From positions 62,001 to 126,000 of the forward strand of contig PESC01000054.1 in assembly GCA_002929135.1 (NCBI GenBank): a DNA stretch of 64,000 nt, in the 5' to 3' direction. The first letter of the stretch is position 1. Each line of letters begins with the position of its first letter. This DNA is from Methylomonas sp. GTDB lineage: Bacteria; Pseudomonadota; Gammaproteobacteria; Methylococcales; Methylomonadaceae. Shown here one piece after another: positions 1-64,000 of the stretch. The position numbers and the translations under genes were made by a program. The notes beneath the pieces are model-generated. The model was given only the letters and a program-made list of their open reading frames with translations, was not told the DNA's origin and made no database searches.

Positions 1-2
1 AC

Positions 3-584
3 GCCCGCAAAAACCGCTTGAGCAACAAGGCGCTGAGCCTGGCCGAACGCGGCGCCTGCGCCAGCAACGACGATTTGTGCAGCATAAGACAGCTCACACT
101 TGCTGAATTCGAACAGAAAATCGCCGACACCCGGCGTGATGACCTCGATGCCTTGTATGCGCTGGGAACCACTTGGGCCGCCTGGATACAGGCCAACAAG
201 ACCGACTGGAATGCCGTGGCCCAGCTTGCCCACGTCAAAAACCTGATGCAGCGCATTTTGGCGTTGGACGAACACTATCAGAACGGCGCCCCGCATCTTT
301 ACCTGGCCGTACTGGAAAGCCTAGTGCCGCCCACGCTGGGCGGCAAGCCCGAGCTAGCCAAGCAGCATTTCGACCGAGCCATGCAAATGGCACCCGACAA
401 CCTGCTGATCCCGGTGCTTTATGCCAGGCACTACGCCAGGATGATGTTCGATCGCACCTTGCACGACACCCTGCTGAACGACGCCCTGGCCAGACCAGCC
501 TCAGTGCCCGGCCTGACGCTGACCAATACCCTGGCGCAACGGCAAGCGCGTCAGTTGCTCGAAACCGCCAACCAACACTTCTGA
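3..584 (+). CDS. TRAP transporter TatT-component family protein (5' truncated)
   Basis: The reading frame is open from the left edge of the window, so the N-terminus, including any signal peptide, lies outside. The visible 193 residues are alpha-helical and TPR-like, with segments such as LDEHYQNGAPHLYLAVLES and GGKPELAKQHFDRAMQMAPD. This pattern fits the TRAP-associated T component, a periplasmic or lipoprotein trimer that docks on the DctP solute receptor. The gene ends 14 nt before dctP, and dctP-dctQ-dctM follow in the same direction, which supports the call. It could be a generic TPR protein, but the context makes TatT much more likely. Confidence 0.8.
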   Translation, partial: ARKNRLSNKALSLAERGACASNDDLCSIRQLTLAEFEQKIADTRRDDLDALYALGTTWAAWIQANKTDWNAVAQLAHVKNLMQRILALDEHYQNGAPHLYLAVLESLVPPTLGGKPELAKQHFDRAMQMAPDNLLIPVLYARHYARMMFDRTLHDTLLNDALARPASVPGLTLTNTLAQRQARQLLETANQHF

Positions 585-598
585 AATACCCACACATC

Positions 599-1606
599 AT
601 GACATCCACTCTGCTTAGAACCCTCGCTGCCGTCGTCCTGCTGGCCGCCGCACAACCCACCCTCGCCGTCACCCTGAAAATCGCCACGCTGTCACCCGAC
701 GGCTCGTACTGGATGCAGAAAATGCGCAGCGGCGGCGATGACATCGAAAAACAGACACAAGGCCGCGTCAGCTTCAAGTTTTATCCCGGCGGCGTGATGG
801 GCGACGACACCACCGTACTGCGCAAGATGCGTCTGAATCAATTGCAGGGCGCTGCCATCACCGGTGGGGCCTTGAATACGTTTTACCCCGACATCCAGCT
901 TTACAACCAGATTTTGTTGTTTCGGAACACGCAGGAAGTCGATCAGGTTCGCCAGCAATTCGACGGCGAATTGTTGCAAGGCCTGGAACAACACGGCATC
1001 GTCGGCCTAGGCTTTGCTGAAGTGGGTTTTGCCTACCTGATGTCGACCGTACCGGTACAAAGCCTGGCCGACATGCGCAGCCAGAAAACCTGGGCACCGG
1101 CGGACAACACCATTGCTGTCAGCGCCTTGCAAGCCCTGGGCATTACGCCAACCCCGCTGCCATTGCGTGACGTGCTGATGGGATTGCAAACCGGCATGAT
1201 TAACGTCGTTGCCGGTTCCCCGGTGGGCGCACTGGCGCTGCAATGGCACAGCAAGATCAAATACATCACCGACCTGCCCATGCTGTACGTATTCGGCGTT
1301 CTGGCGGTGGACAAAAAAGCGTTTGACGAAATCACGCCGGAGGATCGTCAGATCGTGCACACGGTCATGGCGGGCGTCATCAAGGAAATCGACCGCCACA
1401 GCCGCCAGGACAATCAGGACGCTCTGAAAGCCTTGCAAAATCAAAGCATACAAATGGTCAAGCCCACCCAGGCCGATGTCGATGAACTCAAACAAACCCT
1501 GGCCAAAACCGCTGCCGACTTCGAAAAAGCCGCCGGTTTCAGCGCAGAAAAAACCGGCAGACTCAACGCCTTGCTGGCCACACTGCGCGGCGCATCCCCC
1601 CAATGA
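599..1606 (+). CDS. dctP: TRAP transporter solute-binding protein DctP
   Basis: This 335-residue protein has a signal peptide (hydrophobic LLRTLAAVVLLAAA, cleavage near ALA-V at about residue 22). The mature part begins with the beta strand LKIATLSPDGSYWMQKM typical of DctP receptors, and the segment GLQTGMINVVAGSPVGAL matches the family hinge region. It should capture a carboxylate-type solute in the periplasm and hand it to the DctQM permease. The ATG at 599 is chosen because the signal peptide starts there; the same frame is open further upstream but overlaps the preceding gene. The stop overlaps the dctQ start by 4 nt. The substrate cannot be read from sequence; TatT-associated systems are a separate TRAP subgroup. 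Confidence 0.9.
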   Translation: MTSTLLRTLAAVVLLAAAQPTLAVTLKIATLSPDGSYWMQKMRSGGDDIEKQTQGRVSFKFYPGGVMGDDTTVLRKMRLNQLQGAAITGGALNTFYPDIQLYNQILLFRNTQEVDQVRQQFDGELLQGLEQHGIVGLGFAEVGFAYLMSTVPVQSLADMRSQKTWAPADNTIAVSALQALGITPTPLPLRDVLMGLQTGMINVVAGSPVGALALQWHSKIKYITDLPMLYVFGVLAVDKKAFDEITPEDRQIVHTVMAGVIKEIDRHSRQDNQDALKALQNQSIQMVKPTQADVDELKQTLAKTAADFEKAAGFSAEKTGRLNALLATLRGASPQ

Positions 1607-2103
1607 TGCTGCGCAAACACCTGTGCAACCTGCATCGCGGCCTGGCTTCGGCTGAAGACCTGCTGATGCTGGTCATCGTCATTAGCATGGCCGTCATTGC
1701 GGTAACCCAAATCATCATGCGCAACACCTTCGGCGGCGGCTTGCTGTGGGCCGATGCCTACACCCGCATCAGTGTGCTGTGGATTGCCATGCTGGGAGCG
1801 ATGAGTGCCAGCCGCAGCCAGAAGCACATCGCCATCGACATCGTCATGCAGCGGCTGCCACTGGCTTACCGCCATATCGGCCTGCGTATCAGCCATGCAC
1901 TCACGGCACTGGTCTGCTTCGTCACCGCCTGGTTCAGTGCCGATTTCGTGCTACAGGAACGCAGCTTTGCTGCCATAGCGTTTGGCCAGATTCCGGTCTG
2001 GTGGTGTCAGAGCATCATTCCCGTGGCCTTCGCCGTCATGGGGCTACGTTATTTTCTCGCCGTTTTCTTTGCCTCAAGCATCACGGCTGAGACTACATCA
2101 TGA
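1603..2103 (+). CDS. dctQ: TRAP transporter small permease subunit DctQ
   Basis: A 166-residue membrane protein with four predicted transmembrane helices, the size and topology of DctQ. The helix starting at LLMLVIVISMAVIAVTQIIM followed by RNTFGGGLLWADAY is the conserved family region: an Arg-Asn after helix 1, then a Trp-Ala turn. It pairs with the large permease DctM to form the sodium-driven importer. Its start overlaps the dctP stop by 4 nt and its stop overlaps the dctM start by 4 nt, so translation of the three genes is probably coupled. Confidence 0.9.
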   Translation: MMLRKHLCNLHRGLASAEDLLMLVIVISMAVIAVTQIIMRNTFGGGLLWADAYTRISVLWIAMLGAMSASRSQKHIAIDIVMQRLPLAYRHIGLRISHALTALVCFVTAWFSADFVLQERSFAAIAFGQIPVWWCQSIIPVAFAVMGLRYFLAVFFASSITAETTS

Positions 2104-3383
2104 CAAGCTTGCTGTTTATCCTGCCCGTACTGATGCTGGCCTTGGGGGCGCCGCTGTTCGCCGTGATTCTGGCGGCCAGCCTGATCGGCTTTCACAATGC
2201 CGACATCGACCTGACCGTGGTTGCGGCAGAACTGTACCGCCTTGCCGACACCCCGCTTTTGATGGCGCTACCACTGTTCACGCTGGCAGGTTACATCCTG
2301 TCGGAAAGCAAAACCTCCGACCGCCTGCTGCGATTGACCCGCGCCTGGTTTGGCTGGATGCCCTATGGTCTGGCCATCGTGTCGCTGCTGACTTGCGCCG
2401 TGTTCACCGCACTGACCGGCGCATCCGGTGTCACCATCGTCGCGCTGGGTGCCTTGCTGCTGCCCGCCTTGTACAAAGACGGTTACGAGCCGCGTTTCAG
2501 CCTGGGGTTGGTGACAACTTCGGGCAGCCTGGGTTTGCTGCTGCCGCCGTCGATACCGCTGATCCTGTACGGCATCATCGTTCAGCAAATCAACGTCGGC
2601 GAGCACTTCACCCTGCCGCAACTGTTTCTGGCCGGGGTGCTGCCCAGTGTGCTTATGATAGGCTTGCTGGCGCTGTGGACGACCTGGAGCAACCGCCATC
2701 AACCGGTGGAAAAAACCGCATTCGCCTGGCCGGAAGCCTGGGCTTCATTACGCGCCATCGGCTGGGAACTGCCGCTGCCGTTCATCATTCTGGCCGGTAT
2801 TTTCAGCGGTGTTCTGGCAGTATCCGAAGTCGCGGCAGCAACGGCGCTGTACGTTCTGATAGTGGAGCTGTGGATATACCGAGACATCGACTGGCGCAGC
2901 CTCAAGCGTATCGTGTCCGACGCCATGCAAATGCTCGGTGGCATCCTGCTGATACTCGGCGTGTCGATGGCATTCACCAACTTTCTGGTCGATGCCGAAG
3001 TGCCGATGAAACTGTTCGAATGGATCAGCGGCCACATCGACAGCAAATTCAGCTTCTTGCTGTTGCTCAACCTGTTTTTGCTGGTGCTGGGCGCCATTCT
3101 CGACGTGTTCTCGGCGCTGGTGATCGTCGTGCCACTCATCGTGCCGGTTGCCGTCAACTACGGCATACACCCGATCCATCTCGGCATCGTCTTCCTGGCC
3201 AACATGCAGATCGGTTATCTGACGCCACCGGTCGGCATGAATTTGTTCATCGCCAGTTATCGCTTCAAGAAATCCATCACCGAGCTGTATCACGCCACCT
3301 TGCCGTTCATGCTGCTGCTATTCCTGGCCGTGCTCATCATCACCTACGTACCCTGGCTTAGTACCTGGTTCCTCGTTCATTGA
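2100..3383 (+). CDS. dctM: TRAP transporter large permease subunit DctM
   Basis: A 427-residue polytopic membrane protein of normal DctM length. Family features visible are the N-terminal LPVLMLALGAPLFAVILAAS, the MALPLFTLAGYILSES segment, LPPSIPLILYG in the middle and NMQIGYLTPPVGMNLFI near the C-terminus, which corresponds to the conserved PPVGxN motif. DctM is the sodium/solute translocating subunit. It is the last gene of the TatT-dctP-dctQ-dctM operon, and a strong hairpin lies 35 nt after its stop. No regulator of this system is present in the window. Confidence 0.92.
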   Translation: MTSLLFILPVLMLALGAPLFAVILAASLIGFHNADIDLTVVAAELYRLADTPLLMALPLFTLAGYILSESKTSDRLLRLTRAWFGWMPYGLAIVSLLTCAVFTALTGASGVTIVALGALLLPALYKDGYEPRFSLGLVTTSGSLGLLLPPSIPLILYGIIVQQINVGEHFTLPQLFLAGVLPSVLMIGLLALWTTWSNRHQPVEKTAFAWPEAWASLRAIGWELPLPFIILAGIFSGVLAVSEVAAATALYVLIVELWIYRDIDWRSLKRIVSDAMQMLGGILLILGVSMAFTNFLVDAEVPMKLFEWISGHIDSKFSFLLLLNLFLLVLGAILDVFSALVIVVPLIVPVAVNYGIHPIHLGIVFLANMQIGYLTPPVGMNLFIASYRFKKSITELYHATLPFMLLLFLAVLIITYVPWLSTWFLVH

Positions 3384-3417
3384 AATTCCGTCGCGAACAT
3401 CGTATGAACCACCACAT

Positions 3418-3448
3418 CCTCATTTCCACAGTGTCTGTGGGAATGAGG
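3418..3448 (+). terminator. Hairpin after the TRAP operon
   Basis: A 14-bp stem (3418-3431 with 3435-3448, one G-U pair) closes a 3-nt loop 35 nt downstream of dctM. There is no clear T run after it, so it may be a factor-dependent terminator or an mRNA-stabilising hairpin rather than a classical intrinsic terminator. Confidence 0.5.
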
Positions 3449-3567
3449 ATTCCTGTCTCCTTGCGCGAGAACGAGAAAAACCAATAAACCGCAAGCGGAG
3501 CCGTGTTATCAGCGAGCACTGCGCCTCGCTCGCCGCCGCCTTTGCGCAGCATCATGTTTCAAGAAAA

Positions 3568-3602
3568 CGAAATCCGGCAGCTGCGTTCGCTGCCGGGTTT
3601 CG
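3568..3602 (-). terminator. Intrinsic terminator of a decayed minus-strand gene
   Basis: On the minus strand a 14-bp stem with one G-U pair and a 7-nt loop is followed by a T-rich tract (complement of 3561-3567). It sits 20 nt after the stop codon of the PEP-CTERM-like remnant at 3622, which is the normal position for that lost gene's terminator. Confidence 0.6.
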
Positions 3603-3621
3603 CTTTTACCTTGGGTGTCGG

Positions 3622-3789
3622 CTACGCGGCTTTACGTTGGGCCACAACCAGCATGGCAATCCCGGATACGAACAGCCATGCAGTAGCACGGCACTGATGC
3701 AGCCATCGATGACCAAGGGAGACATCCAGCAGGTTGCGATTAGTTACCCCTGTCACCAGGGCAATCCTGCTATATCTGGCGCAGCCGGT
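3622..3789 (-). pseudogene. Remnant 3' end of a PEP-CTERM-type secreted protein gene
   Basis: On the minus strand an open frame without a usable start ends at 3622 with the residues ATAWLFVSGIAMLVVAQRKAA less the first few in an intact signal: an Ala-Thr-Ala-Trp-Leu-Phe start, a hydrophobic helix, and a basic Q-R-K end. This is the architecture of exosortase (PEP-CTERM, VPLPA-W-F variant) sorting tails. The expected Val-Pro-x-Pro just upstream is lost, apparently by small deletions. The frame upstream is not recognisable as a protein and is closed by a stop near 3790. A terminator follows directly. I read it as the relic of a deleted gene; chance similarity is possible because only about 20 residues match. 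Confidence 0.45.
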
Positions 3790-3874
3790 TTATTTAAGGG
3801 TATTTGTTTTGTCCCAACGTTTTCATATCGCTTTGAACGCCTCCGCTGCGGCATCCACGGTCGATTGTAAATCT

Positions 3875-4515
3875 TCGTTGCAGCGATGTCGCTATTGACA
3901 CCAAGCGGGCGAAGTGGGGCGGGTCTTGCCGTGCCGTGAAAGCGTCGAGGATTTTTTACCGGTGTTCTGGGGCAAGCTTGTTCTTGTTGCCGCTGCGCAC
4001 GAACAAGCTGCTGGCGTCGATGAACAGCATGGCATTGTCGAACTTGGATTTCTTCAGCACGATGATGCAGGTGGCTATCGGGGTGCCGCAGAACAGGTCG
4101 GGCGGCAACTGGATGACGGCATCGACGTAGTTGTTGTCGATCAGGTACTGGCGGTTCTTCTGTTCCGCGCCGCCGCGATAGAGCGTTTCGTTGAGGTTGG
4201 CGTCGTGGCGGGCTCGCACGTTGGCGAACAGTTCGGACGGCAGGATGTAAAAGCCTTTTTCCTTGACCGTCTCGGCGCGGCCAAATTCGGCATCGGCATC
4301 GCTCAATTGGGCGTAGTCGCGAAATCGGTGCTACCCGCGCGGCGCTCCTGCTCGTTGAGGTAGCCGGTCAGGTTCTCCGAAATGAAACGGTAGAACAGTA
4401 TGCCGAGTACGTAGGTTTTGAAATCCCAGCCATCGACGCTGCCGCGCAGGTCGTTGGCGATGCGCCAGATGGTTTTGTGCAGCTCGGCGCGTTCGCTTTC
4501 TTTGCTGTTGTTCAC
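3875..4515 (-). pseudogene. Degenerate type I restriction methyltransferase hsdM fragment
   Basis: From a GTG at 4515 the frame encodes an HsdM N-terminus (ESERAELHKTIWRIANDLRG, then GILFYRFISENLTGYLNEQE). A frameshift near 4322 moves it into the frame reading SDADAEFGRAETVKEKGFYI. After LNETL the sequence jumps to YRGGAEQKNRQYLIDNNYVD and LPPDLFCGTPIATCIIVLKK, which lies far downstream in intact HsdM. The SAM-binding DPxCGSG and the catalytic NPPF blocks are therefore deleted. A TAA interrupts the frame at 3956, yet the HsdM-like KILDAFTARQD continues beyond it, followed by another probable frameshift near 3895. The allele is clearly dead and belongs to a different HsdM subfamily from the intact one at 18283-19839. 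Confidence 0.85.
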
Positions 4516-4582
4516 AACGTTGTTTTCCCTATCGTTTCTTCGGACTGCTCGGCACTGGATAACCGGGGCCAGTTTTTTTGCC

Positions 4583-5389
4583 TTACTCGCCACCGCCCTT
4601 GCGCACCATCATGCCTTTCGACGGGTTGTAGCCCACAATCGCGGCGCTGATGAACAGCAGGAATGCCGCAGCCGTGAACAGCAAGGCTGGCTGGTTGAAT
4701 TGCCCGTACAAGGCGAAGCGGATCAGTTCGACCGCTTGTGAAAACGGGTTGTACTGCGCCAGTTGGTACAGAACGACGCTGGATTCCTTGAGCTTCCACA
4801 AGGGGTACAGCGCCGTGGACATGAAGAACAGCGGGAAAATGACGAAATTCATCACCCCGGCAAAGTTTTCCAGTTGCTTGATGAACGATGACAGCAGCAA
4901 GCCCAGCGCACCCAGCATCATGCCCGACAGCAGCAAGGCGGGCAGAATCCAGACATAGCCCATCGCCGGTGCCTGAATGTCGTACAGCCAGGCTATGCCC
5001 AGAAAGGCATAGGCTTGCAGCACCGATACCGCCGTACCGGCAATCAGCTTGCTGACCAACAGAAACCAGCGCGGCAACGGGCACACCATCAACATGCGCA
5101 TACTGCCCATTTCCCGGTCGTACACCATGGATAACGAACTCTGCATGCCGTTGAACAACTGAATCATGCCGATCAGGCCCGGTGTGATGTAAACCTCGTA
5201 CAGAATGTAGGTTTCATACGGCGGCGCGATGGCAACACCCAACGCGGCGCGAAAACCGGCGGCAAATACGAACAACCACACCAAAGGCCGTACCAGGGCG
5301 GATACGAAACGCTCGCGCTGATGCAGGAAGCGCAACAGCTCACGACCAACGATGCCCGCCATCGCCCGCCAGTAATGCAGGAATTTCAT
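4583..5389 (-). CDS. ABC-2 type permease, PQQ-alcohol-dehydrogenase-associated (PedC-like)
   Basis: This 268-residue protein has about six transmembrane helices and the ABC-2 export-permease pattern: LVRPLVWLFVFAAGFRAALG, then VYDREMGSMRMLMVCPLPRW, and FPLFFMSTALYPLW. It is the membrane half of the exporter whose ATPase overlaps it by 4 nt upstream. In other bacteria this four-gene set accompanies PQQ-dependent alcohol oxidation (the ped region of Pseudomonas putida). Its cargo is not established. The start at 5389 is chosen because it gives ATGA coupling with the ATPase stop; the longer open frame upstream is the ATPase read out of frame. Confidence 0.88.
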   Translation of the reverse strand: MKFLHYWRAMAGIVGRELLRFLHQRERFVSALVRPLVWLFVFAAGFRAALGVAIAPPYETYILYEVYITPGLIGMIQLFNGMQSSLSMVYDREMGSMRMLMVCPLPRWFLLVSKLIAGTAVSVLQAYAFLGIAWLYDIQAPAMGYVWILPALLLSGMMLGALGLLLSSFIKQLENFAGVMNFVIFPLFFMSTALYPLWKLKESSVVLYQLAQYNPFSQAVELIRFALYGQFNQPALLFTAAAFLLFISAAIVGYNPSKGMMVRKGGGE

Positions 5390-6123
5390 GGCTTTGCTCC
5401 CTGAGTCAGTCGATTGAAAGCGTCGCCGACATGGGCGGCACCCAGTGTTTGCAACACGGTTTGCAGCTTGCCTGCGGCTTTGATCTGGCCCTGGTGCAGC
5501 ACCACCAGGCTGTCGTCGTCGGCGATCTCGTCGATCAGATGGGTGGCCCACAGCACCGCCAGGCCCTCGCGCCTGACCAGCTCATGCACATGATCGACAA
5601 TGGCCTGGCGACTGGGCACATCCAGGCCGACGGTGGGTTCATCCAGCAGCAGTAATTGGGGTTGGTGCAGCAGGGCGCGGGCGATTTCAACCCGGCGTTT
5701 GTGGCCACCGTTAAGCAATCGGACTTTTTCGCCACGGCGCTCGTACATGTTCAGCCGTTGCAGTTCAGTCTGAATCCGCGCATCGGCTGTCTTCCGGCCT
5801 ATGCCGTGCAAGGCGGCGTGATAGCGCAGGTTTTGCGTGACGGTCAAGTCCGGATCCAGCGTGGTTTGCTGAAACACCACGCCCAGCCTGGACAGGGCTT
5901 TGAGGCTTTGGCGCTTGATGTCGAAACCGCATAATTCGATGCGACCATCGCGGGCGTCGTACAGCCGGGTAATCAGTGCAAACAAGGTGCTTTTACCGGC
6001 GCCGTTGGGGCCGAGCAGTATCGTGCATTCGCCTGCCTTCACGCTGAAGCCGACGTTGTCCAGTGCCTTTTTCGGGCCGTAGGCGAAGCTGAGTCCGCTG
6101 ACATTCAAGGCGGGCGGGTTCAT
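5386..6123 (-). CDS. ABC transporter ATP-binding protein, PQQ-alcohol-dehydrogenase-associated
   Basis: A 245-residue ABC ATPase. Walker A is GPNGAGKST, Walker B is LLLLDEPTVGLD, and an H-loop follows in WATHLIDEI. The signature motif is LNGGHKRRVEIARAL rather than the usual LSGGQ, a variant seen in exporter ATPases of this PQQ-linked set. It powers the ABC-2 permease encoded next. The ATG at 6123 is preferred because it overlaps the beta-propeller stop by 4 nt; an in-frame ATG seven codons upstream lies inside that gene. Confidence 0.92.
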   Translation of the reverse strand: MNPPALNVSGLSFAYGPKKALDNVGFSVKAGECTILLGPNGAGKSTLFALITRLYDARDGRIELCGFDIKRQSLKALSRLGVVFQQTTLDPDLTVTQNLRYHAALHGIGRKTADARIQTELQRLNMYERRGEKVRLLNGGHKRRVEIARALLHQPQLLLLDEPTVGLDVPSRQAIVDHVHELVRREGLAVLWATHLIDEIADDDSLVVLHQGQIKAAGKLQTVLQTLGAAHVGDAFNRLTQGAKP

Positions 6124-7085
6124 GGTTTGACGGCCACGCCCCAAGGGTAGCGGCCTACTGCCACCGACTTGCTGACCTTGTGATCGGTCAGGTCGATGAG
6201 GGAGATGTCGTTGCTGACGCCGTTGGTGGTGTACAGCCGTTTTTGATCGGGCGAGAACGCCAGATTCCAGACGCGCTGACCAACCAGCAAGTATTTTTCT
6301 ACCTTGAAGCTCTGGGCATCGATGACGGCAATGCGATTGGCCGGGCCAAGCGCGACGTAACCATAGCGGCGGTCTTTGTCGATGACCACGCCTACCGGTT
6401 GGATCAGGTCGCTGCTGACGCCCTGGACATCGAATTTAACGCTCTGCACCGCTTGCCTGCTGGCCACGTCGAACACGGTCAGCGTACCCGCCATTTCCGA
6501 GGTGGCCCACAACTGCTTGCTGTCGGCGGTGAACGCCACGGCGCGTGGCCGAGGGTCGGTCAGGGTGTTGTCGACGATGCTGCGGCTTTGGTTGTCGATC
6601 CAGTGCAGCATGTTGGTGGTTTCCGAGGCGCTGACCACCCAGGTGTTGTCGGGGCTGGCGGCAATGCCTTCGGGTTCGACGCCCACCTTGATGGTGTGCA
6701 CGGCTTTTTTGGCGGCGATGTCGACGACGGTGACGGCGCTGTCGTCTTCGTTCGACACGTACATGAATTTGCCGTCGGGGCTGAGCGCAAAGGTTTCCGG
6801 GTCTTCGCCCGAGGGCAGTTTGCCGGTTTGTTTCAGGGTTTCGGCATCGAAGGTTTTGATGGTGTGTTCGTCACTGGTGGCGATGAACAGGGTTTTGCCG
6901 TCAGGACTCAGGGCAATACCGCGCGGGCGTTGGCCCACCGGCACGGTTTTGATGAGTTTGCCGTCGACAGGATCGACGACGGCCAGGGCATTGTCTTTTT
7001 CGAGGGTCACGAAAACAGTTTCGGCCACCGCTGCGCTCGAAAACAGCAATAGCGCCGACAGGGCCGACAGGTTGAATCGGTTCAT
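6120..7085 (-). CDS. YVTN-family beta-propeller protein, PQQ-catabolism-associated
   Basis: A 321-residue secreted protein: signal peptide LSALSALLLFSSAAVAET, then seven propeller blades each about 40 residues long. Repeats of the form GxxPxGIAxSPDxxxLxVxxxxxxxVxVID are visible, for example PRGIALSPDGKTLFIATSDE and WNLAFSPDQKRLYTTN. This matches the beta-propeller found between the binding protein and the ABC exporter in PQQ-dependent alcohol catabolism loci; its biochemical role is unknown. A good ribosome site (AAGGA) lies upstream of the ATG at 7085. It begins 10 nt after the binding-protein gene ends. Confidence 0.9.
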   Translation of the reverse strand: MNRFNLSALSALLLFSSAAVAETVFVTLEKDNALAVVDPVDGKLIKTVPVGQRPRGIALSPDGKTLFIATSDEHTIKTFDAETLKQTGKLPSGEDPETFALSPDGKFMYVSNEDDSAVTVVDIAAKKAVHTIKVGVEPEGIAASPDNTWVVSASETTNMLHWIDNQSRSIVDNTLTDPRPRAVAFTADSKQLWATSEMAGTLTVFDVASRQAVQSVKFDVQGVSSDLIQPVGVVIDKDRRYGYVALGPANRIAVIDAQSFKVEKYLLVGQRVWNLAFSPDQKRLYTTNGVSNDISLIDLTDHKVSKSVAVGRYPWGVAVKP

Positions 7086-7095
7086 GGCAAGTCCT

Positions 7096-8283
7096 TCAAT
7101 AGTGGCAAGTGGTTTCGGGTTGATCGTAACCCAGGGTATCGAGTTCGGTTTTGGGGTGCAGAAAGCCTTCGATTGGCGCAACACCAACTAGCGAGCGCGG
7201 CGCGGCCAGCAGGATGGGCTGACGCAACTGGCCGTCCCAGGCTCTGAATGACAGCGGTACGCCTTTGTAACCCTGCAAAGTGAAGGCGTTCGACAACATG
7301 TAATCCTTGATGGCCTGCACCTGGCTGGATTTGGCCCGGACGCTGGCTTCGCCTATGGCACGGACGGCAAGATAGGCGGCGTAATCTTCTTCTTCCATCC
7401 AGCGGCCCGTGGTTTCAAGGAAGCGGTTTTGCAACTGCACGGCGCCCCATTGCTCATGGGTGCGATGCCAGGCCGTGGCGATTAGGCCCTGGGTGCCGAT
7501 CACCGGGCGCGGCAGCCAGGTGCGGTAATCCAGATAATCGCCGAACAGGCCTTGTTCGTCGGCCACCACCAGCACGTCGTAGTCACCGACCTGGGTGAAT
7601 TGTGCAATGTCCGCTTGCTCGGTGCGGTGGCTGTCGAAGTCGTGCGTCCAGGTTTTTTCTTCCATCAACTTCATGCCAAAACGTTTGGCGGTGCGTTTGA
7701 CGGCATCGGCGTACAGCCGGTCGGCAGGTGTTGGCCCCACCACCAGAAACCATTTTTGCCAACGCTTTTTCAGCAGATATTGCGCCAGGGCATCGGCGCG
7801 CATGGCGCGGCTGGGCAGAATGTGCAACACATTGCGCCGACACTGGCTGCCGCGCAGTTCGTCGTCGCGGCTGGCGGCATCGAACAACAGCTTGTTGCGG
7901 GCTGTCGGGCTGTCGGCCAGCAGGTTGATGTGCTCGGCAGGCACGTTGAGCACCACCAAGCCAATGTCGTCGCCCAATTGCTCGAAAGCTTTCAGCAGAT
8001 CGCCGCCTGTCGGCACGATGACTTTTTTCAGCTCGTAACGCTGCTGGGTGAACTGGCCGGTGGTGTTGTTGTCGCTTACCGCCAGGTCGGCGCCCGGTTC
8101 GCCCTTGTTTTGAATGAAGGGGTCGAGATTCGACAAGGCGGCGGGCGCTTCGCGCTCCTGGGCGAGATAAACCATTTTGATGAGCTGGGTTTTGGGCGGC
8201 ACCGGTTTTTTTTCCGCCGCATTGACGGCACCGAGTAGCGCGGCCCAGCTCAGTATCCAGCAAACGAAGTATCGGTAGATCAT
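7096..8283 (-). CDS. ABC substrate-binding protein of the PQQ-dependent alcohol dehydrogenase system
   Basis: A 395-residue periplasmic binding protein, first gene of the operon. It has a signal peptide (YFVCWILSWAALLGAVNAAE) and a branched-chain-amino-acid-receptor-like fold, with LIKMVYLAQEREAPAALSNL and VVGPTPADRLYADAVKRTAK as lobe-1 segments. A binding protein paired with an ABC-2 exporter is unusual and characteristic of this PQQ-linked group, where it may sense rather than import a ligand. No quinoprotein dehydrogenase or cytochrome gene adjoins it here. The promoter must lie in the 143-nt gap shared with the divergent PilZ gene. Confidence 0.88.
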   Translation of the reverse strand: MIYRYFVCWILSWAALLGAVNAAEKKPVPPKTQLIKMVYLAQEREAPAALSNLDPFIQNKGEPGADLAVSDNNTTGQFTQQRYELKKVIVPTGGDLLKAFEQLGDDIGLVVLNVPAEHINLLADSPTARNKLLFDAASRDDELRGSQCRRNVLHILPSRAMRADALAQYLLKKRWQKWFLVVGPTPADRLYADAVKRTAKRFGMKLMEEKTWTHDFDSHRTEQADIAQFTQVGDYDVLVVADEQGLFGDYLDYRTWLPRPVIGTQGLIATAWHRTHEQWGAVQLQNRFLETTGRWMEEEDYAAYLAVRAIGEASVRAKSSQVQAIKDYMLSNAFTLQGYKGVPLSFRAWDGQLRQPILLAAPRSLVGVAPIEGFLHPKTELDTLGYDQPETTCHY

Positions 8284-8426
8284 GTGTGGTCGAGTCCTTG
8301 CAAAGCAGGCCGGAAATTCTACACGGATAACGCCGGTTCAAAACCATGGAATGAATGGCGTGCCAGCCATTGAATTTTGCCGATTCAGTAACGATACTTA
8401 ACCCCTGTTGAATCCAGGCTGCCCCC

Positions 8427-8813
8427 ATGACCGAAAAAGACTTTCCTGCCGATACGCTGGATGAGGATATCGACCTGCACGACCTGATCGGCAATCAACG
8501 CCTTGCCGTGCGCTATCTGCGCAGCGACATCAAGGCCACGCTCAAGGTGGCCAATTTTTTCTATCCCCGCTTGTACCCCATCGTTCTGCGCGACATCAGC
8601 AGCAAGGGCGCTGCCATTTTGTGCGAGAAGAAAATCCGCAAGAACACGACGGTTTGCCTGTACTTGCTGTTCGGCGACGGCAAGCGTTTCGCCATCGATG
8701 CAAGAGTCGTACACTCGCAGGCGTATCCCGTACATGGCTTGAAATTCTGCAAGCGCAACTTCGAACTTGCCGAACATCTGCTGCAAACGCAAAGCGATTT
8801 GTCATTCAACTGA
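8427..8813 (+). CDS. PilZ domain protein
   Basis: A 128-residue single-domain protein. It contains the two PilZ signatures for c-di-GMP binding: RLAVR (RxxxR) near residue 25 and DISSKG (DxSxxG) near residue 57. The C-terminal part is a beta barrel followed by a helix. It should act as a cytoplasmic c-di-GMP effector. The ATG at 8427 has no strong Shine-Dalgarno sequence. It is transcribed away from the PQQ-type ABC operon, and the MOSC gene starts 13 nt after its stop, so the two may be cotranscribed. A second PilZ protein is encoded at 52241. Confidence 0.82.
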   Translation: MTEKDFPADTLDEDIDLHDLIGNQRLAVRYLRSDIKATLKVANFFYPRLYPIVLRDISSKGAAILCEKKIRKNTTVCLYLLFGDGKRFAIDARVVHSQAYPVHGLKFCKRNFELAEHLLQTQSDLSFN

Positions 8814-8826
8814 ACACTCATCCGCC

Positions 8827-9675
8827 ATGCCCACACTGAGTGCCATCCATGTTTACCCGATCAAGTCGGTCAGCGGCATCGCCGTCGATCGCTGGCCCGT
8901 CACCGCCAAAGGCCTGCTGTACGACCGCAAATGGATGCTGGTCGATGGTGAGCGGCGTTTCCTTAGCCAGCGCCGGTTGGCAAAAATGGCGTTGATCCGA
9001 ACCCGCATGACCGGCGATGGCGTGATATTGTCGGCGCCGGGCATGACCGACATACTCATGCCGTTGACCGAAACCGACGGCGAAACCCTGTCGGTTGAAA
9101 TCTGGCACGACACCTGTGTTGCCAAAACCGTTTCCGCTGAACTGGATCGCTGGTTTCAGGACTTTCTCGGCATAGCCTGCCGCCTGGTTTATCACCCGGA
9201 CGGCGAGATGCGCCGCGTCGATCCGCGTTATGCGGCGCCGTCGGATCAAACCGCGTTCAGTGACGGCTTTCCGTTTCTGATCGTATCCGAGCAAGCCATG
9301 ACCGCGCTGAATCAGGTCATGGAACTGAACATGACGCTGGCCCGCTTCCGCCCCAATCTGGTGATAGGCGATTGTGCCGCCTTCGCCGAAGACTACTGGC
9401 GCCGCATTGCCATCGATGGCATTGGCTTTCGCTTGCCCAAACCGTGTTCGCGCTGCGGCATTCCGGCCATAGATCCGGCAACCGGCAACATCGGCAAGGA
9501 GCCGCTGCTGACACTCAGCAAGCGCAGGCAATGGCAGAACAAAACCTACTTCGGCCAGAATGCACTGCACGATCGCACCGGCGAACTGTGTGTCGGCAGC
9601 GCCGTGACCCTGCTCGAAACCGGCGACGCCCAGCCGCCATTGTCTTGGCATGATGCCGGTATCGACGGCCATTAA
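8827..9675 (+). CDS. MOSC domain protein, YcbX-like without ferredoxin domain
   Basis: A 282-residue protein with an N-terminal MOSC beta-barrel domain (LSAIHVYPIKSVSGIAVDRW) and a C-terminal MOSC domain containing KPCSRCGIPAIDPATG, where the conserved cysteine coordinates molybdenum cofactor. E. coli YcbX has an added C-terminal [2Fe-2S] ferredoxin domain; this protein stops before it. Family members transfer or use Moco and can reduce N-hydroxylated compounds. The start at 8827 is chosen because the family N-terminus begins there; the longer frame overlaps the PilZ gene. Confidence 0.88.
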   Translation: MPTLSAIHVYPIKSVSGIAVDRWPVTAKGLLYDRKWMLVDGERRFLSQRRLAKMALIRTRMTGDGVILSAPGMTDILMPLTETDGETLSVEIWHDTCVAKTVSAELDRWFQDFLGIACRLVYHPDGEMRRVDPRYAAPSDQTAFSDGFPFLIVSEQAMTALNQVMELNMTLARFRPNLVIGDCAAFAEDYWRRIAIDGIGFRLPKPCSRCGIPAIDPATGNIGKEPLLTLSKRRQWQNKTYFGQNALHDRTGELCVGSAVTLLETGDAQPPLSWHDAGIDGH

Positions 9676-9802
9676 GCCGCGATTAAGTCGTCACCCCTAA
9701 AACACAGCGGCACGCAAAAGCCGCCAGATGTACCCAAGCGGCGCATCGAACCCGCAACCCGCGCTTTTGGCAACCCCTCTCTAATTTTCAAAGGAAAACG
9801 CA

Positions 9803-10624
9803 ATGACCCGAAAACCACTGACAGCCCTGATAGCCACACTGCTGCTGGCAGGCTGTGCCACCAACCCCTACACCGGTCAAACCGGCATCGGCAACCTGGG
9901 CAAAGGTGCTGGCATAGGTGCCGCTGTCGGTGCCGGTGCTGGCACCCTGTTTGGCGGCAACGACTGGAAAAACGCCGGGCTTGGCGCCCTAGCAGGTGCC
10001 GCCGTCGGTGCTGGCATAGGCTGGTACATGGACAAGCAACAGGAAGAAATGCAGCAATCACTGCAAGGCACCGGCATACAAGTGCAGCGCACCGCCGAAA
10101 ACACTTTGAATCTGACCATGCCCAGCAATGTGACGTTCGCTCACGACAGGGCCGACCTGACGCTGGATGCCCAGAACGCCTTGAATTCGGTGGCGCAAGT
10201 GCTCAATCACTACCCGGAATCGACCATCGCGATTACCGGCCACACCGATGACACCGGTTCCGATGCCTACAATCAGCGATTGTCCGAACTGCGGGCAGCC
10301 GCTGTCAGCAGTTATCTCGGTACGCGCGGCGTCAGCCCGACCCGCACGACCCAGCAGGGCATGGGCGAAAGCTTGCCGAAAGTAGCCAATGTCAGCGATG
10401 CCAATCGCGCCATCAACCGTCGTGTCGAACTGGCCATCGTCGCCAATCAGAACGTCGGCGCCAGCCAGCCGCAGCAACCTTACCAGCAACCGGGCGGCTT
10501 TCCCCAACAACCGTACCAACAACCAGGTGGTTTCCCGCAACAACAGCCTTACCAACAACCGGGTGGCTTCCCTCAACAACAGCAGCGCCAGCAGCCCTAT
10601 CAGCCGATGAATCCTTATCGTTGA
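9803..10624 (+). CDS. Glycine-zipper OmpA-family lipoprotein with proline/glutamine repeats
   Basis: A 273-residue lipoprotein with lipobox LLAGC (Cys18). Residues about 28-75 form a glycine zipper (GKGAGIGAAVGAGAGTLFGG), as in YiaD-type proteins. An OmpA C-terminal domain follows at about 110-218, with GHTDDTG and NRRVELAI for peptidoglycan binding. The last 50 residues carry three near-identical PYQQPGGFPQQ units, an unusual low-complexity tail. The protein probably anchors the outer membrane to murein. A clear ribosome site (AAGGAAAA) precedes the ATG. Confidence 0.9.
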   Translation: MTRKPLTALIATLLLAGCATNPYTGQTGIGNLGKGAGIGAAVGAGAGTLFGGNDWKNAGLGALAGAAVGAGIGWYMDKQQEEMQQSLQGTGIQVQRTAENTLNLTMPSNVTFAHDRADLTLDAQNALNSVAQVLNHYPESTIAITGHTDDTGSDAYNQRLSELRAAAVSSYLGTRGVSPTRTTQQGMGESLPKVANVSDANRAINRRVELAIVANQNVGASQPQQPYQQPGGFPQQPYQQPGGFPQQQPYQQPGGFPQQQQRQQPYQPMNPYR

Positions 10625-10637
10625 GGCGGTACAGCCC

Positions 10638-10657
10638 GCAGGCACCGCAGTGCCTGC
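10638..10657 (+). terminator. Hairpin after the OmpA-lipoprotein gene
   Basis: A perfect 8-bp stem with a 4-nt loop lies 14 nt after the stop codon and is followed by a weak T stretch. It is a plausible intrinsic terminator. Confidence 0.5.
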
Positions 10658-10675
10658 CGGGATTTTCCGGTTTCC

Positions 10676-10748
10676 CTCGTTCCCACGCTCCGCGTGGGAA
10701 TGCAGACCGGGACGCTCTGCGTCCCGAACGCTTGCGCTACGCAGAACG
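10676..10748. repeat. Dispersed palindromic (REP/MITE-like) element, copy A
   Basis: This segment holds a 21-nt palindrome at 10680-10700, a second palindrome at 10710-10726, and a tail related to the first arms. Shorter, diverged copies occur at 24889-24937 and 51249-51299. All are intergenic. Similar elements are widespread in methylotroph genomes as far as I recall; this copy is the most complete in the window. Confidence 0.75.
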
Positions 10749-10772
10749 CGGCAATGAGAGTTAGTCTGGCTT

Positions 10773-13909
<3,137 letters not shown>

Positions 13910-13910
<1 letters not shown>

Positions 13911-16201
13911 TACGGTTCTCCTTGTTCTTCGATGGGCTGAATCGCCACCAGCTTCAATAGCCCGTCGTAATGCTCACGGTCGACAGCCATCATCATTTCG
14001 AGTGTGTCGCGCAACACGGGTTGGGTTTCTGCAAGTAGAGAAAGATCGTGTCCCGGATCAGCGATTGCGCCAGCATGTGAGTACGTGTTGAGCAAGCGGA
14101 GGATGCGGGTCTTTTTCGCGCTGTCAAAATCCACCCGCTCGAGTCGTGGGCCGAGATCTCCGCTCATCTCGGGGAAGCGGAAAGCGAGGAATGCCTCGAT
14201 CAATCGGCGTGCGACGTTGGGCAAACCGTAATGGTGTTCCAGTTGGACAACGTCATTGCGGTGAGCCTCCTCGTAGACGCGCTTGAACAGGTACTGGTAC
14301 TCCGATTCGTACTCCTCAAGCAGAGGATCAAGATGGCCTAACTCGCTGGTGCGAGACCCGTCCGCGTGACGCCGGGTACGAAGCAGGAAGAAACGACCGG
14401 GCCGGTCTTCGATCTTTTTCTTTCGTTGCCCCGGCAAGTGATGGAACCAGTTTTTCACCAGCCGGAAAAACGAGAAGCTGTGGGTCAATATGAAAAGCTG
14501 CCCCGCATCCTTGGTGCGATCCTTCATGTAGCCGAAGGCCGAGAACAGCGCGTTGTCATCGAGGCTCGATACCGGATCGTCAATGACGACAATCCCATTC
14601 TTCAAGTCGAATGTTCTGTCCTGTAACGACTTGAGAAAATAGAGGAACGCAATCGCCGTGCGCTCTCCATCGCTCAAGTGCGCTACATACTGGCCGCTGC
14701 GGGTCAGTGCGTAGCCAGTGCCTTTCACCTCGAAGCGCAGTTCGTCGCGCCCAAGGTAGGCGCATAGCTCTGCGGTCAGCTCGTCGGCGGGGCGGCGATG
14801 TTCGAGGATCGCGCGTTCCAGTTCATTGATCTGCGTCTGGGTTGCTGCCTGCGTACCCCTTATGCCATCCAGTTCGGTAGTCGCGGCTGTTACCGCATCG
14901 GAGAGCTGGACGAATTCGGCGTGCGCCTCCGCGACATACGAGGCTTCAAGCTTCTTGCACGCACTGTCGACCGACGCCGTGAACTCTGCGGAGATGCGGT
15001 TGTGCTTCTCCACGATCCCATTGAATGCGGCGACTGAGTCGGTAATCGAGGAGGGTCTCGCCGTAGCTTGTGCCTGCGTGGCGGTGGGTGCGAACGGCTG
15101 ATCGCGCTTGGCCTCGACACGCGCGATGAGGGCATCCAGCGCAGCTTGGGTCTCTGACTGCGCCGTCAACACCATTACGCACGCGGGGGGCACTTCGGGC
15201 ACGAGCGCTTCATAGAAGCGCGAAGCGTCCGGCAACGACAGTGAGGCCGCAGTCTGCTTGGCCGCCTTCAGCTTCGAGAGAAGAGCGGACAGGTCTTTCT
15301 GAAAGCCCGCGAAGGCATCGTTGAAGTGAGCTTCGAGCGCGGCGCGACGCGCTCCCTGAAGCGGCTGCTGGCAGAAGCGGCAGGTGTCGGAGGCGTGCTC
15401 GCCCGAGTGCAGATGAAGCCCTTCTTGCACCCACGCGGCTAGCTTGGCATTGCCGGTCAGTTCATCGAGCGTCTGCGCAACGACGGAGCGACCGACCAGC
15501 GTATCGACTTCACTAGTCAACGCATCAAGTTCGATGGATGGCGCAACAACCTTGTCGACTTGGGGCTTTGGCTGGGCGTTCTTCTGGCTATGGAGCTGTG
15601 CTTTCTGCTCATCGGACAGAGTCGCGGCCGCCACCCGCTGCGCATCCATTGCTTCAACGGTACGCCTGAAATTTCGCTTGTCGTAGTTGTTGTAGGACTG
15701 GCTGTTCGCGGTGGTCAATAGCTCCTTGATGAGCTTTGCCTTGTCTTTGCAGAAATCGTCCAGCTTTGACTCTGCTTTCGTCTTCTCGGCCTGGGCAGTT
15801 CGCAACGCGATGTCGGTCGTAGCGAGTTCCTTTTTGAGCTGCTCGACCCGTGCCTGCTTCTCGATGCTGTCTTCGCCGAGAAAGTAAATCGGCGCAATGC
15901 CGCCCGTTTGCGACAGGGTGGCACTAATGAAATCCCGGTTGAAGACGCGCACTTGCGGCAGTTGCGCCGAAGCGAAAGCGGAACCTGCGACCTTCGTTGT
16001 GCCATCGATCTCCAGTGCCGCGTCACCTTCGAGGAGCGCGGTCTTCTTCTCAACGAGCGAAAGCAGCCATGACAGCGTCGTTTTGCCGCTGCCGTTCCAT
16101 CCATAGATGACATTGAACTGCGCGAACGGGTGCAGCTCTGTTGGCCAAGCAAAGTCGCGGAACACTCGGAGCCGTAGCTTGCCGATGCGAGTCAACTTCA
16201 T
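13910..16201 (-). CDS. RloC-like AAA ATPase, candidate anticodon nuclease
   Basis: A 763-residue SMC/Rad50-like ABC ATPase. Walker A is GWNGSGKTT (34-42), the signature is LSDGER (509-514), Walker B is [12 protein letters not shown] (537-548), and His574 is the H-loop. The middle is coiled coil interrupted by DTCRFCQQP (Cys274, Cys277), a zinc-hook CxxC. The C-terminal domain contains Arg665-x3-Glu669 and then His709 in NTYSHAG, the order and approximate spacing of the PrrC/RloC anticodon-nuclease triad. It lies inside a type I R-M operon, where rloC (restriction-linked orf) is known to occur. Predicted role: tRNA anticodon cleavage upon phage anti-restriction. A plain AAA_13 ATPase without nuclease activity is the alternative. 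Confidence 0.8.
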
Positions 16202-16947
16202 GCCGACTCTCCTAGTCCTTCGACGGGCTCCACAGCCGAAGCTGGTGCGCCGCGCGCAGCGTTCAACGCCTCCACATAGGCGTCCCGATCCAGTTGGTAA
16301 AGCAGACGGCTCACTTCAATGCTGATGGGTAGCTCATCACCGCCCGGCAGCAGGAAACGCAAGGTTGCCGAGTCGCCGTCCCCGACGTCCACCGCCAGCC
16401 CCACGTGCGCGTCGATCAGCGCGTTGTTTTCTGCAAATCGCTCCCACGGCTCGCGGGAGCTGATCGGGTCGAGCTGCGTATCCAGATAGGCCTGATGCAG
16501 AAATGCCACGATGGCATCGGCCGCCAGAACCGCGCTGCGGCGGTGGTGCTCTGCCAACCGCTCCAGATACGGATCTTTGCCGTGGCTGGCGGGGCCCGCC
16601 TTGTTACGCAGGTCGTTCAGTGCGTCGGCCAACTTGTGATGGCTGGACACCAGCTTCTTGAACCGGTCGTCACGGACATCGCCGAGTTTGAGCGCGCGAA
16701 TTGCTGCCGTCAGCCAGTCCGACAGCGAGGGCGTCTCCTGCGTGGGCTTGAGCGGGGTTTGCTGGGTGTGGAAGCTGTCAACCACTACCCGGCACACCAC
16801 CTCGACAACAGTCTTGGCGCAGTCGATGCACGCATCGTTGTTCTGTTCCAGATTGCGCTCCATCGCCTCGAAGGTCTGCTGCAACATCGGCGCATCTCGC
16901 CAATGCCTGCAGGCCTCGCGGATGCCGGGGCACCAATCCAAAGTCAT
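16198..16947 (-). CDS. Abortive-infection (Abi_C-like) family protein
   Basis: A 249-residue protein of mainly helical character. The block ADALNDLRNKAGPASHGKDP (residues 108-126) resembles the conserved RN...HG core of the abortive-infection C-terminal family and HEPN-like folds, although the Arg-to-His spacing is one residue longer than I expect. The last 60 residues (DGDSATLRFLLPGGDELPIS) look like a small beta domain. It overlaps hsdS by 4 nt upstream and the RloC-like gene by 4 nt downstream. Position suggests an accessory defence factor or a regulator or antidote of its ATPase neighbour; function is not established. Confidence 0.6.
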   Translation of the reverse strand: MTLDWCPGIREACRHWRDAPMLQQTFEAMERNLEQNNDACIDCAKTVVEVVCRVVVDSFHTQQTPLKPTQETPSLSDWLTAAIRALKLGDVRDDRFKKLVSSHHKLADALNDLRNKAGPASHGKDPYLERLAEHHRRSAVLAADAIVAFLHQAYLDTQLDPISSREPWERFAENNALIDAHVGLAVDVGDGDSATLRFLLPGGDELPISIEVSRLLYQLDRDAYVEALNAARGAPASAVEPVEGLGESA

Positions 16948-18282
16948 ACCGCCGCTCCGACGATGCGCTCGGCATCTGGCACGCGCAATTCGCCGGAGAT
17001 GAGTTTGGGCAGCAGCGTGTCGCGGAGTTGGGCGAGGGAGCGGGACTGCTGCGCGTTGCTGACCAATTGATCGAATTGCGAAGCAATGACGGCGTCAAAT
17101 TTTTCCATGCTCTCCGGTGGTGCAACAGCAATCCGAGCCTCCGTGAGGTGCTTGCGCTGAATGTGGCCCATCGTTGTAGCCTTGCCAGCGGCAATCGCGC
17201 GGAAATCCGACAAGTGGTGACGGGTGGCGAAGAAATAGAACCACTTCGGCACCTCACTGGACGTTACCTTGAACAGATGCTGGTTCAGTGCGCCGCGCCC
17301 ACCATTCCAAACTTCGACTTCGAGCGAACCCGACCACGAGAACAATACGTCGCCATCGACAACCACATATTCGGGCTTGATTTGCGTGCTCGCCTTGTCT
17401 GCTCCATTCGTGTTTCCAGCACGCAATTGCGCGATCTTGATGACCGGAAGGAATTCGGTTTCGCTTTCCGGCGGAAATTTCTGTAGAGCAAGGCCGTTGA
17501 GATAGTTCGCAATCGAGTCCAGAGAGCGCATTTCCCACCCCTCCGGAATCTCCCCTAATTCCGATTCAACGAGGCGGTCGGGAAAGATGTCGTAGAGGTG
17601 CGCGGGCAGGCCGGGCCGCGACTGGCCCCGCTGCCAGCGACCTTCCATTTTGGCGCGCACAGGTTCGAAGTCCACGAACCAAGCCTTGAATAAGGTGCGG
17701 GCCATCGCCTCCAGCGACTCGTTGGTCTGGCTCTGGTTGCGTAGACGTTCGGCGAAGAGTTTCGCCATATTGCCGATAGCACGCTGCTCACCAAGTGGCG
17801 GCAATGGCAGCGCCATTTGCTTGAGGTGCATTGGACCGAAGTGTCGAATGACACTACCGGATGCCATGGCTTCAACCTGCTGCATAAAAGCAGACGAACC
17901 AAGAAATGCTCGCAAAAAACCCGCGTCAATCTCCTTGGTCTTTGGTTGAAATCTAATCAATCCAGTGTACGGAACGGCTCCTGCGGACTCCTCGGTGACT
18001 TCGCTCACGCGGCCAAATGACGCGCTGGTACTTATCACTAAATCTCCGCGCTCTAATCGAAAGTGGTTCCACTTACTCGCAACTTTTTCCGGCGCAAGGA
18101 AGTTGCACCCCTCAAGTGAAACAAAATCTCCTTCAACGCCTTTTAGTCGAATCAGTGGAACGCCACTACTCTGGAAATCTTTAGCAAGAATGCCTGGCCC
18201 TTCTTGAAAGATGACAGCATCAGTGAGCGGAACAACTTTCCAGCCTTCTGGGCATATCGCCTCAAGCTCAGCTTGATACGCA

Positions 18283-18293
<11 letters not shown>
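16944..18293 (-). CDS. hsdS: Type I restriction-modification specificity subunit S
   Basis: A 449-residue HsdS with the usual two target-recognition domains, each followed by a long conserved helix. The first helix shows [20 protein letters not shown] and the second ends in [20 protein letters not shown]. The ATG at 18293 is preferred over an upstream TTG because AAGGAG lies 8 nt before it. It overlaps hsdM by 11 nt. The coding sequence for the first recognition domain (about 18061-18240) is near 47 percent GC, below its neighbours, as expected when recognition domains are swapped between strains. The recognition sequence cannot be predicted from the protein alone. Confidence 0.93.
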
Positions 18294-19839
<1,546 letters not shown>

Positions 19840-20104
19840 CGTGTTCTTATCCTTTGCGTGGTGTCTTTGCTGCCGGGGCTTGATGCCCCGGCGCGAGCGT
19901 GGTGTTCGTAACGCCGTACAGCGCCAGCGGATCGCTGAGCCACCGGAGGCGGTGTAGGCCAGCCGCTCACCTTGGCCGTGGCTTGGGGGGGTAATCCGGT
20001 AGTTTTCGCTGAATAGTTACGATTGTTGTCAAAGGATGGCGTGCAACAGCGCCTGCAACGCCCTGGTACCAGCAGCTTGCATCGCACACGCTGCGCGCCT
20101 TGGG

Positions 20105-20920
20105 TCACGCTGGCGTACAGGCACAATCCATGCTGTAGCGTTGCACGTCGTCGCCTAACATCAAGGCTGTCAGTTGGCCGCCCCACAGGCAGCCGGTATC
20201 GATGGCGTAGACGTTGTCGCGGTCGTAGAAGCCCAGGGTGGACCAGTGACCAAAGATGATGCGCAAATCCCGGCTTTTCCGGTTTGGCACGGTGAACCAG
20301 GGCATCAGGTGCGGCGGCTGGGAGCCGGGCGGGCCTTTGTGGGCGAAATCGATGGTGCCGTCAGCGTCGCAGTAACGCAGGCGGGTGAAACAATTGACGG
20401 CAAAGCGCAGTTTTTCGGCGCGCGTCATGGTGTCTGACCAGAGCGCCGGTTTGTTGCCGTACATGCTGGCGAAGAAGCGCAGGTGTTCCGGCCCCTGAAG
20501 TGCGCGTTCAACCAGGCTGGCCATGTCTTGCGTCAGAGCCAGATCCCATTGCGGCGGCAACCCGGCATGTAGCAGGCAGAAGTGGTCGTTGCGATGAAAC
20601 AAAGGCCGATGCCGCAGCCAGGCTATCAGTTCGTCGCAGTCTGGCGCCTTCAGTATTGGCAACAGGGTGTCTTTCTTGCCGATCTTGCCCAGGGTCAGCG
20701 CAGTTGCGATCAGATGCAGGTCATGGTTGCCGAGGACAGTGACGGCGGCATCGGCCAGGCCTTTGACGAAGCGCAGGGTTTCCAGGGAATGTGGGCCACG
20801 GTTGACCAGATCGCCCGCCAGCCAGAGTTGATCGATTTTGGGGTCGAAACCCACATGATCCAGCAGTCGCCGGAGTGCGTCGTAACAGCCTTGGATATCG
20901 CCTACGGCATAAATCGCCAT
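20105..20920 (-). CDS. apaH: Symmetrical bis(5'-nucleosyl)-tetraphosphatase
   Basis: A 271-residue metallophosphoesterase that splits Ap4A into two ADP. The phosphoesterase motifs are GDIQGCYDALRRLL at residue 7, GDLVNRGPHSLE, GNHDLHLI and the later HAGLPPQWDL. Length equals that of E. coli ApaH. Its ATG overlaps the apaG stop by one base, reproducing the apaG-apaH order of enterobacteria. The last about 10 residues are shared with no other gene. Confidence 0.96.
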   Translation of the reverse strand: MAIYAVGDIQGCYDALRRLLDHVGFDPKIDQLWLAGDLVNRGPHSLETLRFVKGLADAAVTVLGNHDLHLIATALTLGKIGKKDTLLPILKAPDCDELIAWLRHRPLFHRNDHFCLLHAGLPPQWDLALTQDMASLVERALQGPEHLRFFASMYGNKPALWSDTMTRAEKLRFAVNCFTRLRYCDADGTIDFAHKGPPGSQPPHLMPWFTVPNRKSRDLRIIFGHWSTLGFYDRDNVYAIDTGCLWGGQLTALMLGDDVQRYSMDCACTPA

Positions 20921-21297
20921 CAGTGCAGGGTTCGGGGAATGGACAGCGTGAAACGGGGAATCTGCGCACTGAAATGAACGCCGCTGTCTGACTGCATCTG
21001 ATACGTGCCCTGCATGACGCCGACTGCGGTTTCGATCATCGCCGCACTGGTGTAGCGGAACGATGCCCCCGGCTCCAGGTGCGGGTGTTCGCCAACCACG
21101 CCTTCACCGTTGACTTCCTGCACTTTGCCGTTGGCATCGGTTATCAGCCAGTGCCGGGTCAGCAGGCGCGCGGCTTCGTTGCCGACGTTGGTTATGGTGA
21201 TGGTGTAGGCAAAGACGAAGCGGTTTTGCCCAGGTACCGATTGCGCTTCGATATAGTGCGGCTGCGCCTCAACAATTACTTTGTTTTTTTTGCTCAT
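20920..21297 (-). CDS. apaG: ApaG domain protein
   Basis: A 125-residue fibronectin-III-like protein of normal ApaG length. Family blocks are FAYTITITNVGNEAARLLTR, HWLITDANGKVQEVNGEGVV and the glycine-rich GEHPHLEPGASFRYTSA. Loss of ApaG affects cobalt and magnesium efflux in Salmonella; its molecular activity is not settled. It starts 99 nt before the divergent ankyrin gene and is coupled to apaH. Confidence 0.95.
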   Translation of the reverse strand: MSKKNKVIVEAQPHYIEAQSVPGQNRFVFAYTITITNVGNEAARLLTRHWLITDANGKVQEVNGEGVVGEHPHLEPGASFRYTSAAMIETAVGVMQGTYQMQSDSGVHFSAQIPRFTLSIPRTLH

Positions 21298-21396
21298 TAG
21301 ATGGATTATGTCCGGCCTGTTTTCCAGGTGATTTCAATCAAAATTATTTCAACCGGATTATTTCAACCCAAGCGCCGTGCAAACGCAAGCTGCCAC

Positions 21397-21951
21397 ATGA
21401 GCCGTCCGATTCGTCTGCTTTGCCTGATTTTTCTGGCTTTTCTACTGATGCGTCCGGCGCTTGCCGAGGATGGTAAACACTTGTTCGCAGCGGCGGCAGC
21501 CGGTAAGCCCGAACGGGTGTCGGCCTTGCTGGCTCAGGGCGTAGATGTCAACAGCACGATAGAGCAAAGCCGCACGGCGCTGATGGCCGCCAGCTTCAAC
21601 GGCAATGTCCGTATCGTCAATCTGTTGCTGAGTTACGGCGCCGATGTCAACCTGGCCGACAAGGCGGGCAATACCGCGCTATCCGACGCCGTGATGTTCG
21701 GCAGCGTCGAAGTCGCCAGCATCCTGATTGCCGCTGGAGCCAACGTCAATGCTGCCGATGGGCAAGGCGTTAAAATCCTCGACAAGGCTAAAAAACTGGG
21801 CAGGGAAGCCATCGTCAAGGTATTGGAAGCCGCCGGTGCGCAAGCTGCGGCCAAAGCAGACGCAGCGGCCACGACCGAGCAAAAACCGGTGGACGAAAAG
21901 CCGACCACCGAACAAACCGCCGAACAACAACCCCAACCCGCGCAACCATGA
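21397..21951 (+). CDS. Secreted ankyrin-repeat protein
   Basis: A 184-residue protein with a signal peptide (LLCLIFLAFLLMRPALAED). Four ankyrin repeats follow, each carrying an Ala-Ala-x-x-Gly or Leu-Leu-x-x-Gly-Ala core: KHLFAAAAAGKPERVSALLA, TALMAASFNGNVRIVNLLLS, TALSDAVMFGSVEVASILIA and a degenerate last one. The tail is rich in Ala, Glu, Pro and Gln and probably disordered. It is likely periplasmic and mediates protein contacts. ATG 21397 is chosen for the signal peptide. Its stop overlaps mpl by 4 nt, so the two are coexpressed. Confidence 0.85.
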   Translation: MSRPIRLLCLIFLAFLLMRPALAEDGKHLFAAAAAGKPERVSALLAQGVDVNSTIEQSRTALMAASFNGNVRIVNLLLSYGADVNLADKAGNTALSDAVMFGSVEVASILIAAGANVNAADGQGVKILDKAKKLGREAIVKVLEAAGAQAAAKADAAATTEQKPVDEKPTTEQTAEQQPQPAQP

Positions 21952-23318
21952 GCCAAACCAATCCCGCTCCGCATATTCACATCCTCGGCATCTGCGGCAC
22001 TTTCATGGGCGGGCTTGCCCTGATCGCCCGCGAACTCGGCTACAACGTCAGCGGCTCCGATCACAATGTCTATCCGCCGATGAGTACGCAACTCGAACGC
22101 CAAGGCATACGGCTGATGAGCGGTTACCGGGCTGAAAATCTGGCCGACAAACCCGATCAGGTGGTGATAGGCAATGCCTTGTCGCGCGGCAACCCGGAAG
22201 TGGAGGCGGTGCTAAACCAGGGTTTGCCTTATGTCTCCGGGCCGCAATGGCTGGCCGAGCATGTTCTGCAACACAAATGGGTGCTGGCCGTCGCCGGTAC
22301 TCACGGCAAGACCACAACCACCAGCATGTTGAGCTGGATACTCGACTGCAATGGCTATCAGCCCGGATTTCTGATCGGCGGCATTCCACTGAATTTCGGC
22401 ATTTCCGCCCGGTTGGGCGATTCGGATTTCTTTGTCATCGAAGCCGACGAATACGATTGCGCTTTTTTCGACAAACGCTCCAAATTCGTGCATTACCGGC
22501 CTCGCACCGTCGTGCTGAACAATCTCGAATACGATCACGCCGATATTTTCGACAACCTGGCTGCCATCGAGAAACAGTTCCACCATCTGGTCAGAACCAT
22601 ACCCGGCGAGGGCCAGATCATCACCCCGGTGTGCGAGCCGAATATCGCCAGGGTATTGGCCATGGGTTGCTGGACGCCTGTAGTCAAAACCGCCATAGCC
22701 GACGACGCTACCTGGCAGGCCCGGCTGCTGCAAGCCGACGGCAGTCAGTTCGACGTGGTGTTCGAAGGCCAGCCGCAAGGCCGGGTCGAATGGCCACTGA
22801 CGGGCCGCCACAATGTGTACAACGCGCTGTCGGCCATCGCCGCTGCCCGCCATGTCGGCGTCATGCCGGGCGATGCCATCGCTGCGTTGCAGGGTTTCCA
22901 GAATGTCAAACGGCGCATGGAAGTCATCGTCAGCCGCAACGGCGTCACGGTGTACGACGATTTTGCCCATCATCCGACCGCCATCCGCACCACGCTGGAC
23001 GGCTTGCGTCAGCAGGTCGGCAGCGAAACCATCCTCGCCATCGTCGAACCGCGTTCCAACACCATGCGCCTTGGTATCCATACCCAGGCGCTGGCGGAAT
23101 CGCTGGCACAGGCCGATCGCGCCATCGTTTATCAACCGAGCGATCTGGGCTGGGATATGCGCCAGTTGCTGCAATATGCCAGCAATATCGAGCTGTGCGA
23201 CGATCTGGAGCGCCTGATCGCCACGATCAGGGCGCAGGCGGGCGGGCGCTGTCACGTTGTGCTGATGAGCAACGGCAGTTTCGGCGGCATCTACCAGCGT
23301 CTGCAAGATGAGCTTTGA
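21948..23318 (+). CDS. mpl: UDP-N-acetylmuramate:L-Ala-gamma-D-Glu-meso-DAP ligase
   Basis: A 456-residue Mur-ligase. The N-terminal Rossmann segment HILGICGTFMGGLALIAREL is specific to Mpl as opposed to MurC, and the ATP loop is VAGTHGKTTTTSML. Further signatures are EADEYDCAFFDKRSKFVHY and the C-terminal YDDFAHHPTAIRTTLDGL. Mpl reuses the murein tripeptide from cell-wall turnover by linking it to UDP-MurNAc in the cytoplasm. Start overlaps the ankyrin gene by 4 nt. Confidence 0.96.
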   Translation: MSQTNPAPHIHILGICGTFMGGLALIARELGYNVSGSDHNVYPPMSTQLERQGIRLMSGYRAENLADKPDQVVIGNALSRGNPEVEAVLNQGLPYVSGPQWLAEHVLQHKWVLAVAGTHGKTTTTSMLSWILDCNGYQPGFLIGGIPLNFGISARLGDSDFFVIEADEYDCAFFDKRSKFVHYRPRTVVLNNLEYDHADIFDNLAAIEKQFHHLVRTIPGEGQIITPVCEPNIARVLAMGCWTPVVKTAIADDATWQARLLQADGSQFDVVFEGQPQGRVEWPLTGRHNVYNALSAIAAARHVGVMPGDAIAALQGFQNVKRRMEVIVSRNGVTVYDDFAHHPTAIRTTLDGLRQQVGSETILAIVEPRSNTMRLGIHTQALAESLAQADRAIVYQPSDLGWDMRQLLQYASNIELCDDLERLIATIRAQAGGRCHVVLMSNGSFGGIYQRLQDEL

Positions 23319-23321
23319 GCT

Positions 23322-24860
23322 GTGGTCGCATCCCTGATTGTCTCGCTTTGCCAGCCGTCGTGCTACCCGCATCCGGTCGAGCAGGTCGAGGTGCTGGAGA
23401 CCCATATTTCCTGGGTGCTGCTGGCCGGTGATTACGCCTACAAAATCAAGAAACCGGTCGATTTCGGCTTTCTGGATTTCACCAGGCTGGAGCAACGGCA
23501 TTTTTTCTGTGACGAGGAAATTCGCCTCAACGGTCGCTTCGGCTCCGGTCTTTATCTGGATGTGGTGCCCATAGGCGGCAGTCTGGAAAACCCCATCCTC
23601 GGTCAGCAACCGGCAATTGAATACGCCGTGCGCATGCGCCGGTTTGCCAGCCGGGATTTGCTCGACAACTGTCTGTTGGCGGGGCGGTTGAGCCATCGCC
23701 ATATCGACCATCTGGCCCACGCCATGGCTGAATTTCACCAGGCGCTGCCCGCCGAGGACAGCCCGTTGGCATTTGGCAGCGCCGAGGCCGTGATACAGCC
23801 GGTACGCGACAACATCCGCCAATTGAGTCCGCTGTTGGACGAAAACGCACGGACTTTGCTGAATGCTATCGCCACAGCGAGCGAGCGCGAATGGCAACGC
23901 TGCCGAGCGGCGATAGACCGGCGGCGCAACCAAGGCAGGGTGCGCGAATGCCACGGCGACCTGCATCTGGGCAATATCGTGCTGATCGGCGACCAGCCCT
24001 GTCCGTTCGATGGTATCGAATTCAACGACGCCTTGCGCTGGATCGATGTCATCAGCGACATCGCCTTTCTGCTGATGGATTTGCGTCACTGCCAGCGCCG
24101 CGACCTGGCTTATCGGTTTTTGAACACCTACCTCGAAGTAACCGGCGATTACGACGGCGTGACCTTGCTGGGGTTTTATCAGGCCTACCGTGCCATGGTC
24201 AAAGCCAAGATCGTAGCGCTCAGAGCCGCGCAGAACGGCGCAGTGGCGTGGCACGACCAATGCCGCGCCTACATGGCGCTGGCGCTGGACCTGCTTCATC
24301 CCGGCCAACCCGCCTTGCTGGTGACGCACGGCCTGCCCGGTTGCGGCAAAACGGTGGTCTCCCGCTGTATCGCCGAAAAACTGCCTGCCATACACCTGCG
24401 TTCCGATGTCGAGCGCAAGCGGCTGTTCGGCCTCAAGGCAACCGACCGCGCCCAGGACGGGCAAGCCTTGTACACGGCCTATGCCACCGCAAAAACCTAC
24501 CAATGCCTGGCTCAGTTGAGCAAAACTCTGCTGGCGCAAGGCTGCAAAGTCATCGTCGATGCGGCGTTTTTAAGGCGACGCGAACGCGATGCCTTCGCCT
24601 GCCTGGCACGGGAGCAGGGCGTACCGCTGGTGATCGTGGACATCACCAGCAACGACGCCGTACAGCGCCAACGTCTGCAAAATCGCCGTAACGACGCCTC
24701 CGATGCCGACGAGTCGGTGCTGGATCATTTGCAACGCCAGGCCGAGCCGCTGGCTGACGATGAACGTCAGTATGCCGTCAGCATCAACAATGACAGGGAT
24801 GGGGTGGAGAGTTTATTGGTGGCGGACGACTGGCAGCGATTGAGGCAAAGGCTGGGCTGA
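23322..24860 (+). CDS. Fused aminoglycoside-phosphotransferase-like and P-loop kinase protein
   Basis: A 512-residue two-domain protein. Residues 1-320 resemble small-molecule kinases of the APH class, with the catalytic loop HGDLHLGNIV (211-220) and FDGIEFND for metal binding. Residues 325-512 are a P-loop kinase with Walker A GLPGCGKTV (337-345) and a lid of basic residues. This APH/zeta-toxin-like fusion is common in proteobacteria, but its substrate is unknown. A GTG start is used 3 nt after the mpl stop, without a strong ribosome site, suggesting translational coupling. Confidence 0.8.
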   Translation: MVASLIVSLCQPSCYPHPVEQVEVLETHISWVLLAGDYAYKIKKPVDFGFLDFTRLEQRHFFCDEEIRLNGRFGSGLYLDVVPIGGSLENPILGQQPAIEYAVRMRRFASRDLLDNCLLAGRLSHRHIDHLAHAMAEFHQALPAEDSPLAFGSAEAVIQPVRDNIRQLSPLLDENARTLLNAIATASEREWQRCRAAIDRRRNQGRVRECHGDLHLGNIVLIGDQPCPFDGIEFNDALRWIDVISDIAFLLMDLRHCQRRDLAYRFLNTYLEVTGDYDGVTLLGFYQAYRAMVKAKIVALRAAQNGAVAWHDQCRAYMALALDLLHPGQPALLVTHGLPGCGKTVVSRCIAEKLPAIHLRSDVERKRLFGLKATDRAQDGQALYTAYATAKTYQCLAQLSKTLLAQGCKVIVDAAFLRRRERDAFACLAREQGVPLVIVDITSNDAVQRQRLQNRRNDASDADESVLDHLQRQAEPLADDERQYAVSINNDRDGVESLLVADDWQRLRQRLG

Positions 24861-24888
24861 TCGGGCGTATCAGGCAGGATGCCTTGTT

Positions 24889-24937
24889 GCGCGGGAATGC
24901 AGACCGGGATGCTCTGCGTACCGAGTGCTTGCGCTTT
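24889..24937. repeat. Dispersed palindromic element, copy B (partial)
   Basis: Matches the second half of the element at 10676-10748, from the GGGAATGCAGACCGGGA core through the CTTGCG tail, with substitutions. The first palindrome arm is missing. It lies between the kinase-like gene and the convergent trpG. Confidence 0.6.
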
Positions 24938-25026
24938 GAATAGTTACGGCTGCGATTGTGCGCTCACGATGTGCTTTGTCAGTACCGCCCCGATCTTCCT
25001 TGCGGACGGGTGACATCGCGTACTGA

Positions 25027-25605
25027 CTATCGGGCCAGAAAGTTGCGCAACATGTCGTGTCCATGCTCGGTCAGAATGGATTCGGGGTGAAATTGCACGC
25101 CTTCGATGTCCAGGGTTTTGTGGCGAACGCCCATGATTTCATCGACGTTGCCGTCGTCGTCCTCAGTCCAGGCGGTGATTTCCAGACACGTCGGCAAACT
25201 GGCCTGTTCGATGACCAACGAATGATAACGGGTGGCGGTGAACGGATTGCTCAAGCCGTTGAATACGCCGACATTGGCATGGTGTACCTGCGATACCTTG
25301 CCATGCATGATCTGCTTGGCATGGATGATGTTGCCGCCAAAGGCATATCCTATGCTCTGGTGACCCAGGCAGACACCCAGAATCGGGTATTTACCGGCAT
25401 AACGACGTATGGTTTCAACCGAAATGCCGGCCTCTTTGGGCGTACAGGGGCCAGGCGAAATGACCAGTTTGTCGGGATGCAGGCGCTCGATGTCATCGAC
25501 CGTCACCTCGTCGTTGCGGACCACCTTCACATCGGCACCGAGTTCGCCGAAATACTGCACCAGGTTGTAGGTGAACGAGTCGTAATTATCGATGATCAGC
25601 AGCAT
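25027..25605 (-). CDS. trpG: Anthranilate synthase / aminodeoxychorismate synthase glutamine amidotransferase
   Basis: A 192-residue class I glutamine amidotransferase. The nucleophile is the Cys of [16 protein letters not shown], and the His-Glu pair lies in [13 protein letters not shown]. The N-terminus [20 protein letters not shown] is diagnostic for TrpG/PabA. It supplies ammonia to the chorismate-using partner subunit for tryptophan or folate synthesis. No trpE, trpD or trpC is adjacent. The ATG at 25605 is preferred because AAGGAT lies just upstream; the open frame extends further without family similarity. Confidence 0.93.
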
Positions 25606-25765
25606 AGTAGTCTTATCCTTTTGATTCTGTTTATGTCTTCCAGAATCACCGCTGAATCGACACCGGTTTTTCAAGACGCTGGAGACGTTGGCGCAGGCGA
25701 AAAAAAGCCAACCCAGTGAAAGCCGCATTGTCGCATTGCACCGTCACACCAGCAAGGCTTGAAAA

Positions 25766-25795
25766 TTGACAGTCGACAAACTCTTCACGTATCAT
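25766..25795 (+). promoter_or_regulatory. Sigma-70 promoter for rpmH
   Basis: A TTGACA at 25766-25771 and TATCAT at 25790-25795 are separated by 18 nt, about 40 nt before the rpmH start. The -35 box is consensus. Confidence 0.65.
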
Positions 25796-25833
25796 CCGTC
25801 GTCTTTTTTGTACGTTATTTTAGGTCAAACCCC

Positions 25834-25968
25834 ATGAAAAGAACTTACCAGCCCAGCAAACTGAAACGTGCCAGAACACACGGTTTTCGTGCCCGCATGG
25901 CAACCGTCGGTGGCCGCAGAGTAATCAACGCACGCAGAGCGAAAGGCCGCGCGTCATTGACCGTTTGA
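25834..25968 (+). CDS. rpmH: Large ribosomal subunit protein bL34
   Basis: A 44-residue protein with the full bL34 sequence pattern: [20 protein letters not shown] at the start and [10 protein letters not shown] at the end. It binds 23S rRNA in the 50S subunit. The ATG at 25834 gives the standard length; the longer frame upstream covers the promoter. It is followed after 1 nt by rnpA. Confidence 0.98.
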
Positions 25969-25969
25969 G

Positions 25970-26335
25970 TTGGCGGCGAAACCTTTCGGCTTTCCCGTCG
26001 AACATCGGCTCAGGACGCCCGCCGATTACAAAAGGGTATTTTCCAACCCCGTAAAAGTCAGTGATCGATATTTCACGGTGTTAGCGACGTCCAGTCCGGC
26101 CAGTCAATCGAGGCTGGGCTTGGCCATCGCAAAAAAATCCATTAAAAAAGCGGTCGAAAGAAACCGAATAAAGCGTACTGTCAGAGAAAGTTTCCGACAG
26201 CAGCAAATCATCAACAACAGAGACATTGTCGTTTTGGCGCGCAGCGATGCAGCAAAGGCCACTGCAAGTAACTTGAGAGCGTCACTGGAAAGACATTGGC
26301 TCGAATTGGCAAATCGATGCGATTCCTGCTCATAA
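25970..26335 (+). CDS. rnpA: Ribonuclease P protein component
   Basis: A 121-residue basic protein with the RNase P signature [20 protein letters not shown] (the RNR motif) and an N-terminal [20 protein letters not shown]. It binds the RNase P RNA to mature tRNA 5' ends. A TTG start one base after the rpmH stop gives the best length, consistent with the tight rpmH-rnpA coupling of other gammaproteobacteria. Confidence 0.95.
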
Positions 26336-26538
26336 GCCTGATAAAGGTTTACCAATACGCCATAAGCCCACTTCTGGGGCCTAGATGCCGTTTCTATCCA
26401 ACATGTTCCAGCTACGGCCTGGAAGCCATCCAGCGGCATGGCGTAGCCAAAGGTGGCTACCTCACGCTACGACGCTTGTTGAAATGCCACCCTTTTCACG
26501 AAGGCGGCTTTGATCCCGTTCCGGAAAAATTTGAGTGA
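26317..26538 (+). CDS. yidD: Membrane protein insertion efficiency factor YidD
   Basis: A 73-residue protein with an amphipathic N-terminus and the family block [20 protein letters not shown], then [14 protein letters not shown]. It assists YidC-mediated insertion at the inner membrane. ATG 26317 overlaps rnpA by 19 nt, the usual arrangement; an in-frame start 7 codons earlier is less likely. Confidence 0.94.
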
Positions 26539-26544
26539 ATACCG

Positions 26545-28269
26545 ATGGATAACATTAGATTTGTACTGGTCATGGCGATGCTGATGATCTCCTACCTGCT
26601 GTGGGAAGCCTGGCAGATCGATTACGGCCCCAAGCCCCAGGCCATCATCACCGACACACCAACACTCAGCGACAATGCCGCGAAAACGGTCGGCGCTCAA
26701 GTCGGCGCAACCGGAAACGATCAAGGCGCCAACCAGCCCGCGCCCGGTACGGCGGTGGTATCCACAGAAAAAATCATCACGGTCAAAACCGACGTCATCC
26801 ATCTGGAAATCGACACCGTGGGCGGCACGCTGCGCAATCTCGATCTGATTCAGTACCCCACTGAAAAAGTCAACACCTGGGTAAACCAAGCTTACAGACT
26901 GGTCGGCCTTGAGCCTCCCGAAAAAGACTTGTCGCCCATCCGCCTGTTCAACAGCAGCCCTGATGCGCTCTATCTTGCTCAAAGCGGCCTGGTTGCCAGC
27001 AGCAACGTTCCTGCCGCACCGGATCATCACGCCACTTACCGGGCCGACAAAACCGAATACCTGCTCCAGGATAATGAAAACGAATTGCGGGTCGCGCTGA
27101 ACTGGGTCAATCCGCAAGGCCTCGATGTCACCAAAACCTATGTATTCAAACGCGGCACCTACGCCGTCAACCTGGAACACAAAGTATCCAATCGAACCGG
27201 CAAAACCTGGTCAGGCAAACAATACAGCCAACTGACGCGTGCGTTTTACGCCGACCAAGACAACACCGGCAACTTTATCCGCACATTTTCTGGTGGCGTC
27301 GTTTACACCGAAAAAGACAAGTTCAGAAAAATCGCCTACGACGACATGGCAGATGACAATCTCGATGTCTCCAGCAAAGGCGGCTGGAGCGGTATGATTC
27401 AACATTACTTCGCCGCCGCATGGATACCGCCTGCCGAACTGGAAAGTCATTTCTACACCAAGGCATTGGCCGATTCCCGCTACATCATCGGCTCCTTCAC
27501 GCCGGACATGACGATCGAATCCGGCAGCGACGGCGTATTCGCCACCACATTGTTCGCTGGTCCCAAAATCCAGCCGGTCATGGAGGCGCTGGCGCCGGGA
27601 CTGGAACTGACGGTCGACTATAGCTGGCTGACTTTCATTGCCAAAATGATCTACTGGCTGCTGATCCAGATTCAAGGCGTCGTCAGCAACTGGGGTGTCG
27701 CGATTCTGGGCGTCACCTTCATCATCAAGGCCCTGTTCTTCAAATTATCGAAGACCAGCTTCCAGTCGATGGCGAAAATGCGCAAAATCCAGCCCAAACT
27801 CAAAGAGTTGCAGGAACGCTACGCCGACGATCGCCAGAAATTCAACACCGAAATGATGGCGATGTACAAGCGCGAGAAAGTCAACCCGCTGGGCGGCTGC
27901 TTGCCTATCATGGTGCAAATACCCGTGTTCATCTCGCTGTATTGGGTACTGATCGAAACCGTGGAACTGCGTCAGGCCCACTTTGCGCTATGGATACAGG
28001 ACCTGTCGGCACAAGACCCGTTCTACCTGCTGCCCATCCTGTACGGCATCACCATGAAAATTCAGCAAGGCCTGAACCCGGCGCCGATAGACCCGCTGCA
28101 AGCCAAAGTCATGCAGATGTTCCCCATCGTATTCACCGTATTCTTCCTGTTCTTCCCGTCGGGTCTGGTGCTGTACTGGATATGCAACAACAGTCTGTCC
28201 ATCATCCAGCAGTGGTACATCACCAAACACATTCTCGAAGAAGACCCGCACGCCAAGTCCCATGCGTGA
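26545..28269 (+). CDS. yidC: Membrane protein insertase YidC
   Basis: A 574-residue insertase of the long gram-negative type. An N-terminal transmembrane helix (FVLVMAMLMISYLLWEAWQI) is followed by a linker, the large periplasmic beta domain (about 80-330), and five conserved C-terminal helices with GVAILGVTFIIKALFFKLSK, the cytoplasmic loop MAKMRKIQPKLKELQERYAD, and NPLGGCLPIMVQIPVFISLY. It inserts and folds inner-membrane proteins alone or with SecYEG. It lies 6 nt after yidD and overlaps mnmE by 8 nt. Confidence 0.97.
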   Translation: MDNIRFVLVMAMLMISYLLWEAWQIDYGPKPQAIITDTPTLSDNAAKTVGAQVGATGNDQGANQPAPGTAVVSTEKIITVKTDVIHLEIDTVGGTLRNLDLIQYPTEKVNTWVNQAYRLVGLEPPEKDLSPIRLFNSSPDALYLAQSGLVASSNVPAAPDHHATYRADKTEYLLQDNENELRVALNWVNPQGLDVTKTYVFKRGTYAVNLEHKVSNRTGKTWSGKQYSQLTRAFYADQDNTGNFIRTFSGGVVYTEKDKFRKIAYDDMADDNLDVSSKGGWSGMIQHYFAAAWIPPAELESHFYTKALADSRYIIGSFTPDMTIESGSDGVFATTLFAGPKIQPVMEALAPGLELTVDYSWLTFIAKMIYWLLIQIQGVVSNWGVAILGVTFIIKALFFKLSKTSFQSMAKMRKIQPKLKELQERYADDRQKFNTEMMAMYKREKVNPLGGCLPIMVQIPVFISLYWVLIETVELRQAHFALWIQDLSAQDPFYLLPILYGITMKIQQGLNPAPIDPLQAKVMQMFPIVFTVFFLFFPSGLVLYWICNNSLSIIQQWYITKHILEEDPHAKSHA

Positions 28270-29605
28270 CGGCGACACCCTCGCCGCAATAGCGACGCCG
28301 CCCGGCAACGGCGGCGTCGGCATCATCCGCCTTTCCGGCCCCCTGGCCGAACCCATCGCCCGTTCACTGAGCGGCAAACGCCCCAAACCACGATACGCCC
28401 ACTTCCGCCACTTCCGCGACGCCGATGGCAAGCTCATCGACAGCGGCCTGCTGCTCTACTTCCCTGCACCGCAATCCTTCACCGGCGAAGACATCGTCGA
28501 ACTACATGGCCACGGCGGCAGCGTCATACTGGACATGCTGATGCGCCGTGTACTCGAACTGGGTGCCCGCCCGGCCAATCCGGGCGAATTCAGCCAGCGC
28601 GCCTTCCTCAACGGCAAAATCGACCTGGCCCAGGCCGAAGCCATCGCCGACCTGATAAGCGCCGGTACCGAACATGCCGTCCGATCAGCGCAGCAATCGC
28701 TGCAAGGCGTATTTTCCAGACACATCCACCACCTGACAGACGAACTCATCGAACTGCGCGTGTACATCGAAGCCGCCATCGACTTCGTCGACGAAGCCAT
28801 CGATTTCCTGGGCGATGGTGTCGTCGCAAACCGCATTGTCCAATTGCAACAACGCCTCCACCAAATACTCGCAACCGCCCGGCAAGGCCGTTTGCTGCAC
28901 GACGGCATTTCCGTCGCCCTGGCGGGCAAACCCAATGTCGGCAAATCCAGCCTGCTCAATGCATTGGCCGGATTTGATGCCGCCATCGTCACCGACATCG
29001 CAGGCACCACACGCGATGTCCTGCGCGAACGCATCCAGATCGACGGCATGCCCTTGCACATCATCGACACCGCCGGTCTGCGAAACAGTGACAACATCGT
29101 CGAACAGGAAGGCATCCGGCGCGCGCACCTCGAAATCGAAAAAGCCGACAAGATACTATTGCTGCTGGACAGTACGGCACAAACCGAGACAGACCCTGTA
29201 GACGACACCCTGATAGACAGCAACCGTGCAATCACCCGCATATTCAACAAAATCGACATCTCAGGCGTGCCGCCCCAAATACTCGAAACCCCGCAAGGCA
29301 CCAGCATTTACCTGTCCGCCAAAACCGGCGCCGGGCTTGACCTATTGCAACAGCATCTGAAACAAAGCGTCGGCTTTGGCGAAACCCAGGAAAACACCTT
29401 CGTCGCACGGCGACGCCACATCACCGCCCTGGAAAATGCGCTGGCCTCCGTCAACCAAGCCGCAAACCAGATGCAACACCACGCCCACGAACTGGTCGCC
29501 GAGGAACTCAAGCTGGCCCAAAACAGCCTCGGCACCATCACCGGCGAATTCAGCACCGACGACCTCCTGGGTGAAATTTTTGGTAGCTTCTGTATCGGGA
29601 AATAA
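28262..29605 (+). CDS. mnmE: tRNA uridine-5-carboxymethylaminomethyl(34) synthesis GTPase
   Basis: A 447-residue GTPase. The N-terminal formyl-tetrahydrofolate-binding domain begins DTLAAIATPPGNGGVGIIRL. The G domain holds ALAGKPNVGKSSLLNAL (G1), DIAGTTRD (G2) and IIDTAGLR (G3). The protein ends in FCIGK, whose Cys is invariant. With MnmG it modifies wobble uridine 34 of certain tRNAs. mnmG does not follow in this window; glmU does, after a 375-nt gap. Confidence 0.97.
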   Translation: MRDGDTLAAIATPPGNGGVGIIRLSGPLAEPIARSLSGKRPKPRYAHFRHFRDADGKLIDSGLLLYFPAPQSFTGEDIVELHGHGGSVILDMLMRRVLELGARPANPGEFSQRAFLNGKIDLAQAEAIADLISAGTEHAVRSAQQSLQGVFSRHIHHLTDELIELRVYIEAAIDFVDEAIDFLGDGVVANRIVQLQQRLHQILATARQGRLLHDGISVALAGKPNVGKSSLLNALAGFDAAIVTDIAGTTRDVLRERIQIDGMPLHIIDTAGLRNSDNIVEQEGIRRAHLEIEKADKILLLLDSTAQTETDPVDDTLIDSNRAITRIFNKIDISGVPPQILETPQGTSIYLSAKTGAGLDLLQQHLKQSVGFGETQENTFVARRRHITALENALASVNQAANQMQHHAHELVAEELKLAQNSLGTITGEFSTDDLLGEIFGSFCIGK

Positions 29606-29980
29606 ATTCCTTATATATCAATGCCTTGCCAGGACGCGTTCTTCTTTTCGTAACTGCTCGCCCAAAAAATCAAAACACGCTTGACAGGTTTTTGGCGACA
29701 AAAATCGGATCGGTATGGGTTGCCACGGAGATCATGGGAACCAGGAACCAGAAAAAACCAGAAAAAATCACTAAATTACGTTCGTTCGCACTGTAGGCCT
29801 ATCGAAGGCGGGACGAGAAAATCCGGGCACACACTGCGCCAAACCATTTTTGCTCCGACCGTGCTCAACACGACGGTTTGGCGGGAAAAGCCATTCCGGG
29901 TTTGTTTTTGGCGAAGCAGAGGCCAAGGATGAGACGAAACCGCTTGCACTGAACAATTATCTGTTTTTTAAGGAGGATAC
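29606..29980. other. Intergenic region between mnmE and glmU
   Basis: No gene, tRNA or riboswitch is recognised here. A minus-strand frame at 29771-29956 is open but has no ribosome site or recognisable domain. An inverted repeat (CCAAACC near 29837, GGTTTGG near 29875) encloses a second GC-rich complementarity and could form a branched RNA hairpin. A strong ribosome site (AAGGAGG) precedes glmU. Confidence 0.6.
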
Positions 29981-31402
29981 ATGACGATAAAAACCATCAT
30001 ACTGGCGGCAGGCCAAGGGACGAGGATGCGATCGTCTCGTCCCAAGGTGCTGCATGAAATCGCTAACAAGCCCTTGGTGCAGCACGTTTATGAAACGGCC
30101 AAGTCGCTGAAAGGCAGCGAAGTCTACATCGTGTACGGCCATGGCGGCGAAGCCGTCAAGCAAAGCCTGAGCCGTCTGGACGCCATCTGGGTCGAGCAGA
30201 AACAGCAGCTCGGCACTGGTCATGCCGTTCAGCAAGTCATACACCATGTCGACGAAGGCGACACCGTGCTGATTCTTTACGGCGACGTGCCGCTGCTGAA
30301 AGCCGAAACCCTGCGCACGCTGTTGGCCAAAGTCAGCCCGACCTCGCTGGCCTTGCTGACGGTCACGTTGGACGACCCGACCGGCTATGGGCGCATCGTG
30401 CGCGACCAGCATCATGCTGTCCGCCGTATCGTCGAACACAAAGACGCCAGCGCAGCCGAACGCCTCATCAACGAAGGCAATACCGGTATTTTGGCCTGCA
30501 ACGGCGGCCAACTGATTCAATGGTTGTCGCGCTTGAGCAACAATAACGCCCAGAACGAATACTACCTGACCGACATCATCGAAATGGCGGTTGCCGATGG
30601 CCTGACCATAGCCACCGCGCAAGCCGCCAGTGCCGATGAGGTGCTGGGCGTCAACAATCGTGAGCAACTGGCTCATCTGGAGCGCGTCTATCAGTTCGAG
30701 CGGGCACGGATGCTGATGGCCCAAGGCGTGACGCTGCGCGATCCTGCCCGCGTCGATGTGCGCGGTGAATTCGCTGAATTGGGACAGGACATCGACATCG
30801 ACATCAACGTCATTTTCGAAGGCGTCAACCGCATCGCTTCCAATGTAAAAATCGGCCCGAACTGCCTCATCAAAAATGCCACCATCGCCGATGGTGTTGA
30901 AATTCTCAGTCACAGCGTGATCGAAGACGCCAGCATCGGCGCTGGCAGCCGCATCGGGCCGTTTGCCCGCATCCGCCCGCAAACCGAGCTGGCCGAGCAT
31001 GTTCACATCGGCAATTTCGTCGAAATCAAGAAATCCAGCGTCGCCAGTGGCAGCAAGATCAATCATCTGAGCTACATTGGCGACAGCGAGATTGGCGCCA
31101 GTGTCAACGTGGGCGCTGGCACCATCACCTGCAATTACGATGGCGCCAATAAATTCAAAACCGTGATCGAAGACGGCGCCTTCATCGGCTCCGACACCCA
31201 ACTGGTTGCACCGGTTACCATCGGCAAGAACGCCACCATAGGTGCAGGCTCGACCATCACCCAGAATACGCCAGCCGAGCAACTAACCTTGAGTCGGGTC
31301 AAACAGGTGTCGGTACCGAGCTGGCAACGCCCAGTCAAGGCCCAAGATGCCGTAGGCAATTTGCCGCACGGTTCAGAGACAGATAAATCAAAGGAGAAAT
31401 GA
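29981..31402 (+). CDS. glmU: Bifunctional N-acetylglucosamine-1-P uridyltransferase / glucosamine-1-P acetyltransferase
   Basis: A 473-residue two-domain enzyme. The N-terminal uridyltransferase begins [20 protein letters not shown], the nucleotidyl-transferase loop, with GDVPLL further on. From about residue 250 there is a left-handed beta helix with hexapeptide repeats and the acetyltransferase block [20 protein letters not shown]. It makes UDP-GlcNAc for murein and lipopolysaccharide. An excellent ribosome site (AAGGAGG) lies upstream. glmS begins 1 nt after its stop, so the two are cotranscribed. Confidence 0.97.
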
Positions 31403-31403
31403 T

Positions 31404-33233
31404 ATGTGTGGCATCGTCGCAGGCATCGCCCAACGCAACGTGGTTCCCATCCTGATCGAAGGCTTGAAACGCTTGGAGTACCGGGGCTACGACTCCGCCG
31501 GTCTGGCGGTCACCCGCCAGGGCGAAATTTTCCGCAAGCGTGAACTGGGCAAGGTGAAAGGCCTGGAAGCCCTCATCGAGCAAGATCCGATCGAAGGCCG
31601 GATCGGCATTGCCCATACCCGCTGGGCCACTCATGGCAAACCCAGCACCCACAATGCCCACCCACATGTCAGCCTGGACAAGGTGGCTGTGGTACACAAC
31701 GGCATCATCGAAAACCACGACACCCTGCGCTCGGCATTGCGGAAAAACGGCTTCGAATTCACTTCGGAAACCGACACCGAAGTCGTGGTGCATAAAATCG
31801 CCGAACAATTGCAATCGACCGACAGCTTGCTCGATGCGGTCCGCAACACCATTGTCACGCTGGAAGGCGCTTATGCGCTGGGCGTGGTTTACACTGAACA
31901 GCCCGATATATTGGTGGCCTGCCGCAAGGGCAGCCCGTTGGTGATCGGCATCGGCATCGGCGAATACTTCATCGCCTCCGACATCGCCGCCTTGCTGCCG
32001 GTCACCCAGCGCTTCATCTTCCTGGAAGACGGCGACATCGCCGAACTCACCATCAACGGCGCCATCATCTACGACGAAAGCGGTCGCCGCGTAGTCAGGC
32101 CGGTCATCGAAAGCCAGCTCAAGGCCGATGCAGTCGAAAAAGGCCAATACCGCCACTACATGCTGAAAGAAATCCATGAACAGGCCTGGGCGGTTTCGGA
32201 AACCCTGGAAGGCCGTTTCATCGACAACCGCTTGCTGGATTCCGCATTCGGTCACAATGCCGCTGAAGTATTCGATCAGATCAAATCGGTGCAAATCCTG
32301 GCTTGCGGCACCAGCTACCACGCCGGCCTGGTGGCGCGTTACTGGTTCGAAAAACTGGCCCGGGTACCGTGTGCCATCGAAATCGCCAGCGAATTCCGCT
32401 ACCGCAACCCGGTCATCGCGCCCGATACCCTGGTCGTCACCATTTCGCAATCCGGCGAAACCGCCGACACTCTGGCCGCGCTGCTCGAAGCTAAGCGCCT
32501 GGGCGTCAAACATTCTCTGGTCGTCTGCAATGCGCCGGAAAGCTCGCTGGTACGTGAGTCCGACCTGGTGCTGATGACCCGCGCAGGCCCGGAAATCGGC
32601 GTCGCATCCACCAAGGCCTTCACCACCCAATTGGTGGCCTTGCTGATGCTCATCATCGCCATAGGTCGACGCTTCGCGTTGCCCAAGGAAACCGAAGATC
32701 TGATCGTCTCCGAGCTGTTCAGCCTGCCCGGCAACATCGAAAAAGTGTTGAATCTCGACGACACCATCGAACTGCTGTCGCAACGCTTTGCCGACAAGCA
32801 CAACGCCTTGTTCCTGGGCCGGGGCACCCACTACCCGATTGCCCTGGAAGGCGCATTGAAGCTGAAGGAGATCTCCTACATCCATGCCGAAGCTTACCCG
32901 GCCGGTGAGTTGAAACACGGGCCGCTGGCCCTGATCGACGCCGAAATGCCGGTCGTTACCGTCGCGCCCAACAACAATCTGCTGGAAAAACTCAAGTCCA
33001 ACATTCAGGAAGTCAGCGCCCGTGGTGGCCAGTTGATCGTATTCATGGATGAAGCCCTGGCCGAACCCAGCGACAGCAACGTGCAAATCATCAAGATGCC
33101 GAGCGTCGCCAATATCGTCTCGCCTATCATCTACACGGTTCCGTTACAGTTGCTGTCGTATCACGTTGCCGTATTGAAAGGCACCGACGTCGACCAACCG
33201 CGCAATCTGGCCAAATCGGTGACGGTCGAGTAG
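31404..33233 (+). CDS. glmS: Glutamine--fructose-6-phosphate aminotransferase (isomerizing)
   Basis: A 609-residue enzyme. The N-terminal nucleophile is Cys2 ([12 protein letters not shown]), with the class II glutaminase block [10 protein letters not shown]. Two SIS domains follow ([20 protein letters not shown] and [20 protein letters not shown]), and the C-terminus is NLAKSVTVE as in the family. It commits fructose-6-P to hexosamine synthesis. No ribozyme leader can fit between it and glmU. The 3' end is the sequence that Tn7 recognises in many bacteria, and a terminator follows at 33252. Confidence 0.97.
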
Positions 33234-33251
33234 TCGCAGACTGGGTCTGTA

Positions 33252-33275
33252 GGGGGCAAAAATTTTTTTGCCCCC
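33252..33275 (+). terminator. Intrinsic terminator after glmS
   Basis: A GGGGGCAAAA stem pairs with TTTTGCCCCC around an AT-rich loop, 18 nt after the glmS stop. Confidence 0.75.
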
Positions 33276-33447
33276 TCCGTTCACCCACGCTTCTCGGCGC
33301 TTGTCGACGGTTTGCGCGGTGCGGACATATCACATAGTTCGTCATCCATGCAGTCAAAGCCACGCAGCCGCCACGACCGCATCTTGAAATTGCCATAATC
33401 GACCCGCATCTAGCCGGTAACACCAATACCCAAACGAGGCAACCCCT

Positions 33448-36039
33448 ATGCGAATGGACAAACTCACCAGCAAATTTCAGCAGGCACTCGGCGACGCGCA
33501 AAGCCTGGCCTTGGGCAAGGATCACCAATTCATCGAGCCGCTACACGTCATGCTGGCCTTGATCGACCAGGACGGCGGCAGCATCAAACCCCTGCTGCAA
33601 CAAGCCGGTGTTCAGATCAACGTCTTGCGTAACGATCTTGGCCAGGCTATCGACAACCTGGCCAGCGTCTCCGGTGCCGGTGGCGATGTGCAGATTTCCA
33701 ATGAACTGTCGCGGATACTGAACCTGACCGACAAACTGGCACAAAAGCGCAAAGATGCCTACATCTCCAGCGAACTGTTCTTGCTGGCCGCGCTGGAAAC
33801 CGGCGGCAGCCTGCAAACCTTGCTGAAACGCGCGGGCGTAGTGGCCTCTGCCGTTGAAAAAGCCATCGAAAACATGCGTGGTGGCCAGAATGTCAGCGAC
33901 CCGAACGCCGAAGATCAGCGCCAGGCACTGAAAAAATATGCCATCGACCTGACCGAACGCGCGGAGTTGGGCAAGCTCGACCCGGTCATCGGTCGCGACG
34001 ACGAAATTCGCCGCACCATCCAGGTGTTGCAGCGCCGCACCAAAAACAACCCGGTGTTGATCGGCGAACCCGGCGTCGGCAAAACCGCCATCGTCGAAGG
34101 CTTGGCGCAACGCATCGTCAACGGTGAAGTCCCGGAAGGTATCAAAGGCAAGCGCCTGCTGGCACTGGACATGGCGGCGCTGATCGCCGGTGCCAAATTC
34201 CGTGGCGAATTCGAAGAACGCCTGAAAGCCGTACTCAACGATGTCGCCAAACTCGAAGGCCAGGTGATTCTGTTCATTGACGAACTGCACACCATGGTCG
34301 GCGCCGGCAAAGCCGAAGGCGCCATGGACGCCGGCAACATGCTGAAACCGGCGCTGGCCCGTGGCGAGCTGCACTGCGTCGGCGCCACCACTTTGGACGA
34401 ATACCGCAAATACATCGAAAAAGACGCCGCACTGGAACGCCGCTTTCAAAAAGTGCTGGTCGACGAACCCAATGTGGAAGACACCATCGCCATCCTGCGC
34501 GGCCTGAAGGAGCGCTACGAAATCCACCACAGCGTCGACATCACCGACCCGGCCATCGTCGCCGCCGCCGTGTTGTCGCACCGTTATATTTCCGACCGCC
34601 AGTTGCCGGACAAGGCCATCGACTTGATCGACGAAGCGGCCAGCCGGATACGCATGGAAATGGATTCCAAGCCCGAGGCGATGGACAAGCTGGATCGGCG
34701 GCTGATTCAATTGAAAATCGAGCGCGAGGCAATGAAAAACGAAACCGACGCCGCCTCGAAAAAACGCCTGGAAACCTTGCAGGACGACATCGCCGAACTG
34801 GAAAAGGAATACTCCGACCTGGACGAAATCTGGAAAGCCGAGAAAGCCGCGCTGCAAGGCACGGCCACCATCAAGGAACGTCTGGAACACGCCCGCCTGG
34901 AACTGGACGCCGCTCGTCGCAGCCAGGACTACACCCGCATGTCCGAGCTGCAATACGGCGAAATCCCCAAGCTGGAAAAAGAACTGGATCTGGCATCGCA
35001 GGCCGAGATGCAGGAAACCACGCTGCTGCGCAGCAAAGTCACCGAAGAAGAAATCGCCGAAGTCGTGTCGAAATGGACTGGCATACCGGTAGCAAAAATG
35101 ATGGAAGGCGAGCGGGAAAAACTGTTGCGCATGGAAGACGAACTGGCCAGGCGAGTCATCGGCCAGAGCGAAGCCCTGAAAGCCGTCAGCAACGCCATCC
35201 GCCGTTCCCGCGCCGGTTTGTCCGACCCCAACCGGCCCAACGGCTCCTTCCTGTTTTTAGGCCCCACCGGCGTCGGCAAAACCGAACTGTGTAAGGCCCT
35301 GGCCGAATTCATGTTCGATACCGAAGACGCCATGGTGCGCATCGACATGTCGGAATTCATGGAGAAACACTCGGTTGCCCGTCTAATCGGCGCACCGCCG
35401 GGTTATGTCGGTTACGAAGAAGGCGGCTACCTGACCGAAGCCGTGCGCCGCAAACCGTATTCGGTGATCCTGCTCGACGAAATCGAAAAAGCCCATGCCG
35501 ACGTATTCAACGTACTGCTGCAAGTGCTGGATGACGGTCGCCTGACCGACGGCCAGGGCCGCACCGTGGATTTTCGAAACACCGTGATCGTCATGACCTC
35601 CAACCTCGGTTCGCACATCATTCAGGAACTGGCGGGCGAGGAACATTACACCACGATGAAAGACGCGGTAATGGCCATCGTCGGTCAACATTTTCGCCCC
35701 GAGTTCATCAACCGCATCGACGAAGCCGTGGTGTTCCACCCGCTGGCCCAAAACCAGATTCGGGCGATCTGCCAAATCCAGATAGCCTGGCTGCGCCGCC
35801 GCTTGCAGGAAAAAGACTTTGGTCTGGAAATCAGCGAAGCCGCGCTGGATTTACTCGGCGAAGCCGGTTTCGATCCCGTTTACGGCGCACGGCCATTGAA
35901 ACGCGCGATTCAGCGCCAACTGGAAAACCCGCTGGCCAACGAAATTTTGTCCGGCCGCTTCCTGCCGGGCGATGTCATCAAGATCGACCGCGCCGCCGAC
36001 GGCGTAACATTCAGCAAGCAAGCGCAAGGGTCGGCTTGA
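33448..36039 (+). CDS. clpB: ATP-dependent disaggregase ClpB
   Basis: A 863-residue Hsp100 protein. The N-terminal Clp repeat domain spans about 1-150. The first ATPase domain has [14 protein letters not shown] and [17 protein letters not shown]. The coiled-coil M domain at about 400-530 distinguishes ClpB from ClpA and ClpC. The second ATPase domain has [18 protein letters not shown], and there is no ClpP-binding loop. It rescues aggregated proteins with DnaK. The ATG at 33448 has GAGG upstream. I see no sigma-32 box I would trust. Confidence 0.97.
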
Positions 36040-36054
36040 TTCGGTTTTTGTGCA

Positions 36055-36084
36055 AGGTTTCCCACGGTGTTTCGTGGGAAACCT
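36055..36084 (+). terminator. Hairpin after clpB
   Basis: A perfect 12-bp stem with a 6-nt loop begins 16 nt after the clpB stop. It lacks a T run but is the strongest structure in the gap to the convergent transferase gene. Confidence 0.55.
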
Positions 36085-36229
36085 CATGCGTCAAGTTCCG
36101 CCTGATTGAAATCCGGCCCAACAAACAAATCCGGCCTTTCGTCCCACCCGGCCCGACCGTGTTGGTTAAAAAACCAACGGAGCCAAATGGTGGTGATTTG
36201 CATCAATTGATAGGCAATGCAACAACACC

Positions 36230-37876
36230 TTAACCGTTCAACTGCTCTGCCGCATCAAGCACAGACTGGGTATTGTCCTGAATAAGCAGCGACAGCACCA
36301 TGATTCCGGCAACCACCGCCACGAAGCGCAGCAATCGGTAACGCCGCAAACTGAAGGTAAACAGATACTCGATGGCATACGCCATGCATAGCAGTTTGAA
36401 CAAAATGCCGACCGGCAGTTTGGTATCGGCCAGCAAAAACACCGCCAGCACAAAGAAGGAAATCAGCATGTCCTGGGTCGACAGGGTAAAAACTGATCGC
36501 CGTGTGACCCGGATCGCCAGAAATGTCACCAGCATCAGGGCAGCCAGGAAGCTGTTCACCACACTATCGATATGGGCTATGCCTAGTGCTTCGGTCGTCA
36601 GCACGAAACCGGAAAACGTGGCGGTGACATAAACCGAAAGCTTGACCAGTGCATCGGACATGGGTTTTTTGACCAGGCCGACCAGTGCCACCACCATCAT
36701 CAACAGCCACTGATCGCGACTGGAAAAGGCGTCGATCTTGTCGGACATGACCAGAATCATCACCAGTAAATACAGCAACAGCGCATATTCGATATACACC
36801 CTGGCGCCTTTGTACAAGCCATCAAATTGCCGCAAAAAACCGCGCCGCCTGTCAGAGCCGACTTCGACATCCCGCAGGCGCCAGCCCAAGTGGTCTCCAC
36901 CAAAAAACAGCGCCAGAATCACAGTGCAGATCATCAAATAGCCGCCTATCACCAGCCAGTCGCTCTGATATCGCCAGCAAAATGCCGCCACCAAAAATAC
37001 CGATTGCAGCACGTAGATACAGGCAACCGCCTCGGCATGGGTAAGGCCGAATGCCAGCAATTTGTGGTGAATATGGCGCTTGTCCGGCGAAAACGGCGAC
37101 AGCCTCAGAGCAATGCGCTGGGTCATCACCATCAGGGTATCAAGCACCGGCAACCCCAATAACAACAAGGGCAAGGCCGGGTTCAGAACGACATGAACAT
37201 CGCTGACCAGGCAAATCGACAAAAACGCCACCATGAAGCCGATGAACTGGCTGCCGGTGTCGCCCATGAACACAATCGCCGGGTGGCTGTTGAAGCGTAA
37301 AAAACCGAGAATGCCGCCTATCAGTGCCAGCGCCATCACGGGCAACCAGCCACCGCTATCCGCTGCAAGAAAAGCGATCAGCGCCAGCGTCATCAGCATG
37401 ATGCCCGCTGCCAGCCCATCCAGACCATCCGACAGATTCACCGCATTGGTCACGCCGACTACGAACAGAAAGGTGATCGGGTAAGCAATCCACTTCGGCG
37501 CCGGTTCGATTCCATTAAAAGGCAGATAATCCAGATAAATGCCTTGCTGCATGACCAGCAGCACCGCCAGGAACTGGCCCAGAAACTTCCAGCGATAGTG
37601 CAGGTTCAACACATCATCCAGCGCACCGAACACGACGATGATGGCGCCACCCAGAATCAAGCCGCGATACGGCGTATCAATAGGCAGCAGCAACAGCACG
37701 GTAATCAGCATCGCCGCCGCCAGCCCCAAACCGCCACAACGCGGAATGGCTTTTTGATGAACCTTGCGTTCGCCAGGCTCATCCACCATGCCCAGAAACC
37801 CTGCCGATTTGATCAGCAACGGAATCAGCAGCAGACTAATCAAGGTGGACAGAATAAAGCTTAAGAACAATTCCAT
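36230..37876 (-). CDS. WecA/MraY-like polyprenyl-phosphate sugar-1-phosphate transferase with extra membrane domain
   Basis: A 548-residue polytopic membrane protein. Residues 1-320 hold all PNPT-family motifs: ERKVHQKAIPRCGGLGL, FGALDDVLNL, NAVNLSDGLDGLAAG, FMGDTGSQFIG and DKRHIHHKLLAFGL. It should transfer a sugar-1-phosphate such as GlcNAc-P from UDP-sugar to undecaprenyl phosphate, starting polysaccharide synthesis. WecA is usually about 350 residues; the additional roughly 220 residues form about six more helices with no recognised domain. It stands alone, convergent with clpB. Confidence 0.88.
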   Translation of the reverse strand: MELFLSFILSTLISLLLIPLLIKSAGFLGMVDEPGERKVHQKAIPRCGGLGLAAAMLITVLLLLPIDTPYRGLILGGAIIVVFGALDDVLNLHYRWKFLGQFLAVLLVMQQGIYLDYLPFNGIEPAPKWIAYPITFLFVVGVTNAVNLSDGLDGLAAGIMLMTLALIAFLAADSGGWLPVMALALIGGILGFLRFNSHPAIVFMGDTGSQFIGFMVAFLSICLVSDVHVVLNPALPLLLLGLPVLDTLMVMTQRIALRLSPFSPDKRHIHHKLLAFGLTHAEAVACIYVLQSVFLVAAFCWRYQSDWLVIGGYLMICTVILALFFGGDHLGWRLRDVEVGSDRRRGFLRQFDGLYKGARVYIEYALLLYLLVMILVMSDKIDAFSSRDQWLLMMVVALVGLVKKPMSDALVKLSVYVTATFSGFVLTTEALGIAHIDSVVNSFLAALMLVTFLAIRVTRRSVFTLSTQDMLISFFVLAVFLLADTKLPVGILFKLLCMAYAIEYLFTFSLRRYRLLRFVAVVAGIMVLSLLIQDNTQSVLDAAEQLNG

Positions 37877-38030
37877 TTCGATTGACCAGGACGGGAGCCA
37901 AGGGCGCTCCCCAGGTTATGGCGTTAAGCCGGATTAAATAATGGGCAAGAATAGCCCAAAGCCTGCTGCAATGTCGTGAATTCACACTGTCCGCTTGCCT
38001 GGATGACCTCCCGAACAAACGGAAATGTGC

Positions 38031-38840
38031 TCAGAGCGCATACACCGTGTACAGCATTCGTGCAGACAGCCCGATCAACAGCAACGCAAACAGCTTTTTC
38101 AACGTCGCAACCGGCAAACGATGTGCCAGGCGAGCGCCGAAAGGGGCGGTTAACACGCTGGTTAGCATAATGCCGACCACCGCAGGCAGATAGATATAAC
38201 CCAGGGTAAACGCTGGCATGTCCGCCATATGCCAGCCGCTGACCAGATAACCCAGCGTACCGGCAACGGCAATCGGCAAGCCAAGAGCCGCTGATGTGCC
38301 AATCGCTTGCTGCATCCGCACGTTACAATTGCCAAGGAAAGGCACGCTGAGCGTACCGCCGCCAATGGCGACCAGCGCAGAAATGCCGCCGATGATGCCA
38401 CCAATCCCCATCAGCCCCCAGGTTCCAGGCAGTTGTCGTTGTGGTGTTGGTTTGATATTCAACAGCATTTGCAAGGCCACATAAGCCATGAATGCCGCAA
38501 AAAACAAGGCCAGCGCACGCGATGAAATCCACGTTGCCAAGTAAGCCGCTGCAAACGTGCCGATAACGATGCCGGGCGTCATGCGCCACACCACTGGCCA
38601 TAACACCCCGCCATGGGCGTGGTGGCTTCTCAGGCTTGAAATCGACGTGGCGACGATGGCCGTCATCGACGTAGCCAGCGCCAGATGCACGATGCGATCC
38701 TGCGGAAACTGCAACTGCGCAAACAGCGTCGTCAGTACCGGCACCATGATGCTGCCGCCACCGACCCCCAACAATCCAGCAAAAAAACCCACCACGGTGC
38801 CCAGAGCCAGGAAGGCCAGCAGCCATTCGATTTCAAGCAT
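38031..38840 (-). CDS. TauE/SafE family sulfite/anion permease
   Basis: A 269-residue membrane protein with eight helices. The two duplicated glycine-rich family motifs are visible: GLLGVGGGSIMVPVLTTLF near residue 23 and LVAIGGGTLSVPFL in the second half. Members export or import sulfite, sulfonates or other organic anions; the substrate is not predictable here. ATG 38840 is chosen because the first helix begins there. It is divergent from nikR with a 198-nt gap, so a nickel link is possible but unproven. Confidence 0.88.
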   Translation of the reverse strand: MLEIEWLLAFLALGTVVGFFAGLLGVGGGSIMVPVLTTLFAQLQFPQDRIVHLALATSMTAIVATSISSLRSHHAHGGVLWPVVWRMTPGIVIGTFAAAYLATWISSRALALFFAAFMAYVALQMLLNIKPTPQRQLPGTWGLMGIGGIIGGISALVAIGGGTLSVPFLGNCNVRMQQAIGTSAALGLPIAVAGTLGYLVSGWHMADMPAFTLGYIYLPAVVGIMLTSVLTAPFGARLAHRLPVATLKKLFALLLIGLSARMLYTVYAL

Positions 38841-39038
38841 ATCGGTCTCGTGTTGGTTAATCGGATCGTGGCATTTTCTCACCCCAGCCACCCGATCCGA
38901 TCCGGTCAAAAGCCAAATCCGCCGATGAATTGTTCCAGCTCCCCCAGTCTACTTGGGAAGCCATACCAAACGATCGAAGCGTCCTGCGCCATCAAGCTCG
39001 TTATAATTCCGCCCATAAGACACTCTCAAGGAGACCCT

Positions 39039-39482
39039 GTGGAACGTTTTACCATTTCGCTGAGCGACGAGCTGGCGGCGGATTTCGATCGCTGGATACA
39101 GGCCAAAGGCTATGTCAACCGCTCCGAAGCCGTCAGGGATTTGTTGCGCAAGGAAATCGAAACCGAGCGGCTCGAAAAAAACCAGGCAGCGCATTGCATT
39201 GCCACGCTGTCCTTCGTTTACAACCATCACGAGCGCACCCTGGCCGACAGGCTGACGCACATTCAGCACCATGCGCACGATCTCGTTGTCTGTTCCACCC
39301 ACGTTCACCTTGATCACGATGACTGCTTTGAATCGCTGTTTCTGCGCGGCGCCTTAGAGCGCGTTCGCGGCTTTGCCGACAAGGTATCCGCCGAATCCGG
39401 TGTCAGACACAGTATGGCCAATATCGTCCCCGCCAATTTGACAGCCAATCAAGAGCACAGCCATTTCCAACCGATGACCTGA
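39039..39482 (+). CDS. nikR: Nickel-responsive transcriptional regulator NikR
   Basis: A 147-residue repressor. The N-terminal ribbon-helix-helix (MERFTISLSDELAADFDRWI) binds DNA, and the C-terminal ACT domain binds nickel through His77, His88, His90 and Cys96, which align with the E. coli ligands His76, His87, His89 and Cys95. A GTG start is used, preceded by a near-perfect AAGGAGA ribosome site; a much longer open frame upstream is not family-like. No nik ABC genes are present; the target is probably the downstream TonB receptor. Confidence 0.93.
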   Translation: MERFTISLSDELAADFDRWIQAKGYVNRSEAVRDLLRKEIETERLEKNQAAHCIATLSFVYNHHERTLADRLTHIQHHAHDLVVCSTHVHLDHDDCFESLFLRGALERVRGFADKVSAESGVRHSMANIVPANLTANQEHSHFQPMT

Positions 39483-39490
39483 TCGCCCAA

Positions 39491-39540
39491 GGTGTTAATA
39501 CGTTTTTAGTTCTCTTCATACAGTGATGTACCATAACACC
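39491..39540 (+). promoter_or_regulatory. Candidate NikR operator upstream of TonB receptor
   Basis: A perfect 7-bp inverted repeat, GGTGTTA at 39491-39497 and TAACACC at 39534-39540, lies between nikR and the receptor gene. GTGTTA-type half-sites resemble NikR sites I recall from deltaproteobacteria, but the 36-nt spacer is longer than the canonical one. The position before the receptor fits nickel repression. Confidence 0.4.
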
Positions 39541-39573
39541 CTGAATGATGACGGACACACCGGATGGAGCAAT

Positions 39574-41694
39574 ATGCGCACTTATAAAAACAACAAACTC
39601 GATCAGCGAAACATTCTATCGCTTGGGCTGACTACCGCTCTGATGCTAGGTAGCGCATGGGTTCAGGCCCATCCCAAGGGCGAAGAGCTAGAGGCAGTCG
39701 AAGTCGAAGATGGCCGTGGCAAGGATTTGATCGGCATCGCCGAATCGGCCTCGCAAGGCGAAATCAGCCAGAAGCAGTTTGAACACAGGCCATTATCGCG
39801 GCAGGGCGAACTGCTCGAAGTCGTTCCCGGCATGATCGCAACCCAGCACAGCGGCTCGGGCAAGGCCAACCAGTATTTTCTGCGCGGTTTCAATCTGGAT
39901 CACGGCACCGACTTCACCACCTTTGTCGATGGCATCCCGATGAACATGCCCAGCCATGCTCATGGCCAGGGTTATCTGGATTTGAACAGCATCATTCCCG
40001 AGCTGGTCAACACAATAGAATTCGGCAAGGGGCCGTACTATGCCGAAGTGGGTGATTTCGCCTCGGCCGGTTACACCAAAATGCGCACCGTCGATCGCCT
40101 GAAAGACGGCATCGCCAAGTTCACCGCCGGGTCTTTCGATTTTTACCGTGCGCTGGCGGCCAACTCGTCAAAAGTAGGGGACGGCGATTTGTTGTACGCC
40201 GGTGAATTCAATCTGTACAACGGCGTGTGGGAAGTCCCGGAAAACACTCAGCGTTTCAACGGCATGTTGAAATATACCGTCGACAATCACGACTGGGGCT
40301 ATTCGATCGACGGCAAAGCCTATTCCAATCGCTGGACGGCCAGCAACCAGATTCCGCAATCGGCGATCGATGCCGGCTTGATCGGCCTGTACGGTGCCAT
40401 GGATCCCACCGACACCGGCGAAAGCAACCGTTACAGCGTGGCAGGCAACCTCTGGCAATACGGCGACAACTGGAAAAACACCGGCAATATTTACGCGCTG
40501 TACACCGATCTGGATTTGTTTTCCAACTTCAGCGGTTTCACCCGTGGCCCACAGGGCGACCAGATACTGCAAACCGAACGCCGGGTGCAAACCGGCGGCA
40601 GCATCGAGCACACCCGTTACAACAAGATACTCGGCTTCGAAATGGATAACAGCGTCGGCCTGCAATTCCGCAACGATCAGGTCATGGGGCTGGGTTTGTA
40701 CAACACTCGTGCAGGCCAAATTCTCGATACCGTCAGCAACAGCGATGTCGGCGTGACCACGGTAGGCGTTTACCTGAAAAATCATACCCACTGGCACGAT
40801 AAGGTTCGTACCATTACCGGATTGCGCGCCGATTTCCTCAATAACGAGGTCAGGGTGCTGGAATCGGCGCTAAATACCGCCGAGATCAATGACGGCAACT
40901 CAGGCAATCGCGGCAAAGTGATGCTGAGTCCAAAAGTGGGGCTGGTGCTGGGGCCTTGGTATGACAGCGAATTCTTCGTCAACGCCGGTTACGGTCATCA
41001 CTCCAACGATGCACGGGGTACGACCTTGCGGGTGAATCCAGACGGCACACCCGCCGTAAATGAGGTAGGCGCCTCGATCGCCCGGATAGCACCTGCGGCC
41101 TGGACACGCGGTAGCGAGGTGGGCTTTCGCACCAACGTCATCCCTGGACTGAACAGTACGGTTGCCGCTTGGTGGTTGCAGACCAGTCAGGAACTGGTAT
41201 TCGTCGGCGATGCCGGTACAACGGAAGTGCGGGGCATGTCCGACCGTTACGGGCTGGAGTTCACCAATTACTACAACCCGACCGACTGGCTGATTCTGGA
41301 CGCCGATTACGCATTGACCACCGCCAGATTCAGCGAGAACGGCGATTATGTACCCAACTCGGTTGGCCGGGTCATCGGCACCGGAGCAACCTTGATTGCG
41401 CCCAACGGCTTGTTCGGCACGGTGCGTCTTCGCCACTTCGGCCATGTACCGCTGGATGAACAAGGCGAGTTTTGGGCGGGCGATACCAGCATCGTCAACC
41501 TGGGCGCAGGCTACAAGCAAAAAACCTACCGACTGGATGTCGATGTCTTCAACGTGCTGGGTTCGCAGGACAGCGATATTGCCTATGCCTATCCCTACAG
41601 CTTCGGCGGCATTGACACCGGGGGCGCCAATGGCTTGTTGCGGCATCCTGTCGAGCCACGGATGATCCGGGGTACCATCACGGTCAATTTCTGA
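39574..41694 (+). CDS. TonB-dependent outer-membrane receptor, probable nickel uptake
   Basis: A 706-residue receptor. The signal peptide spans about 1-33 (ILSLGLTTALMLGSAWVQAH), followed by a plug domain with RQGELLEVVPGMIATQH and YFLRGFNLDHGTDF, then a 22-strand barrel ending in the C-terminal Phe of TITVNF. His and Met appear at the predicted ligand loop (GIPMNMPSHAHGQGY), apt for a soft metal. It follows nikR by 91 nt, with an inverted repeat in between, so it is probably nickel-repressed. Substrate assignment rests on context. The ATG at 39574 has GGAG upstream. Confidence 0.85.
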   Translation: MRTYKNNKLDQRNILSLGLTTALMLGSAWVQAHPKGEELEAVEVEDGRGKDLIGIAESASQGEISQKQFEHRPLSRQGELLEVVPGMIATQHSGSGKANQYFLRGFNLDHGTDFTTFVDGIPMNMPSHAHGQGYLDLNSIIPELVNTIEFGKGPYYAEVGDFASAGYTKMRTVDRLKDGIAKFTAGSFDFYRALAANSSKVGDGDLLYAGEFNLYNGVWEVPENTQRFNGMLKYTVDNHDWGYSIDGKAYSNRWTASNQIPQSAIDAGLIGLYGAMDPTDTGESNRYSVAGNLWQYGDNWKNTGNIYALYTDLDLFSNFSGFTRGPQGDQILQTERRVQTGGSIEHTRYNKILGFEMDNSVGLQFRNDQVMGLGLYNTRAGQILDTVSNSDVGVTTVGVYLKNHTHWHDKVRTITGLRADFLNNEVRVLESALNTAEINDGNSGNRGKVMLSPKVGLVLGPWYDSEFFVNAGYGHHSNDARGTTLRVNPDGTPAVNEVGASIARIAPAAWTRGSEVGFRTNVIPGLNSTVAAWWLQTSQELVFVGDAGTTEVRGMSDRYGLEFTNYYNPTDWLILDADYALTTARFSENGDYVPNSVGRVIGTGATLIAPNGLFGTVRLRHFGHVPLDEQGEFWAGDTSIVNLGAGYKQKTYRLDVDVFNVLGSQDSDIAYAYPYSFGGIDTGGANGLLRHPVEPRMIRGTITVNF

Positions 41695-41721
41695 TGGTAT
41701 CGAAGCACTCAACCACGAAGA

Positions 41722-42078
41722 CTACTCAGCCATCGGCCCGCGATGGTAAATCAAGTCTTCGACCGGCTCGCCACCCACCAGGTGCTGGTCGACGATGCGT
41801 TGCAGGTTGCCCGGGGTAACATCGTAATACCAGACGCCATCGGGCTGTACGCAAAGGATGGGGCCGGATTTGCAGGTGGCGAAGCATTGGGTGCGAGTGC
41901 GTTTGACGCGCAGCGGGCCTTTATCAATACCGGCGGCTTTGAAAGTCTCGCCCAGCGAATCGAACATCGCTTGTGCTTCGCCGTTCTGCGTACAACGCGG
42001 GCCGGTACAAACCAGCAAATGCCGTTTGTAATCACTCATTCTGGGTTTTTCGGGCATGGTCGGCTTGTTATCGGTCAT
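41722..42078 (-). CDS. Thioredoxin-like [2Fe-2S] ferredoxin
   Basis: A 118-residue protein. Four cysteines form the thioredoxin-like ferredoxin pattern: HLLVCTGPRCTQNG, then RTRTQCFATCKSGP. The fold and spacing match the small NuoE-like ferredoxins. It is probably a cytoplasmic electron carrier; the partner is not evident. The start is uncertain: ATG 42078 or the shorter ATG 42039 at MSDYKRH, which aligns best with the domain. It converges on the TonB receptor with a 27-nt gap. Confidence 0.82.
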   Translation of the reverse strand: MTDNKPTMPEKPRMSDYKRHLLVCTGPRCTQNGEAQAMFDSLGETFKAAGIDKGPLRVKRTRTQCFATCKSGPILCVQPDGVWYYDVTPGNLQRIVDQHLVGGEPVEDLIYHRGPMAE

Positions 42079-42234
42079 GGTATTCACCGTCGGTCTGGGG
42101 TTAGAGTAATGCGTCTTACGGCTGGATGTGGCGCTTGATGGGGGATAAGAGTTTCCGGCCTTGCCGCGCCATGGCAACTGTCGGATTCCGTCTGCACCGA
42201 CTAATTACTGTATTTTCAATTCAAGGAACCCAAA

Positions 42235-43092
42235 ATGACCGTCAAGTCGACAACCATCAAACACCTGCTGCTGGCGAGTGCGACATTCGGCGCCCTGCCA
42301 GCCTATGCCCAGGATCAATTCAGGGTCTGCGCCGACCCACTCAATCCGCCGTATTCAACCCAGGCACAAAGCGGTTACGAAAACAAAATCGCCGCACTGT
42401 TTGCCAGCCAGTTGGGCCAGGCGCTTTACTACTTCTGGCTGCCGGAACGTATCGGCTTCGTGCGTAACAGCCTGAAAAGCGAAAACGACGATGGCACGGG
42501 CTACAAATGCGATGTCATCATGGGTGTACCTGCCGGATATGACTTGACTGCCACCACCCAGCCTTATTTTCATTCGACCTATGTGCTGCTGATTGCCAAA
42601 GGCCGGGGCTGGGACGACATTGCCACAGCCGAACAGCTTGCACAGCTGCCGTTCGAACGACGCAAAAACATCAAGATCGCCATGTTCGACCGTGGCCCCG
42701 GCACCGAATGGCTGCAAAAACACGATTTACTCGAACAAGGCGTGCCGTATCAGAGCATGACCGGCGACGCCGAACATAACATCGCCATGCAGATCGAAAA
42801 CGATCTCAGCCGTGGCGTCATCGATATGGCTATTTTATGGGGGCCTATGGCGGCTTATGTGCAATCGAAACAGCCCAAAAACGAACTGATCGCCATTCCC
42901 ATGCAGTCATCGGAAGGGGTGCGATTCGATTTTTCGATCGCGATGGGGGTTCGTCAGGGGGATGACGAGCGCAAAAAACAACTCAATGCGCTGATCGACA
43001 AAAACCGCGATGAAATCGCCCGCATCATCACCGGTTACAACATTCCCTTGTTACCCATCCCGCCGCGCCATCCGCCGAAAGACGACGATTGA
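42235..43092 (+). CDS. Quinoprotein-dehydrogenase-associated periplasmic protein (MxaJ/XoxJ type)
   Basis: A 285-residue secreted protein with signal peptide LLLASATFGALPAYAQDQFR. The mature start FRVCADPLNPPYSTQAQSGYE and KCDVIMGVPAGYDLTATTQP are typical of the extracellular solute-binding-like proteins that accompany PQQ methanol dehydrogenases. MxaJ and XoxJ are thought to help activate the dehydrogenase rather than bind a transported solute. No mxaF, xoxF or cytochrome gene is adjacent, so it is an orphan copy, convergent with malQ. Confidence 0.87.
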   Translation: MTVKSTTIKHLLLASATFGALPAYAQDQFRVCADPLNPPYSTQAQSGYENKIAALFASQLGQALYYFWLPERIGFVRNSLKSENDDGTGYKCDVIMGVPAGYDLTATTQPYFHSTYVLLIAKGRGWDDIATAEQLAQLPFERRKNIKIAMFDRGPGTEWLQKHDLLEQGVPYQSMTGDAEHNIAMQIENDLSRGVIDMAILWGPMAAYVQSKQPKNELIAIPMQSSEGVRFDFSIAMGVRQGDDERKKQLNALIDKNRDEIARIITGYNIPLLPIPPRHPPKDDD

Positions 43093-43108
43093 TACACCTC
43101 AGGCGGCA

Positions 43109-44587
43109 TCAGGGATGCCGGTTCGACAGACGGATGAAATGCGCCAGACGGCCCACCTTGTCTTCGTCGAGCTGATTCCATGCAAACCGCCAGCGCCAGT
43201 TGCCTTCGACCGTGCCCGGCGTGTTCATCCGATGCGCACTGCCAAGACGCAAGACATCCTGCATAGGCACGATCGCCAGTGCCGCCACCGACATCATGGC
43301 TGTGTACACCAAGGCACACGGCATCGGCAGGCTGGACCAGCCCAACTGGTCGTAAACCCGGTGTTTGTCGGTATCGTTGAGCGCTTCGAACCAGCCCTGT
43401 GTCGTGTCGTTATCATGGGTACCGGTATACGCCACGCTGTTGGGCGTGTAGTTCATCGGCAGATACGGGTTGTTGCAATGGCCATCGAAAGCAAATTGCA
43501 GAATCTTCATGCCCGGCAGATTGAAGTCATCCCGCAAAGCCTCGACTCCATCGGTAATGATGCCCAAATCCTCGGCCACCAGACGCAGGTCGGGAAACTC
43601 GTTCTGAATCGCCTGTAACAAGGCGCCCCCGGGTGCTTGTACCCATTTGCCGTTGACGGCAGTGTCTTCGTTGGCCGGAATTTCCCAGGCCGCCTCCAAG
43701 CCACGAAAATGATCGATACGCAAAATATCGAACAGCTCGTACTGGCTTTCGATGCGATCCAGCCACCAGCGGAACTGCGTCTGCTCAAGGTATTGCCAGT
43801 CGTAATGCGGATTGCCCCAGCGCTGCCCGGTCGCCGAGAAATAATCGGGCGGCACACCGGCAACCACGGCCATTTCACCACTGTCGTCGAGCTTGAACAC
43901 GTCGCGGTTGGCCCAGACATCGGCACTGTCGTAGGACACGAAAATAGGGATGTCGCCGAAAATCATCACGCCTTTTTCGGCGGCATACGACTTCAGCTCA
44001 TGCCATTGTTTGAAAAACACATACTGTTCGAATTTGATGGCATCGATCACCGACTTCAGCAACTTACGCGATTGCCGCAACGCCTGGGGATGGCGCTGTT
44101 TGAGGGCGTCAGGCCATTGACACCAGCTTTTGTGGCCAAACAGATTGCGCAAGGCGACAAACAGCGAAAAATCATCCAGCCACCCGGCCTTGTCGGCGCA
44201 AAAGCGCTGATAATCGAGCCGGTCGGCATCGGATGCCAGTACCTCAAAGCCGGAAAAAGCCTTGGCAATCTGACAGCTTTTGCTGAACTCATAGCTGCCA
44301 TGGCAATCGGCGCACAATTCGTTCCGGCTCAACCAACCCTTTTCAACCAGCCAATTCAGACTAATCAGCGCCGGGTTGCCTGCGTGCGACGACAAACACT
44401 GGTACGGCGAGCCATCGCTATGCGGCATGGTCAGTGGCAATGTTTGCCAGACACTGGCACCGACATCGTGCAAAAAATTGACGAAGTTGAAGGCTTCGGC
44501 CCCCATATCCCCCGTATTGTCTGGCCCCGGCAAAGAGGTGACATGCAACAAAACACCGGCACGACGTTGGTTCAGGAAGGTACGCAT
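43109..44587 (-). CDS. malQ: 4-alpha-glucanotransferase
   Basis: A 492-residue GH77 enzyme. The N-terminus RRAGVLLHVTSLPGPDNTGD, the nucleophile region RIDHFRGLEAAWEIP (Asp), the acid/base LVAEDLG (Glu) and GTHDNDTTQGW are all present. It disproportionates linear maltodextrins formed during glycogen turnover and fits the nearby glgCBA genes. No strong ribosome site is visible at ATG 44587. Confidence 0.95.
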   Translation of the reverse strand: MRTFLNQRRAGVLLHVTSLPGPDNTGDMGAEAFNFVNFLHDVGASVWQTLPLTMPHSDGSPYQCLSSHAGNPALISLNWLVEKGWLSRNELCADCHGSYEFSKSCQIAKAFSGFEVLASDADRLDYQRFCADKAGWLDDFSLFVALRNLFGHKSWCQWPDALKQRHPQALRQSRKLLKSVIDAIKFEQYVFFKQWHELKSYAAEKGVMIFGDIPIFVSYDSADVWANRDVFKLDDSGEMAVVAGVPPDYFSATGQRWGNPHYDWQYLEQTQFRWWLDRIESQYELFDILRIDHFRGLEAAWEIPANEDTAVNGKWVQAPGGALLQAIQNEFPDLRLVAEDLGIITDGVEALRDDFNLPGMKILQFAFDGHCNNPYLPMNYTPNSVAYTGTHDNDTTQGWFEALNDTDKHRVYDQLGWSSLPMPCALVYTAMMSVAALAIVPMQDVLRLGSAHRMNTPGTVEGNWRWRFAWNQLDEDKVGRLAHFIRLSNRHP

Positions 44588-44689
44588 AGGGTTAAAGGAT
44601 TGATGCTTGTGAAAAGTAACTGCCCGAGGCGGCAGGATTCATGGCGGCTATCCCGCCGACAACAGGCTGACTTCGAACGCAACACGAGT

Positions 44690-45195
<506 letters not shown>

Positions 45196-45274
45196 GTGCG
45201 ATCTTGCGCGTGGTTACGCGCAAACACATGCAGACGGCAAAACCCAGCCCGACGCAGCACCGGGCACACAGCCC

Positions 45275-46555
45275 TCACCGGACGTAGTGCCGCCTTTGCC
45301 CCAGCATTTCGGCGGTTACCAGTACGACACCGCCTTCACTGACATAAAAGCGTTTTTCGTCTTCTGCCCGGTCTTCGCCGATCACCGTACCTTCAGGAAC
45401 CTGGCAGGCTTTTTCGATGATGGCTTTGGTGATGCGGCAATGGCGGCCAATGTTGACCTCGGGCAAAACCACCGAATCTTTCACCGTGCTGTAGGAATTG
45501 ACCCGCACCGACGAAAACAGCAGCGAATGTCGCACCGTCGCGCCCGAAATGACGCAGCCTCCCGATACCATGGAGTCGATGGCCTGACCGCGACGCTCGT
45601 CATCGTCGAACACGAACTTGGCGGGTGGTGTTTGGGCCTGATAGGTCCAGATCGGCCAGGCGTTGTCGTACAGATTCAAATTGGGTTTGACACCGATCAG
45701 TTCCATATTGGCCGCCCAGTAGGCATCGATGGTACCCACGTCGCGCCAGTAGCTTTGCTGGCCGCTTTGCAAGTCCAGGAACGGGTAGGCGTTGACGCGA
45801 TACTTGTGGATCACCGACGGAATGATGTCCTTGCCGAAATCGCGGCTCGAACCTTGGGTGTCGGCATCCTTGATGAGCTGTTCGAACAAAAAACCGGCAT
45901 TGAAGATGTAGATACCCATGGACGCCAGCGCCGTGTTGTCGCGGCCCGGCATCAGCGGCGGGTTTTCCGGTTTTTCAACGAAGGCGCGAACCCGGCGTTC
46001 GTCGTCGACATCCATCACGCCAAAAGCCTTGGCGTCTTCCAGTGGCACCTCGATGCAACCGATGGTCAGATCGGCACGGTTGGTAACGTGATCGACCAGC
46101 ATCGCCGAATAATCCATCTTGTAGATGTGGTCGCCCGCCAGCACCAGCACGAATTCGGGGTTGCGCGCCCGCAGAATGTCGATGTTCTGATACACCGCAT
46201 CGGCGGTGCCCTGATACCAGGAGTGTTCGTCATGTCGTTGCTGCGCCGGCATCAGGTCGACATATTCGCCGAATTCACCGCGCAAAAACCCCCATCCTTG
46301 CTGGATATGGCGAATCAGTGAATCGGCCTTGTACTGGGTCAGAATGCCGATCTTGCGGATGTCGGAATTGATGCAGTTCGACAGGGGGAAATCGATGATC
46401 CTGAACTTGCCGCCAAACGGCACGGCTGGTTTTGCGCGCCAGTCCGTCATGTCCTTCAATCGCGACCCCCGACCACCGGCCAGAATGAGTGCAATGGTAT
46501 TTCGGGTCAACTCGTTGACCGGTCTTTGAGGTCTTTGGGTATTGACATCCGTCAT
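45275..46555 (-). CDS. glgC: Glucose-1-phosphate adenylyltransferase
   Basis: A 426-residue ADP-glucose pyrophosphorylase. The nucleotide loop is [20 protein letters not shown], with [20 protein letters not shown] next to it, [11 protein letters not shown], and the Glc-1-P site VEKPENPP; a C-terminal beta helix follows. It makes ADP-glucose, the rate-limiting glycogen precursor. ATG 46555 has AAGGGGAT upstream; a longer frame lacks family similarity. It is divergent from glgB with a 222-nt shared promoter region. Confidence 0.96.
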
Positions 46556-46777
46556 GATGATCCCCTTGATTGAATGGTTATTGTTCTTGTCGACAAGACT
46601 CAAGCCTGATGGCCGGTGCGGATTAGTTTTGCATTCCACTTGCCGCACCACGCCATTATCGTTACTCTCTTCTGAAAAGTAAAAAGGCAAGTGGCCTGAC
46701 GTCTAATGGCGCTTTGGCTTGCAAAATGCAGCATCCCCATCACCACCGAATCAACAATAAACCAAAGGCCTTGCGAC

Positions 46778-48955
46778 ATGAACAAGCCAAGCAAAAAAAT
46801 CGCACTTGACCCTGATTTGATCCGCATCAGCGAAGCAAAGCACCACGACCCTTTCTCTGTTTTGGGCAAGCACGCCACCGCCGACGGTTTCGTGATTCGC
46901 GTTTACCTGCCCTACGCCGAGAGCGTGCGCATAGCCGAAGATGGCCCCGAGCTGACCCGCATACCGAACACCGATTTTTTCGAACACCGCACGAAAACCG
47001 ATAGCATACAAACGCCCTATCTTTTGACCTGGGAAGACAAGGACGGCAGCGAACATCAGAGACACGACCCTTACAGTTTCGGCCCCGTGATGTCGGATTT
47101 CGATCAATACCTGTTTGGCGAAGGCCGTCATTGGCATGCCTATCGAAAGCTTGGTTCGCACCTCCACAGCATTGATGACATCAGCGGCGTTTACTTCGCG
47201 GTGTGGGCACCCAATGCCGAGCGCGTCAGCGTCGTTGGCGACTTCAACCACTGGGATGGGCGCTGTAATCCCATGCGCAGTCTAGGCGGCAGCGGCATCT
47301 GGGAAATTTTCGTCCCCGGCCTGAAGGCCGGCTGTTTGTACAAATACGAACTGCTGAACCGGCAATCCGGCGCAATCCTGGTCAAAACCGACCCTTACGG
47401 CCAGCAATTCGAATTCCGTCCGCAAACCGCCGCCATGGTCACCGTTGAGGACAGCTACGCTTGGGGTGACGCCGACTGGGTTGAAAAACGCACCAGCCAC
47501 GACTGGCTGCATAAACCCATGTCGATCTATGAAGTTCACCTTGGTTCCTGGCAGCGCGACAGTCGCGGCAATTTCCTCAATTACCGCGAACTCGCCGATC
47601 AACTGGTCGAATACGTCAAGATGATGGGCTTTACCCACATCGAACTCATGCCGGTAACCGAGCATCCGCTCGACATTTCCTGGGGTTACCAGACCACCGG
47701 TTACTTCGCGCCAACCAGCCGCCATGGTACACCCGACGACTTTCGCTATTTCGTCGATCACTGCCACCAGAATGGCATCGGCATCATCCTCGACTGGGTG
47801 CCTGCGCACTTCCCCAAAGACAGCTTCGCCCTCGCCCGTTTCGACGGCACACCGCTTTACGAACACGAAGACCCGCGTAAAGGCGAGCACCGCGACTGGG
47901 GCACGCTGATCTACAACTACGGTCGCAACGAAGTCAAAAACTTCCTGCTGTCCAGTGCCTTCTTCTGGCTGGAGGAATTTCACCTCGACGGCCTGCGCGT
48001 CGATGCCGTGGCCTCGATGCTGTACCTCGATTATTCGCGCGATGCCAACGACTGGATACCCAATATGTACGGCGGCAACGAAAACCTGGAAGCCATCGAC
48101 TTCCTGCGCCACATGAATACCGTCACCCATGAACAGCACCCCGGCACCGTCATCCTCGCCGAAGAATCGACTTCCTGGCCGCAAGTCACCCGACCCACCT
48201 GGACCGGTGGCCTGGGTTTCTCGATGAAATGGAACATGGGCTGGATGCACGACATTCTGTGCTACATGCAGGAGGAGCCCATCCACCGCGCCTATCATCA
48301 CGACCAGCTCACCTTCGGCATGCTCTATGCCTTTACCGAAAACTTCGTGCTGCCGTTCTCGCACGATGAAGTGGTACACGGCAAAAATTCGATGCTCAAC
48401 AAGATGCCGGGCGATGAATGGCAACGCTTCGCTAATCTGCGCTTGCTGTACACCATGATGTTCACCTACCCTGGCAAGAAACTGCTGTTCATGGGCTGCG
48501 AATTTGGCCAGGGTACCGAGTGGAGCGTCAACCGGGTACTGGACTGGTACGTACTCGATTACGCCCATCATCGCGGCCTGCAAACCCTGGTCAGAGACCT
48601 CAACCACCTGTACACCCGACACACCGCGCTGTACTCCCACGACTTCGACCACCAGGGGTTCGAATGGATCGATTGCCACGACTACCAGCAATCGATCATC
48701 AGTTATCGCCGCAAATCCGGCGACGAAGAGCTGATCGTCATCCTCAACTTCACACCGGTACCGCGCGAAGGCTATCGCATCGGCGTACCGCGTGAGGGCC
48801 TCTATCACGAACTATTCAACTCCGACTCGCACTATTACGACGGCAGCAACATGGGCAATGGCCATGTCGTGTCCGAACCCATCCCCTGGATGAACTTGCC
48901 ACATTCCATTTTGCTCACCCTGCCACCCCTGGCCGGCATCATTCTGAAAAAGTAA
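46778..48955 (+). CDS. glgB: 1,4-alpha-glucan branching enzyme
   Basis: A 725-residue GH13 enzyme with N-terminal CBM48 modules ([37 protein letters not shown]). The catalytic core has [18 protein letters not shown] (nucleophile Asp), LAEESTSWP (acid/base Glu) and [12 protein letters not shown]. It introduces alpha-1,6 branches into glycogen. The ATG at 46778 follows the family start. glgA begins 15 nt after the stop. Confidence 0.96.
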
Positions 48956-48970
48956 GCTGCGCTCATCGCC

Positions 48971-50404
48971 ATGAAAAAAATCCTGTTCGCGACCAGCGAA
49001 ACCCATCCTTTGATAAAAACCGGCGGCCTGGCCGATGTTGTCGGCAGTCTGCCACCCGCACTCAAACGCCTGGAGCAGGACGTGCGCATCGTGATGCCGA
49101 ATTACCACGACATCAAAAACTGCGAACCTGGCCGCTATGTTTGCACCATCCGCGTCAACAACAGCGATGTCAACCTGTTGGAAACCCGGCTGCCAGATAG
49201 CGACGTCATCGTCTGGCTGGTCGATTTCCCTGCTTTTTTCGGCACACCCGGCAACCCTTATCTCGACGACGACGGCAACCCCTGGGCCAACATCGGCGAC
49301 CGCTTCTCGTTGTTCTGCCGTATCGTCACGGAAATTGCGATGAATCGCGCCTATCTGGACTGGAAACCCGATGTCGTGCACTGCAACGACTGGCAAACCG
49401 GTCTGGTACCCGCCTTGCTGTCACTGGAAGAACACCGCCCGGCCACGGTGTTCACCATCCACAACATGGCCTATCAAGGCGTATTCCCCAGCGCGGCATT
49501 TACTCAGCTCAACCTGCCGGGTCAGCTCTGGCATCCCGATGGCCTGGAATACCACGGCATGTTGTCGTTCATCAAAGGCGGCATGAGCTACGCCGACCGC
49601 ATCACCACCGTCAGCCCGACCTACGCCAGGGAAATCCAGACACCGGAATTCGGTTACGGCCTTGAAGGCTTGCTGGCTTACCGACGAGATGACTTGTCCG
49701 GCATCATCAACGGCATTGACACCACGGTCTGGAACCCGGAAACCGATGGCTACATTCCCAATACCTATAGCAGCAAGACACTGGACGCCAAAGTCAACAA
49801 CAAAACCGCCTTGCAGGCACGGCTGGGCCTGACTGTCGACCCGGACGTCCCCCTGTTCGGCTTGATTGGCCGTCTGGTCGAGCAAAAAGGCATAGACCTG
49901 ATACTGGCCTGCCTGAAAGACATGGCCAACATGCCTTTGCAATTCGCCCTGCTGGGTAGTGGCGATAAAAGCATTCAGGTCAAGTTGCAGGATTTCGACC
50001 GCCTGTATCCCGACAAAATCTCGGTCACCATAGGTTACGACGAAAATCTGGCGCATCAGATCGAAGCCGGTGTCGACATCTTCCTGATGCCTTCGCGCTT
50101 CGAACCCTGCGGCCTGAATCAAATGTACAGTCAGCGCTACGGCACGCTGCCCATCGTTCGCAATACCGGCGGCCTAGCCGATACGGTAGTCGATACCCTG
50201 CCCGCCAGCATCCACAACAAAACCGCCAGCGGCTTTGTATTCAACGACGCCAGCCCCGGCGCCCTGCTGGAAGCGATCAAACGTTGCCTGGTACTGTACG
50301 CACAAAAACCGCTGTGGCGTCAGTTGCAGAAAAACGCCATGCAAAAAGACTTTTCCTGGCAGAGCAGCGCCAACCAGTATCTGACGCTATACCGTGAAAT
50401 CTAG
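48971..50404 (+). CDS. glgA: Glycogen synthase (ADP-glucose)
   Basis: A 477-residue GT5 enzyme. MKKILFATSETHPLIKTGGL contains the KTGGL ADP-glucose site; DVVHCNDWQTGLVP and the C-terminal PSRFEPCGLNQMYSQRYG are catalytic GT5 blocks. It elongates alpha-1,4 glucan from the ADP-glucose made by GlgC. It is cotranscribed with glgB, and its 3' end overlaps the next gene. Confidence 0.97.
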   Translation: MKKILFATSETHPLIKTGGLADVVGSLPPALKRLEQDVRIVMPNYHDIKNCEPGRYVCTIRVNNSDVNLLETRLPDSDVIVWLVDFPAFFGTPGNPYLDDDGNPWANIGDRFSLFCRIVTEIAMNRAYLDWKPDVVHCNDWQTGLVPALLSLEEHRPATVFTIHNMAYQGVFPSAAFTQLNLPGQLWHPDGLEYHGMLSFIKGGMSYADRITTVSPTYAREIQTPEFGYGLEGLLAYRRDDLSGIINGIDTTVWNPETDGYIPNTYSSKTLDAKVNNKTALQARLGLTVDPDVPLFGLIGRLVEQKGIDLILACLKDMANMPLQFALLGSGDKSIQVKLQDFDRLYPDKISVTIGYDENLAHQIEAGVDIFLMPSRFEPCGLNQMYSQRYGTLPIVRNTGGLADTVVDTLPASIHNKTASGFVFNDASPGALLEAIKRCLVLYAQKPLWRQLQKNAMQKDFSWQSSANQYLTLYREI

Positions 50405-51191
50405 CGTGAAATCCAGACGCTGGGTGTGGCTGCTGGCATGGGCGGTATCGCAAGTCATGGCCAGCGAGACCGTCATGGACATCATCGCCACGCAGAACCG
50501 TCCGGCAAGCGAAGTGGCTGCCCTGATCCAGCCCATGCTGGAGGCCGACGACCGCATCGTCGCCGATGGTTTCAACCTGATCATCAGAGCACCCGCCGAA
50601 CGCATCGAAGCCATTCGCCAACTGGTTCAGCAGATTGACAAGCGCCAGCGCAATCTGGTCATCACCGTCTTGCAAGACAGTCACAACAGCGCCGACGAAC
50701 TCAACGCCCGCGCCGCCATCGGCCTATCTGGCCAGGGTGTGCAGATGCGCGGTTTCGTAGCCGACACCCGCGACATCGACCAGCTACGAACTACGCAACA
50801 CATTCGCACCCTGGAAGGCCAGGCTGCCCACATTCGCGTCGGCCAGGTGCGCATGGTTGATCGGGTTGGCATTCAAGGTTTTCCCTTCCTCCATGCCATT
50901 CCTGGTGGCCAGCCGGTCGAAGCAAGCACCGGCTTTGCCGTCGTGCCCCGGCTCAGCGGCACACAAGATGTCATGATACACATCGCGCCGTGGTCAGACC
51001 GCTTCATGAGCAACGGGGCACTGGCGATACAAAGCGCACAAACCTCGCTACGTATCCGTCTGGGTGACTGGGTAGAACTCGGCGGCAGCGGCCAGCAAAC
51101 CAGCAGCCAGAATCAGGGACTCGACGGTTTCAACGCCACCACCGACATCGGTGCCCGCTACATCCTCATCAAGGTCGACCTGGCCGATTGA
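50394..51191 (+). CDS. Secreted secretin-N (NolW-like) domain protein
   Basis: A 265-residue protein with a signal peptide (WVWLLAWAVSQVMASET). Residues about 28-90 form a secretin N1/NolW-like domain: IIATQNRPASEVAALIQPML, a Gly-Phe-Asn-Leu-Ile-Ile strand and ERIEAIRQLVQQIDKRQRNL. The remainder is beta-rich with no secretin pore. It may be periplasmic and structural. A GTG at 50394 overlaps glgA by 11 nt; a second GTG at 50406 is an alternative. It has no obvious link to glycogen metabolism beyond cotranscription. Confidence 0.7.
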   Translation: MKSSVKSRRWVWLLAWAVSQVMASETVMDIIATQNRPASEVAALIQPMLEADDRIVADGFNLIIRAPAERIEAIRQLVQQIDKRQRNLVITVLQDSHNSADELNARAAIGLSGQGVQMRGFVADTRDIDQLRTTQHIRTLEGQAAHIRVGQVRMVDRVGIQGFPFLHAIPGGQPVEASTGFAVVPRLSGTQDVMIHIAPWSDRFMSNGALAIQSAQTSLRIRLGDWVELGGSGQQTSSQNQGLDGFNATTDIGARYILIKVDLAD

Positions 51192-51248
51192 ATTCGCGCA
51201 TGGGGTCGGCCTGACCTCAAGAGGCGCGGCACACGGCGCAAGCAATCC

Positions 51249-51299
51249 TCGTTCCACGCTCCGTGTGGGAATGCAGAGCGTCCCAAACGCAGAACGAGG
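51249..51299. repeat. Dispersed palindromic element, copy C
   Basis: Shares the CGTTCCACGCTCCGTGTGGG palindrome and GCAGAGCGTCCC tail with 10676-10748, with an internal deletion. It lies between the secretin-N-like gene and the outer-membrane protein gene. Confidence 0.7.
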
Positions 51300-51340
51300 G
51301 AGCCAGAGGCTAATAAAAGGGAGAGTGCTGAACGGTTACG

Positions 51341-52159
51341 TCAAAAGGTATAGATCAACCGGCAGCTGACATTCCACTGCGCAGTGCTGCCCTGGCTTTT
51401 CACCATGCCCGGGCCGAACTGCATGCTGATTCTGTCCGAATAGTTCCAGTGCAGTTGCGGGGTAACGGCAACATTCCACTGCCTGTCATCGAATTCGTTA
51501 TTGATTTCGATACCCAAGGCGCGGTTATCGTCCAGCGTGTAAAACAGGTTCAAATTGGCCAAACCGTACCCTGTCAGGTATTTGCCCAGATGATTACCAC
51601 GCAGACCCAGCATGTTGAGCGTACTCCAGCGGGCATTGAAGCGATAACCCGCGATGTACAAAACATCCGCCGAGTATTGAGCGCCGGTGACCAACGTAGC
51701 GCCTTCGGGTTCGATGTCGGCGTTATGCACCTGATCCTGCGACGGCAATACGTTGTGCTTCAGATGACGGCCTATGATTTGCCAGCCGTGGATGAACTGG
51801 CCATGGCGCCCCAACGTACCTTGCGCCGCGACCTTGTACTCTTCGATGACGGCATTCTGCATCGGTAATTCCAACTCAAAGGCCAGGCCATCCATGACGG
51901 CATACTCAATCTCCGGTGCCCATTCAACCTGATTGCTGCCCAGGCCGTGTATCGCCAGTGCATTGACTTCAAGCTCGCCCTGTGTCGCTCCCAGAGGTCT
52001 TACCAGGTCGAATGCCATGGGCTCGGGAATATGCAGGCCTTCTGCGCCCAAGGTGCCGTCGTCCTGGTCGATATCGTCATCAACATTGGCCCATACCGGG
52101 AATGTCGGCAGCATCAGGGCTGATGCAAGAGTCAGCATCGTGAGTGCTGTTCGAAACAT
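51341..52159 (-). CDS. Putative outer-membrane beta-barrel protein
   Basis: A 272-residue protein, not assigned to a family. A signal peptide (TLASALMLPTFPVWANVDDD) is followed by alternating amphipathic strands such as GLAFELELPMQNAVIEEYKV and YSADVLYIAGYRFNARWSTL, and the C-terminal Phe of LIYTF is a barrel-assembly signal. Together these suggest a 10-12 strand outer-membrane barrel. No transport substrate can be inferred. It is divergent from the PilZ gene at 52241. Confidence 0.65.
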   Translation of the reverse strand: MFRTALTMLTLASALMLPTFPVWANVDDDIDQDDGTLGAEGLHIPEPMAFDLVRPLGATQGELEVNALAIHGLGSNQVEWAPEIEYAVMDGLAFELELPMQNAVIEEYKVAAQGTLGRHGQFIHGWQIIGRHLKHNVLPSQDQVHNADIEPEGATLVTGAQYSADVLYIAGYRFNARWSTLNMLGLRGNHLGKYLTGYGLANLNLFYTLDDNRALGIEINNEFDDRQWNVAVTPQLHWNYSDRISMQFGPGMVKSQGSTAQWNVSCRLIYTF

Positions 52160-52240
52160 GGTGCTGTCCTTTTGAAGTTTTGACGCGGTGGTTGTACATC
52201 CTGCTTATACTTGCGCCGGTTCAAACAGGAGGCCATAGCC

Positions 52241-52606
52241 GTGGAAGTCGAAAAACGCAGCCGAAAACGCTTTTGTCCGCAGGGTATGCTGGCGCATATC
52301 GTCATCGAACCACCTCCCCCAGATGCCGCCATCCGGCTGGATGGCTGTGTCATCGACATGAGCTATGGCGGTATCCGGATTCGTCTGGACGAACCCTTTG
52401 CGCATGATTTCGACCAGGCCGGGCTGATGATTGCCATCCGCTTACCGGAATCGGGGGTCGAGGTGTTCATCCGTGGCTCGATCAAGCACGTTCACGATCA
52501 ACACCACTGCGGCGTACAGTACGCCGACTGCCTTAGCGAGACTGACATGGACGAGCTGATGTTCGAATGCGTCAAACTATCGCCGCAGGACACCTGTCAT
52601 GCGTAA
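52241..52606 (+). CDS. PilZ domain protein
   Basis: A 121-residue single PilZ domain. The c-di-GMP motifs are RSRKR (RxxxR) at residue 6 and DMSYGG (DxSxxG) near residue 38. GTG 52241 is chosen because CAGGAGG lies 8-9 nt upstream; ten codons of open frame before it lack such a site. The stop overlaps the next small gene by 8 nt. It probably senses c-di-GMP in the cytoplasm. Confidence 0.86.
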   Translation: MEVEKRSRKRFCPQGMLAHIVIEPPPPDAAIRLDGCVIDMSYGGIRIRLDEPFAHDFDQAGLMIAIRLPESGVEVFIRGSIKHVHDQHHCGVQYADCLSETDMDELMFECVKLSPQDTCHA

Positions 52607-52772
52607 GCTTGCAAACCTCTGGCGACGACTGAACGGCGACCTGGCCTATCAGAGCTATCTGGCGCACTGGCATGACCATCATGCCGCTTCAGGCCAGGCT
52701 CCCTTGACCCGCAAAGCCTTCTTCGCCGAAGAAACCCGGCGCAAATGGAATGGGATCAAACGCTGTTGTTGA
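52599..52772 (+). CDS. YbdD/YjiX family small protein
   Basis: A 57-residue protein reading MRKLANLWRRLNGDLAYQSY at the start, with LTRKAFFAEETRRKWNGIKR and a Cys-Cys C-terminus. The Tyr-x-x-Tyr near residue 20, the KAFF block and the terminal CC are the hallmarks of YbdD/YjiX, small proteins encoded after carbon-starvation pyruvate transporters (CstA, BtsT) in enterobacteria. Here no such transporter is adjacent; instead it is coupled to a PilZ gene. It ends one base before the convergent rnhA stop. Confidence 0.8.
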   Translation: MRKLANLWRRLNGDLAYQSYLAHWHDHHAASGQAPLTRKAFFAEETRRKWNGIKRCC

Positions 52773-52773
52773 A

Positions 52774-53235
52774 TTATCGGCTGTAAGACTTGGACTGAGT
52801 CATCAATTCGGCAACCGCCCGATTGGCTAGAGCGTCGGCCCGTTCGTTGCCTGGATCACCGGCATGGCCCTTTACCCAGTTCCAGGTTATGTCGTGGCCT
52901 TGGCGGGCGGCGTCGAGTCGGCGCCAGAGGTCGTCGTTTTTCACCGGCTGGTTGCCCGCCGTTTTCCAGCCGCGCTTTTTCCAGTTCACCATCCATTCGG
53001 TGATGCCTTGTAAAACGTATTTGGAATCGGTGTGCAATTTGACGCTGCATGGCCGTTTCAAGGCTTCCAGCGCCTGAATGGCGGCCATCAGCTCCATGCG
53101 GTTGTTGGTGGTTTGCGCTTCGCCACCGTGGAGTTGCTTTTCGCTGTCTTTGTAACGCAGAAACACGCCCCAGCCGCCCGGGCCCGGATTGCCTTTGCAG
53201 GCGCCATCGGTGTAGATCACCACGACATCAGTCAT
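52774..53235 (-). CDS. rnhA: Ribonuclease HI
   Basis: A 153-residue enzyme with the catalytic Asp10 ([11 protein letters not shown]), Glu48 (NRMELMA), Asp70 (HTDSKYV) and a later Asp in [10 protein letters not shown]. It removes RNA from RNA-DNA hybrids. Its ATG overlaps the methyltransferase stop by 8 nt, as in the yafS-rnhA pair of E. coli. Confidence 0.97.
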
Positions 53236-53953
53236 CGCATACGTCCTGGTTCAAGGGTTGATTTTCGACGCCCGCACCTGCCGTCGCCAATGTCGTTTGC
53301 GATGATCTGACTGGCGTCAGCGGAATCAGCGAATACTGGCGCTTGACGGCTTTGAGACCATAAGCCATTGAAAGCAGCCGCAGCAATGGCGAGCCGAATT
53401 CGCCCTGGGTAATGGCGAATGAGTCCAGGCCGAATTCTACCGTGTTGACCAATTCGAAATTCAGCAACTTCAGCCAGTCCTGAACCCGCCGCCGGGAAAT
53501 GAAGTGCGCGCGCCAGGAATCGGCCAGCTTCATGTCCCAGAGAAACTGAAAACGGACATACGGGCTATGAGGGTTGAAACACAGCATCAGCAGTTCGCCA
53601 CCCGGTTTGAGTACGCGATCGACTTCGCGCAGGGTCTGAAAGCGTTTGGCGTCGAATTCCAGCATGTGCGGGATGATGACCAAATCCATGGATTCGGTCT
53701 GAACCGGTAACTTACTGGCTTTGGCAACCACTTTCAGGGCGCCGCTTTCGCCCAGGCCTTTGTCATCGAGAATGAGATAGTTGTTGTAAAGCGAGCAGTC
53801 GACGAAGCTTTGTTCCCAGCCCAGACCACCGATTTGCAACTGTGTCTGCTTGCAACTGACCGTGATGCCGCGCTTCAAATACTGGGTTTCCATGGTCTGC
53901 AACAGCTTGCCGCGCGGCGTTTGATACAGGGTGAACAGGAACGATCTCTTCAT
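53228..53953 (-). CDS. SAM-dependent methyltransferase (YafS-like)
   Basis: A 241-residue class I methyltransferase-like protein. Motif I is degenerate, but [20 protein letters not shown] and [20 protein letters not shown] are the acidic and post-motif blocks of Methyltransf_11. The rnhA and mltD neighbours match the yafS context of E. coli, where the substrate is unknown. Start ATG 53953 is tentative; ATG 53893 is possible. It is divergent from mltD. Confidence 0.8.
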
Positions 53954-54042
53954 CAGGAATGTGCCGGAAGTACAGGTTTTTTTTGGAAAATTGCGTTTGC
54001 CCGTGATAGCATCGGGCCTTTTTATTTTAGCGAGTAAAGACA

Positions 54043-55650
54043 ATGCCCCGCTCAATTTCAAAAAAATCGGCCCGACATCTGTCCTATCTGCTACCTGTTC
54101 TGTTGATGGCAGGCTGTAGCCAAACCGCCCAAAAGGAGCACGTTTCCCAGTCTTACACCAGCAAGTTTTCGGTATTTACCCGTGGTCAGGGCAGCGCCAG
54201 AAACCTGAAGTTCAAACAGGGCGAAAAAAACGAAACCAACGAAAACGTGACAGTGTGGGATCGAATGCTGTCGCTTTATGCCCTGCCTGAAATCGACAAT
54301 GCCCGCATCGACCGCGAAATCAACGGTTATTTGCGCAACCCGGAGTATCTGAGCCGCGTTCAACAGCGCGCCGAGCCTTATCTGCATTTCATTCTGAACG
54401 AAATCGAAGCCAAAAACATTCCTGGCGAAATGGCCTTGTTGCCGATCGTTGAGAGTGCGTTCAAACCCAATGCCGAATCACCGGCACAGGCTTCAGGTTT
54501 GTGGCAGTTCATTCCGCCAACTGGCAGGCTGTATGGCCTGGAGCAAAACAAATGGTACGACGGCCGCCGTGACATCATCGAATCCACCCAGGCTGCCACC
54601 CGCTTCCTGAAAGAACTCAGCGCAGAATTCAACAACGACTGGCTGCTGGCTCTGGCGTCTTACAACACCGGCAAGGGCAACATCCGCAATGCCGTCGAGC
54701 GTAACGCCGCCAATGGTTTGCCGACCGATTTCTGGTCGTTGAACCTTAATAGCGAAACCTCAGCCTACGTGCCGCGCTTGCTGGCCATCGCCAAGATTTT
54801 CGCCAATCCGGAAAAATACAACATCAACCTGCACCAGATTGCCGATCAGCCATATTTCGAAATGATCGATGTCAAATCGCAACTCGATCTGACCAAGGCG
54901 GCGGAAATGGCGCAAACCCCGATCGACGACCTGATGAAACTCAATCCGGGCTTCAACCGCCGCAGCACGGCACCCAACGGCCCCCACCGCCTGCTGATTC
55001 CGGTCGACAAGGCCGGAGCCTTCAAGGAGAAACTGGCGGAATTGCCGCGTCATGAGCGCATCAAGTGGGAGCACCACGCCATCGGCAAGAAAGAAACCCT
55101 GAGGAGCATCGCGCAAGCGCATAACACCACGGTCGACGAAATCATCGCCATCAACCACTTGGATGACGACAATATCGAACCCGGCAAGGTATTGCTGATA
55201 CCGATGTCGTATCAAACGGCCAAAGGCGACAACGAGCCATCAGCCGTTACTGCCAACAAGCCACAAAACCCGCCGCAGCCGCAGCTTACCAAGCAGGTGT
55301 ACACGGTCAAGAAAGGCGATACCTTGTGGAGTTTGTCGCAGCGCTTCTCGGTCGACAAGGACGACATCGTGAGCTGGAACAAATTATCGGCCAAAGCCGC
55401 GCTCAAGCCCGGCCAAAAGCTGACTCTCAAGAAAACCGGCGGCACGATCGCAGTGGCGTCCACGGCACCCGCCATCAAACAAATTGCTTACACTGTCAAG
55501 GCGGGCGACACCCTAGCCAAAATTTCCAGGAAATTCAATGTCAACGTCACCGATCTGCGCAAGTGGAACAACGTACCCAAAAACCAGGCCGACATCAAAC
55601 CTGGTGCCAAACTGAAAATCATGGTGGAAGCCAGCCAGGCATCCTCCTGA
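54043..55650 (+). CDS. mltD: Membrane-bound lytic murein transglycosylase D
   Basis: A 535-residue lipoprotein (lipobox LLMAGC, Cys25). The GH23 catalytic domain has Glu137 in LPIVESAF, then PAQASGLWQFIPPTG and ALASYNTGKGNIRNA. Three LysM domains follow at about 347-388 (the weakest), 422-466 (QVYTVKKGDTLWSLSQRF) and 482-527 (YTVKAGDTLAKISRKF). It cleaves murein glycan to 1,6-anhydroMurNAc, complementing the Mpl recycling enzyme elsewhere in the window. A bidirectional terminator follows. Confidence 0.95.
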   Translation: MPRSISKKSARHLSYLLPVLLMAGCSQTAQKEHVSQSYTSKFSVFTRGQGSARNLKFKQGEKNETNENVTVWDRMLSLYALPEIDNARIDREINGYLRNPEYLSRVQQRAEPYLHFILNEIEAKNIPGEMALLPIVESAFKPNAESPAQASGLWQFIPPTGRLYGLEQNKWYDGRRDIIESTQAATRFLKELSAEFNNDWLLALASYNTGKGNIRNAVERNAANGLPTDFWSLNLNSETSAYVPRLLAIAKIFANPEKYNINLHQIADQPYFEMIDVKSQLDLTKAAEMAQTPIDDLMKLNPGFNRRSTAPNGPHRLLIPVDKAGAFKEKLAELPRHERIKWEHHAIGKKETLRSIAQAHNTTVDEIIAINHLDDDNIEPGKVLLIPMSYQTAKGDNEPSAVTANKPQNPPQPQLTKQVYTVKKGDTLWSLSQRFSVDKDDIVSWNKLSAKAALKPGQKLTLKKTGGTIAVASTAPAIKQIAYTVKAGDTLAKISRKFNVNVTDLRKWNNVPKNQADIKPGAKLKIMVEASQASS

Positions 55651-55671
55651 CAGTTCGGATTTTGCCATAAC

Positions 55672-55707
55672 AAAAGGCGCGACCGGAGATTACCGGTCGC
55701 GCCTTTT
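55672..55707. terminator. Bidirectional terminator between mltD and sucD
   Basis: A 15-bp stem (AAAAGGCGCGACCGG with its complement) closes a 6-nt loop and has T runs on both strands, serving mltD from the left and sucCD from the right. Confidence 0.92.
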
Positions 55708-55731
55708 TTTTGTGCGCAGGATGCGCTGGAG

Positions 55732-56598
55732 TCAAAAACACGCCCGCATTGCAGCACCAATATCGGACGGCGAACTGACCATGCTGACCCCGGCGGCCTG
55801 CATCGCGGCGATTTTCCCGGCGGCGGTACCCGTACCGCCGGTGACGATGGCACCGGCATGGCCCATACGCTTGCCGGGCGGCGCAGTCTGACCGGCGATG
55901 TAACCAACCACCGGCTTGCTGACGTGGGCCTTGATGAAATCGGCCGCCTGCTCCTCGTCGCTGCCGCCGATCTCGCCTATCATCACCATGCCATGGGTAT
56001 CGGGGTCGTCCTGGAAACGCTGGAGTACGTCGATGAAGTTCATGCCGCGTATCGGGTCGCCGCCGATGCCGACGCAAGTGCTCTGACCCAGGCCTTCGCG
56101 CGTGGTTTGATGCACGGCTTCGTAGGTCAGCGTACCGGAGCGCGACACGATGCCTATCCTGCCGGGCATGTGAATATGACCCGGCATGATGCCGATCTTG
56201 CATTGACCAGGTGTGATGACGCCGGGGCAGTTGGGGCCGACCAGCAGCGACTTCGTACCCTGCATCGCGGCTTTGACCTTCATCATCTGCAATACCGGAA
56301 TGCCTTCGGTGATGCAAACGATCAGCCCGATACCGGCATCGACCGCTTCCAGAATGGCGTCGGCGGCAAAAAGCGGTGGCACGTAAATCATCGTTGCGCT
56401 GGCTCCGGTAGCCCTGACGGCCTGTTCGACGGTGTCGAACACCGGCAGCCCCAGATGAGCCGAACCACCGCGCCCCGGCGTAACGCCGCCGACCAGTTGG
56501 GTGCCATAGGCCAGAGCCTGTTCGGAGTGGAAGGTGCCTTGTTTGCCGGTGAAGCCCTGGCAGATGACTTGAGTGTTGCTGTCGATCAAAATGCTCAT
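55732..56598 (-). CDS. sucD: Succinate--CoA ligase subunit alpha
   Basis: A 288-residue subunit. The CoA-binding Rossmann start is [20 protein letters not shown], and the phosphohistidine is in [10 protein letters not shown]. It closely follows E. coli SucD ([20 protein letters not shown]) and differs from malate-CoA ligase MtkB, in which these blocks read differently. It converts succinyl-CoA to succinate with ATP or GTP formation in the TCA cycle. Start overlaps sucC by 4 nt. Confidence 0.96.
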
Positions 56599-57767
56599 GC
56601 GTGTTTACCCTCTGCAAGCGTTACCGCCAGTTCGGCGGCTTGATTCAGGTCTTCGGCGGCAACCAGCCCCAATCCTGAGTTTTTCAGCATATCCAGGCCT
56701 TGCTGGACGTTGGTGCCTTCCAGGCGGACGACGACGGGTATGGTCAAGTGCATTTCCTCGACGGCGGCCAATATACCGGCAGCAATAACGTCACATTTGA
56801 CAATGCCGCCGAAAATATTGACCAGTACGGCTTTGACGTTGCTGTCGGACAGGATCAGCTTGAAGGCTTCCTTGACTTTTTCAGTGTTGGTACCACCACC
56901 GACATCGAGAAAATTGGCCGGTGCGCCACCTTTGAGCTTGATCATGTCCATCGTCGCCATGGCCAGACCCGCGCCGTTGACCATGCAGCCGATGTTGCCG
57001 CTCAGCGTGATGTAGTTGAGGTCGTATTGCTGGGCTTCGGCCTCTCTGGCGTCTTCCTGGGCGGTGTCACGCAGGGCCGCAATGTCAGGGTGCAGCGCTA
57101 TGGCGTTGTCGTCGAAATTGATTTTGGCATCGAGCGCGACCAAATCGCCCTCATCGGTGACGATCAGCGGGTTGATTTCGATCTGGCTGCAATCCTTGGC
57201 CAGGAACAAATCCACCATGCCGTTCAGGATGTTGTGCAATTGTGCGTGTTGCTCCTTGGCCAGTCCCAGTGCGTCGGCAATTTGGCGGCCATGATAGGGT
57301 TGCAGGCCCGCCGCCGGATGCAGCTTGATCTTGACGATTTTTTCCGGGGTTTCGGCGGCAACGGCTTCGATGTCCATGCCGCCCGCTGCCGAGGCAATGA
57401 ACACCAGGCGCTCGCTGTCGCGGTCGAGCAACAGGCTGAGGTAAAACTCGGTGCGAATGGCGGATGCCTGTTCGACCCAGACACTGTCGACCGGCAAGCC
57501 ATTGGCATCGGTCTGATGGGTGACCAAGCGCGTTCCCAGCAGGCTGGTTGCGCCAGCCTTGACCTCATCCAGGCTGCGGGCGACCTTGATGCCGCCAGCC
57601 TTGCCACGGGCACCGGCATGAACCTGGGCTTTGACGACCCAGATCGAACCGGGAATGCCCTGCGCCGCCGTAATGGCTGCGTCGGCAGTGTGGGCCACGG
57701 CGCCCAGGGGTACGGGTATCGCAAAATCGCGAAACAGTTGCTTGGCCTGATATTCGTGAATGTTCAT
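56595..57767 (-). CDS. sucC: ADP-forming succinate--CoA ligase subunit beta
   Basis: A 390-residue ATP-grasp subunit. [20 protein letters not shown] and [20 protein letters not shown] are the ATP-grasp entry; [20 protein letters not shown] binds metal; [16 protein letters not shown] is a C-terminal family block. It partners SucD, and the two are cotranscribed. The usual sucAB genes are not upstream. Confidence 0.97.
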
Positions 57768-57986
57768 GGATCAACTCGCTGGGTGGGAAAAAGAGGGTGC
57801 GGTGAATCGGCTTTGCCAGCCTGTTGGCTATTTTATCAATGGCAGCAAGGGTTATATCAGGATGTGGTCGCCACAATCGTCACCCGCGTCATGGTCGGCA
57901 AGAAATCCTTGTATCCACAATTTCAGGCTTCCGTCAATGCGTAAGTCCTACTTATAATGACCCACTTTATTTGCCGGAGGTGATTT

Positions 57987-58760
57987 ATGCGCAGGGTGAT
58001 CTTCAATCAAAAAGGTGGGGTCGGAAAATCCACCATTACATGCAATCTGGCCGCCATCAGCGCCGTCGAAGGCAAGAGAACGCTGGTCATCGACCTGGAT
58101 GTACAGGGCAACTCCACGCAATACCTGCTAGGCAGCAAAGTAGCGGAATCCGACAAGACCATTGCCCATTTCTTCAAGGACAGCCTGGGTCTGGGCTTGT
58201 TCGGTGGTGGCAAGGAAGGCCTGGATGGCCTGATACACGTAACCCCCTTCCCCAATCTGTTCGTGCTGCCATCGCATGCCGACCTGGAAGGCTTGCAAAG
58301 CCGCCTGGAATCGCGGCATAAAATCTACAAGCTGAAAGAGGCGCTGGAAAAACTCGAAGGCTTCGATCAGGTTTACATCGATACACCGCCCATCCTCAAT
58401 TTCTACAGTCTTTCAGCACTGATCGCCGCCGAAAAATGCCTGATTCCATTCGACTGCGACACCTTCGCCCGCGAAGCGTTGTACACGCTGATGCGATCGA
58501 TCGCCGAGGTCAAGGCCGACCATAACGAGAAACTGGAAGTGGAAGGCGTAGTGGTCAACCAATACCAGAAACAAGCCAACCTGCCGCGCCAACTGGTCGA
58601 CGATCTGGTTGCAGAAGGCCTGCCGGTTCTGGAAGCCAAAATCTCGACCTCGGTCAAGGTGCGGGAGTCACACAGCGATGCCAAGCCGCTGGTTCATTAC
58701 GCGCCCTCGCACAAACTCACCGAAGAGTACCGCGCACTGCATCTGGAAATTCACCGCTGA
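57987..58760 (+). CDS. ParA-family ATPase
   Basis: A 257-residue deviant Walker A ATPase. FNQKGGVGKSTITCNLAAIS is the P-loop, LVIDLDVQGNSTQYLLG is the A' motif and QVYIDTPPILNFYS is Walker B. It has no N-terminal HTH and no ParB neighbour, so it is probably not a plasmid partition gene but an orphan ParA of the kind used for positioning. GGAGGTGA lies 5 nt before the ATG. It converges on cysZ. Confidence 0.88.
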   Translation: MRRVIFNQKGGVGKSTITCNLAAISAVEGKRTLVIDLDVQGNSTQYLLGSKVAESDKTIAHFFKDSLGLGLFGGGKEGLDGLIHVTPFPNLFVLPSHADLEGLQSRLESRHKIYKLKEALEKLEGFDQVYIDTPPILNFYSLSALIAAEKCLIPFDCDTFAREALYTLMRSIAEVKADHNEKLEVEGVVVNQYQKQANLPRQLVDDLVAEGLPVLEAKISTSVKVRESHSDAKPLVHYAPSHKLTEEYRALHLEIHR

Positions 58761-58769
58761 AACACGGTC

Positions 58770-59492
58770 TCATTGCTGCTGTGTCTGCCGGTCGATATAC
58801 AGCGTGGCGGCAATGACGGCGACCTTGCCCATGACTAGATTCAACATCGGCAGCGTCAGCCCCAGGCCGGTCAAGCCGCCAAAGCTCAACATGCTCCAGC
58901 GGGCATTGTTCAAAAACTGCTTTTGTTCCGGGAATGTCAGGCCGCGATTTTCCAACGGGTAGGCCATGAATTCCATGGCCACACCCCAGGCCGAGAACAG
59001 CATCCACAACACCGGCGCGACGATATTGACGACCGGAATCAGCGATAACACCAGCAACGGCAGTATACGAGCCAGCAAATAACCCATGCGCTTGAGTTCG
59101 CCCAGGAAAATTCTGTCCCACGGCGCTTCGTCAACCGTGATGGCGTGGCCGTGAATCAATTGCAACACCCGCGCCGACAATTGACAGTACCAGGGCGCGG
59201 CGATCATATTAGCCAGCAAAGTGAAGCTGAAGAAACCCACCACCAGAAAACTGACGAAAAACAGCGGCCACAGCAACCAGTTGAGCCAGTGCAGCCAGTC
59301 CGGGATGAATTGCTGGATCAGCACATCCATCCAGTGATAGCCCAGCACGAACGCGCCGCTGTAGATCACGAGGTTGATGACCAGCGGCATCAGCAGGTAC
59401 TTGCGTAACTGCGGGTGAGTCAGCAGCTTGAACGCCTCCAGCAAGCACGACAACACCAACGCAGGATTTTGGCCTGGTTTCAGATTCAGCAT
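58770..59492 (-). CDS. cysZ: Sulfate transporter CysZ (EI24 family)
   Basis: A 240-residue inner-membrane protein with four or more long hydrophobic helices. The ends of the family are visible: [20 protein letters not shown] near residue 15, [14 protein letters not shown], and the late [15 protein letters not shown]. CysZ lets sulfate into the cytoplasm for cysteine synthesis. It overlaps mtnA by 7 nt, giving a small sulfur-related operon. Confidence 0.88.
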
Positions 59493-60529
59493 GGTGCCAG
59501 ACTCCCGACACCGTGCCGTCCGGGTTGCATGATCGCCCCGCGTTCGGTGACGATGGTGGTAATCAGCTCGGCAGGGGTGACATCGAATACCGGGTTCCAG
59601 GCGTCGATCGGTGAGCCGTCATCCAGATAGCACGCGGGCAGCAGTTCGCGGGCGTCGCGCTCCTCGATGTGAATGCCGTCGCCGCTGTTCAGATCGAAAT
59701 CGAAAGTCGATGTAGGCGCGGCCACCATGAATTTGACACCATGCTGTTTGGCCAGAACAGCCAGCGAGTAAGTGCCGATCTTATTGGCGACATCGCCATT
59801 GGCCGCGATGCGATCGGCACCGACCACAATCCAATCTATCTTGCCGGACTTCATCAGCCAGGCCGCCGCCGAGTCGGCAATCAGCGTTGCCGGGATGCCG
59901 TCCTGCGCCAGCTCCCACACGGTCAGGCGTGCGCCTTGCAGCCAGGGGCGGGTTTCACCGGCATAAACCTGGGCCAGTTTGCCGCGTTTGTGCAGGCTGC
60001 GAATCACGCCCAACGCCGTGCCATAACCACCCGTCGCCAGCGCACCGGCATTGCAATGGGTCAGTACCGCTTGGGTATCGCCGATGATGTCGGCACCGCG
60101 TTCACCCATGGCGAGATTGGCGGCGATGTCATCACTATGAATCCGTTGTGCCAGCGCCGTTAGTGCGGGAATTGGATCAGTGGGGTGGCTGCCGATTGCC
60201 GCACGCATGTTATCCAACGCCCAGAACAGATTGACCGCCGTTGGCCGTGAGGCGGCAAGCCCGGCCATATCGGCGGCCACCCGATCTTGCCAGTCGGCTG
60301 CCGGGTAATGCGACATGGCCGACAACACCACGCCATAGGCCGCCGCAATACCAATCGCCGGTGCGCCCCGCACCCGCATCGAGGCGATGGCTTCGGCCAC
60401 ACCGGCGGCATCGGTGTATTCGTCGTAATGCATCTGTTGCGGCAGTCGCCGCTGATCCAGCACCTTCAGACTATGGTCGCTCCAGATCAGCGAGTGCGAA
60501 GCGAGGGGGGGGGGCGTTTTGTCGTTCAT
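59486..60529 (-). CDS. mtnA: S-methyl-5-thioribose-1-phosphate isomerase
   Basis: A 347-residue enzyme of the eIF2B-like isomerase family. The catalytic Cys is in [19 protein letters not shown], the Asp in [17 protein letters not shown], and [20 protein letters not shown] is the substrate loop. It converts MTR-1-P to MTRu-1-P in methionine salvage. ATG 60529 is the family start. Codons 5-8 contain ten consecutive C (minus strand), a slippage-prone tract; the frame is correct as sequenced. Confidence 0.95.
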
Positions 60530-60643
60530 GTCCGTGTCAACCAATTCAATGAAAACCTGTCGGCCTGGCCTTGTTGTTAGAGAGGACGGAGCCAAGCCTG
60601 CCATGAGGCTATAATGCCCGCCTTTTGTGCGTTGGAGTCAGCG

Positions 60644-61951
60644 ATGGACGTCGATCTCGTCATTCAGCCGCGGTGGATTATACCGGTCGAGCCGGAGCAG
60701 GTGCTTTCGGATTGCAGCCTAGTCATTCATGATGGCCGCATCGTCGATTTGCTCGACCATGCGGCGGCGCTGCACCGTTACCAACCCAAATCGCTGCAAG
60801 TCCTCAATCGACATGCGCTGATTCCCGGCTTCATCAACTGCCATACCCATGCCGCGATGTCGCTGCTGTCGGGGATTGCCGACGACCTCGCCTTGATGGA
60901 CTGGCTGGAAAACCATATCTGGCCTGCGGAGCGAACCTGGATGAGTGAAGCCTTCGTTCGCGACGGCACCGATCTGGCCATTGCCGAAATGCTGCGCGGC
61001 GGCACCACCTGCTTCAACGACATGTATTTTTTTCCGGATGTGGCAGCGCAGCAAGCCATGGCGCATGGCATCCGCGCCAACATCGGGCTGATCGTGTTCG
61101 ATTTTCCGACCCTCTGGGCGGAAAATGCCGATGCCTATCTGGCCAAAGGCCTGGCGCTGCACGAACAGTTACGCCACGAAAACCTGATCAGCCTGTCCTT
61201 TGCCCCGCACGCGCCTTACACCGTGTCGGACGGGCCGTTGCGCAACGTGCGGACGTTTGCCGACGAAATGGGCCTGACCATCCACATGCACGTTCACGAA
61301 ACCGCGCACGAGCTGCGGCAACAGCACCAAGCCAGCGGCCAGACACCGCTGGAGCGCCTGGGCGAACTGGGCATGCTGGATGCCTCGTTCATGGCCGTGC
61401 ACATGACGCAGTTACAGGATGCCGACATCGCCCGCTATGCCGCCACCGGTGGTCACATCGTGCATTGCCCGGAATCGAATCTGAAACTGGCCAGCGGTTT
61501 CTGCCCGGTTGCCGCCTGTCTGGATGCCGGTATCAACGTCGCCCTGGGTACCGATGGCGCGGCCAGCAACAACGATCTGGACATGCTGGCCGAAATGCGC
61601 ACGGCTGCCTTGCTGGCCAAAGGCGTGTCCGGCAGGGCCGATGCCGTACCGGCGATGCAAGCCCTGAAAATGGCAACGATCAACGGTGCCAGGGCGCTTG
61701 GGCTGGATCATGAGATTGGCTCGTTGCAAATCGGCAAAGCCGCCGACGTAGTGGCGATCGATCTGAGCGACATCGAAACCCAGCCGACATTCAACCCACT
61801 GGCGCAGATCGTCTACGCCGCCAGTCGGCATCAGGTCACTGACGTCTGGGTGGCGGGGCGGCATGTTTTGAACAAGCGCCAGTTGACGACCCTGGACATG
61901 GACGATTTGCGCCGACGGGCCGCCGATTGGCAGACGCGTTTGAGCCGCTAA
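60644..61951 (+). CDS. mtaD: 5-methylthioadenosine/S-adenosylhomocysteine deaminase
   Basis: A 435-residue amidohydrolase of the TRZ/ATZ family. Metal-binding motifs are FINCHTHAAMS (HxH), MHVHETAHELR, and a late GTDGAASNNDLDM. Members of this clade deaminate MTA or SAH to inosine forms. Divergent mtnA 114 nt away supports an MTA-salvage role. TTGGAG lies upstream of ATG 60644; an in-frame ATG 10 codons earlier is less likely. Related deaminases with other substrates cannot be excluded. Confidence 0.88.
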   Translation: MDVDLVIQPRWIIPVEPEQVLSDCSLVIHDGRIVDLLDHAAALHRYQPKSLQVLNRHALIPGFINCHTHAAMSLLSGIADDLALMDWLENHIWPAERTWMSEAFVRDGTDLAIAEMLRGGTTCFNDMYFFPDVAAQQAMAHGIRANIGLIVFDFPTLWAENADAYLAKGLALHEQLRHENLISLSFAPHAPYTVSDGPLRNVRTFADEMGLTIHMHVHETAHELRQQHQASGQTPLERLGELGMLDASFMAVHMTQLQDADIARYAATGGHIVHCPESNLKLASGFCPVAACLDAGINVALGTDGAASNNDLDMLAEMRTAALLAKGVSGRADAVPAMQALKMATINGARALGLDHEIGSLQIGKAADVVAIDLSDIETQPTFNPLAQIVYAASRHQVTDVWVAGRHVLNKRQLTTLDMDDLRRRAADWQTRLSR

Positions 61952-62134
61952 CCCGGCGCCATACACTGGCCGCAGGTCTGGCGTTGACGCCTGTGCAATA
62001 ACCTAGTAAAAAAGTAAACTATATCGCCGCACCCATACGGCATGATTAGCGTAGCGACGGCCCCCGCACAGGTGGGTGGGCAGAACGAAACCATCCCAAG
62101 CAACGCAAACTTACAGCCACGGCTCTTATTCCTC

Positions 62135-62842
62135 ATGACAGCAACCGACAACGTACACCCCCACGAAATCCACAAATTCGGCTCGCAGGCCGAACATTGG
62201 TGGGATCCGAATGGCGAGTTCAAAACCCTGCACGACGTCAACCCGTTGCGTTTGCAGTTCATTGCCGATCATTGCACGCTGAGCGGCGCCCGCGTCGTCG
62301 ATGTCGGTTGTGGCGGCGGCATTTTGACGGAAGCTCTGGCCAAAGCCGGGGCGGATGCGCTGGGCATAGACCTGAGCGAAGAATTGATCGACATCGCCGA
62401 TCTGCACGGTCTGGAATCCGGCGTGACCGCCCAGTACCGCAAAATCAGCGCCGAGGCGCTGGCTGCCGAACAAGCGGCAAGCTTCGATCACGTCACCTGT
62501 ATGGAAATGCTCGAACACGTACCCGATCCAGCATCCATCATTCGGGCTTGTGCCACATTGGTCAAACCCGGCGGCCTGGTGTTTTTTTCGACACTGAACC
62601 GGGTGCCGAAAGCCTGGCTGCTGGCCATCGTTGCGGCCGAGCATCTGCTGAACATGGTGCCCAAGGGTACGCACGACTACAAAACCTTCATCAAACCGTC
62701 GGAGCTGAGCCAGATGGCGCGCGATGCCGGTCTGGAATTGCAAACGCTGGTCGGCATCGAATACCACCCCTTCAGCAAACGATTCAGCCTAGGGCGCGAC
62801 ATCGATGTCAATTACATTGCCGCCTTCAAGGCAGCGGAGTGA
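62135..62842 (+). CDS. ubiG: Bifunctional 2-polyprenyl-6-hydroxyphenol methylase / 3-demethylubiquinol 3-O-methyltransferase
   Basis: A 235-residue class I methyltransferase. VVDVGCGGGILTEALAKAGA is motif I, TCMEMLEHVPDPASIIRACA is the UbiG-specific block, and FIKPSELSQMARDAGLEL is the C-terminal family region. It performs both O-methylations of ubiquinone synthesis. The ATG at 62135 matches the family start; the open frame extends further upstream. It is followed after 2 nt by gph. Confidence 0.95.
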   Translation: MTATDNVHPHEIHKFGSQAEHWWDPNGEFKTLHDVNPLRLQFIADHCTLSGARVVDVGCGGGILTEALAKAGADALGIDLSEELIDIADLHGLESGVTAQYRKISAEALAAEQAASFDHVTCMEMLEHVPDPASIIRACATLVKPGGLVFFSTLNRVPKAWLLAIVAAEHLLNMVPKGTHDYKTFIKPSELSQMARDAGLELQTLVGIEYHPFSKRFSLGRDIDVNYIAAFKAAE

Positions 62843-62844
62843 CG

Positions 62845-63513
62845 ATGACGACGTTCAGGCTGGACTGCATTCTGTTCGATCTCGACGGCACCTTGCTGGA
62901 TACCGCGCCCGATCTGCTGGCCTGTCTGAACGAGGCGCTGACTGACCACGGCTACGCCGCCGCCGATCACGCTGCGGTCAGGCCGGCCATTTCGCTGGGA
63001 GCACTGGCCATGGTCGAAGCGGCCCTGGGCGACGTGGCGTCAGCCGAATCGCAGCGCATGGTCGATGCCATGCTAGCCCGCTATGAAAACAACATTGCCC
63101 GCTACAGCCAATTCTTCGATGGCATGACCGAGGTGTTGGACAGCATCGAACGACGCGGTTTGAAGTGGGGCGTCGTCACCAACAAAAAGCAACGCTACAC
63201 CACGCCGTTGATGGCCGCGTTGCGGCTGGATCACCGCGCTGCCTGCATCGTCAGCGGCGACTCTACGCCCTTCAGCAAACCGCACCCAGAACCCATGCGG
63301 GTCGCCTGTCGGCAGGCCGGGGTCGAGCCGCAAAACTGCATTTACATCGGCGATGCTGCCCACGATATCGCGGCAGGCAACCATGTCAACATGAAAACCC
63401 TGGTCGCTGCTTATGGTTATCTGAAAGACGATGACCAGCCCGAGCAATGGGGCGCTCATGCCTTGATCGACCATCCCCGCCAACTTTTGAACTGGATCGA
63501 TACCTCATCATGA
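62845..63513 (+). CDS. gph: Phosphoglycolate phosphatase, HAD family
   Basis: A 222-residue HAD hydrolase. Motif I is FDLDGTLLDTAPDLL, motif II VVTNKKQRYT, motif III the Lys of FSKPHPEPM and motif IV IGDAAHDIAAGNHV. It removes phosphate from 2-phosphoglycolate or a similar small substrate. The start is ATG 62845, with GTG 62839 two codons earlier possible. ubiG-gph-yciK is a known order in gammaproteobacteria such as Pseudomonas. Confidence 0.92.
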   Translation: MTTFRLDCILFDLDGTLLDTAPDLLACLNEALTDHGYAAADHAAVRPAISLGALAMVEAALGDVASAESQRMVDAMLARYENNIARYSQFFDGMTEVLDSIERRGLKWGVVTNKKQRYTTPLMAALRLDHRAACIVSGDSTPFSKPHPEPMRVACRQAGVEPQNCIYIGDAAHDIAAGNHVNMKTLVAAYGYLKDDDQPEQWGAHALIDHPRQLLNWIDTSS

Positions 63514-64000
63514 CACTGGACAAGCACGTAATTCTTGTGACCGGCGCCGGTGGTGGCCTAGGTAGTGCCGCCGCAAAAACCCTGGCAAAACAGGGAGCAC
63601 ACATCATCCTGCTCGACAACGATATGGTCAGGCTGGAAAAAACTTACGACGCCATCGTCGAAGCGGGCGGCCCGGAGCCAGTCATGGATCCCTTCGACCT
63701 GGCCGGTGCAACGGAAGCCCAGTATCAGGACATGGCCGATGCCATCGAGCAGCGTTATGGCTCGCTTCAAGGCTTGCTGCATTCGGCGGTGGAATTCAGC
63801 GCTTTTACGCCCATCGCCCTGCACAAAACCCGCGATTGGGGCCACACCCTCAATGTCAACCTCAATGCGGCGTTTCTGCTGACCCGGGTGTTGTTGCCGG
63901 TCATGCAGAAAAGTCCTCACGCCTCGATTGTTTTCACCTCGGATTCCGCCGTGCGCGATGGCCGGGCTTACAGCGGTGCCTACGGCGTATCGAAAATCGC
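63510..64000 (+). CDS. YciK-type short-chain dehydrogenase/reductase (3' truncated by window)
   Basis: The frame starts at ATG 63510, overlapping gph by 4 nt, and runs off the window; 163 residues are visible. The nucleotide-binding motif is VTGAGGGLGSAAAKTLA (TGxxxGxG), with NVNLNAAFLLTRVLLP and the catalytic Tyr-Lys in SGAYGVSK, the active site at the end of the visible part. YciK is an uncharacterised NADP oxidoreductase conserved next to gph in many gammaproteobacteria. Confidence 0.93.
   Translation, partial: MTLDKHVILVTGAGGGLGSAAAKTLAKQGAHIILLDNDMVRLEKTYDAIVEAGGPEPVMDPFDLAGATEAQYQDMADAIEQRYGSLQGLLHSAVEFSAFTPIALHKTRDWGHTLNVNLNAAFLLTRVLLPVMQKSPHASIVFTSDSAVRDGRAYSGAYGVSKI

Follow-up and report, generated by a model that had tools for sequence, protein, structure and literature searches.

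A gene for the nickel-responsive regulator NikR followed at short distance by a gene for a TonB-dependent outer-membrane receptor, as found in a stretch of 64,000 nucleotides of a Methylomonas genome (the window in the following), raises the question whether the regulator controls the receptor and through which piece of DNA such control would be exerted. The first-pass annotation of this DNA had linked the two genes by a long-spaced or looped operator, built from an inverted repeat in the region between them. Comparison with related methanotrophs leads to a simpler answer, which we regard as probable, namely a control unit of ordinary type for nickel uptake in Methylomonas-type methanotrophs, in which nikR and the TonB receptor are connected via a classical NikR box (Table 1).

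The regulator gene is intact. The window NikR is composed of a RHH DNA-binding domain and a NikR_C domain, so both domains that characterize the NikR family are present, with NikR_C at 97.3 bits against a cut-off of 22; the NCBIfam equivalog PRK02967 was reached with 179.4 against a cut-off of 83, while TIGR02793 gave 138.7, which is below its own cut-off of 175.45. The best solved relative is E. coli NikR, and the four nickel ligands that had been noted initially are all in place, as H77, H88, H90 and C96 align with H76, H87, H89 and C95 of the E. coli protein. Equally, the first strands are similar, with R3, T5 and S7 in the window protein for R3, T5 and T7 in E. coli, residues which we take to read the DNA. 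By its sequence, the window nikR is predicted to encode a complete NikR. The NikR from Geobacter uraniireducens has reportedly been the subject of a study.

For the receptor, the ATG at 39574 has been preferred as the start over the GTG at 39523 given in the list of open reading frames. The sequence GGATGGAG precedes this ATG, and the N-terminus of the protein is signal-peptide-like and resembles the M. lenta counterpart, which has a similar start; ATG 39574 is thus designated as the most likely start codon. The 91 bases between the end of nikR and this ATG hold both arms of the inverted repeat. The assignment to the receptor family is based on the plug domain together with the TonB receptor fold, as recovered by domain, profile and fold searches.

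Table 1. Features of the nikR-receptor locus and of a NikR-boxed operon elsewhere in the genome (window positions unless stated otherwise)
Feature	Position	Strand	Description
nikR, nickel-responsive regulator	39039..39482	+	147 aa, GTG start; RHH_1 and NikR_C domains; PRK02967 above cut-off; E. coli NikR closest solved relative
Left repeat arm GGTGTTA	39491..39497	+	exact; last three bases inside predicted NikR box
Predicted NikR box TTAATA-N15-TCATAC	39495..39521	+	27 bp, degenerate left half; best matrix site of the window
Intact right half-site TCATAC	39516..39521	+	identical in 7 of 10 relatives' sites
Right repeat arm TAACACC	39534..39540	+	exact
TonB-dependent outer-membrane receptor	39574..41694	+	706 aa; plug domain; M. 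lenta-like N-terminus and start; profile and fold matches
NikR box and operon (outside the window)	L111:7366-9459 = G000:C1:137365-139458		192-aa membrane protein, 134-aa protein, CopC-domain protein, 203-aa protein

The perfect repeat GGTGTTA/TAACACC between nikR and the receptor is indeed present, with both arms exact and their centres 43 bp apart. Its symmetry alone is nothing special: the window contains 384 exact 7-bp inverted pairs with a gap of 3-50, at least one such pair is found in 132 of 703 window tiles of 91 bp, and shuffling the nikR-receptor intergenic region produced one in 620 of 5000 cases. Some points in the wording of the arms favour a long-spaced or looped operator, in which NikR would bind the two arms as delta-type half-sites. 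Six of the seven bases of each arm match the delta-proteobacterial NikR half-site (PMC545781), inward-facing GTGTTA/TAACAC words arise in just 47 of 200,000 shuffles of the intergenic region (about 2 in 10,000), and the 7-bp form with a gap of 10-40 arises in none of 100 shuffles of the whole window. The genome possesses a single place for the 7-bp form at gaps of 10-40 and for the 6-bp form at gaps of 30-40. Furthermore, in a half-site matrix of the relatives the left arm reaches 2.6 and surpasses TTAATAC at the left end of the predicted box (-2.3, below background). The words GTGTTA/TAACAC were, however, fixed for the shuffle tests only after they had been seen; the match to the delta-type word is a coincidence noticed after the fact and has therefore been tested on relatives.

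This comparison speaks against the arms. Neither of them occurs near any of the ten relatives' NikR boxes checked, and the boxes of relatives whose NikR is closely related are of the type GTATGA-N15-TCATAC, of which this genome itself has a strong example, so that the contrast drawn initially with the compact E. coli NikR box does not apply to this lineage. A delta-type site of normal spacing (GTGTTA-N13..18-TAACAC) is absent from the genome and was rejected as a candidate; equally, no second long-spaced copy is found there. The spacing of the arms fits none of the cited NikR operators, and a normally spaced candidate is located inside the repeat. Lacking conservation, with a spacing outside that of the cited operators and at background frequency as an inverted repeat, the repeat was rejected as an operator; binding of NikR to its two distant arms is highly improbable, and its position straddling the box is most likely coincidental.

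The box itself emerges from the relatives. NikR has been found in 26 of 61 genomes searched, and a contig scan for the receptor delivered 57 loci, the named ones from Methylomonas, Methylobacter, Methylovulum and other Methylococcales. In five of five relatives with nikR directly preceding the receptor (L032, L033, L034, L035 and L047), a GTATGA-N15-TCATAC box with at most one mismatch is situated between the two genes. Other relatives show the order nikR, hupE, receptor with the box upstream of hupE (L038, L042, L044, L045, L080, L088 and L121), whereby the boxes of L042, L044, L080 and L088 were detected solely with a matrix. The link between NikR and the receptor made by the first-pass annotation is supported by these arrangements, be it with the box between the two genes or with a HupE/UreJ gene interposed. 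In a count of distinct nikR-linked receptor relatives, 11 of 12 have a site of at least 21.3 in the symmetric matrix upstream of the receptor or hupE, and the remaining one, L121, carries a box with N16; among the 48 receptor loci that lack nikR nearby, two (L083 and L056) have such a site, where nearby refers to the extent of the retrieved locus (at most about 4 kb). The 12 relatives derive from a list of 14 rows after removal of L039, which shares its contig with L032, and of L036 from the own genome, and the 48 loci do not include L075, which has no row as its upstream region is too short. Sorted by spacer, 15 distinct boxes are found at N15, two at N16 (control 3) and zero to two at other spacings from 8 to 30. 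By this comparison of sequences, these gammaproteobacteria use an NikR box of predicted enterobacterial type, usually with N15.

Gene neighbourhoods vary around this core. The receptor is accompanied by nikR and/or HupE/UreJ in many loci of relatives and by neither in a number of loci; a HupE/UreJ nickel-permease gene adjoins it in many relatives, and among those of the loci L037-L093 that lack nikR, many Methylococcales have hupE paired with the receptor, in most cases without a box. In L116, L117, L118, L119 and L120 a box comes after nikR, and neither hupE nor the receptor appears later in the stretch read, and a box after nikR alone is therefore no proof of receptor control. Considering the conserved box together with the computed gene order, the receptor gene next to nikR is most likely a target of the regulator. 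Two NikR-box-like sites stand in tandem at the hupE promoters of L038, L045 and L088 (separated by about 23 bases in L038), and another such tandem, with the sites 5 bases apart, is seen at L033:3429-3487.

When the 63,974 positions of the window are scored with a symmetric matrix built from 15 relatives' boxes, one site ranks highest at 12.6, the runner-up having 6.1. This site, TTAATACGTTTTTAGTTCTCTTCATAC, shares three bases with the left repeat arm, and the right arm starts 12 bases past its end. Its right half-site is identical to the consensus, its left half-site agrees in three of six bases and the N15 spacing is normal; with the best matrix score of the window at normal spacing, the operator is predicted here, inside the repeat. 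The two halves contribute unequally, as the right one scores 12.8 and the left one falls below background with the -2.3 given above. If the matrix is restricted to the 6+6 half-site bases, the site leads by only 11.3 to 11.2. Moreover, the full symmetric score (12.6-12.8) is below that of all 11 N15 relatives (21.3-36.4), and it is exceeded in four of the 48 receptor loci lacking nikR. The word TTCATAC on either strand turns up in 2925 of 200,000 shuffles of the intergenic region, about 1.5%, and in many relatives the receptor is found without nikR nearby and without a box. The weak left half, the score below those of the N15 relatives, the shuffle frequency and the loci without nikR and box would suit a decayed box, with a receptor that escaped nickel control or obeys another regulator and with TCATAC as a relic or a chance half-site.

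An oriented matrix speaks against decay. It was made of ten sites, one per nikR-linked locus, selected with the symmetric matrix, excluding L044 (identical to L042), L039 and L121 and using the higher-scoring one of the tandem boxes in L038 and L045. With this matrix the window box reaches 21.6, twice the 10.1 of the runner-up across both strands of the 64 kb and equal to the weakest of the ten training sites, which score from 21.6 to 35.6 upon leaving each one out; none of 49 loci without nikR (420,415 bases, one strand) attains 21.6, the best one having 21.4. Degenerate left halves also exist in relatives, as TTAAGA upstream of hupE in L042, L044 and L080 is one base off the TTAATA of the window, and nikR and the receptor are still adjacent. 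Decay of the box is consequently judged rather unlikely. Even less can be said for a composite operator, in which the intact TCATAC would be combined with the delta-type GTGTTA/TAACAC arms at the unusual spacings N18 and N36 and NikR would read mixed half-sites or two tetramers would come together over some four turns of DNA; such an arrangement seems scarcely probable. With the classical box as the preferred target, the weak left half-site suggests that higher levels of nickel or of NikR than in the relatives may be required for repression. A scan of 39380-39620 found no sigma-70-like promoter or terminator.

The genome has uses for nickel. It encodes a urease, along with UreD and a UreJ-type permease, and a [NiFe]-hydrogenase large subunit, which points to a need of this genome for the metal. 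One cluster (G000:C42, L112) comprises urea ABC-transporter-like genes, named by eye, together with a UreJ-type permease, ureD and ureC. An exact GTATGA-N14..17-TCATAC is absent from the own genome. With up to two mismatches 67 matches are obtained versus 45 for the reversed control, so the counts alone say little. Four of the genomic matches have one mismatch, three of them in loci with a best matrix score below 0 (L097-L099). The fourth, GTATGA-N15-TCATAA at G000:C1:137365-137391, is the strongest NikR box noted in the genome, with a matrix score of 34.7, an A+T-rich spacer and a promoter position 68 bp before the operon with the CopC-domain gene (Table 1).

This operon may constitute a new nickel-handling unit. 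Its 192-aa membrane protein has no Pfam or NCBIfam match and is 72-78% identical in 10 relatives; the structure model is of low confidence (pLDDT 70). Relatives of the operon are arranged divergently from nikR in many Methylomonas. That the operon is generally NikR-boxed was considered and rejected, as four of four other loci (L123-L126) have no box of under four mismatches within 450 bp; compared with these loci, a directly upstream box is particular to this genome. In M. lenta (L030; G015, C165), a second nikR-like stretch, matching in two pieces of which the first is weak (36% over 64 residues), adjoins an exact NikR box and the first gene of the CopC operon, and might perhaps be a damaged second nikR.

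Taking the classical box as the operator, we infer the following course of events. Upon plentiful nickel, nickel-loaded NikR would bind the 27-bp box upstream of the receptor gene and repress it, with repression as described for E. coli (PMC7055735). Upon nickel shortage, repression would be released and the receptor made, which would then bring free or chelated nickel to the periplasm, for use in urease and [NiFe]-hydrogenase.

The last step, nickel as the cargo, can be seen separately from control. A receptor linked to NikR might mainly transport something else, such as cobalt, a metallophore or an organic cofactor such as PQQ, which would be compatible with the favoured explanation of control. 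In the profile search, no solved relatives other than YncD and the PQQ transporter PqqU were obtained at E <= 0.001, and this match spans about 155 profile positions. PqqU is also the top fold match of the receptor model, with siderophore and copper receptors ranking only slightly lower. This model has a low confidence (pLDDT 63), and its matches, among them PqqU, FoxA, FhuA, FecA and OprC, show identities of 11-16%; the cargo is therefore not readable from the fold. The second gene after the receptor (42235-43092) encodes a MoxJ-like periplasmic protein of a quinoprotein dehydrogenase system (TIGR03871), a neighbour that would agree with a cofactor as cargo and is in keeping with the methanotroph host. 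The presence of HupE/UreJ genes and NikR boxes beside the receptor in relatives argues for nickel, HupE/UreJ permeases being described as transporters of nickel and, for some cyanobacteria, as having a role with cobalt (PMC4284471). A main cargo other than nickel is accordingly considered unlikely.

Recognition of this unit would extend the predicted NikR regulon by a methanotroph TonB receptor family whose members often go together with HupE/UreJ permeases. Equally, a precise predicted 27-bp target takes the place of the doubtful lead of a looped operator, and the nickel route across the methanotroph outer membrane becomes testable via a single gene. The literature search found no paper that joins NikR with Methylomonas.

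Among known systems, the literature describes the E. coli nikABCDE operator as GTATGA-N16-TCATAC (PMC7055735, PMC545781) and enterobacterial and delta-proteobacterial NikR operators as having N13/14 between 7-bp half-sites (PMC545781). The boxes of the relatives resemble the enterobacterial operator in having the same inverted half-sites about two turns apart, but differ in that N15 is usual and in that the left half is degenerate in the window; furthermore, the predicted target gene encodes a TonB receptor or HupE, unlike the ABC importer of E. coli. The delta-proteobacterial operator, GTGTTAC-[N13/14]-GTAACAC (PMC545781), is approached by the repeat arms in the wording of the half-sites already mentioned, whereas 34 bases separate the 7-bp half-sites in the repeat. 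In H. pylori, NikR controls the outer-membrane proteins FecA3 and FrpB4 for nickel uptake (PMC7055735, PMC5385501), which resembles the predicted linkage of NikR to an outer-membrane receptor in the window; the H. pylori operator, with 20 nt between half-site centres and the consensus TRTTA/TAWTA (PMC5385501), differs from the methanotroph box, and the receptors are compared by role. Nickel TonB receptors of other proteobacteria, such as FecA3, FrpB4, CntO, Bll6948, Daro_3944 and others, have been compiled (PMC11247825) and are also mentioned elsewhere (PMC4284471); the window receptor is likened to the compiled ones by its presumed place in nickel uptake, again a likeness of role. In Sphingobium, HupE/UreJ-like, CopC and TonB-receptor genes are changed by nickel (PMC5557971). 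According to these sources, NikR-controlled outer-membrane receptors are an already known kind of system, which the predicted methanotroph unit would join.
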